Shown here: positions 1-37,108 of the stretch, piece by piece
Position numbering within the stretch: the first letter of the stretch is position 1
Layout of the letters: each line of letters begins with the position of its first letter
Source: Bacteroidaceae bacterium
GTDB lineage: Bacteria; Bacteroidota; Bacteroidia; Bacteroidales; Bacteroidaceae
Direction: 5' to 3'
Assembly (NCBI GenBank): GCA_017398805.1
Contig: JAFQEZ010000071.1
Location: forward strand, 1-37,108
Length of the DNA: 37,108 bases
Notes under the pieces: model-generated
Database searches by the model: none
What the model was told of the DNA's origin: nothing
Seen by the model: the letters and a program-made list of their open reading frames with translations, nothing else
Program-made: the position numbers and the translations under genes

Positions 1-198
1 GTGTGCCGGGACCTTTTGCATACTTTTCAGTCATGAAAAGTATGTGATAGAACGACAACAAGAAGAATAAACGACAACAGATTAAGGGTAAAACAAACCA
101 AGGAATAACAATTCTATTTACTTGAGTTATTTCGCCCACACGAAATTTCTACTGAGCTCCTTTTGGCTAAACCCACAAGCCCAGTTTATACAATACAC
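1..198. other. Gene-free left edge
   Basis: I see no convincing gene here. A perfect 10-bp inverted repeat (CATACTTTTC / GAAAAGTATG, 6-nt loop) lies at 19-44 with no T-tract on either side, so a terminator role is doubtful. At about 116-135 the words TTTACTTGAGTT resemble the dispersed palindromic repeat family found at 20501, 20716, 24452 and 37006. Confidence 0.4.
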
Positions 199-223
199 GA
201 AAAGGCTGGATGAAAATCCAGCC
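199..223 (-). terminator. Intrinsic terminator of tRNA-Glu/rpsT unit
   Basis: Read on the minus strand, an 8-bp perfect stem GGCTGGAT / ATCCAGCC with a TTTC loop is followed directly by TTTTC. It lies about 30 nt past the rpsT stop codon, as expected for a Rho-independent terminator. Confidence 0.8.
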
Positions 224-253
224 CTCTGTTCGGTAAATATATTCTTTGTTAAT

Positions 254-508
254 TTAGGCTAACTTTGCGATTCTTGCGCAGAGACCTGACTTGAGGTTTG
301 CAGCCTTGTTCTTGTGAATAAGACCACGCTTAGCCATTCTGTCAAGCATCTTCTGAACCTCAGGGAACTTTGCCAAAGCCTCGTTCTTGTCAGTGATTGC
401 ACGAAGGCCACGAACTGCTGAACGCATGTTCTTGCCGAAGTAGCGGTTCTGAAGGTTTCTCTTCTCTGTCTGTCTGATTCTCTTAAGTGATGATTTGTGG
501 TTTGCCAT
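254..508 (-). CDS. rpsT: 30S ribosomal protein S20
   Basis: Small, very basic 84-residue protein beginning [18 protein letters not shown], the characteristic S20 N-terminus, with the usual helical, Lys/Arg-rich composition; the length matches the family (about 84-90). S20 is a primary 16S rRNA binder that helps assemble the 30S body. The gene sits 31 nt downstream of tRNA-Glu on the same strand with no promoter visible between them, so the two are probably co-transcribed from the promoter at 671-702. A strong terminator follows. There is no Shine-Dalgarno; the start is preceded by an A/T-rich stretch, as is usual for Bacteroidota. Confidence 0.97.
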
Positions 509-539
509 CTCTTTATATTATTTTTTTAGTTTTCAATTG

Positions 540-611
540 TAGCCCATAGGGGAATCGAACCCCTCTTTCAAGAATGAAAATCTTGCGTCCTAGCCGATAG
601 ACGAATGGGCC
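540..611 (-). tRNA. tRNA-Glu (anticodon UUC)
   Basis: A 72-nt cloverleaf on the minus strand. The acceptor stem GGCCCAT pairs with ATGGGCT (first pair G-U). The anticodon stem CAAGA/TCTTG holds a loop with TTC in the anticodon position, and the T arm contains GGTTCGATTCC. The discriminator base is A and CCA is not encoded. It is followed closely by rpsT. Confidence 0.96.
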
Positions 612-670
612 ATTGCCTTGTGATGCCCCTTGCGAGGGCGCCAAACGATGTTTGGTGACTAAAGCGAGTG

Positions 671-702
671 CAAAGGTATAACCTTTTTTTTGAATTGGCA
701 AA
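671..702 (-). promoter_or_regulatory. Promoter of tRNA-Glu-rpsT
   Basis: On the minus strand, TTTG (699-702), exactly 20 bp, then TACCTTTG (671-678): a perfect Bacteroidota housekeeping promoter (TTTG-N19-21-TAnnTTTG). The predicted start near 664 gives a roughly 50-nt precursor leader before the tRNA. Confidence 0.85.
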
Positions 703-721
703 GGATTTGTGGTTTTTTTTG

Positions 722-729
722 TAAATTTG
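722..729 (+). promoter_or_regulatory. Putative -7 box for recO
   Basis: TAAATTTG matches the TAnnTTTG -7 element, but no TTTG lies at the right distance upstream. If used, the recO leader would be about 120 nt and would include the dispersed repeat at 746-796. Confidence 0.4.
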
Positions 730-745
730 CACCAAATGCATCAGT

Positions 746-796
746 TTAAGAAGCTGTTTGAATTTATATCGCCAATTTTTAAAATAAAAAATGGCG
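746..796 (+). repeat. Dispersed intergenic element (short copy)
   Basis: Positions 746-781 (GAAGCTGTTTGAATTTATAT and flanks) match the minus strand of 24513-24553 at roughly 30 of 35 bases. The following AAAAAATGGCG also recurs on the minus strand near 24270-24280. The recO copy therefore looks like a version of the longer element at 24.2-24.55 kb with its middle missing. Confidence 0.55.
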
Positions 797-855
797 GAAC
801 ATTCGGCTTTCAGAAGAAAATATTTTTTAGAAATTCAAATAGTTTCCAAGCGTTT

Positions 856-1578
856 ATGACAGAGAAATTTGAGGGAATTGTACTGAGAACATTCAAGTAT
901 AGCGACTCGTTGATGGTTGCCGACATATATACAAAGTCGCGTGGACGCCTCTCATTTCTTGTGCCTGTATCGCACAATAAACGGAGTAAAGTGCGCAATG
1001 TACTTTTCCAACCTTTGTCAATGCTTTCATTTACCGCATCTTTCAAAAAGGGAGCAATGTCAAGAGTGCAGGAGGTGCAGCCTTACACCATGTTGCTGTC
1101 GCTGCAAGGTGATGTAGTGAAGTCGTCGATAGCGCTTTATCTCTCTGAACTTCTTACATATTCGTTGCGCGAGGGGGGTGAGGATGAATCGCTGTTCAAC
1201 TTCCTGGACCGTTCTTTCACGCTTCTCGACAATCTTGAAACCGGTTACAGCGACTTTCATCTTGTCTTTATGGTGCAACTGTTGCGTTATCTTGGAATAT
1301 ATCCCAACATAGAAGATTGCAACGTGCGTTCATATTTCGACTTGCAGCAGGGCTGCACTGTATCGTTACAGCCGTTGCATGGATATTATCTGCCTCCTGC
1401 CGAGACAACTGCGTTCGTCGAGTTGCTTCGTACGGGATATGATACAATGCACAGACTCTCCTTAAACAGAGAATTGCGGGGCAGATACCTCGCAATCCTA
1501 TCAATGTATTATCGTCTGCACATCCCAGAGTTCCCTCAGTTGAAATCGCTCGATGTGCTCCGCGAACTCTTCAATTAA
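856..1578 (+). CDS. recO: DNA repair protein RecO
   Basis: Starting at 856 gives a 240-residue protein opening MTEKFEGIVLRTFKYSDSL, the typical OB-fold start of RecO, followed by an all-helical C-terminal part; 240 residues is normal for Bacteroidota RecO. In-frame codons upstream (from 709) encode low-complexity sequence overlapping a dispersed repeat, so the longer start is unlikely. RecO works with RecR/RecF to load RecA onto SSB-coated single-stranded DNA in gap repair. The gene converges on yqeY; the two stop codons share two bases with no terminator between them. Confidence 0.9.
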   Translation: MTEKFEGIVLRTFKYSDSLMVADIYTKSRGRLSFLVPVSHNKRSKVRNVLFQPLSMLSFTASFKKGAMSRVQEVQPYTMLLSLQGDVVKSSIALYLSELLTYSLREGGEDESLFNFLDRSFTLLDNLETGYSDFHLVFMVQLLRYLGIYPNIEDCNVRSYFDLQQGCTVSLQPLHGYYLPPAETTAFVELLRTGYDTMHRLSLNRELRGRYLAILSMYYRLHIPEFPQLKSLDVLRELFN

Positions 1579-2027
1579 TTGTTCAGCAGTTGCTTCACGA
1601 TGGTAGAGATGACTCTGCCCTCGGCTTTTCCTGCAAGCTGTTTGGTGGCAACGCCCATAACCTTGCCCATATCCTGCGGTCCGGTTGCGCCGGTCTGTGC
1701 AATGATATCCTTGAGGGCTACGGCTATCTCCTCTTCGCTCATCTGTTTCGGGAGGTACTTCTCCATAACTGCGACCTGTGCAAGCTCCTCCGCTGCAAGT
1801 TCGGGCCTGTTCTGGCTGCTGTAGAGTTCAGCCGACTCCTTACCCTGCTTCGCAAGCTTCTGTATGATCTTTATCGCAGTCTCGTCGCTTACCGTATCAC
1901 CTGCACCGGGTGCTGTCTTTGCCTCAAGGAGCACCTTCTTTATGTTGCGCAAAGTGTCAAGGGCAACCTTGTCCTTGGCCTTCATGGCCTCCTTTATGTC
2001 ATTGCTGATAATGTCAAATAGTTCCAT
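1575..2027 (-). CDS. yqeY: GatB/YqeY domain protein
   Basis: A 150-residue helical protein (MELFDIISNDIKEAMKAKDK at the start) with the YqeY pattern: an N-terminal helical bundle and a C-terminal part with DMGKVMGVATKQLAGKAEG, similar to the tRNA-binding tail domain of GatB. The stand-alone protein is widespread and its exact role is not settled; a tRNA-related role is inferred from the GatB homology. It lies 3 nt after ftsZ and is the last gene of the dcw transcript. Confidence 0.9.
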   Translation of the reverse strand: MELFDIISNDIKEAMKAKDKVALDTLRNIKKVLLEAKTAPGAGDTVSDETAIKIIQKLAKQGKESAELYSSQNRPELAAEELAQVAVMEKYLPKQMSEEEIAVALKDIIAQTGATGPQDMGKVMGVATKQLAGKAEGRVISTIVKQLLNN

Positions 2028-2030
2028 AAG

Positions 2031-3446
2031 TCAAATTTCGTTTGATGTATCATTATTGTCAAGTTCTACACTCTCTAGCCCCTCGGCCTGTTTCTCTTCG
2101 TGGTTTTCCTCCGATGATGCAGGCTCGGGTGCCGGTTCCGGCGTTACCGGCTGTCCGGGTACGTTGCCGTTCTGTGTGCCGTTTGCTATGGCAATCAGTT
2201 TGTCGAGTTCCATCGAACTGCGTTTGTATGTAGGCGATTTGTCGAAGGCCTCGATGAACTCGTCGTTGTTCATCTCGTCGCCCTTGAAGATGTAGACCCG
2301 ATATTCGGGTTTGTAGAGTTTCTCCATCATGTTCTCGAGCTTCGCCTCTTCCTGTTCCTTCTCCTTTATCTGCTCGAGTGTCAGTTTCTCCTTTATTGCC
2401 TCTTCCTCTTTGATTACAGGCTCAAGCCCAGGGATATCCTTCATGCCGAATCCTGTGGCAAGTACCGTTACCTTCACCTCGCCCTCTCCAAGGTTGGCAT
2501 CCTTGCTGTAACCCCAGATAAGCTCAATGTCGTCCTCCTTGAACTTGTTCATGAAAGCCTCGACCTCTGCCATCTCCTCAATGCGTATCGGGTCATTGGG
2601 GTTCTCATATATGTTGAAAAGAATCTTCTTTGACTTGTAGATGTCGTTGTTATTGAGCAACGGCGAGTGGAGCGCTTCGTTGAAAGCCTTGGATACTCGC
2701 TGTTCGCCCTTCTTTATTCCGTAACTCATGATAGCGACACCGCCCCCTTTGAGAATCTTTTTCACGTCACGGAAGTCGAGGTTGATTGTGCCTCGTGCAG
2801 TAATGATCTCCGCAATACTCTTGGTGGCTGTCGTGAGTACCTCATCGACAAGATGGAATCCCTCTGTTACGTGGAGCTTCGGGAACATGTCGATAAGGCG
2901 CTGGTTGTTGATTACCAGCAGGGCATCTACATGCTTTGATATCTCCAGCACACCCTTGAGCGCCTGCTTGATCTTGTTGGTCATCTCGAACTTGAACGGT
3001 ATCGTGACAATGCCGACAGTCAGGATATCCATGCTCTTGGCAATCTCTGCCACAACCGGAGCAGCGCCTGTTCCTGTACCACCTCCCATGCCGGCTGTGA
3101 TGAACGCCATCTTGGTGCCGTCGTTGAAAAGGGCCTCAATCTCCTCACGGCTCGATTCGGCAGCCCTGCGTGCAACTTTCGGGTCATTTCCGGCACCGAG
3201 TCCTTCGGTTATCTCCATTCCAAGCTGCACCTTCTTCGGGATAGGTGAGTTCTGCATTGCCTGCAAGTCGGTGTTGCATACAGCAAATGATACATTGTGT
3301 ATGCCTTTACGGTACATATTGTGTACAGCATTGCTGCCACCGCCGCCTACACCGACAACCTTTATTATCCTCAGCGATTCTGTTCCTATTGCAAAAGGAA
3401 GCACTTTCTTTACTGGTTCATCCATATCCTTACTGTTTTGCATCAT
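2031..3446 (-). CDS. ftsZ: Cell division GTPase FtsZ
   Basis: A 471-residue tubulin-like GTPase. The nucleotide-binding GGGTGTG loop is at about 121-127, the glycine-rich VGVGGGGSNAV loop at about 31-41, and the catalytic T7 loop NLDFRD at about 222-227. FtsZ polymerises into the Z-ring that recruits the division machinery. After the globular part there is an acidic, low-complexity C-terminal linker with PEPAPEPAS; I do not see the common IPxFL-type C-terminal peptide at the very end, which instead is acidic. Its start overlaps the ftsA stop by 4 bp (ATGA), suggesting translational coupling. Confidence 0.97.
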   Translation of the reverse strand: MMQNSKDMDEPVKKVLPFAIGTESLRIIKVVGVGGGGSNAVHNMYRKGIHNVSFAVCNTDLQAMQNSPIPKKVQLGMEITEGLGAGNDPKVARRAAESSREEIEALFNDGTKMAFITAGMGGGTGTGAAPVVAEIAKSMDILTVGIVTIPFKFEMTNKIKQALKGVLEISKHVDALLVINNQRLIDMFPKLHVTEGFHLVDEVLTTATKSIAEIITARGTINLDFRDVKKILKGGGVAIMSYGIKKGEQRVSKAFNEALHSPLLNNNDIYKSKKILFNIYENPNDPIRIEEMAEVEAFMNKFKEDDIELIWGYSKDANLGEGEVKVTVLATGFGMKDIPGLEPVIKEEEAIKEKLTLEQIKEKEQEEAKLENMMEKLYKPEYRVYIFKGDEMNNDEFIEAFDKSPTYKRSSMELDKLIAIANGTQNGNVPGQPVTPEPAPEPASSEENHEEKQAEGLESVELDNNDTSNEI

Positions 3447-4984
3447 TTGTTATTCTCCTCCTCGCTGTACTCCTCCTCGTCATTGGTTATCTCTCCTACA
3501 AAGTTCTTGGCTCCGTTTCCCAGTTTCTCCCATAAAGAACCGAACAGGCCTGGACCTTTTGCTTCTCTCTCTCTCTTCTTTCTCTCCTTTTCGGCCTCTT
3601 TTCTTTCCCTCTCTTTCTCTTTCCTTATTCTCTCTTCCTCTTTCTTCTTTGCCTTTTCCTCCTCTTTTCTTTTCTTCTCTTCCTCTAATCTCACCCTCTC
3701 TTCTTCTCTGCGTTTATCTTCCTCCTCTTTTTTATTTCTTCTCTCCTTTTCGGGGTCATTATGGATCACTTCAATATCCACTCTCCCATAGTCATTGTTT
3801 TTTGATGGAACCTCCTGCGTCTCTCTTGAATCATCTTCGAACAGTTCTGCCAGGCTCTTCTCTTGCTTCTCCAGCTCGCAACAGTTGTCCTTTCCCCTGT
3901 TGAGGAGGCCGTAGAGTGTTGCCGAGAATGTATCTGTGGTGTTGACACCCGGTGCGCATATCAGGTTGAACTTTGGTGCTGGCTTGACCTCTACATTGAA
4001 TTCTGGCAGATACTCTTCGGTCAACATCATGAAGTTCTTCAGTTTAGAACCGCCACCTGTGAATATGATATGTTGGATGAGCTCGCCCGATTCTTCAATC
4101 TGATACTTCACGTTCTGCAGAATCTCTCCGTAACGTGCATTTATGACGCTGTTTATGGTCTCATTGTCCAAGTTACCTCTGTTCTCGGCATTAGACTTGT
4201 ATCCCCTTGTGATTTTTATCTCTTCGGCCTCATCGGTCGTGATGTTCTCCGAGCAGAGGTCACGTGTGACATTCATGCTGCCGACAGGGAGCACTACAAG
4301 CTTACGCATGTTGCCGTTGTTGTATATTGTGACGGTTGTGGTCTCCGCTCCTATGTCTGCAAGGGCGCATCCGTTGTTGCGTTCATCATCGGAAAGACGT
4401 ATCTCGCCCTCCATGCGTGCCGCGATGAAACTGTCGAAAATTTCAAGCTTGGCCTTCTCGAAACATTCGTCGAGCTGGTCCTTATACTGTTTCTTGATAA
4501 CAATATTCAGGTAGTTGCCCTCAATGTTCATGGCAGGTATACCGATGGGGTTGCGTTCGGTTTTGCCGTCCATCCTGTATTCCTGGGTTATCGAGGTGAC
4601 CTTGTAGTAACCTTCGGGTATCTGGAATATCGCATCATTCTCATCCTCCATCTCACTGATAATCTCCGGTGTAATCTTTGTATGGGATTCAAAGCATCGG
4701 GTCACTTTTGATTTGATACTATGGATTGAGAGTCCGGCAAGAGAGATATACGCTCTCTTTATCTCGACTTTTTCTGTTAGTTTCTCTTCCAGATTGTTGA
4801 TTATGCAGTTGATGGCTTCACTTGTCTTGTCAACGTTGCGCACTGTACCGCGCGAGATAAAGCCGTCGGCAGGGATGCTTGTAGCAGCAAGGATTCTTGT
4901 TCCTTCGTATGTCTCGATGCTGACAGCTCCCGAAATCTTGGATGAGCTGATCTCAATGGCTACTATGTAATTGTTTTGTCCCAT
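3443..4984 (-). CDS. ftsA: Cell division protein FtsA (long charged tail)
   Basis: A 513-residue actin-like ATPase that tethers FtsZ to the membrane. The N-terminus MGQNNYIVAIEISSSKISG carries the phosphate-1-like motif, ADIGAETTTVTIY is phosphate-2-like and IIFTGGGSKL is the adenosine motif. Residues about 415-476 are almost only K, E and R (a predicted single long helix). They are followed by GLFGSLWEKLGNGAKNFV (about 479-496), which fits the C-terminal amphipathic membrane-targeting helix. The charged linker is longer than in proteobacterial FtsA. Neighbours ftsQ and ftsZ confirm the identity. Confidence 0.95.
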   Translation of the reverse strand: MGQNNYIVAIEISSSKISGAVSIETYEGTRILAATSIPADGFISRGTVRNVDKTSEAINCIINNLEEKLTEKVEIKRAYISLAGLSIHSIKSKVTRCFESHTKITPEIISEMEDENDAIFQIPEGYYKVTSITQEYRMDGKTERNPIGIPAMNIEGNYLNIVIKKQYKDQLDECFEKAKLEIFDSFIAARMEGEIRLSDDERNNGCALADIGAETTTVTIYNNGNMRKLVVLPVGSMNVTRDLCSENITTDEAEEIKITRGYKSNAENRGNLDNETINSVINARYGEILQNVKYQIEESGELIQHIIFTGGGSKLKNFMMLTEEYLPEFNVEVKPAPKFNLICAPGVNTTDTFSATLYGLLNRGKDNCCELEKQEKSLAELFEDDSRETQEVPSKNNDYGRVDIEVIHNDPEKERRNKKEEEDKRREEERVRLEEEKKRKEEEKAKKKEEERIRKEKERERKEAEKERKKREREAKGPGLFGSLWEKLGNGAKNFVGEITNDEEEYSEEENNK

Positions 4985-4989
4985 ATCTG

Positions 4990-5730
4990 TTATTTTTGTT
5001 TATCCTTCTTTGTTGCAAAAATCTTGTCACCGAACTCAACGTTCAGTTTGCTGTGTTTGTTCCAGCCTACGGTTGAAAGTCCTTTCTTGTAGAATGTGTA
5101 GAGCTTGTCGAGCTTTGCCGGGGCATTCTCCGCAGTTCCGAACTCAATCACATGGTCTCCTACCCTTGGCACGAGAATTATATTCTTTTTCTCGTCGAAA
5201 TATATCTGCTCTATCTGTGCCTGCCAGAACTTGTTGCCCTCTATGGCTTTTGCAATCTCCTTCAGCTCCTTCTTTATGATTCCGTCATCCACATGTCCTG
5301 TAGCAACCGGAAGATAGAGTGTCTTGTGTATGTTCTCGATCTTGTTCCCCACAGAGTCTATGTAGAACTCGTCGCCGTCAGGTTCAAGGACCTTGAGGAT
5401 TGGTGTTCGGCATACGATGCTAAGGTCCACATATCCGGTCGTAGTCTTGTATGCTTCACACTTCTCTACTATTGAAAGACCATTTATGTACCTTTCAATG
5501 TCACGGCATACGACACTGTCCATAGCCTTGCCGTTGGGGTCGAGCCCCTCTTTCTTCAACAGCTCAATGACATTGTCCCTGCTGAGAATCTCGTCATCAC
5601 ATGAAGAGATTGTGACAAAGATACCCTTGCATTTGCTGTTGTCCTCCTTTTGGGGGATAACGACAAATGCATATATCAGGTAGCACACAGCCAACCCGTA
5701 AAGGCAATATTTTATCAGTTTCTTAGACAT
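4990..5730 (-). CDS. ftsQ: Cell division protein FtsQ
   Basis: A 246-residue bitopic protein: short cytoplasmic start, one TM segment (about 8-24), then a periplasmic POTRA-like region (about 35-110) and a beta domain. FtsQ links early and late divisome proteins through FtsL/FtsB. Sequence conservation in this family is low in Bacteroidota, and the position between murC and ftsA is the strongest evidence. Its start codon shares one base with the murC stop. Confidence 0.88.
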   Translation of the reverse strand: MSKKLIKYCLYGLAVCYLIYAFVVIPQKEDNSKCKGIFVTISSCDDEILSRDNVIELLKKEGLDPNGKAMDSVVCRDIERYINGLSIVEKCEAYKTTTGYVDLSIVCRTPILKVLEPDGDEFYIDSVGNKIENIHKTLYLPVATGHVDDGIIKKELKEIAKAIEGNKFWQAQIEQIYFDEKKNIILVPRVGDHVIEFGTAENAPAKLDKLYTFYKKGLSTVGWNKHSKLNVEFGDKIFATKKDKQK

Positions 5731-7112
5731 TATCTATCAAGCAGTATCTCTTTCATGCGCGGTACGTCGTTCTCGATATCTCCTGCACCGAGCGAAACCA
5801 GTACCTCTATATTGTTTTTCTCTTCCTCTACAACCTTGAGCACATCGGCGCGGCTGCACATCATCTTCTCCACATTCCCGGCAAGGCGGTCATATATCAG
5901 CTTGCTGGTAACTCCGGGCATAGGCTTCTCCCTTGCCGGGTATATCTCTACAAGAATTACCTTGTCAAAAAGCGATAGGCTCTCGGCAAACTCCTTGTAG
6001 AAATCAGCGGTACGGCTGAAAAGGTGTGGCTGGAAAAGTACTGTAACCTTCTTGTCACGGTACAGTTCCTTGATTGACCTTGCGCATGCCTTCACCTCAT
6101 CGGGGTGGTGGGCATAGTCGCTCAGCAGTACAAGATTGTCCTCTTTTATGTGGAAGTCGAAACGGCGGTCCGCTCCTGCAAAACTTTTCATTCCGCTTTT
6201 CAGTTCTTCCGGTGTGGCACCGCAAATCTCTGCCATTGCCATTGATGCGATGCCGTTCTCGATGTTTATGCTGACCGGCACTCCAAGCTCTACATCTTCA
6301 ATCCTCTGCCATGGTGATACATAGTCAAATATTATGGTACCGCCACCTATGCGTATGTTCTCGGCATGGAAATCTCCCTTCTCGCGGTCATATGTAAGCG
6401 TCTTGACCCCCTCTTTCACGCGCGGTTTGACTTCAAGGCCTTCGTGTATTATAAGATATCCTCCGGGGCGAATCTTCTCGGTGAACCGGGCGAAAGCCTC
6501 GAGGTAGTTCTCTTTGTTGCCGTAGATGTCAAGATGGTCGGGGTCGGCAGATGTGATGGCTGCCACATAAGGCTCAAGGTGAAGGAATGAACGGTCGTAC
6601 TCATCGGCTTCAATCACCACAAGGTCACTCTTTGACGAAAGTATCAGGTTGCTCTTGTAGTTCTTTGATATGCCACCGAGAAATGCAGCGCAATCAACTT
6701 GTGACTGGTGCAACAGGTGTGCCGTCATTGTGGATGTCGTGGTCTTGCCATGGGTTCCGGCAGCACATACGCCACGTTTGTCCCTTGTTATTATGCCAAG
6801 TACCTCGGCTCTCTTCTTTATCGTGAAGCCTCCACCGCGGAATAGTTCCCATTCCTTGTGGTCGGCAGGGATTGCCGGGGTATATATCACAAGTGTGTCC
6901 ATGGGGTTGCGGCACTCGTCGGGAACGAGTGCTGCATTCTCTTCGAAATGAAGGTGTGCACCCTCTTCGATGAGTCTTTGTGTGAGTTCGCTCGGGGTGC
7001 GGTCATATCCGGCAACAAACTTGCCCTCGCTCAGGAAGTACCTGACAAGCGCGCTCATTCCGATGCCGCCTGCCCCCAGAAAATATACCGATTTTATATC
7101 CTTGAGTTCCAT
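5730..7112 (-). CDS. murC: UDP-N-acetylmuramate--L-alanine ligase
   Basis: A 460-residue Mur ligase adding L-Ala to UDP-MurNAc in the cytoplasm. The N-terminal Rossmann motif GAGGIGMSAL is at about 14-23, the ATP loop GTHGKTTTS at about 118-126 and the central-domain EADEYDRSF at about 168-176, which is the typical MurC acidic motif. The length is normal. Start and stop overlap murG and ftsQ by one base each. Confidence 0.97.
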   Translation of the reverse strand: MELKDIKSVYFLGAGGIGMSALVRYFLSEGKFVAGYDRTPSELTQRLIEEGAHLHFEENAALVPDECRNPMDTLVIYTPAIPADHKEWELFRGGGFTIKKRAEVLGIITRDKRGVCAAGTHGKTTTSTMTAHLLHQSQVDCAAFLGGISKNYKSNLILSSKSDLVVIEADEYDRSFLHLEPYVAAITSADPDHLDIYGNKENYLEAFARFTEKIRPGGYLIIHEGLEVKPRVKEGVKTLTYDREKGDFHAENIRIGGGTIIFDYVSPWQRIEDVELGVPVSINIENGIASMAMAEICGATPEELKSGMKSFAGADRRFDFHIKEDNLVLLSDYAHHPDEVKACARSIKELYRDKKVTVLFQPHLFSRTADFYKEFAESLSLFDKVILVEIYPAREKPMPGVTSKLIYDRLAGNVEKMMCSRADVLKVVEEEKNNIEVLVSLGAGDIENDVPRMKEILLDR

Positions 7113-8266
7113 TACTTCAAATGTTCCTTTTCACGTCTGATCTCTTTTTCCATATAAGCATCGGCTAGCATAAGAACCTCGTCAGCAATTTCTTCAGCTG
7201 CATTCGGACGTCCCATCTTCTCGATGTTCACTTCAAGTCTCTGTAGCAATGCGTCATCTTTTACAGTTTCTATTGCCTTTACAACAAGCTCCTCCTTGGC
7301 TTTGGCATCCGCTACATATATTGCCGCCTCCTTGTCGACGAGTGCCATTGCATTCTTTGTCTGGTGATCCTCTGAGACGTTCGGAGAAGGCACAAGTATA
7401 ACGGCTTTCCCGAGCAGAGCGAACTCCGAAATCGAGCCTGCACCTGCACGTGATACAACAAGGTTGGCTGCACTCAGCGCATCGGCCATATTCGTGACAA
7501 AGTCTGTTACCTTGAGGTTGTCCGGTTTGCCTATCTCTGCAACTCTCTGCTTCATCTCCTCGAAGTAGAGCTTTCCGGTCTGCCATATGAACTCAATCTC
7601 AGGGTTCTTTCTTATCAGCTCTATCTGTGCCATGATGCTCTCGTTCACACTGCGGGCACCAAGGCTTCCGCCAACTATCAGCACGCACTTCTTTGTCTCG
7701 TCAAGCCCCATCCTTTTGCACGCTTCGTTGCGGTTCGATCGCATGTCGATGAGGCTCTTGCGCACCGGGTTGCCGGTGAGTTTGATTTTCTCGTGGGGAA
7801 AGAAACGCTCCATGCCTTCATAAGCAACACAAATCATCTTTGCCTTCTTTGAAAGAATCTTGTTGGTGACACCGGCATATGAGTTCTGCTCCTGGATAAG
7901 TGTGGGGATATCCATGCTTGCAGCCATCTTAAGCGTAGGACCGCTTGCATATCCGCCTACACCTACAGCAACCTGCGGAGCAAACTCTTTGATAATCTTC
8001 TTTGCCTTGCGCTGGCTTTTGAGTATGAGCCACAATGTCTTGAAATTCTTGAAGATGTTCTTGCGGTCAAATCCTGCAATGGGCAGGCCAATGATTCTGT
8101 ATCCTGCATCAGGTACTCTTTGCATCTCCATGCGGTTCTCTGCTCCGACGAACAGAATCTCTGCCGACGGTTGCTTTCTCTTTATTGCGTCGGCAATGGA
8201 AAGTGCCGGGAATATATGTCCTCCGGTGCCGCCACCGCTCACTATGATTCTATAATTCTTTTTCAT
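7112..8266 (-). CDS. murG: UDP-GlcNAc:lipid I GlcNAc transferase
   Basis: A 384-residue GT-B glycosyltransferase that converts lipid I to lipid II at the inner face of the membrane. The signature SGGGTGGHIFPALSIA is at about 9-24 and the UDP-GlcNAc-binding region has SRAGAGSISEFALLGKAVIL. It begins after a 19-nt gap from ftsW and is fused end to start with murC. Confidence 0.97.
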   Translation of the reverse strand: MKKNYRIIVSGGGTGGHIFPALSIADAIKRKQPSAEILFVGAENRMEMQRVPDAGYRIIGLPIAGFDRKNIFKNFKTLWLILKSQRKAKKIIKEFAPQVAVGVGGYASGPTLKMAASMDIPTLIQEQNSYAGVTNKILSKKAKMICVAYEGMERFFPHEKIKLTGNPVRKSLIDMRSNRNEACKRMGLDETKKCVLIVGGSLGARSVNESIMAQIELIRKNPEIEFIWQTGKLYFEEMKQRVAEIGKPDNLKVTDFVTNMADALSAANLVVSRAGAGSISEFALLGKAVILVPSPNVSEDHQTKNAMALVDKEAAIYVADAKAKEELVVKAIETVKDDALLQRLEVNIEKMGRPNAAEEIADEVLMLADAYMEKEIRREKEHLK

Positions 8267-8285
8267 AGCATGGATATTTATTAGT

Positions 8286-9464
8286 TTATTTTATACTCTT
8301 CTTCTTTATGGTATCCTTGCTTATGCATAGCAGTATACCTATGTATACACAGTTTATCATTACGGATGTACCGCCTTGGCTGATGAGCGGCAACGGTTGT
8401 CCGGTCACGAAGTCGCCGACAGAGATGTACATGTGCAGCATCGCCTGCGATACAATGATAATTCCTATTCCAATGGCAAGCATTGCAGGGTACATCTTTT
8501 CGCATCTGTTGGCTATCTTGCCGCACCTGTATAGCAGTGTAAGGTAGAGCAACAGTACGAAAATGCCTCCGATGAGCCCCAACTCTTCAAGTATAATGGC
8601 ATATATGAAGTCGGAATAGGCATGCGGAATGTTGTCGCGTTGTACCGAGTTGCCGGGACCGCAGCCTATGAGGTGGCTCGATGCGATTGCCATGTTGGCA
8701 TGCGCTCTCTGGTCATCCACTATCTGGTATGTGGCCGGGTCGATAGGGTCGCTGTTTCCCATGTCCTTGATGCGGTTCTTCCATGTTATGACCTTGTTGC
8801 CGAAACCGTCACCCTTGGCTACGCTGTCGGGTGTCAACATTATTGCGCATATACCTACCACTCCAATTGCGGTGCATATTCCAACGACCTTGAGCATCTG
8901 TTTCCATGGTGCTTTTGCTATAAACAGCATAAGAAATAGTGTCAGTGACAGGATGAATGCAGTCGACAGATTCTCCTTCAGGATTATGAGTATAGGCAGG
9001 AGACCTAATTTAAGTATACTTATCAATGCGGTCTCTTTTGTTCCTTTAGAATCCTGATGCCCGGCAATTATCTTCGCTGTCAACATTACCAATCCTAACT
9101 TCACGAACTCCATCGGCTGGAAAGTTATGAATCCCAGTGATATCCATCGTGCACTTCCGTTTATCTGTGAACTGCTGTCGAACTGGGCCCAGATGATTCC
9201 GGCAACTCCGGCCAGATAGAAATATTTTCCTATCTTCTTTACCTGGTCTATGCTGTAAAGGTTGATGAACCATATTATGAAGATGCCGGCAGCAAGGAAC
9301 ATAAGGTGCCTGATGACAGGACTCCAGTAGCTGCCCGAATCGCTTATCTGTCTGCTGGTCGCACTGAAGACCTCTACGCCTGAGATGGCGCAGATGATGA
9401 AGAAGACAATCCATATTATCTTGTCTCCCTGAAACAGCCTTTCCTTAATGTTGTCAACCTTCAT
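8286..9464 (-). CDS. ftsW: SEDS glycosyltransferase FtsW
   Basis: A 392-residue polytopic protein with about 10 TM segments. SEDS hallmarks include the extracytoplasmic DNIPHAYSDFIYAIILEELG region, which carries the conserved Asp, and GQPLPLISQGGTS near the C-terminus. FtsW polymerises lipid II together with its cognate class B PBP. The product of the neighbouring ftsI is the likely partner. The dcw position favours FtsW over RodA. Confidence 0.94.
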   Translation of the reverse strand: MKVDNIKERLFQGDKIIWIVFFIICAISGVEVFSATSRQISDSGSYWSPVIRHLMFLAAGIFIIWFINLYSIDQVKKIGKYFYLAGVAGIIWAQFDSSSQINGSARWISLGFITFQPMEFVKLGLVMLTAKIIAGHQDSKGTKETALISILKLGLLPILIILKENLSTAFILSLTLFLMLFIAKAPWKQMLKVVGICTAIGVVGICAIMLTPDSVAKGDGFGNKVITWKNRIKDMGNSDPIDPATYQIVDDQRAHANMAIASSHLIGCGPGNSVQRDNIPHAYSDFIYAIILEELGLIGGIFVLLLYLTLLYRCGKIANRCEKMYPAMLAIGIGIIIVSQAMLHMYISVGDFVTGQPLPLISQGGTSVMINCVYIGILLCISKDTIKKKSIK

Positions 9465-9506
9465 TATTGTTCTTTATTGTCAAATATGCGATTATTTCAG
9501 ATGTCA

Positions 9507-10838
9507 TCAAAGCTTCAGTACCTCCTCCTTGAACATCCTTCCTCTCTCCTCATAGCTTTTGAAGAGGTCAAAACTTGCGCAGCAAGGACTCAGTAACACT
9601 GTCTCTCCGTTTCTTGCGGTCTTGTAGGCCTCTGCTACACAATCCTTCATAGAGTGAGTGTCTATGATAGGAATGCCGAATCCGCCGAAGAATTCATGCA
9701 GTTTCGTGTTGTCAGCCCCAAGGAAAACAAGCGCACTGCATTTCTCCTTTACCAGTTCTGCAATCTCGCTATAGTCGTTACCCTTGTCCTTGCCTCCAAG
9801 GATGAGCACAGTCTTTCTCTTCATGCTTTGCAGTGCATACCAGCAACTGTTGACATTTGTAGCCTTAGAGTCATTGATATATTCCACACCGTTTACCATG
9901 GCAACCTTCTCCAACCTGTGTTCAACGCCTGTGAAAGATCGCAAAGCTTCACGTATGGTCTCCTTGCGTATTCCTGCCACGTTCGCCGAAATACCTGCCG
10001 CCATGGAGTTGTAAAGGTTGTGCTTGCCTGTGAGTGACAGCTCTTCGAGTTCCATATTGAACGGGGTGGGCTCGGTGAATACGAGTTTCTCCTCCTCGGT
10101 GTATGCAGCAGCGCCGGGTTGTTTCTCCTCGGCAAAAGGGTAGAGCTTTCCGTGCTTGTACTTGGCAAGTTCTCTCTTTATTATCGGGTCATCATTCCAG
10201 TATACGAATGCGTCGTCGGGTTGCTGGTTCTGCAATATGCGTAGTTTGGCATCCACATAGTTCTGCATCTTGTAACCGTAGCGGTCCATGTGGTCGGGTG
10301 TTATGTTCAGCAATACCGCCACGTTGGCGCGGAACTCATACATGTTGTCGAGCTGGAAACTGCTGAGCTCAACAATGTAGTAGTCCTTGTCACCTTCGGC
10401 AACCTGCAGTGCCAGACTCTTGCCGATGTTGCCTGCAAGTCCAACATTAAGACCTGCCTCGCGGAATATATGATATATGAGCGAGGTTGTGGTTGTCTTA
10501 CCGTTGCTTCCTGTGATGCACACCATCTTGGCATTGGTGTAGCGTCCTGCAAACTCTATTTCCGATATCACAGGTATTCCTGCAGATGTTATCTTTACTA
10601 TTATGGGCGCTTCGTTGGGGATTCCCGGGCTCTTTATTACCTCGGCTGCATTGAGGATGAGTTCCTCGGTGTGCTGCTTCTCCTCCCAAGGTATGTTGTG
10701 GCTGTCGAGCAGCTCCTTATATTTGTCGGCAATAGGACCGAAGTCCGATACGAATACGTCAAACCCCAGTTTCTTGGCGAGTACGGCTGCTCCGCAACCG
10801 CTCTCTCCTGCACCCAGAACAACAATTCTCTTTTCCAT
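9507..10838 (-). CDS. murD: UDP-MurNAc-L-Ala--D-Glu ligase
   Basis: A 443-residue Mur ligase adding D-glutamate. It shows the N-terminal Rossmann motif VVLGAGESGCGAA, the ATP loop GSNGKTTTTSL (about 111-121), VELSSFQLD in the central domain (about 157-165) and NDSKATNVNS in the C-terminal part, all typical of MurD. It abuts mraY with no intergenic base. Confidence 0.97.
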   Translation of the reverse strand: MEKRIVVLGAGESGCGAAVLAKKLGFDVFVSDFGPIADKYKELLDSHNIPWEEKQHTEELILNAAEVIKSPGIPNEAPIIVKITSAGIPVISEIEFAGRYTNAKMVCITGSNGKTTTTSLIYHIFREAGLNVGLAGNIGKSLALQVAEGDKDYYIVELSSFQLDNMYEFRANVAVLLNITPDHMDRYGYKMQNYVDAKLRILQNQQPDDAFVYWNDDPIIKRELAKYKHGKLYPFAEEKQPGAAAYTEEEKLVFTEPTPFNMELEELSLTGKHNLYNSMAAGISANVAGIRKETIREALRSFTGVEHRLEKVAMVNGVEYINDSKATNVNSCWYALQSMKRKTVLILGGKDKGNDYSEIAELVKEKCSALVFLGADNTKLHEFFGGFGIPIIDTHSMKDCVAEAYKTARNGETVLLSPCCASFDLFKSYEERGRMFKEEVLKL

Positions 10839-12095
10839 TTATCTTATCTTTAATGTCATGAGGGTCAGTGCTGCCATGATGATGGTTACAATCCAGAATC
10901 TAACTGTAACCTTTGCCTCATGCATGGGGCGCTTAGGCCCTTTGAACACGTATGTGCACTCTTTGTCAAGTTTCTCATCCTCCACGTTGTAATGGTGGTG
11001 CAACGGTGTGCGGCGGAAGAGGCGCTGCTTGATGCCCTTCTTCTTTCCGCGTTTGAAATACGCCACCTGCATGATTACCGACAGGTTTTCGGCAACGAAT
11101 ATACCGCAAAGCAGTATAAGGAGAATCTCCTTGTGCAGCAGTATGGCGATGACGCCGATTATACCGCCGATGGTAAGGCTTCCTGTGTCGCCCATGAATA
11201 CCTGAGCCGGGAACGAGTTGTACCATAGGAAACCTATCAATGCACCAATGAAGGCGAACGTGAATATCACCACCTCTTCTCCTCCGGGCAAGAACATTAT
11301 GTTCAGGTACTCGGCCCACGAGACGTGACTCGAGACGTAGGCCAGTATGGCAAGGGTGACTCCCATGATTGCCGCATTGCCGGCCAGCATGCCGTCCATT
11401 CCGTCATTGAGGTTAGCTCCGTTGGATACTGCGGTTATGACAAGCACCGATATAAGCACGAAAAGTGCCCATCCGGCCTCCTCTTTGTAGTCGCCGCAGA
11501 ACTCCATTATCTCGCTGTAGTTGATGTTGTGGTCCTTGACGAACGGTATTGTTGTCTTGTTCTCCTTTGTAGCCTCGGCTTTGTGCTCCACCTCTATCAC
11601 CTCGCCCTTCTTCACGGTGACATTCTCCCTCATTACAGCCTGCGGACTGAAACAGAGGGTAAGTCCGATGACCAATCCGAGTCCAACCTGGGCAGCAATC
11701 TTTACCTTTCCCGATATTCCCTCCTTATTCTTCTTGAATGTCTTTATATAGTCATCGGCAAAGCCAAGTATGCCGAGCCATACTGTAGAGACAATAAGCA
11801 GAATCATGTACACATTGTCGAGTCTTCCGAGCAACAGACAAGGAATGAGTATGGCAAGTATGATTATGAGTCCACCCATCGTCGGCACACCGGCCTTGAG
11901 GTTGTTCTTGTCAAAATCGCGCAGCGTCTCGGTAATCTGCTTCTTCTTGAAGTACTTTATGAGGTAACCGCCGAACCATGTAGATACAATCAGTGCTATG
12001 ACAATGGCTGTCAATGCTCTGAACGATACATAACCGAAAAGTCTCGCTCCGGGGAAACCGCTCTCTTTCAGATAATCAAAAAGGTAATATAACAT
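10839..12095 (-). CDS. mraY: Phospho-MurNAc-pentapeptide translocase MraY
   Basis: A 418-residue polytopic enzyme making lipid I from UDP-MurNAc-pentapeptide and undecaprenyl phosphate. It shows FADDYIKTFKKN, NLNDGMDGMLAG and the HHHYNVE motif, all conserved in MraY. Compared with E. coli (360 residues) it has an extra loop of about 50 residues near 185-235, which I recall as common in Bacteroidota enzymes. Confidence 0.97.
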   Translation of the reverse strand: MLYYLFDYLKESGFPGARLFGYVSFRALTAIVIALIVSTWFGGYLIKYFKKKQITETLRDFDKNNLKAGVPTMGGLIIILAILIPCLLLGRLDNVYMILLIVSTVWLGILGFADDYIKTFKKNKEGISGKVKIAAQVGLGLVIGLTLCFSPQAVMRENVTVKKGEVIEVEHKAEATKENKTTIPFVKDHNINYSEIMEFCGDYKEEAGWALFVLISVLVITAVSNGANLNDGMDGMLAGNAAIMGVTLAILAYVSSHVSWAEYLNIMFLPGGEEVVIFTFAFIGALIGFLWYNSFPAQVFMGDTGSLTIGGIIGVIAILLHKEILLILLCGIFVAENLSVIMQVAYFKRGKKKGIKQRLFRRTPLHHHYNVEDEKLDKECTYVFKGPKRPMHEAKVTVRFWIVTIIMAALTLMTLKIR

Positions 12096-12107
12096 GTCTG
12101 TCAGTTG

Positions 12108-13562
12108 TTATGCCTTGAAAATTTCTCTTATAATCTCTTTGTCGTCAAAATGGTGCTTTACACCCTTTATCTCCTGATAATCCTCGTGTCCCTTTCCGGC
12201 AACGAGTATGACGTCGCCTTTCTGTGCAAGAGCAAATGCTGTCCTTATTGCCTCCTTGCGGTCGACGATAGAGATAACGTTCTTCTTCTGCTCGTCGTTG
12301 AGGCCTGCCAACATATCGTTGATGATATCCTGCGGCTCTTCGAAACGTGGGTTGTCCGAAGTCAGTATCACCCTGTTGCTTCCCTTCACGGCTTCTGTTG
12401 CCATGATAGGGCGTTTGCCCTTGTCGCGGTTGCCGCCTGCTCCTACCACCGTGATTATGTTGCCTCTGCCACGCAGCACATCATTGATGGTGCTGAGTAC
12501 ATTCTTCAAGGCATCAGGTGTGTGTGCGTAGTCAACTATCGCAGAGACACCGTTCGGCGCATGCAAGGCTTCAAAACGTCCTGATACCGGGCGGAGTGTG
12601 CTCATTACACGCAAAACCTCCTCGGGCTCTTTGCCAAGTTCAACTGCTGCTCCGTATATTGCCAGCAGGTTGCTTATGTTGAAGCGGCCTGTGAGCAGCG
12701 TCGAGAACTCGCGGTTGTTGAATTCCAATATCATGCCGTCGAGGTGTGTCTCCACAAGACGTGACTTGTAGTCACAGATTGTGCGTGTGGAATAGCTCTT
12801 GACATCTCCTTTGCAGTTCTGTACCATTACTGGACCGTTCTTGTCGTCGAGGTTGGTGATGGCAAAAGCGTTGCGTGGGAGATTGTCGAAGAAACTCTTT
12901 TTTGCCTTGAGGTAGTTCTCCATGGTCTCGTGGAAATCCATGTGGTCGCGTGTGAGGTTTGTGAAAATTCCTCCGGCAAACTCAAGTCCGCCTACGCGAT
13001 CCTGTGCAAGAGAGTGTGAACTTACCTCCATGAATGCATATTCACAGCCGGCCTTCACCATCTCTGCAAGCAATCTGTTGAGTGAAATCGGGTCGGGGGT
13101 AGTGTGGGTCGACGGGTATGCTTCGCCGTTGATGTAGTTGCATACAGTGGAGAGCAGGCCACATTTGTGTCCCATCGCCATGAACAACTCATAGAGCAGT
13201 GTGGCGATAGTTGTCTTTCCGTTTGTTCCGGTGACACCCACCAGCTTCATCTTCTGCGAAGGATTCCCGTAGAATATGGTAGCCACTCTTCCGGTCACAT
13301 ATTGTGCGTCCTTGACAACCACGTATGCAGTTCCCGGGTCCTGTTTCTCTGGTATATTTTCACAAACGATGGCTTTGGCACCTTTCTCTATCGCCGAATC
13401 GATGTAGGCATGTCCGTCGGTCTGTGTTCCTTTTACGGCTATGAACATGTCCCCTTCCTGTACCTGTCGCGAATCAATGTTCACTCCAAGTATCTCAACT
13501 TCATCCTTTGGCAGGACAAGTCTGTTGTATTGTATCTCTCTGAGCAGATCACTAAGTTTCAT
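12108..13562 (-). CDS. murE: UDP-MurNAc-tripeptide ligase MurE (DAP type)
   Basis: A 484-residue Mur ligase adding the third stem residue. The ATP loop [11 protein letters not shown] is at about 110-120. The C-terminal motif DNPR (in [11 protein letters not shown]) is the form found in meso-diaminopimelate-adding enzymes, so DAP-type peptidoglycan is inferred. It lies between ftsI (57-nt gap) and mraY (12-nt gap). Confidence 0.96.
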
Positions 13563-13619
13563 TTCTCGTATCTCGTATTTCGTTGTATTATTATCCTTTT
13601 CTCTTTTATGTCAACCCTC

Positions 13620-15974
13620 TCAAGGGCTTAGGGTGAGGGTTATGGTTTCACCTTCAATTGCATCACTGCCCGGGGGGATGCTCTGTTCCATGACGGTGCC
13701 GTATCCTTCGATCAGGACTTTCATCTTGCGACGGTGCAACAGGTATACGGCATCTTTTGCACCCATGCCTATAAGGTCAGGTACCTTGTATATATCGGTC
13801 TCCTGTATCTCCTGTCCATACCCTTTTCCGTCTTTATTGCGGTTTATCGTGCCCCATGTCTCCTTACCGTTGCCGTTTACCGAATTGGTAATGCCCATTT
13901 CGTCCAGAACGGTTTTCACCTCCTCCATTTTTCCGCTCTTTATCAGAGGCAGGTAATTCTCCGGTACATCCTTGGCTTCGGCAATATCGCTTCTCATCTT
14001 CTTTGCCATGACCTTCTCGGCAATCTCTTTGAAAACGTATGCCGATGTGCTTCCTCCTCCATACGAATTCTTCTCTTTAATGATTTCCGGTCGTGGGTCG
14101 AGTTTATAGTCGTACATCACCTGTACAATGAGTGTGTATTCCGGGTCTTCAGCTGGGAAGAATCCGCAGAAACTCAACAGTTTGTTTTTCTTGTTCAGGT
14201 GTGAAACGGCTGTTCCGGTCTTTCCTGCTATTGTCATCATCTTGGAATATGCGTTTTTTCCTGTTCCGTCACGGCCTTCATTGTATTTCATTCGCCATTT
14301 GTGGACCCTGTCAATGGTTTTGCCGTTTACAACCTTGACAAGCATCTTTGTCATTTCGTCAGCAACTGATTTTGGGAAGAGTTGCTCGTTCAGGACTGTT
14401 GTGGGGAACTCCTCGATAACTTTCCCGTCTCTCAGTGCTGCCTTTACCAGACGTGGCTTCATCTGCTTTCCGCCATTTGCAATGGTGTTGTAGAAAGAGA
14501 CCATGTTTATGGCTGTCATATTGATGGCATATCCGATAGACAACGAATTGATGGAGTATCCGTCCCATTTTGGGTTTCCTTTTATGGGATTTCCCTTTTC
14601 CGGGAAATTAGGTGTTGATTCGTTGTCTATGAGGTAGTAGTTGTCGGCAAGCCCGAAGCGTCGCAGAGTGTTTGTGTACTGCTTGGGGTCATCAAGATAG
14701 GCTTTCCTGATGAACTGTACAAGTCCGATGTTTGAAGAGTACATCATTGCATCGGACATGCTGTATTTGCCTGTTCCGTTATCACGGTACATCTCGTCAG
14801 TAATCCTGTGCCCCTTGAAACTGTGGACCATACTTTGATATGCTATGACCGAGTCCTTGGTGGTAAGCTTCCCGTCTGCCAGTATGGCTGTGAGCGCCAC
14901 GGTCTTGAATATTGAACCCGGTTGGTTCAGGTCACATAGCGCGTGGTTGGATGTCGTCAGGTATTTTGGGTTCTCAGGATTCTCTACATAATGGACACTG
15001 CCGTCGCTCCTCTCATCACGTGTCAGGTTTACTATGGCCTTTATATCACCGCTCTTTGTCTCCATGAGAATTGCCCAACCTGCAGCCAGAGTCTTTTCCC
15101 TAAGCTGTTTTTCCAATGCCGATTGGCATATGTCAAGCATTTCGGTGTTGATGGTTGTCTGCAGGTCCATGCCGTTTTCGGCAGGCTGTTTTACCTTTGT
15201 TATGGATTTGCCTTTCCTGTTTGTCTCCTTCCGTCCTACGCCCGGTTTTCCGCTAAGATACTTGTTGTATTTCTTCTCGAGTCCGGTCATCTCAATGGTC
15301 ATGTTGCCTTTGTCGTCATAGCTTTCGCGGAAAATACCGAATGTTCCCAGTCCGGCGTCTCCAAGAATGCTTTTGCGCTCCACCTTGTTTCTGTTGACGG
15401 TCTTTGCTTTGTCTTTCTTGTTCTTGACAAAATCCTTGTCATTTTCCGAGAAGAGTCCGCTGTATTTTGTTCCTTCTTTGAAGATGGGCAACTGCAGCAG
15501 TCTGTTGTATTGAGTATAAGAAACCTTACCGTTGTACAGACGGAAATAGCGGTCCTGATTTTTGAAACCTTCTCTCAGACGCTTTTCGAAACTTTCGGCG
15601 CTTTCATCGGGGAAAATGTCGCTAAGTCCTTTGCTCACCTCGACGAGGTGCTTGTTCCAAAGTTCCTCTCTCTTTCCACGCACCTCCTCGGCATCTCTCT
15701 GGTTGTCTTCGTTCACATATTTGAAGTCAATCCTGAGCCTGTAGTACGGCAAACTGCTGACGATGAGTTTGCCATCCTCGTCAAGGATTCGTCCTCTTTC
15801 GGGCATTATGGGTATGCTGTCCTGGACATATCTCTCCTTGATTTTGTTCCATATTTCCCTCTCCTTGAACATAGTGACAGATGCACTGCCTATGATGACA
15901 AAGGCAAATGTCAAGAAGCCCAGTATCACTACCAGGTTAAAGCGGAATACTATGTCGGAACGGAATTTGAACAT
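13620..15974 (-). CDS. ftsI: Division transpeptidase PBP3/FtsI with PASTA domain
   Basis: A 784-residue class B PBP: TM about 10-32, an N-terminal dimerisation-type domain (PERGRILDEDG), then the transpeptidase domain with SIFK (Ser354, Lys357), SSN (413-415) and KTG (585-587). Residues about 729-784 (YKVPDLIGMGAKDA to the end) form a single C-terminal PASTA domain, which is absent from E. coli FtsI. It cross-links septal peptidoglycan. Its stop lies 57 nt before murE and its start 3 nt after the ftsL-like gene. Confidence 0.95.
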   Translation of the reverse strand: MFKFRSDIVFRFNLVVILGFLTFAFVIIGSASVTMFKEREIWNKIKERYVQDSIPIMPERGRILDEDGKLIVSSLPYYRLRIDFKYVNEDNQRDAEEVRGKREELWNKHLVEVSKGLSDIFPDESAESFEKRLREGFKNQDRYFRLYNGKVSYTQYNRLLQLPIFKEGTKYSGLFSENDKDFVKNKKDKAKTVNRNKVERKSILGDAGLGTFGIFRESYDDKGNMTIEMTGLEKKYNKYLSGKPGVGRKETNRKGKSITKVKQPAENGMDLQTTINTEMLDICQSALEKQLREKTLAAGWAILMETKSGDIKAIVNLTRDERSDGSVHYVENPENPKYLTTSNHALCDLNQPGSIFKTVALTAILADGKLTTKDSVIAYQSMVHSFKGHRITDEMYRDNGTGKYSMSDAMMYSSNIGLVQFIRKAYLDDPKQYTNTLRRFGLADNYYLIDNESTPNFPEKGNPIKGNPKWDGYSINSLSIGYAINMTAINMVSFYNTIANGGKQMKPRLVKAALRDGKVIEEFPTTVLNEQLFPKSVADEMTKMLVKVVNGKTIDRVHKWRMKYNEGRDGTGKNAYSKMMTIAGKTGTAVSHLNKKNKLLSFCGFFPAEDPEYTLIVQVMYDYKLDPRPEIIKEKNSYGGGSTSAYVFKEIAEKVMAKKMRSDIAEAKDVPENYLPLIKSGKMEEVKTVLDEMGITNSVNGNGKETWGTINRNKDGKGYGQEIQETDIYKVPDLIGMGAKDAVYLLHRRKMKVLIEGYGTVMEQSIPPGSDAIEGETITLTLSP

Positions 15975-15977
15975 CTG

Positions 15978-16358
15978 TTATTTCTTTATTGAGTACACCG
16001 GTTTGGTTGTTGTCTGTACTTCGCTGTTTCTATCTTTCAAAAGTTTCTCAATCTCTGACTGGCGTGTGTTCGAAGTGAACTCACTCTTCAGTGTAACAAG
16101 ATTGTTCTTCAGGTGGTCTCTTCTTTTTGTCAGTTTCTCTATCTCCACGAGCTCGCGCTCATATTCGTAACGGTTGCTTACATATATAAAGGAATATATT
16201 ACGATGAGTACGAAAAGCGGGGCATTCCTTGTGAGTACCTCGTTTGCAAGCCAGCCTCCTCCCATGATGGTATTCAGGAAGCCGCTTTTCTTTTTCTTCG
16301 GTTTCTTCTCTTTTTTGCTGTCCGAAGGAACCTTTTTCTCCTCGTTCTCTTTTTCCAT
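15978..16358 (-). CDS. FtsL-like small divisome protein
   Basis: A 126-residue bitopic protein with a Lys-rich cytoplasmic N-terminus (about 1-25), one TM segment (about 46-62, APLFVLIVIYSFIYV) and a periplasmic coiled coil (about 65-110). This is the FtsL architecture and position (between rsmH and ftsI). FtsL binds FtsQ and FtsB and activates FtsWI. The primary sequence is poorly conserved, so the call rests on topology and context. The start shares one base with the rsmH stop. Confidence 0.82.
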   Translation of the reverse strand: MEKENEEKKVPSDSKKEKKPKKKKSGFLNTIMGGGWLANEVLTRNAPLFVLIVIYSFIYVSNRYEYERELVEIEKLTKRRDHLKNNLVTLKSEFTSNTRQSEIEKLLKDRNSEVQTTTKPVYSIKK

Positions 16359-17272
16359 TATATATCGTCTCTCTTTATTGCAATGCGCAGTTTGGCGCTG
16401 CGTGAGCGTGGGTTGCGTTCCATCTCCTCGTCGGTTGGGACAATTACCTTTTTTGCATCGAACGGTGATGTCGTACGCCCGAAGAAGTCCTTCTCTACAA
16501 CTCCTTCGATGTTGCCGCTCTTCATGAAGTTCTTCACTATGCGGTCTTCGATCGAGTGGTATGTTATCACTACAAGCCTTCCGCCAGGTTTGAGAAGGTC
16601 CTTTGCGCTTTTTAGCATCTCCTGCAAAGCCTCAACCTCCTTGTTTATCTCTATGCGCAATGCCTGGAATACTTTTGCCATCTCCTTCTTTTCCCTCTGC
16701 GGCGGGCAGAACGGCTTGGCAATCTCAATCAGTTCGTTTACGCGTCTTATCGGTTTCTCACTCCTTGCTTTTACAATCCTTGCGGCAAGTTTGCGCGCAC
16801 AGTTCAGTTCTCCGTAGAGCTTGAATATTCTTGCCAGTTCCTCTTCCGATGCGTTGTTGAGCAGGTCGGCGGCAGTCTCTCCGCCGCGTTTGTTCATGCG
16901 CATATCAAGGTCGGCATCGAAACGGAACGAGAAACCTCGTGTCTCATCATCGAAGTGGTGTCCCGATACTCCGAGGTCGGCAAGTATAGCATCGACTTCC
17001 GTTGTGCCGTGGTAACGCATGAAGTTATATATGAACCTGAAGTTGCCACGCACGAAAGTAAAACGCTTGTCGTCGGGTGCATTCTTTTCGGCATCCTCGT
17101 CCTGGTCGAAACTGTAGAGATGCCCTTTGCTGTCCAGACGGCTCAGGATTTCACGCGAATGTCCTCCTCCGCCGAAAGTTACGTCAATACACGTGTTTCC
17201 GGGGGCAATCTCCATCCCGTCTACACTCTCCTTAAGCAACACCGGTGTGTGGTATACCTCATTGTCACTCAT
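16358..17272 (-). CDS. rsmH: 16S rRNA m4C1402 methyltransferase RsmH
   Basis: A 304-residue SAM-dependent enzyme (formerly MraW). It begins YHTPVLLKESVDGM and has the SAM loop DVTFGGGGHSREIL (about 30-43), DLGVSGHHFDD and the C-terminal VVITYHSIEDRIVKNF, all signatures of RsmH. It methylates N4 of C1402 in the ribosomal P site. The start overlaps mraZ by 8 bp. Confidence 0.97.
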   Translation of the reverse strand: MSDNEVYHTPVLLKESVDGMEIAPGNTCIDVTFGGGGHSREILSRLDSKGHLYSFDQDEDAEKNAPDDKRFTFVRGNFRFIYNFMRYHGTTEVDAILADLGVSGHHFDDETRGFSFRFDADLDMRMNKRGGETAADLLNNASEEELARIFKLYGELNCARKLAARIVKARSEKPIRRVNELIEIAKPFCPPQREKKEMAKVFQALRIEINKEVEALQEMLKSAKDLLKPGGRLVVITYHSIEDRIVKNFMKSGNIEGVVEKDFFGRTTSPFDAKKVIVPTDEEMERNPRSRSAKLRIAIKRDDI

Positions 17273-17729
17273 TTCCGGAAGTTTTATCTGTAGTCATTAT
17301 CTTTTCCAGTTCACTGCTGAACTCGTCGGGAGACATGAATGGCTTTTCAAGTTTCTCTTTCGCCCATATTTCAATGGTGTCATCCATGCCGATGAAACGT
17401 ACCTCCTGCTTTATCGCTGCCATGTTCATGTATCTCTTTGGCAACAGTATGCGTCCGTTGCTGTCGATTGAGAGTTCCTCTACATCGGCAACGAACTGAC
17501 GGAATATCATCTGGTGCTTAGAGTTCCATTTGCCAAGCCGGCTTCTGAGGAGGTTCAGCTGCTCGTTCCAGCTCTCCTCGGGGTAAAGCACAAGGCAATC
17601 CTGATACACGTCTTTGCGCAACATGACCTTCTCGCAGCCACCGGACTGCAGGATACGGCGGAAGCAGGCAGGCAGGAAAACCCTTCCCTTGCTGTCAGTC
17701 TTTGCCTCTATGTTGCCTATGAAACGCAT
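17265..17729 (-). CDS. mraZ: Transcriptional regulator MraZ
   Basis: A 154-residue protein of two SpoVT-AbrB-like halves, with typical words DSKGRVFLPACFR (about 13-25) and DSNGRILLPKRYM (about 91-103). In E. coli MraZ binds repeated TGGG motifs upstream of its own gene and represses the dcw cluster. Here it heads the cluster, and a matching 10-bp-period array lies just upstream (17765-17799), which strongly suggests autoregulation. Confidence 0.95.
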   Translation of the reverse strand: MRFIGNIEAKTDSKGRVFLPACFRRILQSGGCEKVMLRKDVYQDCLVLYPEESWNEQLNLLRSRLGKWNSKHQMIFRQFVADVEELSIDSNGRILLPKRYMNMAAIKQEVRFIGMDDTIEIWAKEKLEKPFMSPDEFSSELEKIMTTDKTSGNE

Positions 17730-17758
17730 ATTATTTCTCTAAAATAGATAATTCGTTC

Positions 17759-17799
17759 CAAAAGTACACAATTCCCCACAATTCCCCACAATTTTCCAC
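17759..17799 (-). promoter_or_regulatory. mraZ promoter with MraZ-box array
   Basis: On the minus strand the boxes GTGGA (17795-17799), GTGGG (17785-17789), GTGGG (17775-17779) and a degenerate GTGTA (17765-17769) follow at exactly 10-bp steps, separated by AAATT/GAATT. The -7 box TACTTTTG (17759-17766) overlaps the last repeat, so the array covers the -33 to -7 region. Start codon 17729 would have a leader of about 25 nt. TGGG repeats with a 10-bp period are the established MraZ target in E. coli. Confidence 0.82.
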
Positions 17800-17920
17800 G
17801 AGTTTTTTTCAATAAAGTTTTCAACAGTTTGTTGATATGTCTATTTTGCTGAGAATAAATGTCTTGTACAATGCTCTCTGAGGTGGGTCAAAGTGCTGTT
17901 CCTGCTCAATTTTTACACCT

Positions 17921-17955
17921 TTTGCCGCTTATGTCGCAGAAAATGTCTATGTTTA
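17921..17955 (+). promoter_or_regulatory. Possible promoter of M28 peptidase gene
   Basis: TTTG (17921-17924) and TATGTTTA (17948-17955, one mismatch to TAnnTTTG) are 23 bp apart, slightly wide. The rest of the 242-bp divergent region between mraZ and this gene shows nothing else I can name. Confidence 0.35.
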
Positions 17956-17971
17956 CAGAAAAATATCTGCT

Positions 17972-18973
17972 ATGAAACGGAATATATTATTTTCGGTGCT
18001 GTTTCTTTTGGGCATCATGTTATGCAGTAACGGTGCTGTTGCGCAGGAGTTCCCAAAGAAGGCTTATGGGAGTGTGACCGAGGAACGTGCGAGGAACATT
18101 GTAGGTTTTCTTGCCAATGACAGGCTCGAAGGGCGTGATGCAGGAACGCGTGGAGGTGATTTGGCTGCTGAATATATCGTATCGCTTCTAAAGGAGTGGG
18201 GTGTAGAACCGTTTCTTGAAGGCGGTTACTATCAACATTTCCAGGCTGCGAAGAATGGTAACAGTTGGGTTACTGAGGCCGATTTTGACATCTCGGGAAT
18301 CATTGCCGGCGGTTGCGAGAACCGCTTCATGAAGAATATACTTGCGGCAATTCCCGGAAAAGAGGAGGGATATGTTATAGTGGGTGCGCACTATGATCAT
18401 TTGGGTGTTGACCCCTCCCTTGCCGGTGATACATGTTTCAACGGGGCCGATGACAATGCGTCGGGTGTATCGGCGGTCCTGCAGATTGCCCGTGCGATAA
18501 AGATGAGTGGCAAACAGCCGCGCCGCACAATAATATTCGCTTTGTGGGACGGGGAGGAGAAAGGGCTTCTGGGCTCAAGGTATTTTGTCAAGAAATGCTC
18601 CTTTTTATCGGAGGTTTCTGCCTATATGAACTTTGATATGGTAGGACGTGACCCGGCAGGAAAACCCGGTCATCTGAGCTATATGTACAGCGCAGGTAAT
18701 CCACTCTTCGGCGAGTGGTTGAAGAGTGATGTCAAGGAACGTGGGTTCTGTTTCATTCCGTTCTATAATGCATCGGAGAATCTTATCGGCGGCAGTGACA
18801 ATACACCTTTTGCAAGAAAGAATGTCCCTATAGTGTGGTATCACACCGAGGGACATCCCGACTATCATCGTCCGTCGGACAGTGCCGACAAAATCAATTA
18901 CCGTAAACTTACGGATATTACGCGTGCCGCATTGCTCTGCGTGTGGCGATTGGCCAACGTAGGCAGTTATTGA
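17972..18973 (+). CDS. Secreted M28-family zinc peptidase
   Basis: A 333-residue protein with a signal peptide (about 1-24, ending GAVAQ). The M28 metal-ligand set is complete: HYD (His140, Asp142), GADDNASG (Asp160 bridging), DGEEKG (Glu195 general base, Glu196), NFDMVG (Asp222) and DYHRPSDS (His299). These co-catalytic di-zinc enzymes are usually aminopeptidases in the periplasm or outside the cell. It is transcribed away from mraZ and ends 3 nt before the convergent nhaA stop. Confidence 0.93.
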   Translation: MKRNILFSVLFLLGIMLCSNGAVAQEFPKKAYGSVTEERARNIVGFLANDRLEGRDAGTRGGDLAAEYIVSLLKEWGVEPFLEGGYYQHFQAAKNGNSWVTEADFDISGIIAGGCENRFMKNILAAIPGKEEGYVIVGAHYDHLGVDPSLAGDTCFNGADDNASGVSAVLQIARAIKMSGKQPRRTIIFALWDGEEKGLLGSRYFVKKCSFLSEVSAYMNFDMVGRDPAGKPGHLSYMYSAGNPLFGEWLKSDVKERGFCFIPFYNASENLIGGSDNTPFARKNVPIVWYHTEGHPDYHRPSDSADKINYRKLTDITRAALLCVWRLANVGSY

Positions 18974-18976
18974 CGG

Positions 18977-20335
18977 TCACTCGCCTACATTCTCCTTGGG
19001 CAGGTATCTGTTCAGCAGAATGCATCCTATTATTGCCGATACAAGAGAACCGCACAGGATTCCTAATTTTGCCTGGCCCAGCAATACCTGTCCGTTCTCG
19101 CCGAGTGATGCGTATGAGAGGTCGGCGATAAATATCGATACAGTGAGCCCGATTCCGCACAACATGCACACCGATGCAAAAGCCTTCCAGTTGCTTCCTT
19201 CGGGAAGCTGTACAATCCTGCACTTTATCGCAAGCCATGAGAATGAGAACACTCCGACGAATTTGCCCAATATAAGTCCTGTCATCACTGCCATCCCTAC
19301 ACCGCCGGCAATGTCTCCTGCACTCATCGAAGAGAGGTCGACACCCACATTCGCGAATGCGAACAGAGGAATCACAATGTAACCGATTATCTTGTGGAGG
19401 TTATCCTCGAGTTCCTGCAACGGGCTTATCAGCTTGTCGGCTGCCGACTCTATACTTTTAAGTTTATGTACCTCCTCGTGTGTAAGAATCATCGTGTGGT
19501 GTTTGCCGTTGACACTTGTGACAGGGAATGAGTTTATATTCTCTCTGATGCGCTCAATGTAGTGTGGCGAACCCTTGCGTTGTGATGCAGGGATGCAGAA
19601 TGCCACAATCACTCCAGCAATCGTTGCATGTATTCCCGAATTGAGCATTGCGTACCATAAGGCAAGGCCTGCTGCAAGATAGAACGATTTCTTCATAATC
19701 CTTGTCATATTTCCTATAAGCAGGATTACCAGGAACAGGAGAGCAAACAACAGGTAGTTCACATGTATGGTCGAAGAGTAGAACAGCGCTATGACAATGA
19801 TACCTCCGAGGTCATCGGCAACGGCAAGTGCTGCAAGGAACATCTTCAGTCCCAAAGGTACTCTTGTCTTGAAAATAGAAAGCACTCCAAGCGAGAATGC
19901 GATGTCTGTTGCCATAGGTATTGCCAAGCCTCTTTGCATCTCGGCATTGTCAGGGCATACAAGCCAGAAGAAGATTACCGGCACAATCATTCCTCCGCAA
20001 GCTCCTATGATGGGCAGCATTGCCTTCTGCCGTGTCGATAGTTCGCCCACAAGTATCTCCCTCTTTATCTCAAGGCCTACCGAGAGAAAGAACAGAGCCA
20101 TCAGAAAATCATTGATAACCATCATCAGCGACATCGGATGCCCGTTGTGGCTGAACAGGTTGAACTCGCCTACCGACAAGGTTACCTCGTGCTGCCAAAG
20201 GCGGAAATATTCATCTTTCAATGGACTGTTCGCTGCAATGAGCGCAAGTATTGTAAAAACGATAAGTACACCGCTGGCGCTGACATACCGTTTTATCATG
20301 CTTTTGAAACTGTAGTTGTTCTTCATTACATTCAC
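18977..20335 (-). CDS. nhaA: Na+/H+ antiporter NhaA
   Basis: A 452-residue, 12-TM-type antiporter exchanging sodium for protons. The ion-binding region is intact: MATDIAFSLGVL (Asp144, equivalent to E. coli D133) and AVADDLGGIIVIALFY (Asp174-Asp175, equivalent to D163-D164). A hydrophilic loop of about 70 residues near 265-335 makes it longer than E. coli NhaA (388). The start could be Met1 (20335) or Met4 (20326); the promoter position leaves only about 9 nt before Met1, so Met4 is plausible. Confidence 0.96.
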   Translation of the reverse strand: MNVMKNNYSFKSMIKRYVSASGVLIVFTILALIAANSPLKDEYFRLWQHEVTLSVGEFNLFSHNGHPMSLMMVINDFLMALFFLSVGLEIKREILVGELSTRQKAMLPIIGACGGMIVPVIFFWLVCPDNAEMQRGLAIPMATDIAFSLGVLSIFKTRVPLGLKMFLAALAVADDLGGIIVIALFYSSTIHVNYLLFALLFLVILLIGNMTRIMKKSFYLAAGLALWYAMLNSGIHATIAGVIVAFCIPASQRKGSPHYIERIRENINSFPVTSVNGKHHTMILTHEEVHKLKSIESAADKLISPLQELEDNLHKIIGYIVIPLFAFANVGVDLSSMSAGDIAGGVGMAVMTGLILGKFVGVFSFSWLAIKCRIVQLPEGSNWKAFASVCMLCGIGLTVSIFIADLSYASLGENGQVLLGQAKLGILCGSLVSAIIGCILLNRYLPKENVGE

Positions 20336-20350
20336 TTTTTAAAAGGAATG

Positions 20351-20358
20351 CAAAATTA
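20351..20358 (-). promoter_or_regulatory. -7 box for nhaA
   Basis: TAATTTTG on the minus strand matches TAnnTTTG. No clear TTTG is seen 19-21 bp upstream. The predicted transcript start is near 20344, giving a very short leader. Confidence 0.5.
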
Positions 20359-20500
20359 CAACCTTTTGTGCGTCGCAGGAACTGTGAATTATTGTTAATT
20401 TGAAATTTAACTATCGGTTTTGTCAATAGATAATGCTTTGTTTAGGGTACAGAGAACGGAGAAAAGATGAAAGTTGAAAGATGAAAGAGTACAGAGAACA

Positions 20501-20578
20501 GATGAAAGCTTGTGCAAGCGAGCGAAAGCCAAGTTTACTTGAGTTTTTACAGCGAGTGCAGCCAAGTTTCAAGCCCAC
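20501..20578 (+). repeat. 78-bp direct repeat, copy 1
   Basis: Matches 20716-20793 at 75 of 78 positions. Its core is the perfect palindrome CAAGTTTACTTG followed by a TTTTTACAGCGAGTGCAG-like segment. Diverged relatives are at 24452-24503 and 37006-37058 in opposite orientation. Confidence 0.8.
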
Positions 20579-20715
20579 AAGGTGAGGTGAAAGGTGAAAG
20601 GTGAAAGTGGAAAGTGGGAGCCGTAGGGGCATCCCTTGTGGGTGCCCTAAAGAGTACAACGCCGTAGGGGCGGTACCGGCGTGTCCGCCCAAAAGAGCAA
20701 AGAGTACAGATGAAA

Positions 20716-20793
20716 GATGAAAGCTTGTGCAAGCGAGCGAAATCCAAGTTTACTTGAGTTTTTACAGCGAGCGCAGCCAAGTTTCAATCCCAC
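20716..20793 (+). repeat. 78-bp direct repeat, copy 2
   Basis: Second copy of the element at 20501-20578, differing at three positions. The two copies are 215 bp apart and flank the GC-rich module. Confidence 0.8.
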
Positions 20794-20843
20794 GGAGTGG
20801 GGTTAAAGGTTAAAGGTTAAAGGTGAAAACTGCGGGTAAGCGA

Positions 20844-20880
20844 GTGCCCCAGAAAGTTAGGCTCTAACTTTCTGGGGCAC
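20844..20880 (-). terminator. Perfect 17-bp hairpin after BspA-like gene
   Basis: GTGCCCCAGAAAGTTAG, loop GCT, and its exact reverse complement. It lies 44 nt beyond the stop of the BspA-like gene. Neither strand has an adjacent T-tract, so it may end transcription, stabilise a 3' end or be a mobile palindromic element. Confidence 0.55.
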
Positions 20881-20923
20881 ATCTAAAGTGAAACGGGTCA
20901 CCCACGTGAGTTGTGAGTGCAGA

Positions 20924-23845
20924 TTATCTTATCTGTATTTTCTTGGTTATATTGCCAACCTTAACAATATAAGTTCCGCTGTTAAGAGTAATTTCTTTTT
21001 CCGGTCCATTGTATACAACAGCGCCGAAAAGTGTGTATACAAATACCGTCTCATTTTCATTATAGCCATTTATATAAACCGTATTGCCTGCAGTCTGTAT
21101 AGTTATGTTCTTCTCTCTGTTCTCTTTTATGCCGGTTGGGAACGAAGTCTCAAAACTCTGTTCTTCGCCGTAAACGGTTTCTTTCGCTGTTCTTGCGTAT
21201 GCACGGCACATATATATAGTGCCATACTCAAGTTCTTCAATAATAACGCTCATACGCTGCCCGGTGGCGGTGACTCTCCTTACGTTTCCGTCGCTGTGTG
21301 TGTTGTGCATAGTTGCGGCCTCAGCTTTGCCAACCGGCCAATATTCAAATCCTTGCTCAATAATATCGTCGGAGCCTGCAAGAACATAGCCGCTCAGGCG
21401 GGCTGCATTAGTTCCGGCCGATGCAGTGGCGTATGTGTGAACGGTTGGTGTGAAATAGACGTATGCATCGGCTGTCCCGAACCCAATCCACTCGCCATAG
21501 TAGCTCTTTCCGCTTGCTGCTGTATAGTATGGGCGATATTTGTAGTATGTGTTTGCGCTCAGGTTGTGCAGTGCACCTTCCATAACACCTTCGTGTACGG
21601 CACAGCTTACAATCTCCGACGGTACAAGGTCGGGCGCATCAATGCGGCGCCATTCAAACCCTGTGCCGGCCTCTTCGTTGGCTATGTTTGCTTCGGCGCA
21701 GATGATTGCCTTTGTGTTGCTTGTTGCCTTTGCCTTGAGTGTGTTGAACTTAAGAGGCTCTGTGCGTACTGTTACCTGTTTCTCAATTCTTCCGGCCTCT
21801 TCGGTTGTCACATAATATGTGAACGAGTATTCCGTGTCGGGGTCAAGGCCGGTGATTGTCATATTTTCGCTATTGAACTCACCGTCAACGAAACCGTTCT
21901 CAAGCAGGGTGGCATCACCCACATCGTGGGTACCCTTTAAAGAGATTGTGGTGGCTGTTGTTGCAGTGACGTTGCAGTCTACAGTTATGCTACTTGTGGT
22001 TATCGTTTTGGATGTTCCATAGTAGATCCCATAGTTCTCATATTTCACATAAGGCTGCAAGGTGTATGTAGTGGACGGCGTGAGCCCATCGACAAGCACA
22101 TTAAATTTGTCATCTGCTACATAATATCGTCCGTTTACATTCACTCCAACTTCTATGGGTGATAGATAATCATCGCTGTATGTTCCTGCGATTTTCAGGA
22201 TTGCGGTTGTCTGCGTAGTAGTGAGGTTGGCAATAGCTATACTTGGCGTTTTTGTGGTAAAATACATATAGTCGCCATAATGGATAACAGAATCAATTAT
22301 ACAGTATACTCTATAGCCATATTGACTTGATGGTCCTAGATTTTTCAGCTCTAATTCCTTGTAGTTTTTTTCTGCAGTGTAACGTTCGCCGTTGAATTCT
22401 ACACCAATTTCGTTTATTGGGCTGTTTAGTCCAATAGTGTCCCCTTCGCTGAAGTTGATTTTCGCAGTTGTGAGTGTAGTGGTAGATGAGCTTGTGGGTT
22501 TTATCGCTTTTGTACGTATGGTGGTTGATGTAGTATGTTTTTGGTCATTGTATTTATATTTCAGTATTACAGGATACTCGGTTGCAATCTGTAAATTCGA
22601 ACTCAAGTATTTTCCATCATTGTCGGGGATGATATCCTCTCCGTTTATGTTTACTGCACGAAAAATAATATTGTTCGGCGCAGTTGATAATGCGATATTT
22701 TCTGGTATAATCAATGTGTCGTTTAATGCAACAGATATCGAGTGGTAATCTGTCTGTACATCACCGAGCATCACCATCTTTGCTTTGCAATTCAATGATT
22801 TTTTTAAATATTCGGTTGCATTTTTGTAATTTGAGTTGTTGATAGGGTGGTTGAAGTAGTATAGTGAAGAGTTTTGTGTTAAGTTGGTCGGAATAACTCT
22901 GTAATAGCTATTATAATCTATGAAGAGGAGTGTAATATGTTTAGAGTTATTGCCAAATTCCAGATTCATTTGTTGCGGTTTGCTGATTGTTATTGTGTCT
23001 ATATTTTTTAAGCGGAAAGGAGTGTAACCAGTCGCATAATCTCTCTTAAAATCGAGTTCTTTTCCAATGAATACAGTCTCTAATGGACAATCGTAGAACA
23101 GACCTTTACCTTTTGTTTGTGTGTAAGGATTTCCATAATACTGATATCCTAATAGTAATTTGCCTTCACCTTCTTTGATGTGTAAGTTTTTTAGTGCTGT
23201 GCAACCACCGAATGCATAATTTCCAATGCTTGTGACGTTCTTTCCTATCACAATACTTGTCAGCCCAGTACAATTCTCGAACGCACTGATTCCAATGATT
23301 GTTACACTGTTAGGTATTGTAACGCTCGTAAGGCTTGTGCATCCGTAAAAAGCCTTGGACGCAATAACTGTAACACCGTCGGGGATAACAAGATCGGTAA
23401 CGAGTTCGCCGTTTAAATAAAGGTTGTGAGCTTTTTTCAATGGATTATCGGCAAAAATAATGTCACACCAAGCAGCAATGTCGCTTATATGTACTTCTTC
23501 TAAGAAGTTGCATCCATCGAACGCCACTTCTCCAATACTTGTAACACTATTAGGTATTGTTATGCTTGTAAGCCCGGTGCAACTAGAAAACGTTGATTCT
23601 TGAATTCTTGTGACACTGTAAGTTGTGCCATTGTAGGTTACACTTTCGGGGATTGATACAGTGCCGGTGTACTCGTCGGAATAGGCGGAGCCGTAACTTC
23701 CTTTATAGGTTACTGCAACAGTTTTATCCTCGGCAGATAAAATTTTGTAATAAATACCATCTACTTCAAAATCGTGTGCGCGTGCGCCGGTTGTCGCAAT
23801 GCATAGCAGTGCGGCAAAGAATAATTTAAGGTAACGATGCTTCAT
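20924..23845 (-). CDS. BspA-like leucine-rich repeat surface protein
   Basis: A 973-residue secreted protein. I chose Met at 23845 because it begins a good signal peptide (MKHRYLKLFFAALLCIATTGARA); the open frame upstream lies in the structured leader. Residues about 60-280 hold LRR_5 (BspA-type) repeats with the words LTSITIPNSVTSIG and LTSVTIPNSVT. Residues about 450-900 look like a series of beta-sandwich (fibronectin-III-like) modules (SSTTTLTTAKI, LTPSTTYTLQPYV). The last 65 or so residues end SGTYIVKVGNITKKIQIR, like the C-terminal sorting-type domain of secreted Bacteroidota proteins. BspA proteins are adhesins or surface-binding proteins; the ligand is unknown. It has its own promoter at 24193-24224. 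Confidence 0.9.
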   Translation of the reverse strand: MKHRYLKLFFAALLCIATTGARAHDFEVDGIYYKILSAEDKTVAVTYKGSYGSAYSDEYTGTVSIPESVTYNGTTYSVTRIQESTFSSCTGLTSITIPNSVTSIGEVAFDGCNFLEEVHISDIAAWCDIIFADNPLKKAHNLYLNGELVTDLVIPDGVTVIASKAFYGCTSLTSVTIPNSVTIIGISAFENCTGLTSIVIGKNVTSIGNYAFGGCTALKNLHIKEGEGKLLLGYQYYGNPYTQTKGKGLFYDCPLETVFIGKELDFKRDYATGYTPFRLKNIDTITISKPQQMNLEFGNNSKHITLLFIDYNSYYRVIPTNLTQNSSLYYFNHPINNSNYKNATEYLKKSLNCKAKMVMLGDVQTDYHSISVALNDTLIIPENIALSTAPNNIIFRAVNINGEDIIPDNDGKYLSSNLQIATEYPVILKYKYNDQKHTTSTTIRTKAIKPTSSSTTTLTTAKINFSEGDTIGLNSPINEIGVEFNGERYTAEKNYKELELKNLGPSSQYGYRVYCIIDSVIHYGDYMYFTTKTPSIAIANLTTTQTTAILKIAGTYSDDYLSPIEVGVNVNGRYYVADDKFNVLVDGLTPSTTYTLQPYVKYENYGIYYGTSKTITTSSITVDCNVTATTATTISLKGTHDVGDATLLENGFVDGEFNSENMTITGLDPDTEYSFTYYVTTEEAGRIEKQVTVRTEPLKFNTLKAKATSNTKAIICAEANIANEEAGTGFEWRRIDAPDLVPSEIVSCAVHEGVMEGALHNLSANTYYKYRPYYTAASGKSYYGEWIGFGTADAYVYFTPTVHTYATASAGTNAARLSGYVLAGSDDIIEQGFEYWPVGKAEAATMHNTHSDGNVRRVTATGQRMSVIIEELEYGTIYMCRAYARTAKETVYGEEQSFETSFPTGIKENREKNITIQTAGNTVYINGYNENETVFVYTLFGAVVYNGPEKEITLNSGTYIVKVGNITKKIQIR

Positions 23846-24186
23846 TTTGATTAATCTCTTTTGCCACGCAGTTCCCCCGGATGTGGCAATTATATAAAAA
23901 GAAGGCGTAGGAACTGTACCGGTTGCCCGTTCCACATTCCGAGGCCTTCGCATTGCCTATCACTGTCGAAACGAGCAACGCAGAGCCTACGCCGATATGT
24001 ACAAATGCACGTGTGGCATTACGCCAACGTGGATAATATACACACCACAAGGCATCTACCGTTGCTTTGTCTGTGACAGTGATTCAGAAGTTGCGAAGTT
24101 CCGGAATGTCAAGAACAAAGCGTCAAGTAAACGCTTCTTAAATATTTTCTTTAACCCAACCGCCCCGTTAGGCTCTGCGGGTTAAA
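23846..24186 (-). promoter_or_regulatory. Long structured 5' leader of BspA-like gene
   Basis: The predicted transcript begins near 24186 and runs about 340 nt before the start codon. In 5' to 3' order on the minus strand: (1) hairpin CTTTAACCC/GGGTTAAAG (24179-24187 with 24149-24157); (2) a 22-codon ORF (24055-23987); (3) a long hairpin with arms GGCGTAGG (23986-23993) and CCTACGCC (23904-23911), an inner GTTGCTCG/CGGGCAAC helix, and the T-rich TTCTTTTTATAT right after, as in an intrinsic terminator; (4) hairpin TTGCCAC/GTGGCAA (23861-23889) 16 nt before the start codon. The loop of (4) contains GGAACTG (23869-23875), which can pair with CAGTTCC (23910-23916) in the 3' arm of (3). This is the layout of an attenuator or riboswitch-like leader; the ligand or signal is unknown. 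Confidence 0.6.
23987..24055 (-). CDS. Possible 22-residue leader peptide
   Basis: A short ATG-initiated frame (begins MPCGVYIIHVG) whose TAG stop falls inside the 5' arm GGCGTAGG of the terminator-like hairpin. A ribosome finishing here would block that arm, as in translation-controlled attenuation. The peptide also resembles the GxYIxxVG end of the downstream protein, so it could instead be a decayed gene 3' end. No expression evidence. Confidence 0.3.
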   Translation of the reverse strand: MPCGVYIIHVGVMPHVHLYISA

Positions 24187-24192
24187 GTTGTG

Positions 24193-24224
24193 CAAATGTA
24201 ATTAAAATTCAATATGATGACAAA
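24193..24224 (-). promoter_or_regulatory. Promoter of BspA-like gene
   Basis: TTTG (24221-24224), exactly 20 bp, then TACATTTG (24193-24200) on the minus strand: a perfect Bacteroidota promoter. It sets the long leader described above. Confidence 0.8.
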
Positions 24225-24627
24225 TTATAAAGAATATTTTCTTATAGAAGCGGGTTTCGTCTATTTCGCCATTTTTTTACATTCAAAAATGCCTGTTTCT
24301 TTCTTTTTTGCGGTTGCATAGCCTTTTCTATGCGCCATTGTTGCACGAACTCACTCCCGTTCGGCAAAGTAAGTAAACTTTCTTTGCTCTCACTTACCCG
24401 TGACTTTCAAAAAAATAAAAAAACATATTATTTGTCTTGCGCGAAAATAGGCTGCACTCGCTGAAAAACTTGCAAGTAAACTTGCGTTTTGCTCGTTTGC
24501 ACTATTTTTGTGCTCTATAAAAATTTGACGATATAAATTTAAACAGCTTCTAATATATTTTGTACACAATAGAGTAAATTTTTAAAGAATTGCATAGCGG
24601 ATAGTGTCCTAATATGAGGTTGTTTGA
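24225..24627. repeat. Gene-free stretch with dispersed repeats
   Basis: No gene seen. It contains a 6-bp inverted repeat GCATAG/CTATGC (24316-24333), a CAAAGTAAGTAAACTTTCTTTG imperfect palindrome region (about 24364-24386), a minus-strand relative of the 78-bp repeat (24452-24503, core CAAGTAAACTTG) and the longer copy of the element also found upstream of recO (24513-24553, minus). Confidence 0.55.
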
Positions 24628-24688
24628 TATTTTGTAACAACTTTGTTAGTAATAATCTTGTTACTAATAAAACTATTACTTATTTTTG
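24628..24688 (+). promoter_or_regulatory. ATPase promoter with 15-bp iterated repeats
   Basis: CTTG (24657-24660), 20 bp, then TATTTTTG (24681-24688) form a good promoter with a roughly 14-nt leader. Overlapping it are two direct repeats TTGTTAGTAATAA (24643-24655) and TTGTTACTAATAA (24658-24670) at a 15-bp step, with weaker units before and after. TTAGTAA (24646-24652) and TTACTAA (24661-24667) also make an inverted pair. This looks like an operator. Confidence 0.6.
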
Positions 24689-24707
24689 CAAAAATAAAAA
24701 AGCTGTT

Positions 24708-25835
24708 ATGGAGAATAAACCTTTTATATTCGGAGTTGCAACCTCGGGAGATAATTTTACCGACAGAAAGAATGAGACAGCCAGGCTGCTTACCAATTTC
24801 AGGCACGGAATAAATACAGTGCTTATATCTCCGCGCCGTTGGGGAAAGACATCTTTGGTGCAGAAAGTGTGTAATCTTGCAATATCTGATGATCTTAAGA
24901 TAGTTTATTTGGATATATTTTCGTGCCGTAGCGATAGGGAGTTCTATGATTCTTTTGCTTCGGCTGTATTGAGGCAGACTTCATCTAAATGGGATGAATG
25001 GGTAGAAAACGCGAAACCCTTCCTTTCACGTATAAGTCCTAAAATCTCTTTTGGCACAGACCCGATGACCGATTTCTCCATTTCGCTTGAGTTTAACCCA
25101 AAGAGCGATGATATAACAGAGATTCTTCAGCTTCCCGAAAAGATTGCTCAGAAGAAAGGTTGCAGAATTGTTGTTTGCATTGATGAGTTCCAGCAAATAG
25201 CAGAATTCAGCGACTCAAAGAATTTCCAAAAAAGATTGAGAACTGTATGGCAGTTGCAGAAAAGTGTTTCGTACTGCTTGTTTGGCAGCAAAAAGCATTT
25301 GATGAATGAATTGTTCGAGAAAAAGAGCTTGCCGTTTTATAAGTTTGGCGATGCTATCTATCTTCAAAAGATACCAACGGCCGATTGGGTTGATTATATC
25401 TGCGGTAGATTTGTGGCTACAGGAAAAAGCATATCACCGGAGCTTGCGCAGAAAGTGTGCGACACGGTAGAAAATCACTCTTCGTACGTTCAACAACTTG
25501 CCTGGCTCATTTGGGTGAACACTGATAAAGTGGCTACAGAAAAAGAATTCGAGGAGGCTTACAAAGATATACTTGATCAAAATACGCCCCTCTTCGAAAA
25601 ACAGACAGAAAACCTGTCGGCCTATCAAGTAAACTTTTTGCGTGCTGTTTGTGATGGTATTCATAAAGAGTTTTCAACGCAGGAGGTTATCCAAAAATAC
25701 AGGTTAGGTTCATCGGCCAATGTCGCAACGGTGAAAAGGGCTCTAATAAAGAAAGAACTTATAGAAATAGAAAAGCGTGAAGTTACAATATCTGATCCAT
25801 TGCTAAAGGTCTGGCTACATAGAGAGTTGTTATAA
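24708..25835 (+). CDS. ATPase_2-type AAA ATPase with C-terminal winged helix
   Basis: A 375-residue cytoplasmic protein. I chose the start at 24708 (MENKPFIFG) because upstream codons overlap the promoter. Walker A is SPRRWGKTS (about 41-49) and Walker B is VVCIDE (about 155-160), followed by FQQIAEF and a sensor-like region YCLFGSKKHLMNELF. The C-terminal 65 or so residues (STQEVIQKYRLGSSANVATVKRALIKKELIE) look like a winged helix. This matches the ATPase_2 (archaeal-type, STAND-like) family, common in Bacteroidota in many copies and of unclear function. It is a lone plus-strand gene among minus-strand neighbours, bracketed by repeats and a strong terminator. Confidence 0.85.
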   Translation: MENKPFIFGVATSGDNFTDRKNETARLLTNFRHGINTVLISPRRWGKTSLVQKVCNLAISDDLKIVYLDIFSCRSDREFYDSFASAVLRQTSSKWDEWVENAKPFLSRISPKISFGTDPMTDFSISLEFNPKSDDITEILQLPEKIAQKKGCRIVVCIDEFQQIAEFSDSKNFQKRLRTVWQLQKSVSYCLFGSKKHLMNELFEKKSLPFYKFGDAIYLQKIPTADWVDYICGRFVATGKSISPELAQKVCDTVENHSSYVQQLAWLIWVNTDKVATEKEFEEAYKDILDQNTPLFEKQTENLSAYQVNFLRAVCDGIHKEFSTQEVIQKYRLGSSANVATVKRALIKKELIEIEKREVTISDPLLKVWLHRELL

Positions 25836-25877
25836 CTAAATGAGCCGTGTCAAAATTTTGACACAGCTCATTTAGTT
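25834..25877. terminator. Bidirectional terminator, 44-bp near-palindrome
   Basis: AACTAAATGAGC and GCTCATTTAGTT flank GTGTCAAAA/TTTTGACAC, with a single mismatched position (25846/25865). The first arm includes the last two bases of the ATPase stop codon. It sits between the convergent ATPase and C1 peptidase genes, and the plus strand continues into TTTTC. Confidence 0.85.
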
Positions 25878-25889
25878 TTCATTCTGCAA

Positions 25890-27299
25890 TCACTCTTCCG
25901 GCATGAACATCGGGTCCCAAGCAGGAAGCATTGTAGGCTTCTCTTCGAGAATCTTGAGCACGTTTGCAGGTACATATTTCTTGTCCACTACAAGACGGAA
26001 CATGTACTCGTTGAACCACTCGTCGGTCATGATGAGTGTCCCGTGGAAACCGGAGTTTGCACCCCAGCTGTTCTCAACCTGCCATTTTACAGGGTTGCCG
26101 TTCTTGTCGAGGTCGACGGCCTTCAGTGTCATTGCGTGCGATGAACCGCTGTCGAATGTCATCACTCTCTCTCTCTTGTCCATCCCGAACTCGATGCCGA
26201 ACAGTTCGCCGTAGTTGTAGTTGGCGATGTCGAGTGTTCCGCGTTTAGAGTCGAGGAACTTGCCCACGTCGCACGAGAAGTACATCATTGTGCTGTCTTT
26301 TATTGATGCAATTGCCATCTTTTTTATCTCGTCGAGCGGCAGGTTGATGTAGAGCCAGTTGTGCCCGTCGTAAAGGTGGCGGTCATACTCAATCTCATAG
26401 CTTTTCCAGTAGGGGCGGGTGGGGTCGTTCATCAGCATCACATAGTCATCCTGCAGGTTGATGTTCAGATACTTTTCGTAGAAACTCTTCGGAGTGTACT
26501 TCTGAGGCTCCTCGCGGTATTTGCCGCTTGCATCCTTCGGGGCCCATGTGAACTCTGTGGGCGGAACACCGTATACCTGTGCGAGCATCTTGTATACAAC
26601 CTTCAGCTGCTCTTTTTTCATTTCAAGCAGTTTCTTCTCTTTTACACCCTTCTCGTGTGCATCGCGCAGTTCAAGGCCGAACTCGCGCAGCTTTGTGGTC
26701 AGCAATGCCGAGAAAGCACCAGTGTTGTCGCTTGTGTAGCTCTCCTTCATCACACCTTTGGGCACGACACCGTACTTTGCAATGAGGTCGGCAACACCGG
26801 TGAATGTACCTCCGTCGCTCAACGGGTGCTTGAACAGCCACTCCACGGTGCGGTCGTCATATGGTTTCTTGCGTGTGTCAATGACACCCTGCAGGAATAG
26901 GTTCGACTTCTCCAACTGGTCATAGAAGAAATTGTATACCTGTGAGAACTCGAATGCACCAAGGTTTTCGTCGGCAATCATCTTTGCGCGGAGCACGTTC
27001 ATGCCGGTGAAGAGCCAGCATCGTCCCGATGATTTCTGGTCGGTGATGCCCTTTGATTCTACACTGTGGCTGAAGTGTGTATCCATTTCGTTCAGGTTCT
27101 CCTGGTTTACAGCCAGTACCTTCACCGAATTTGCAAGCATCACATTCTGTAGAGCCTTCTCTGCACCTGTAGGTGCATAGCTCTCCTTCAATTCCTGCAG
27201 CATCTGTGCATCGATGCCGCCCTTGTTCTCCTGTGCTGCGGCACCGGCCGACAGCAACAAGGCTGCTGCAATGCAGCCCAAAAGTCTTGTTTTGTTCAT
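25890..27299 (-). CDS. Secreted bleomycin-hydrolase-type C1 peptidase
   Basis: A 469-residue protein from Met at 27299, which starts a signal peptide (MNKTRLLGCIAAALLLSAGA). The papain-fold C1B triad is visible: Cys94 in QKSSGRCWLF, His388 in SGSSHAMTL and Asn410 in WQVENSWG. C1B enzymes (PepC, bleomycin hydrolase) are normally cytosolic aminopeptidases; the signal peptide points to a periplasmic or surface role here. It lies 32 nt after the Sel1 gene whose signal-peptide DNA is nearly identical, and the two are probably co-transcribed. Confidence 0.93.
   Translation of the reverse strand: MNKTRLLGCIAAALLLSAGAAAQENKGGIDAQMLQELKESYAPTGAEKALQNVMLANSVKVLAVNQENLNEMDTHFSHSVESKGITDQKSSGRCWLFTGMNVLRAKMIADENLGAFEFSQVYNFFYDQLEKSNLFLQGVIDTRKKPYDDRTVEWLFKHPLSDGGTFTGVADLIAKYGVVPKGVMKESYTSDNTGAFSALLTTKLREFGLELRDAHEKGVKEKKLLEMKKEQLKVVYKMLAQVYGVPPTEFTWAPKDASGKYREEPQKYTPKSFYEKYLNINLQDDYVMLMNDPTRPYWKSYEIEYDRHLYDGHNWLYINLPLDEIKKMAIASIKDSTMMYFSCDVGKFLDSKRGTLDIANYNYGELFGIEFGMDKRERVMTFDSGSSHAMTLKAVDLDKNGNPVKWQVENSWGANSGFHGTLIMTDEWFNEYMFRLVVDKKYVPANVLKILEEKPTMLPAWDPMFMPEE
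27235..27299 (-). repeat. Signal-peptide DNA cassette, copy 1 (C1 peptidase)
   Basis: 65 bp coding for the signal peptide of the C1 peptidase, identical at 63 of 65 positions to 28371-28435. Sequence similarity stops at the start codon on one side and at the end of the signal peptide on the other. Confidence 0.9.
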
Positions 27300-27331
27300 G
27301 GTATTTGTATTAGAATATTTGTCAAACAGTA

Positions 27332-28435
27332 TCAGTAGCCTAATTTCTTTAATGCTCGTTGCGCCTTTACATATCCTTGTTCTGCCGCTTTTCTGTACCA
27401 TTTTACAGCTTCCTCATCGGATTGTTTAACCCCTAGACCATTTTCATAGCAAACTCCGAGGTGATATTGCGCAAAAGTATCTCCTTGTTCTGCCGCTTTT
27501 CTGTACCATTTTACAGCTTCTTCATAAGATTGATTAACTCCTTGGCCATTGTAATAGCAATTTCCGAGATTAAATTGCGCCTGTGCCAATCCTTGTTCCG
27601 CCGCCAAGGTGTACCATTTTACAGCTTCTTTATATGATTGTTTAACTACTTTACCCTCGTCATAATAGATTCCGAGGTTCAATTGCGCCGATGCAATTCC
27701 TTGTTCTGCTGCTTTATTCCACCATTTTACAGCTTCTTCATATGATTGCTCGACACCTTGGCCATTGTTATAACAGTTTCCGAGGTTATATTGCGCCGGT
27801 GCAAACCCTTGTTCTGCCGCTTTTCTGTACCATTTTACAGCTTCTTTATATGATTGTTTAACTACTTTACCCTCGTCATAATAGATTCCGAGGTTATATT
27901 GCGCCAATGCATATCCTTGTTCCGCCGCCAAGGTGTACCATTTTACAGCTTCTTCATAAGATTGTTTAACCCCTTGGCCATGTTTATAGCAGTATCCAAG
28001 GTTCAATTGCGCCTGTGCCAATCCTTGTTCCGTCGCCAAGGTGTACCATTTTACAGCTTCATCATCGGATTGTTTCACCCCTTGACCTTTGTAATAGCAA
28101 AATCCGAGGTTATATTGCGCCTTTGCATCTCCTTGTTCCGCCGCCAAGGTGTACCATTTTACAGCTTCTTCATATGATTGCTTGACACCTTGGCCATTGT
28201 AATAGCAAACTCCGAGGTGAAATTGTGCTTCAGCACTTCCTTGTTCTGCGAGTTTTGTAAAAATATGTACTGCGGTTTTGTAATCTCCTTTTTCGTATGC
28301 ATTAATTGCATCTTCCAAAGTCTCGACATGTTGCGTTTGTGTAAATGATGTTCTGTCATTGCATTCTTTTGCTGTGGCACCGGCCGACAGCAACAAGGCT
28401 GCTGCAATGCAGCTCAAAAGTCTTGTTTTGTTCAT
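27332..28435 (-). CDS. Secreted Sel1-repeat protein (8 repeats)
   Basis: A 367-residue protein: signal peptide (MNKTRLLSCIAAALLLSAGA, then TAKEC), a short TPR-like helix pair (DAINAYEKGDYKTAVHIFTK) and eight 36-residue Sel1 repeats of the type AQYNLGxCYxxGQGVKQSYEEAVKWY. Sel1 repeats form a solenoid that binds other proteins. At DNA level the repeats are a 108-bp tandem array; a two-repeat unit has been copied, since the same 59-bp stretch occurs at 27623-27681 and 27837-27895 (216 bp apart). No catalytic domain is seen. The promoter at 28465-28495 probably drives this gene and the C1 peptidase. Confidence 0.9.
   Translation of the reverse strand: MNKTRLLSCIAAALLLSAGATAKECNDRTSFTQTQHVETLEDAINAYEKGDYKTAVHIFTKLAEQGSAEAQFHLGVCYYNGQGVKQSYEEAVKWYTLAAEQGDAKAQYNLGFCYYKGQGVKQSDDEAVKWYTLATEQGLAQAQLNLGYCYKHGQGVKQSYEEAVKWYTLAAEQGYALAQYNLGIYYDEGKVVKQSYKEAVKWYRKAAEQGFAPAQYNLGNCYNNGQGVEQSYEEAVKWWNKAAEQGIASAQLNLGIYYDEGKVVKQSYKEAVKWYTLAAEQGLAQAQFNLGNCYYNGQGVNQSYEEAVKWYRKAAEQGDTFAQYHLGVCYENGLGVKQSDEEAVKWYRKAAEQGYVKAQRALKKLGY
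28371..28435 (-). repeat. Signal-peptide DNA cassette, copy 2 (Sel1 protein)
   Basis: Second copy of the 65-bp signal-peptide segment (see 27235-27299), here attached to an unrelated Sel1 solenoid. Confidence 0.9.
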
Positions 28436-28464
28436 ATTGTGTTATTTAGTCTTAATTCCTTTTG

Positions 28465-28495
28465 CGAAGATAGTGAATAATTTATAAATCGCAAA
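28465..28495 (-). promoter_or_regulatory. Promoter of Sel1/C1 peptidase pair
   Basis: TTTG (28492-28495), 19 bp, then TATCTTCG (28465-28472, one mismatch) on the minus strand, giving a leader of about 23 nt. The -33 element lies inside the palindrome at 28491-28520. Confidence 0.6.
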
Positions 28496-28520
28496 AGAGA
28501 CCGCCGGCGGTCTCTTTTGC
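28491..28520. terminator. Perfect 30-bp palindrome, likely terminator
   Basis: GCAAAAGAGACCGCC joined directly to its reverse complement. It lies 100 nt after the stop of the 28620-29126 gene. The TTTTGC end resembles a terminator tail, and the same TTTG doubles as a -33 promoter element for the next gene. Confidence 0.7.
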
Positions 28521-28619
28521 GTTGCATGTGTCAGTTCCCTATTCAGGGATATGGATTTATTGTCTGTCGTTTTGTAGTGCTCGTACACAATAGCTGAACC
28601 AGTAGGCAAGGTCTTGCCA

Positions 28620-29126
28620 TTACCAATTTGTGAACTCTGCGACATATAGCCAATTAGTTGATTGGCTAAAAACGACCCTATCACCACGGTCAAGATAGTC
28701 ATTAGTTAAATATTTATGCATTTGAATGTTTCCATCAATAAGTTTTAATCTGTAAGATACATATCCTATTTCACAATAAGCAACAGAATTTCTTAAGTAT
28801 ATTTTTGTGGCTTCACCATTGGTTCCACCAGAATCAGTCATAATCATATTGTCACGTAATTTCCAGTTACCATATAATTTTTCATAACAGACTGTAATAG
28901 TCATTGTGTTATCTGTGGGAATATCAACTTTATGCTTCTTAATACCTTCGCTAGTTTTGAACTGTACAAGGAGTTTGTCGTCTCCAATATCTTTGATATT
29001 GATGGCTTCAATGTAGGTTTCCTTAGTGGGATACCATACGCCTTCAAATGGTGATGCATCCTGTGCTGATGCATAGTTATTAGACAGCAAAACAAATAAT
29101 ACGATAATGCTTAAATACTTTTTCAT
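28620..29126 (-). CDS. Secreted small protein of unknown function
   Basis: 168 residues with a signal peptide (MKKYLSIIVLFVLLSNNYASAQ). The mature part, beginning SPFEGVWYPTKETYI and continuing with alternating beta-type segments (MTITVCYEKLYGNWKLRDNMIM), resembles small lipocalin-like or META-like beta proteins of Bacteroidota in style, but I do not recognise the family. No lipobox Cys. It stands alone, with 300 bp upstream and a terminator downstream. Confidence 0.7.
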   Translation of the reverse strand: MKKYLSIIVLFVLLSNNYASAQDASPFEGVWYPTKETYIEAINIKDIGDDKLLVQFKTSEGIKKHKVDIPTDNTMTITVCYEKLYGNWKLRDNMIMTDSGGTNGEATKIYLRNSVAYCEIGYVSYRLKLIDGNIQMHKYLTNDYLDRGDRVVFSQSTNWLYVAEFTNW

Positions 29127-29426
29127 ATATAAATATGTTTAGAATTAGTTTAACATTATTAAGAACTTCTATGAAATATATCATGTATTGTAATAAGATA
29201 ATGTGGTTGGGCTCTTTTATTCCATTAAAGTGATGAGATGATATTTGAAGTGTTGCTGATAAACAGATGCAAGTTATAGAAAATATCATTAACATACAAG
29301 AATGTAAACGAAAAAATCTTTTCTATGTTATTAACTAAGCAAGGAGTGAATCAAAGCCATGAACAAATGCATACAGGCATACAGTCTTGTAACGAATACT
29401 AGATAGAGACTTCGACAACTATCTGT
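29127..29426. other. Gene-free 300-bp gap
   Basis: A/T-rich and no convincing gene or promoter. The only structure noted is an 8-bp tandem GCATACAG pair at 29369-29384. The promoter for the downstream secreted protein must lie here but has no good TAnnTTTG match. Confidence 0.4.
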
Positions 29427-29978
29427 TCATTTACTATTCAGTGCCTCAAAGTCTACTGTTATTCTCGGGTCTTTCTCCGTGCCGTATGTCTCGTCATATT
29501 TCTCAAACATTTCAATGTTGTAGTTTGCCAATTTAAATCCATTGTTTTTGGCTTCTTGCCACCATTCCTTTGCCTTCTTCTTGTCTTTCTCCACACCTGT
29601 TCCATTGGCATACATTATGCCGATGTTGTTCTGTGCCCTGAGGTGTCCCTGCTCTGCTGCCCTTTTCCACCATTTGAAAGCCTCCTCGGCCGATTTGTTG
29701 ACTCCTTCGCCCAAAAAGTATCGTGTGCCGAGTCTGTATTGTGCCAACGAATTGCCTCTTTCCGCCGCAATGCGGTAGAGGCGGACAGCCTCCTTGTGGT
29801 TGTCTTTATTATAGGCATCCTGGGCCTTTTCTATGATGGAGTAGACATCCTCGTCTCCTGAAGTGAATGCCGTATCTTGCGGCCACGCGTTATATGGCCA
29901 TGCGGTGGAGGTTCTTCCTGTAGCATTTGATGTCAATGCGATAATGACAAGCAGTGCAAAAATATTAGTCTTTTTCAT
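29427..29978 (-). CDS. Secreted Sel1-repeat protein with AWP motif
   Basis: 183 residues: signal peptide (MKKTNIFALLVIIALTSNATG), a mature start with two AWPxx units (TAWPYNAWPQD), a TPR-like segment (VYSIIEKAQDAYNKDNHKEAV) and about two and a half Sel1 repeats (LAQYRLGTRYFLGEGVNKS, RAQNNIGIMYANGTGVEKD). Likely a periplasmic or surface scaffold. It shares the AWPxx motif with the gene just upstream (30133-30903) although the rest of the two proteins is unrelated. Confidence 0.85.
   Translation of the reverse strand: MKKTNIFALLVIIALTSNATGRTSTAWPYNAWPQDTAFTSGDEDVYSIIEKAQDAYNKDNHKEAVRLYRIAAERGNSLAQYRLGTRYFLGEGVNKSAEEAFKWWKRAAEQGHLRAQNNIGIMYANGTGVEKDKKKAKEWWQEAKNNGFKLANYNIEMFEKYDETYGTEKDPRITVDFEALNSK
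29881..29907 (-). repeat. AWPxx repeat units (2)
   Basis: Two units of the 15-bp GGCCAnGC-type repeat (plus-strand reading) coding AWPYN and AWPQD, next to the signal peptide. The same unit is repeated five times at 30767-30835. Confidence 0.75.
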
Positions 29979-30008
29979 AATAATGTCTTTTGTTTGATGA
30001 AATTAATA

Positions 30009-30061
30009 ATCAATCGTATTTGTTATCCTGATTATCGGGAATAATCCAAACAAAGATTGAT
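30009..30061 (-). promoter_or_regulatory. Nested hairpin upstream of AWP-Sel1 gene
   Basis: Three nested arms (ATCAATC/GATTGAT, TTTGTT/AACAAA, GATTAT/ATAATC) close on the loop CGGGA, making 19 base pairs with two small internal bulges. It lies 72 nt after the FISUMP gene stop and 31 nt before the next start codon, so it may be a 5' leader structure, an RNA-processing site or a weak terminator. Confidence 0.5.
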
Positions 30062-30132
30062 GGAGATAATTCGCCATGCTCAGTTTGACAAAATTTTTGA
30101 ATGGATTTTATCCCATAAGTGGTTTATTTTGG

Positions 30133-30903
30133 TTACAGGTCTACTACAGGTCGTACACATAGGGCGATATCCCTGCGGCGGTAGCTGACACTGAGTGAGG
30201 GGCCAAAATATGTTGACTCGAATCCGAGACCTTTGAGGTCATCGAAGCTGTAGACGTACGGAACCGAAGCGCAGAGTGGCCTAATGAAGCAGAGTTCGTA
30301 TGCAGAGTTGTTTTCCTCGTTTTTATAAGGTGTAGAGCTCCAGATGCTTCCGCCGCCTTCTTCACAATCCTGCTGCGATTCGTATACGACGGACGGCAGG
30401 AAAATGGAATTGCCGTTGGGCCCGGTGACTATGTATCCTTTGTGTCCGTTTACTTTTGTCCAGCACCATTTACAAAGGTCCAAAAGTTCTCGAATTTCGC
30501 CTTCGGTAGGCATACGCCAAGGCTTTCCCCACTTTACACGTGCAATGTCGCGTGATGTTCCGCCAATATCATCAAGTTCCATTCCCACAGTTTGACATTT
30601 CCTCCATTCCTTGGCTTGAGGGGCGGTCTCTCCCCAAAAGTAGTGATTGCCATTGTCGCTCGGAAGTTCTGCTCCCACATTGCATGTTGCCCACTTTACG
30701 CTCAAGCCCAGGTCTACATACTCGTGCCCGTTAACGCTGCCGCTTACAGTTGTGGTTGTCTTCTCCGGCCAAGCATCATCCGGCCAAGCATCATCCGGCC
30801 ACGCTTCGTATGGCCATGCTTCGCCCGGCCACGCTGCAAATGAGTTCTCCAATGAAATTAAAAGAACTGCCAATGTCATAATTGTTCTCATGAAAGTTTT
30901 CAT
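30133..30903 (-). CDS. Secreted FISUMP-type protein with AWPxx repeats
   Basis: 256 residues from Met at 30903. The other possible start (30909) is two codons earlier; the leader of the Sel1 genes has CATACGACTATG at the same place, where only the second start is possible, so 30903 is preferred. After the signal peptide (ending ENSFA) come five units AWPGE, AWPYE, AWPDD, AWPDD, AWPEK, then a FISUMP (Fibrobacter succinogenes major paralogous) domain: YVDLGLSVKWATCNVGAELP, HYFWGET, WRMPTEGEIRELL and the ending CVRPV. Such domains occur in secreted proteins and are of unknown function. Confidence 0.88.
   Translation of the reverse strand: MKTFMRTIMTLAVLLISLENSFAAWPGEAWPYEAWPDDAWPDDAWPEKTTTTVSGSVNGHEYVDLGLSVKWATCNVGAELPSDNGNHYFWGETAPQAKEWRKCQTVGMELDDIGGTSRDIARVKWGKPWRMPTEGEIRELLDLCKWCWTKVNGHKGYIVTGPNGNSIFLPSVVYESQQDCEEGGGSIWSSTPYKNEENNSAYELCFIRPLCASVPYVYSFDDLKGLGFESTYFGPSLSVSYRRRDIALCVRPVVDL
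30767..30835 (-). repeat. AWPxx 15-bp tandem repeat (5 units)
   Basis: Units begin at 30767, 30782, 30797, 30812 and 30827 (plus-strand words GGCCAAGC, GGCCACGC, GGCCATGC). The first two are identical. The repeat encodes the N-terminus of the mature protein. Confidence 0.9.
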
Positions 30904-30978
30904 AGTCATATGTTTTATAGGTTAGTAATATGTTGTTTTTTTGTTTTGTCTTGTGTGGCTTTGATATATTAGGTGACG

Positions 30979-32319
30979 TTACTTGAGTCTTGAAACCTCG
31001 TCAATGGTGTTTAGCATCAGCAAGTATGTCTCATAAACTTCCTCAAGTACGGAGTATTCATATACTGAGTGTATTGCATGTTGTCCGGAAAAGATCACCA
31101 ATCCTCCTCTGAGTCCTTTGGCTGCCATCATAGCAGCAGTGGTACCGCCTCTGTTTGAGAGCAGGTCAAGTTCCTTGTCCATTCTGGCTGCAGCTTTCAT
31201 TAGTGATGGTATGCATTCGGTATGTAAGGAGTATGCCACATTTTCATATTCAATCTCATCCATTGCCGTCTTGATGCCTACATTCGGGTAATCTTTCTCT
31301 ATTGATGCAAGAGCATCCTTGAGAATCTTGTCATATTTCTCTCCATCCGCAACATCAAAATAACGCAGACGCAACTTGACACTCCAATCGTTTTCCTCTT
31401 GTGTGAGTCCGTAGGCTTGCATATATCCCTGAGTTCCCTCAGAGTGTTCAGGGCGGCATTCAAGTGGAATTGCTGATATAAGCTGTGCTGCGGCGGCCAA
31501 AGCGTCTCCAAGCCCCATGGCCTTAGCTTCCCCCGGATGGGCATATCTGCCAATGAACCTGATAATGATTCCTCTTGCTGAGAAGTTTGCCACTCCAACC
31601 TCCTTGTTTCCTTCGCCGTCGAGGTCATAGAAGATCTCAGGGTTGAAATACGCAGTGTCAATTCTTTCTGCAGATTTGCCGATGTCTTCATTCGGACACC
31701 ACACAAACTGCACTTTGCCATGTTTCATGTCCGATTTCAGCAATGTTTCCAGTATTGACATAGATGCTGCGCATCCGTTCTTGCAATCTCCTCCCAGAAG
31801 GGTTGTTCCGTCGGTGTGTATAATGGTCTTGCCTACAAGGCTTTTAAGGTCACGGCCTTCTTTGGAGTTAGGGCTTAAAATGATGTCTGGGCTAAGCTTG
31901 ATGTCTCCGCCTTTGTATTTTGTGACAATTGGCCGGATGTTTTCACCAGGAGCCTCTTCTGAGTAGTCAAGATGACAACTGATACCGATAGCAGGGACCT
32001 CATATTCGAGATTTGACGGGACTGTTACGTATACGTAGTTGTCAGGGCTGTGATAAACATCTGCACCCAGTTTCTTAGCCTCCGATGCAAGCAGTTTTGC
32101 CATTTTCTCTTGCCCCAGTGTCATTGTCCAGGTATTGTTCACGTTGTCAAATTTTGAATAGCTTTCCACTGACAGGTACTCCAAAAGGCGTTCTAATAGC
32201 CTCTCGTGAGATATTGCATGTTTGGCAATCTCCTGTTCGTTGTGGTTGTTCTGAGCCACAGCCCCAAGGCTGATACAAGTAAATACGATTATTGAAAATA
32301 ATGTTTTTGCAGTTTTCAT
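30979..32319 (-). CDS. Secreted M20 peptidase (PepT-like)
   Basis: 446 residues with a signal peptide (MKTAKTLFSIIVFTCISLGAVAQ). M20 metal motifs: HLD (His116, Asp118), GTTLLGGDCKNG (Asp178, bridging), NEDIG (Glu211 general base, Asp212) and YDLDGEG (Asp234), with HAIHSVYEYS near the end. PepT and other tripeptidases usually carry Glu-Glu where this protein has Glu-Asp; the chemistry could still work because Asp can bind zinc. PepT is normally cytosolic, so a secreted version suggests peptide scavenging or processing outside the cytoplasm. Downstream, 75 nt away, is the FISUMP gene. Confidence 0.9.
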   Translation of the reverse strand: MKTAKTLFSIIVFTCISLGAVAQNNHNEQEIAKHAISHERLLERLLEYLSVESYSKFDNVNNTWTMTLGQEKMAKLLASEAKKLGADVYHSPDNYVYVTVPSNLEYEVPAIGISCHLDYSEEAPGENIRPIVTKYKGGDIKLSPDIILSPNSKEGRDLKSLVGKTIIHTDGTTLLGGDCKNGCAASMSILETLLKSDMKHGKVQFVWCPNEDIGKSAERIDTAYFNPEIFYDLDGEGNKEVGVANFSARGIIIRFIGRYAHPGEAKAMGLGDALAAAAQLISAIPLECRPEHSEGTQGYMQAYGLTQEENDWSVKLRLRYFDVADGEKYDKILKDALASIEKDYPNVGIKTAMDEIEYENVAYSLHTECIPSLMKAAARMDKELDLLSNRGGTTAAMMAAKGLRGGLVIFSGQHAIHSVYEYSVLEEVYETYLLMLNTIDEVSRLK

Positions 32320-32406
32320 AATGGTATGTTTAAGTGGTTAAAGATTTCTGTTCTTACGTGTTTGCCGTCTTCATCCTTTTTGTGCAGTACATGCTTCCTG
32401 AGTGAA

Positions 32407-32781
32407 TTATGAAATTCTGTTCAACAAACCTCTGAAGAGCTGTACTGCTCCAAATACGATTGCACCCCATGTCACTAAATATGTACCGCCATTCTCGCTT
32501 GCAGTCATATATGTAGTGATTGTAATTGACAGTCCGCCAAAGAACCAGAGAGCACCAAACAGTATATCCTTTTCAGCTTCCCTATTCTCCATTTTCTTTA
32601 TCTGCTCCTTTAGGTCCATGATTATGATATCTGCATCTTTGGCTGACACGCCATTCTCCACAAGAAGTTCCTTGGTCCTTTTTGCACTTCTTCCTTGTAC
32701 AAACATCAGATCAGCTGCGTATTCGTAAATCTCTTGTGCGATGCTCTGGGTCATGTTCTCCTGATTGTTCATTGTCTTCAT
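32407..32781 (-). CDS. Two-TM membrane protein of unknown function
   Basis: 124 residues. The soluble N-terminal part (about 1-68) is helical (AQEIYEYAADLMFVQGRSAKRTKELL, then SAKDADIIIMDLKEQIKKME). Two TM segments follow (about 73-91 and 101-118), ending GGTYLVTWGAIVFGAVQLFRGLL. This layout occurs in small Bacteroidota and Firmicutes membrane proteins without known role. It carries promoter cassette A and may be transcribed together with the M20 peptidase 87 nt downstream. Confidence 0.7.
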   Translation of the reverse strand: MKTMNNQENMTQSIAQEIYEYAADLMFVQGRSAKRTKELLVENGVSAKDADIIIMDLKEQIKKMENREAEKDILFGALWFFGGLSITITTYMTASENGGTYLVTWGAIVFGAVQLFRGLLNRIS

Positions 32782-32842
32782 AGTGGTAATTATTTATAAG
32801 TTGTTAATATTCGGACCGATGTTTTCTGTCTCGTTTCTGATG

Positions 32843-32924
32843 CAAATATAGAAGTGCTTTCACGTCTATTTGCCGTTATGGTGTGGCAGAACCCCAAAAA
32901 CGTGTCAAAAACAGGATTTGCAAC
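32843..32924 (-). promoter_or_regulatory. Promoter cassette A (diverged)
   Basis: On the minus strand GTTGCAAA (32917-32924), 28 bp, TGCCACA (32882-32888), 31 bp, then the -7 box TATATTTG (32843-32850). Spacing is identical to cassettes B-D although the first spacer (28 bp) matches cassette B at only about a third of positions. Drives the two-TM gene. Confidence 0.65.
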
Positions 32925-32936
32925 ACTGTTTCCAGT

Positions 32937-34130
32937 TCAGGATTTGCGATTTGCAGAACCTTTTCTTAATAATTTATTGACCTCTTCAAGCATTTCCCGT
33001 GCTCCGTCATGTCCCTGCTCTGCCGCAACCTGAAGCCATTCATATCCCTCCATTTGTCTGTTTCCTTTATCCATGTTGCGCAGCAGTACATCTCCAAGAC
33101 AGAACTGCGCCTCAGCATCTCCCTGTTCGGCTGCAGCCTCCCACCATTCAATGGCCTTTTGTAACGACTTTGTTGTGCCCTTTCCGGTTATGTAGAATAC
33201 TCCGGTGTTGTACTGCGCTTCGGCGTCTCCCTGTTCAGCGGCCTTCAGCATCCATTCAAAAGCCTTTGTTGCTGATTTTGTTGTACCCTTGCCCATATCA
33301 TAGTATCTGCCAACGAGTACCTGAGCATCAACATCTCCCTGCCCGGCTGCCTTCAGCCACCATTTGAAAGCTTCTGCATCCGATTTTTGGACACCACGTC
33401 CCAGGTCGTAACAATCGCCTATCTTCTTTTGGGCGCCTGCGTGTCCTGCTTCGGCAGCTTTTCTGTACCATTTCGCAGCTTCGGCATAAGATTGTTTCAC
33501 ACCTCTGCCATTATAATAGCAGATACCGATTCCTTCCTGTGCATCCACATTACCCTTTTCTGCAGCCTTTTTGAACCATTCTGCAGCCTTTTCATATGAT
33601 TGCTTTGTTCCATGGCCAAGGTAATGGCACATGCCCAGTTTGAATTGTGCCGGCTCATAGCCCTGTTCTGCCGATTTTCTGTACCACTCTATGGCTTTTT
33701 CGTGTGATTGTCTAATGCCCGCGCCGTCATGGTAGCAGCCGCCAAGATAGAACTGTGCGTACATGTTGCCTTGTTCGGCAGATGCCTTGTAGAACTCTGC
33801 GGCTTCCTTCAGCACTCTGTTTTTCTCTTCGGCCGACTTGGCATGATTTGCTGCCGCACAGAGGTATGACGCCACATTGCACTGTGCTGAGGCTACTCCC
33901 TGTTTTGCGGCTTTCAACCACCATTCTGCGGCCTTATCATGTGACTCCTCGACATCCTCACCTACAGCATAGCAGTTGCCGAGTCTGTTCTGTGCGTCGG
34001 CATTGCCCTGCTTGGCTGCTGCCATCAGTTCCGATATGTTCTCATAGTCTCCTTTGACAGTTTCTTTAATGATTCTTGCTTTCTTAGATGAGTTGAACAA
34101 TGAGTTGAATAGGTTCTTGAAGAATTTCAT
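32937..34130 (-). CDS. Sel1-repeat protein with amphipathic N-terminus (9-10 repeats)
   Basis: 397 residues from Met at 34130; the longer open frame runs into the promoter cassette and is rejected. The start MKFFKNLFNSLFNSSK has no signal peptide pattern but is amphipathic, suggesting inner-membrane association. About nine to ten Sel1 repeats follow (AQNRLGNCYAVGEDVEES, AQFYLGGCYHDGAGIRQS and so on), one with an insertion of about 20 residues (CAAANHAKSAEEKNRVLK). The first 16 residues and the whole 5' region are shared with the gene at 34346-35128. Probably a scaffold protein; partner unknown. Confidence 0.88.
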   Translation of the reverse strand: MKFFKNLFNSLFNSSKKARIIKETVKGDYENISELMAAAKQGNADAQNRLGNCYAVGEDVEESHDKAAEWWLKAAKQGVASAQCNVASYLCAAANHAKSAEEKNRVLKEAAEFYKASAEQGNMYAQFYLGGCYHDGAGIRQSHEKAIEWYRKSAEQGYEPAQFKLGMCHYLGHGTKQSYEKAAEWFKKAAEKGNVDAQEGIGICYYNGRGVKQSYAEAAKWYRKAAEAGHAGAQKKIGDCYDLGRGVQKSDAEAFKWWLKAAGQGDVDAQVLVGRYYDMGKGTTKSATKAFEWMLKAAEQGDAEAQYNTGVFYITGKGTTKSLQKAIEWWEAAAEQGDAEAQFCLGDVLLRNMDKGNRQMEGYEWLQVAAEQGHDGAREMLEEVNKLLRKGSANRKS

Positions 34131-34211
34131 AGTCGTATGTTTTAATGGTTGATAATTATTATTTTTGTCTTGTGCTTTTTTATCGGGAGTTGTTTCCCTC
34201 TTCCGTTGTGA

Positions 34212-34293
34212 CAAAAGTATATCCGCAATGAAGGCAAGTCAACGTTCTGCTGTGGCAAAAGCCGAAATAGAGTATTCTGGGCAGGTTTGCAAC
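34212..34293 (-). promoter_or_regulatory. Promoter cassette B
   Basis: GTTGCAAA (34286-34293), TGCCACA (34251-34257), a TTGA -33-like element (34239-34242), 19 bp, then TACTTTTG (34212-34219). Homology to cassette C continues through the leader (AAAACATACGACTATG) and first 16 codons; homology to cassette D covers about 34190-34303. Confidence 0.8.
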
Positions 34294-34345
34294 AGTGGTT
34301 TTGGACTTTACTGTCTCAGTTCTTACTCTTCTTATTCTTCTTCTT

Positions 34346-35128
34346 CTACTTGCCCTTCTTATCCTTCTTACTCCTCAATGTTTGCTCAAGGCTTGCTTGG
34401 GCGCAAATGTTTCCTTGCTCTGCCGATTTCTGCCACCATTTTATGGCCTCTTCCTCCGATTGCTCGACGCCACGACCTGAACTGTAGCATAAAGCGAGAC
34501 TGTGCTGTGCGTAGGCATGTCCTTGCTCTGCGGCTTTTCTGAACCATTTCGCAGCTTCTGTATATGATTCTTGTACACCTTCGCCATACTCATATCTGCA
34601 CCCAAGATGATGTTGTGCGTCTGCATATCCCTGCTCAGCGGCTTTTCTCCACCATTTAACAGATTCTTCATAAGACTGTGTAACGCCTTTGCCTTCGTAA
34701 TAGCACCATGCCAAGGCATTCTGTGCCTCATCAAGTCCCTGCTCTGCAGCCATACGGAACCATCTTTCCGCCTCTTTATAAGATTTTTCTACAACTACTC
34801 CGCTATTATAAAATACTCCCAGCCAGTATTGTGCTTCCGGCAATCCCTGTTCTGCAGGATCTCTCAACCACTTTATTGATTTTTCGTAAGATTTCTCGAC
34901 TCCTGTTCCATTTAAATAGCACATTGCAAGGTAATACTTTGAAACTTGTGACTCTTCGTCATAATCCAGTGCAGCACCTTTTCTCCACCATTCTACAGCT
35001 TTTTCATATTCCATCCTGTCATAATATCCTGTCCCGATAATGTTCTTTACACCTGCACTTTCGCGCTCTTCGGGTTGTTCTTTTGATGAGTTGAACAATG
35101 AGTTGAATAGATTCTTGAAGAATTTCAT
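34346..35128 (-). CDS. Sel1-repeat protein with amphipathic N-terminus (5-6 repeats)
   Basis: 260 residues. The same MKFFKNLFNSLFNSSK start as the gene downstream, then a TPR-like segment (YYDRMEYEKAVEWWRKGAALDYD) and five to six Sel1 repeats (AQYWLGVFYNSGVVVEKS, AQHHLGCRYEYGEGVQES), ending in a Lys-rich tail. Beyond the N-terminus it is only generally similar to its neighbour, so either the 5' part was exchanged or the solenoids diverged quickly. Not secreted by any signal I can see. Confidence 0.87.
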   Translation of the reverse strand: MKFFKNLFNSLFNSSKEQPEERESAGVKNIIGTGYYDRMEYEKAVEWWRKGAALDYDEESQVSKYYLAMCYLNGTGVEKSYEKSIKWLRDPAEQGLPEAQYWLGVFYNSGVVVEKSYKEAERWFRMAAEQGLDEAQNALAWCYYEGKGVTQSYEESVKWWRKAAEQGYADAQHHLGCRYEYGEGVQESYTEAAKWFRKAAEQGHAYAQHSLALCYSSGRGVEQSEEEAIKWWQKSAEQGNICAQASLEQTLRSKKDKKGK

Positions 35129-35208
35129 AGTCGTATGTTTTAATGGTTGATAATTATTGTTTCTGTCTTGTGCTTTTTATCGGGAGTTGTTTCCCTCTTT
35201 CGTTGTGA

Positions 35209-35290
35209 CAAAAGTATAACCGCAATTAAGGCAAGTCAACGTTCCGCTGTGGCAAAAGCCGTAATAGCTATCTCTGACGGGATTTGCAAC
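35209..35290 (-). promoter_or_regulatory. Promoter cassette C
   Basis: GTTGCAAA (35283-35290), TGCCACA (35248-35254), TTGA (35236-35239), 19 bp, TACTTTTG (35209-35216). Nearly identical to cassette B around the -7/-33 region; the outer spacer has drifted. About 35291-35414 shows nothing further. Confidence 0.8.
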
Positions 35291-35414
35291 GCTTTTTTAA
35301 GGCAATACCGGCAGTTGAAACGGGTAGCTATTGTATGGCGAATGTTCTACTCTTTGTCCGCATATAAAAGAATGCTTTTCATGAAGTTTGTAATAAAAAT
35401 CCGGTCCAATGGAT

Positions 35415-36692
35415 TCAATTGTCTTTGGTGAATTTTTTGACGAGCCAGCCTAACCACACCGGTAAGGAATTAAGTCTTTTATTAAAATCACCGGTTGCAT
35501 GCAACATTCCCAGGTTGTATGCTTCTTTTCTGATTTTTTCCTTTGAATCTTGAAGCATCTCTTCGGTATGCTTGCTCTCTTTGTCCTTGAGCTGTTTGCG
35601 TGTTCCCACTATGTTGAACTCAGTGCGATTCATATAAAAATTCTTTTTACATTTACTGCATTTCAATATAGAGGTCTCTCCTTTGATTTTTGTGTGGTCA
35701 TAGCTATGGCCGCAGAATGGACATTTCTGTTGGGATGATATGATGCCTCCGGTATCTATTTTGCTGTCATTGTCTATTAGCTTGACAATAAGTTCGCCTA
35801 ATATCTCATTGTTTTTGTTTAATTGATTCCCATTCTCATTGTGCTCTATTAATGTGTAGTCGTATATCTTTGCGAAGATAGATATTGGCCTCAGAGGTTC
35901 TTTATTTTCGTCGAATAAGCTACGGTCGTCAAAGAAGTACTTGTTGTAATTATCTAGGTCGTCTGTGATTCTGTTCTCAATCTGCGATATGATACTGTTT
36001 AGTGTCGCGACATTCCTGCGGAATAAAGCATGACTTTCTTCAAGTCTTTTGAAGCAATCCAAATACAGTCCGCGGGTATTCGGATTTTTATGCCACAGTT
36101 CAATAACCTCTGTCAGGAAATAATCATTCGTCCCGTTGCTCATCTTGCCGTTCACGGTTTTTATAATGGCGTTGCAGTCGGAGTACATGTCTATATTCAA
36201 GTAACCCAAATAGTGCGTGGTGTTGTTGCTGGTTGTTTTGTACCCTTTGAGTATGAGTTCTCCGAAACCTACATAAATTGTACATAAATCCGTATATACC
36301 TCGTTTACAATAGGCGCCGAAGGGAAATAGATATTGTATGAATATAAATACTTGTGACATATTTCGTGTGCAAGTATGGCTACAGTAGCATTGGGGTTAT
36401 TCCTGAATTCTTCCGAGACATCGATTTTTACTATTTTCCCGGAATTCAGGTTTATGCACCCTCCAGTGTTTGCAGCTGTTTGACAAAATCTGCATTCCGG
36501 TGTATAGGAGTCCATTCCAAGGAAATCAAGCATAAAACGGGCTTCAAGGTTGAGATTCTCGTCTGTAATGCATGCCTGGGTAATCACTCTTGGAGTGTAT
36601 TCTACGTATTCTTTACGTGGTAATCGCTTCTCAAAATCTGTCAGATATGACAGAATTTTCTTTGGGCTCAAATAAATCTCTTGTGCTTTCAT
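35415..36692 (-). CDS. HExxH metalloprotease-like protein with zinc ribbon
   Basis: 425 residues, no signal peptide or TM. The centre has AILAHEICHKYLY (HEICH 109-113) followed by NEVYTDLCTIYVGFGELIL, giving a likely third zinc ligand at Glu131 (or Asp135), as in gluzincin-type putative proteases. A CRFC pair at 67-70 precedes it. A zinc ribbon is at 324-348 (CPFC and CSKC), then a charged helix and GWLVKKFTKDN. Function unknown; a cytosolic protease or a zinc-stabilised structural protein are both possible. Transcribed from cassette D with a leader of about 150 nt that contains a short ORF. Confidence 0.75.
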   Translation of the reverse strand: MKAQEIYLSPKKILSYLTDFEKRLPRKEYVEYTPRVITQACITDENLNLEARFMLDFLGMDSYTPECRFCQTAANTGGCINLNSGKIVKIDVSEEFRNNPNATVAILAHEICHKYLYSYNIYFPSAPIVNEVYTDLCTIYVGFGELILKGYKTTSNNTTHYLGYLNIDMYSDCNAIIKTVNGKMSNGTNDYFLTEVIELWHKNPNTRGLYLDCFKRLEESHALFRRNVATLNSIISQIENRITDDLDNYNKYFFDDRSLFDENKEPLRPISIFAKIYDYTLIEHNENGNQLNKNNEILGELIVKLIDNDSKIDTGGIISSQQKCPFCGHSYDHTKIKGETSILKCSKCKKNFYMNRTEFNIVGTRKQLKDKESKHTEEMLQDSKEKIRKEAYNLGMLHATGDFNKRLNSLPVWLGWLVKKFTKDN

Positions 36693-36716
36693 GGTATTGA
36701 GTATTATAAGGGTGAA

Positions 36717-36779
36717 TTATATAAAAACAGTACAGACAACCAACGTAAAGATTGCAAGTACGCGTGTTAAAGTTTTCAT
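36717..36779 (-). CDS. Orphan 20-codon hydrophobic ORF in leader
   Basis: Begins MKTLTRVLAIF and is almost entirely hydrophobic after two basic residues, like a signal peptide that stops before any mature protein. Its start sits after a leader ending AACCAT..ATG, in the same relative place as the start codons behind cassettes B and C. It could be a leader peptide, a small membrane protein, or the leftover signal peptide of a lost gene. Confidence 0.4.
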   Translation of the reverse strand: MKTLTRVLAIFTLVVCTVFI

Positions 36780-36848
36780 GGCATTTGTATTTTTATGGTT
36801 AATGACAACATTGTTTATGAATGGATGTGTTTCCCTCTTTCGTTGTGA

Positions 36849-36930
36849 CAAAAGTATATCCGCAATTAAGGCAAGTCAACGTTCTGCTGTGGCAAAAGCC
36901 GAAATAGAGTATTCTGGGCAGGTTTGCAAC
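36849..36930 (-). promoter_or_regulatory. Promoter cassette D
   Basis: GTTGCAAA (36923-36930), TGCCACA (36888-36894), TTGA (36876-36879), 19 bp, TACTTTTG (36849-36856). Almost identical to cassette B over about 36829-36939. Confidence 0.8.
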
Positions 36931-36940
36931 AGTAGTTTTT

Positions 36941-37108
36941 ATTATTTAGTGGTGTAACTAATGAAAGAGGGTGACTAAAAAGTAAATTTGGTACCCGAAA
37001 TTTGGCAACACTCGTTGTAAAATAGCAAAGTAAACTTTGCATTTAACTCGTTTGCACAAATTTTCTGTGTTACGTTTGCCTTCAAAATCCTCATTTACGC
37101 TTAGTAAA
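36941..37108. repeat. Right edge with diverged dispersed repeat
   Basis: No gene. 37006-37058 is a minus-strand relative of the 78-bp repeat family, with the perfect palindrome GCAAAGTAAACTTTGC at 37025-37040. Confidence 0.5.

Follow-up and report, generated by a model that had tools for sequence, protein, structure and literature searches.

Genes and 82-bp units in the window

The window, which is the whole stretch of 37,108 nt that was analysed, comes from a Bacteroidaceae gut bacterium and contains four exact copies of an 82-bp architecture, GTTGCAAA-N28-TGCCACA-N31-TAnnTTTG, all on the minus strand. Copy A (32843..32924) has GTTGCAAA at 32917-32924, TGCCACA at 32882-32888 and TATATTTG at 32843-32850. 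Copy B (34212..34293) has the same three parts at 34286-34293, 34251-34257 and 34212-34219, copy C (35209..35290) at 35283-35290, 35248-35254 and 35209-35216, and copy D (36849..36930) at 36923-36930, 36888-36894 and 36849-36856, the last part reading TACTTTTG in B, C and D. An earlier sequence-only reading had described four copies with exactly equal spacing, and all four were recovered without mismatch at these positions.

Copy A precedes a gene (32407..32781, minus strand) for a protein of 124 aa that has two membrane helices and no Pfam family. It is followed on the same strand by genes for an M20 peptidase (30979-32319), an Lcl_C-like protein (30133-30909) and a Sel1 protein (29427-29978), all assigned with Pfam, and by an unannotated protein gene (28620-29126). 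TAnnTTTG was not found within 260 bp upstream of the ATGs of these four genes (28620..32319), which possibly form an operon read as one transcript from promoter A. Copy B precedes a gene for a 397-aa Sel1-repeat protein (32937..34130, minus strand, from the reading frame) and copy C one for a 260-aa Sel1-repeat protein (34346..35128, minus strand; Pfam Sel1, E 2e-53). The gene behind copy D (35415..36692, minus strand) encodes a 425-aa protein whose metalloprotease region is of the HExxH type and whose end resembles a zinc ribbon, and its match to a SprT-like family was sub-threshold (E 7e-4). Calling the genes behind the sites unrelated was too strong, as the two Sel1 proteins have a common N-terminus and the two-helix protein is a weak relative (23% identity, E 1e-5) of a 111-aa protein behind a further site on contig C32 of the same genome.

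The interval from site D to the HExxH gene contains a 20-codon frame (36717-36779, minus strand) that is the remnant of a signal-peptide start. It matches the start of a secreted protein of 273 aa encoded behind a site in the congeneric genome G005 (L111:3364-4185), which suggests that a deletion placed the HExxH gene behind promoter D.

The C1 peptidase gene of the window (25890-27344) is the equivalent of the gene that usually lies behind mfd. The latter was located in 41 of the 44 congeneric genomes, and in the 30 loci read by eye the gene directly behind it was the C1 peptidase in 23 and another gene in six, with one locus unreadable. Because the peptidase of this genome (G000) is in the window while its mfd is on contig C83, the Sel1, HExxH and two-helix genes of the window seem to form an island between mfd and the C1 peptidase, given an inferred join of the two contigs; the ends of the window contig and C83 do not overlap, and all that the two share is 19 nt close to the two sites. 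The island behind mfd holds one gene in the congeneric genome G022, whose close sister G041 lacks the island.

The C1 peptidase gene and the adjoining Sel1 gene are 94% identical over a 71-nt start that encodes the signal peptide (27229-27299 and 28365-28435), which suggests a copied signal sequence. A 137-nt direct repeat, 88% identical, lies at 20477-20613 and 20692-20828 beside a BspA-type leucine-rich-repeat gene.

With up to two mismatches allowed, GTTGCAAA-N28-TGCCACA had six matches in the window, compared to a mean of 0.14 in shuffled sequences, and none of 100 shuffles reached six. The six are the four exact copies and B and D again, read on the opposite strand because the motif is almost mirror-symmetric. 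B, C and D are carried by one recently duplicated 117-nt unit, the other copies being 83% and 96% identical to that of B, and were therefore counted once, with A counted separately. The four promoters thus stand as regards their architecture, but not as four independent cases. The first spacer of A had been described as near-random, which was overstated: A and C agree at 51% across both spacers, as against a mean pairwise identity of 26% for the shuffled spacers of six representatives (A, C, C32, C83, G022:C55 and G022:C61).

The 83-96% identity over 117 nt favours an alternative in which gene cassettes were copied together with their promoters in a variable island, the equal spacing being inherited rather than selected. 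The near identity of the two copies in G005 and the clustering of sites in islands speak for the same account, which is taken up again below with the remaining copies.

Further copies and the refined site

The genome of the window (2.71 Mb in 108 contigs, completeness 87%) is an incomplete MAG, as is G005. A search of it for the motif, proposed in the sequence-only reading, gave six places at up to three mismatches and none with the reversed control. Two of these were additional to the four in the window: C32:31760 (one mismatch) and C83:93937 (two mismatches, with TGCAACG replacing TGCCACA). Across the 44 congeneric genomes, up to two mismatches gave ten places in three genomes (six in G000, two in G005, two in G022), again with none in the reversed controls. 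The match on G022:C34 lies inside a 731-codon open frame and was treated as chance, and G022:C55 was added from a free-spacing search, with spacers N28 and N32. The two free-spacing searches each matched 28 of the 44 genomes, their controls giving 9 and 6 matches in all, and G022:C55 alone was traced further. A free-spacing match with N28 on G036:C129 is inside a 188-codon open frame, had no match in the fixed-spacing search and was rejected.

Sites were thus present in two of the 43 other congeneric genomes (G005 and G022, two each) and in none of the remaining 41. A lack of further copies in the genome, together with loss in close relatives, had been named as a sign of recent duplication; with two more copies in the genome, and sites present in two other congeneric genomes and absent in 41, the outcome is mixed but favours function. 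At one mismatch or fewer, only G000 matched among 399 genomes of the family, a sample that does not include G005. The refined pattern described below was found at six loci across 84,980 species, three of which were taken to be the G005 and G022 contigs. The other three, in other phyla, were taken as chance, with one inside a 255-codon open frame and two in none longer than 78 codons.

All ten elements of the three genomes read GTTGCA-N30-TGCMAC, with 36 bp from the start of one half-site to the start of the other. Since TGCMAC mirrors GTTGCA except for one tolerated change, the unit is an imperfect inverted repeat upstream of a -7 element. The assumption that GTTGCAAA and TGCCACA are both bound by protein is supported in that the unit behaves like a regulator-type site, but TGCCACA is the mirror half (TGCMAC) of GTTGCA rather than a motif of another type. 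The distance on to TAnnTTTG is 32 bp in eight of the ten elements and 33 bp in G022:C55, while the tenth, a copy in G005, reads TACCTTTA at the -7 position, with its last base changed.

The -7 site of the Bacteroidales primary sigma factor is given as TANNTTTGY in PMC12632263. Nine of the ten genus elements carry this TAnnTTTG in a fixed position; what sets them apart from a plain primary-sigma promoter is the inverted repeat added upstream. By eye, no common -33 word was seen in A and C83. GTTGCAAA was also considered as a reversed -7 element and rejected, as TAnnTTTG was seen by eye in that direction only at G022:C61.

Among the six representatives, 20 of the 82 columns do not vary, 18 of them inside the three motifs. 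Mean pairwise identity of the spacers is 36%, compared to 26% after shuffling, and they are therefore diverged yet not random. Conservation of the motifs is partly circular, because the motif itself found most of the copies. Non-circular support is the shared location of C83 and G022:C55, directly behind mfd in two species. At this place the motifs were kept and the spacers agreed at just 24%.

Copying alone is true for B, C and D and insufficient for the other copies. Motifs and spacing are retained in A, C32, C83, G022:C55 and G022:C61 even though the spacers have diverged, one location behind mfd is occupied in two species, the sites co-occur with one protein, and a distant group has the same half-sites (both below). 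As an explanation of the whole set, duplication only is quite improbable. At the level of sequence, the fixed architecture and its further copies are established.

Several sites stand directly after a stop codon, which would agree with repeats that act as intrinsic terminators or RNA elements ending the upstream genes. Against this, shuffled sequences fold as well as the ten genus elements (z +1.2 to -1.6), the C in TGCCAC breaks pairing with GTTGCA, and the element G005:5698 sits between divergent genes. A stable hairpin with a T run was found in none of the ten, and the explanation, to which we assign a very low probability overall, was rejected for the genus group.

A candidate regulator and its distant homologs

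The gene beside the C32 site encodes a protein of 1,081 residues (P0001). Its relative in G005 is also beside a site and is split across two contigs (75% and 72% identical), and that in G022 (48%) is encoded by the fifth gene behind a site. Of the 44 congeneric genomes, precisely the three that have sites encode the protein and none of the 41 site-less ones does, a match expected by chance in 1 of 13,244 arrangements, or 1 in 903 leaving out the own genome; the positives are these three genomes only, G000 and G005 being incomplete MAGs. On a tree of Mfd, built for 30 of the 44 genomes, the three are scattered (three changes) and do not form a clade. The small regulon proposed in the sequence-only reading is supported by the further copies and by the absence of sites where the regulator is absent, and is likely; its regulator, called unknown there, now has a candidate, found in just the three site-bearing genomes of the 44.

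The predicted layout of the protein (~1,080 residues) is a lipoprotein-like start, a propeller-like outer part, one membrane helix and a helical cytoplasmic part. One strong membrane helix at about residues 624-662 was predicted in all seven proteins scanned, followed by basic residues in most. Six of the seven have a hydrophobic N-terminus, and the seventh, from G022, has a lipoprotein-like start by eye. Propeller families gave weak matches over portions of the first ~500 residues. A model of 442 residues of the cytoplasmic part was all-helical (pLDDT 89), with no PDB match at E 0.001, and the 98-residue C-terminal end gave a poor model (pLDDT 67) with which no match was found. When the two complete proteins of the genus and three of the distant homologs were compared with Pfam and NCBIfam, neither kinase nor receiver domains were found, nor was AraC/LuxR or any other known family of DNA-binding proteins, and the C-terminal domain had no recognised DNA-binding family or fold. 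Searches of viral contigs and phages yielded no relative, and no description of the family or the site was found in a literature search.

Beyond the genus, a search of the family (matches in 5 of 399 genomes) gave a full-length homolog in G341, and a search of the order (4 of 393) gave full-length homologs in G528 and G045. The family matches in G179 and G273 were frames unlike the regulator, and that of G689 in the order search was unlike it by eye; all three were rejected. In G341, G528 and G045 the homolog gene is followed by genes for a PAP2 phosphatase and a porin (Pfam was run on the G528 pair). Between the homolog gene and this pair lies GTTGCA-N27-YGCAAC, with TAnnTTTG 22-23 bp on. The N27 pattern occurred in 2 of the 393 order genomes, G045 and G528, both with homologs, and in none of the controls, although it had been written from loci that include these two matches. 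A search of 149 genomes of the genus of G045 added only G130, which is 97% identical over 200 residues and has the same site. At the sequence level, the same half-sites thus accompany the distant homologs at another fixed spacing.

A held-out species, Prevotella sp. oral taxon 299 (NC_022111.1), has a full-length homolog with 32.5% identity over 97%. The gene next to it is opposite in direction, no exact site was found within 15.8 kb around the regulator gene, and the PAP2-porin pair is ~84 kb away. Upstream of that pair is GTTGCA-N27-TGCAAC with TATATTTG 23 bp on, a layout that had been predicted beforehand.

Folding of the distant repeats gave z -3.7 in G528, -7.2 in G341, -1.0 in G045 and -2.3 in oral taxon 299. 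In G528 and G341 the stable hairpin is followed by T-rich DNA, and as these repeats fold strongly behind the regulator gene, a terminator role there as well is possible. In oral taxon 299 the 1 kb preceding the site contains the end of no same-strand ATG frame with at least 60 codons, an argument against a terminator at this place despite some folding of the repeat.

The site could also be read by another trans-acting regulator encoded elsewhere, the propeller protein being merely co-regulated or co-travelling. Several sensors are often under the control of one regulator, and the cytoplasmic part of the propeller protein has no recognised DNA-binding domain, which would fit such an arrangement. 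However, it is the one protein noticed near sites in both the genus and the distant groups, it has the topology of a sensor whose output side is cytoplasmic, and oral taxon 299 keeps the site despite the regulator gene and the operon being apart. A separate regulator is thus considered unlikely, and most likely the regulator belongs to this new family of propeller-type membrane proteins.

Proposed mechanism and comparison with known systems

From these sequence comparisons, we consider it fairly likely that the 82-bp unit is a regulated promoter, made of an inverted repeat and a primary-sigma -7 element and held by a dimeric, membrane-spanning regulator that helps the polymerase. The membrane-spanning sensor protein probably binds the control site, and we infer that it does so directly and as a dimer, through a DNA-contacting domain of its own. 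The outer propeller would sense a ligand, the signal would pass through the single membrane helix, the cytoplasmic part would bind both half-sites as a dimer, and the bound regulator would help RNA polymerase. Activation is favoured over repression because the repeat leaves the -7 element free and lies upstream of it. More tentatively, and with somewhat less than even confidence, the proteins may represent a new class of membrane-tethered transcription factors of the Bacteroidales, in which one membrane helix links an outer propeller to a long helical arm and to a DNA-binding end not described before. Still anchored in the membrane, such a factor would hold GTTGCA/TGCMAC half-sites separated by about three turns of the helix, the spacing being re-tuned (33 or 36 bp) between subfamilies.

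SusR and the hybrid two-component systems with outer propellers are membrane-spanning sensor-regulators of Bacteroidetes. They have in common with the candidate, whose features are predicted, an outer sensor, one membrane helix, a cytoplasmic output and control of neighbouring operons. Unlike them, the candidate has no kinase, receiver, AraC/LuxR or known DNA-binding family in Pfam and NCBIfam and was therefore not classed with them, and its targets are not glycan loci. The distant homologs have phosphate-scavenging operons (PAP2 acid phosphatase, Porin_O_P) as neighbours and, apparently, as targets, whereas the sites of the window precede Sel1, HExxH and two-helix genes. The ligand of the distant group is perhaps a phosphorus source, because PAP2 and porin genes, a 5'-nucleotidase (G528) and a histidine phosphatase (G341) are among the neighbours.

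An anonymous repeat thereby becomes a testable regulator-operator pair, with the phosphatase-porin operon as predicted responder in some species and Sel1, protease-like and caspase-domain genes in others. It raises the question of how a membrane-anchored protein reads two half-sites three DNA turns apart.

As a minor observation on gene order, caspase-domain, DUF4384-like and transglutaminase-like genes precede the regulator gene behind the G022:C61 site (L113:10349-15445).
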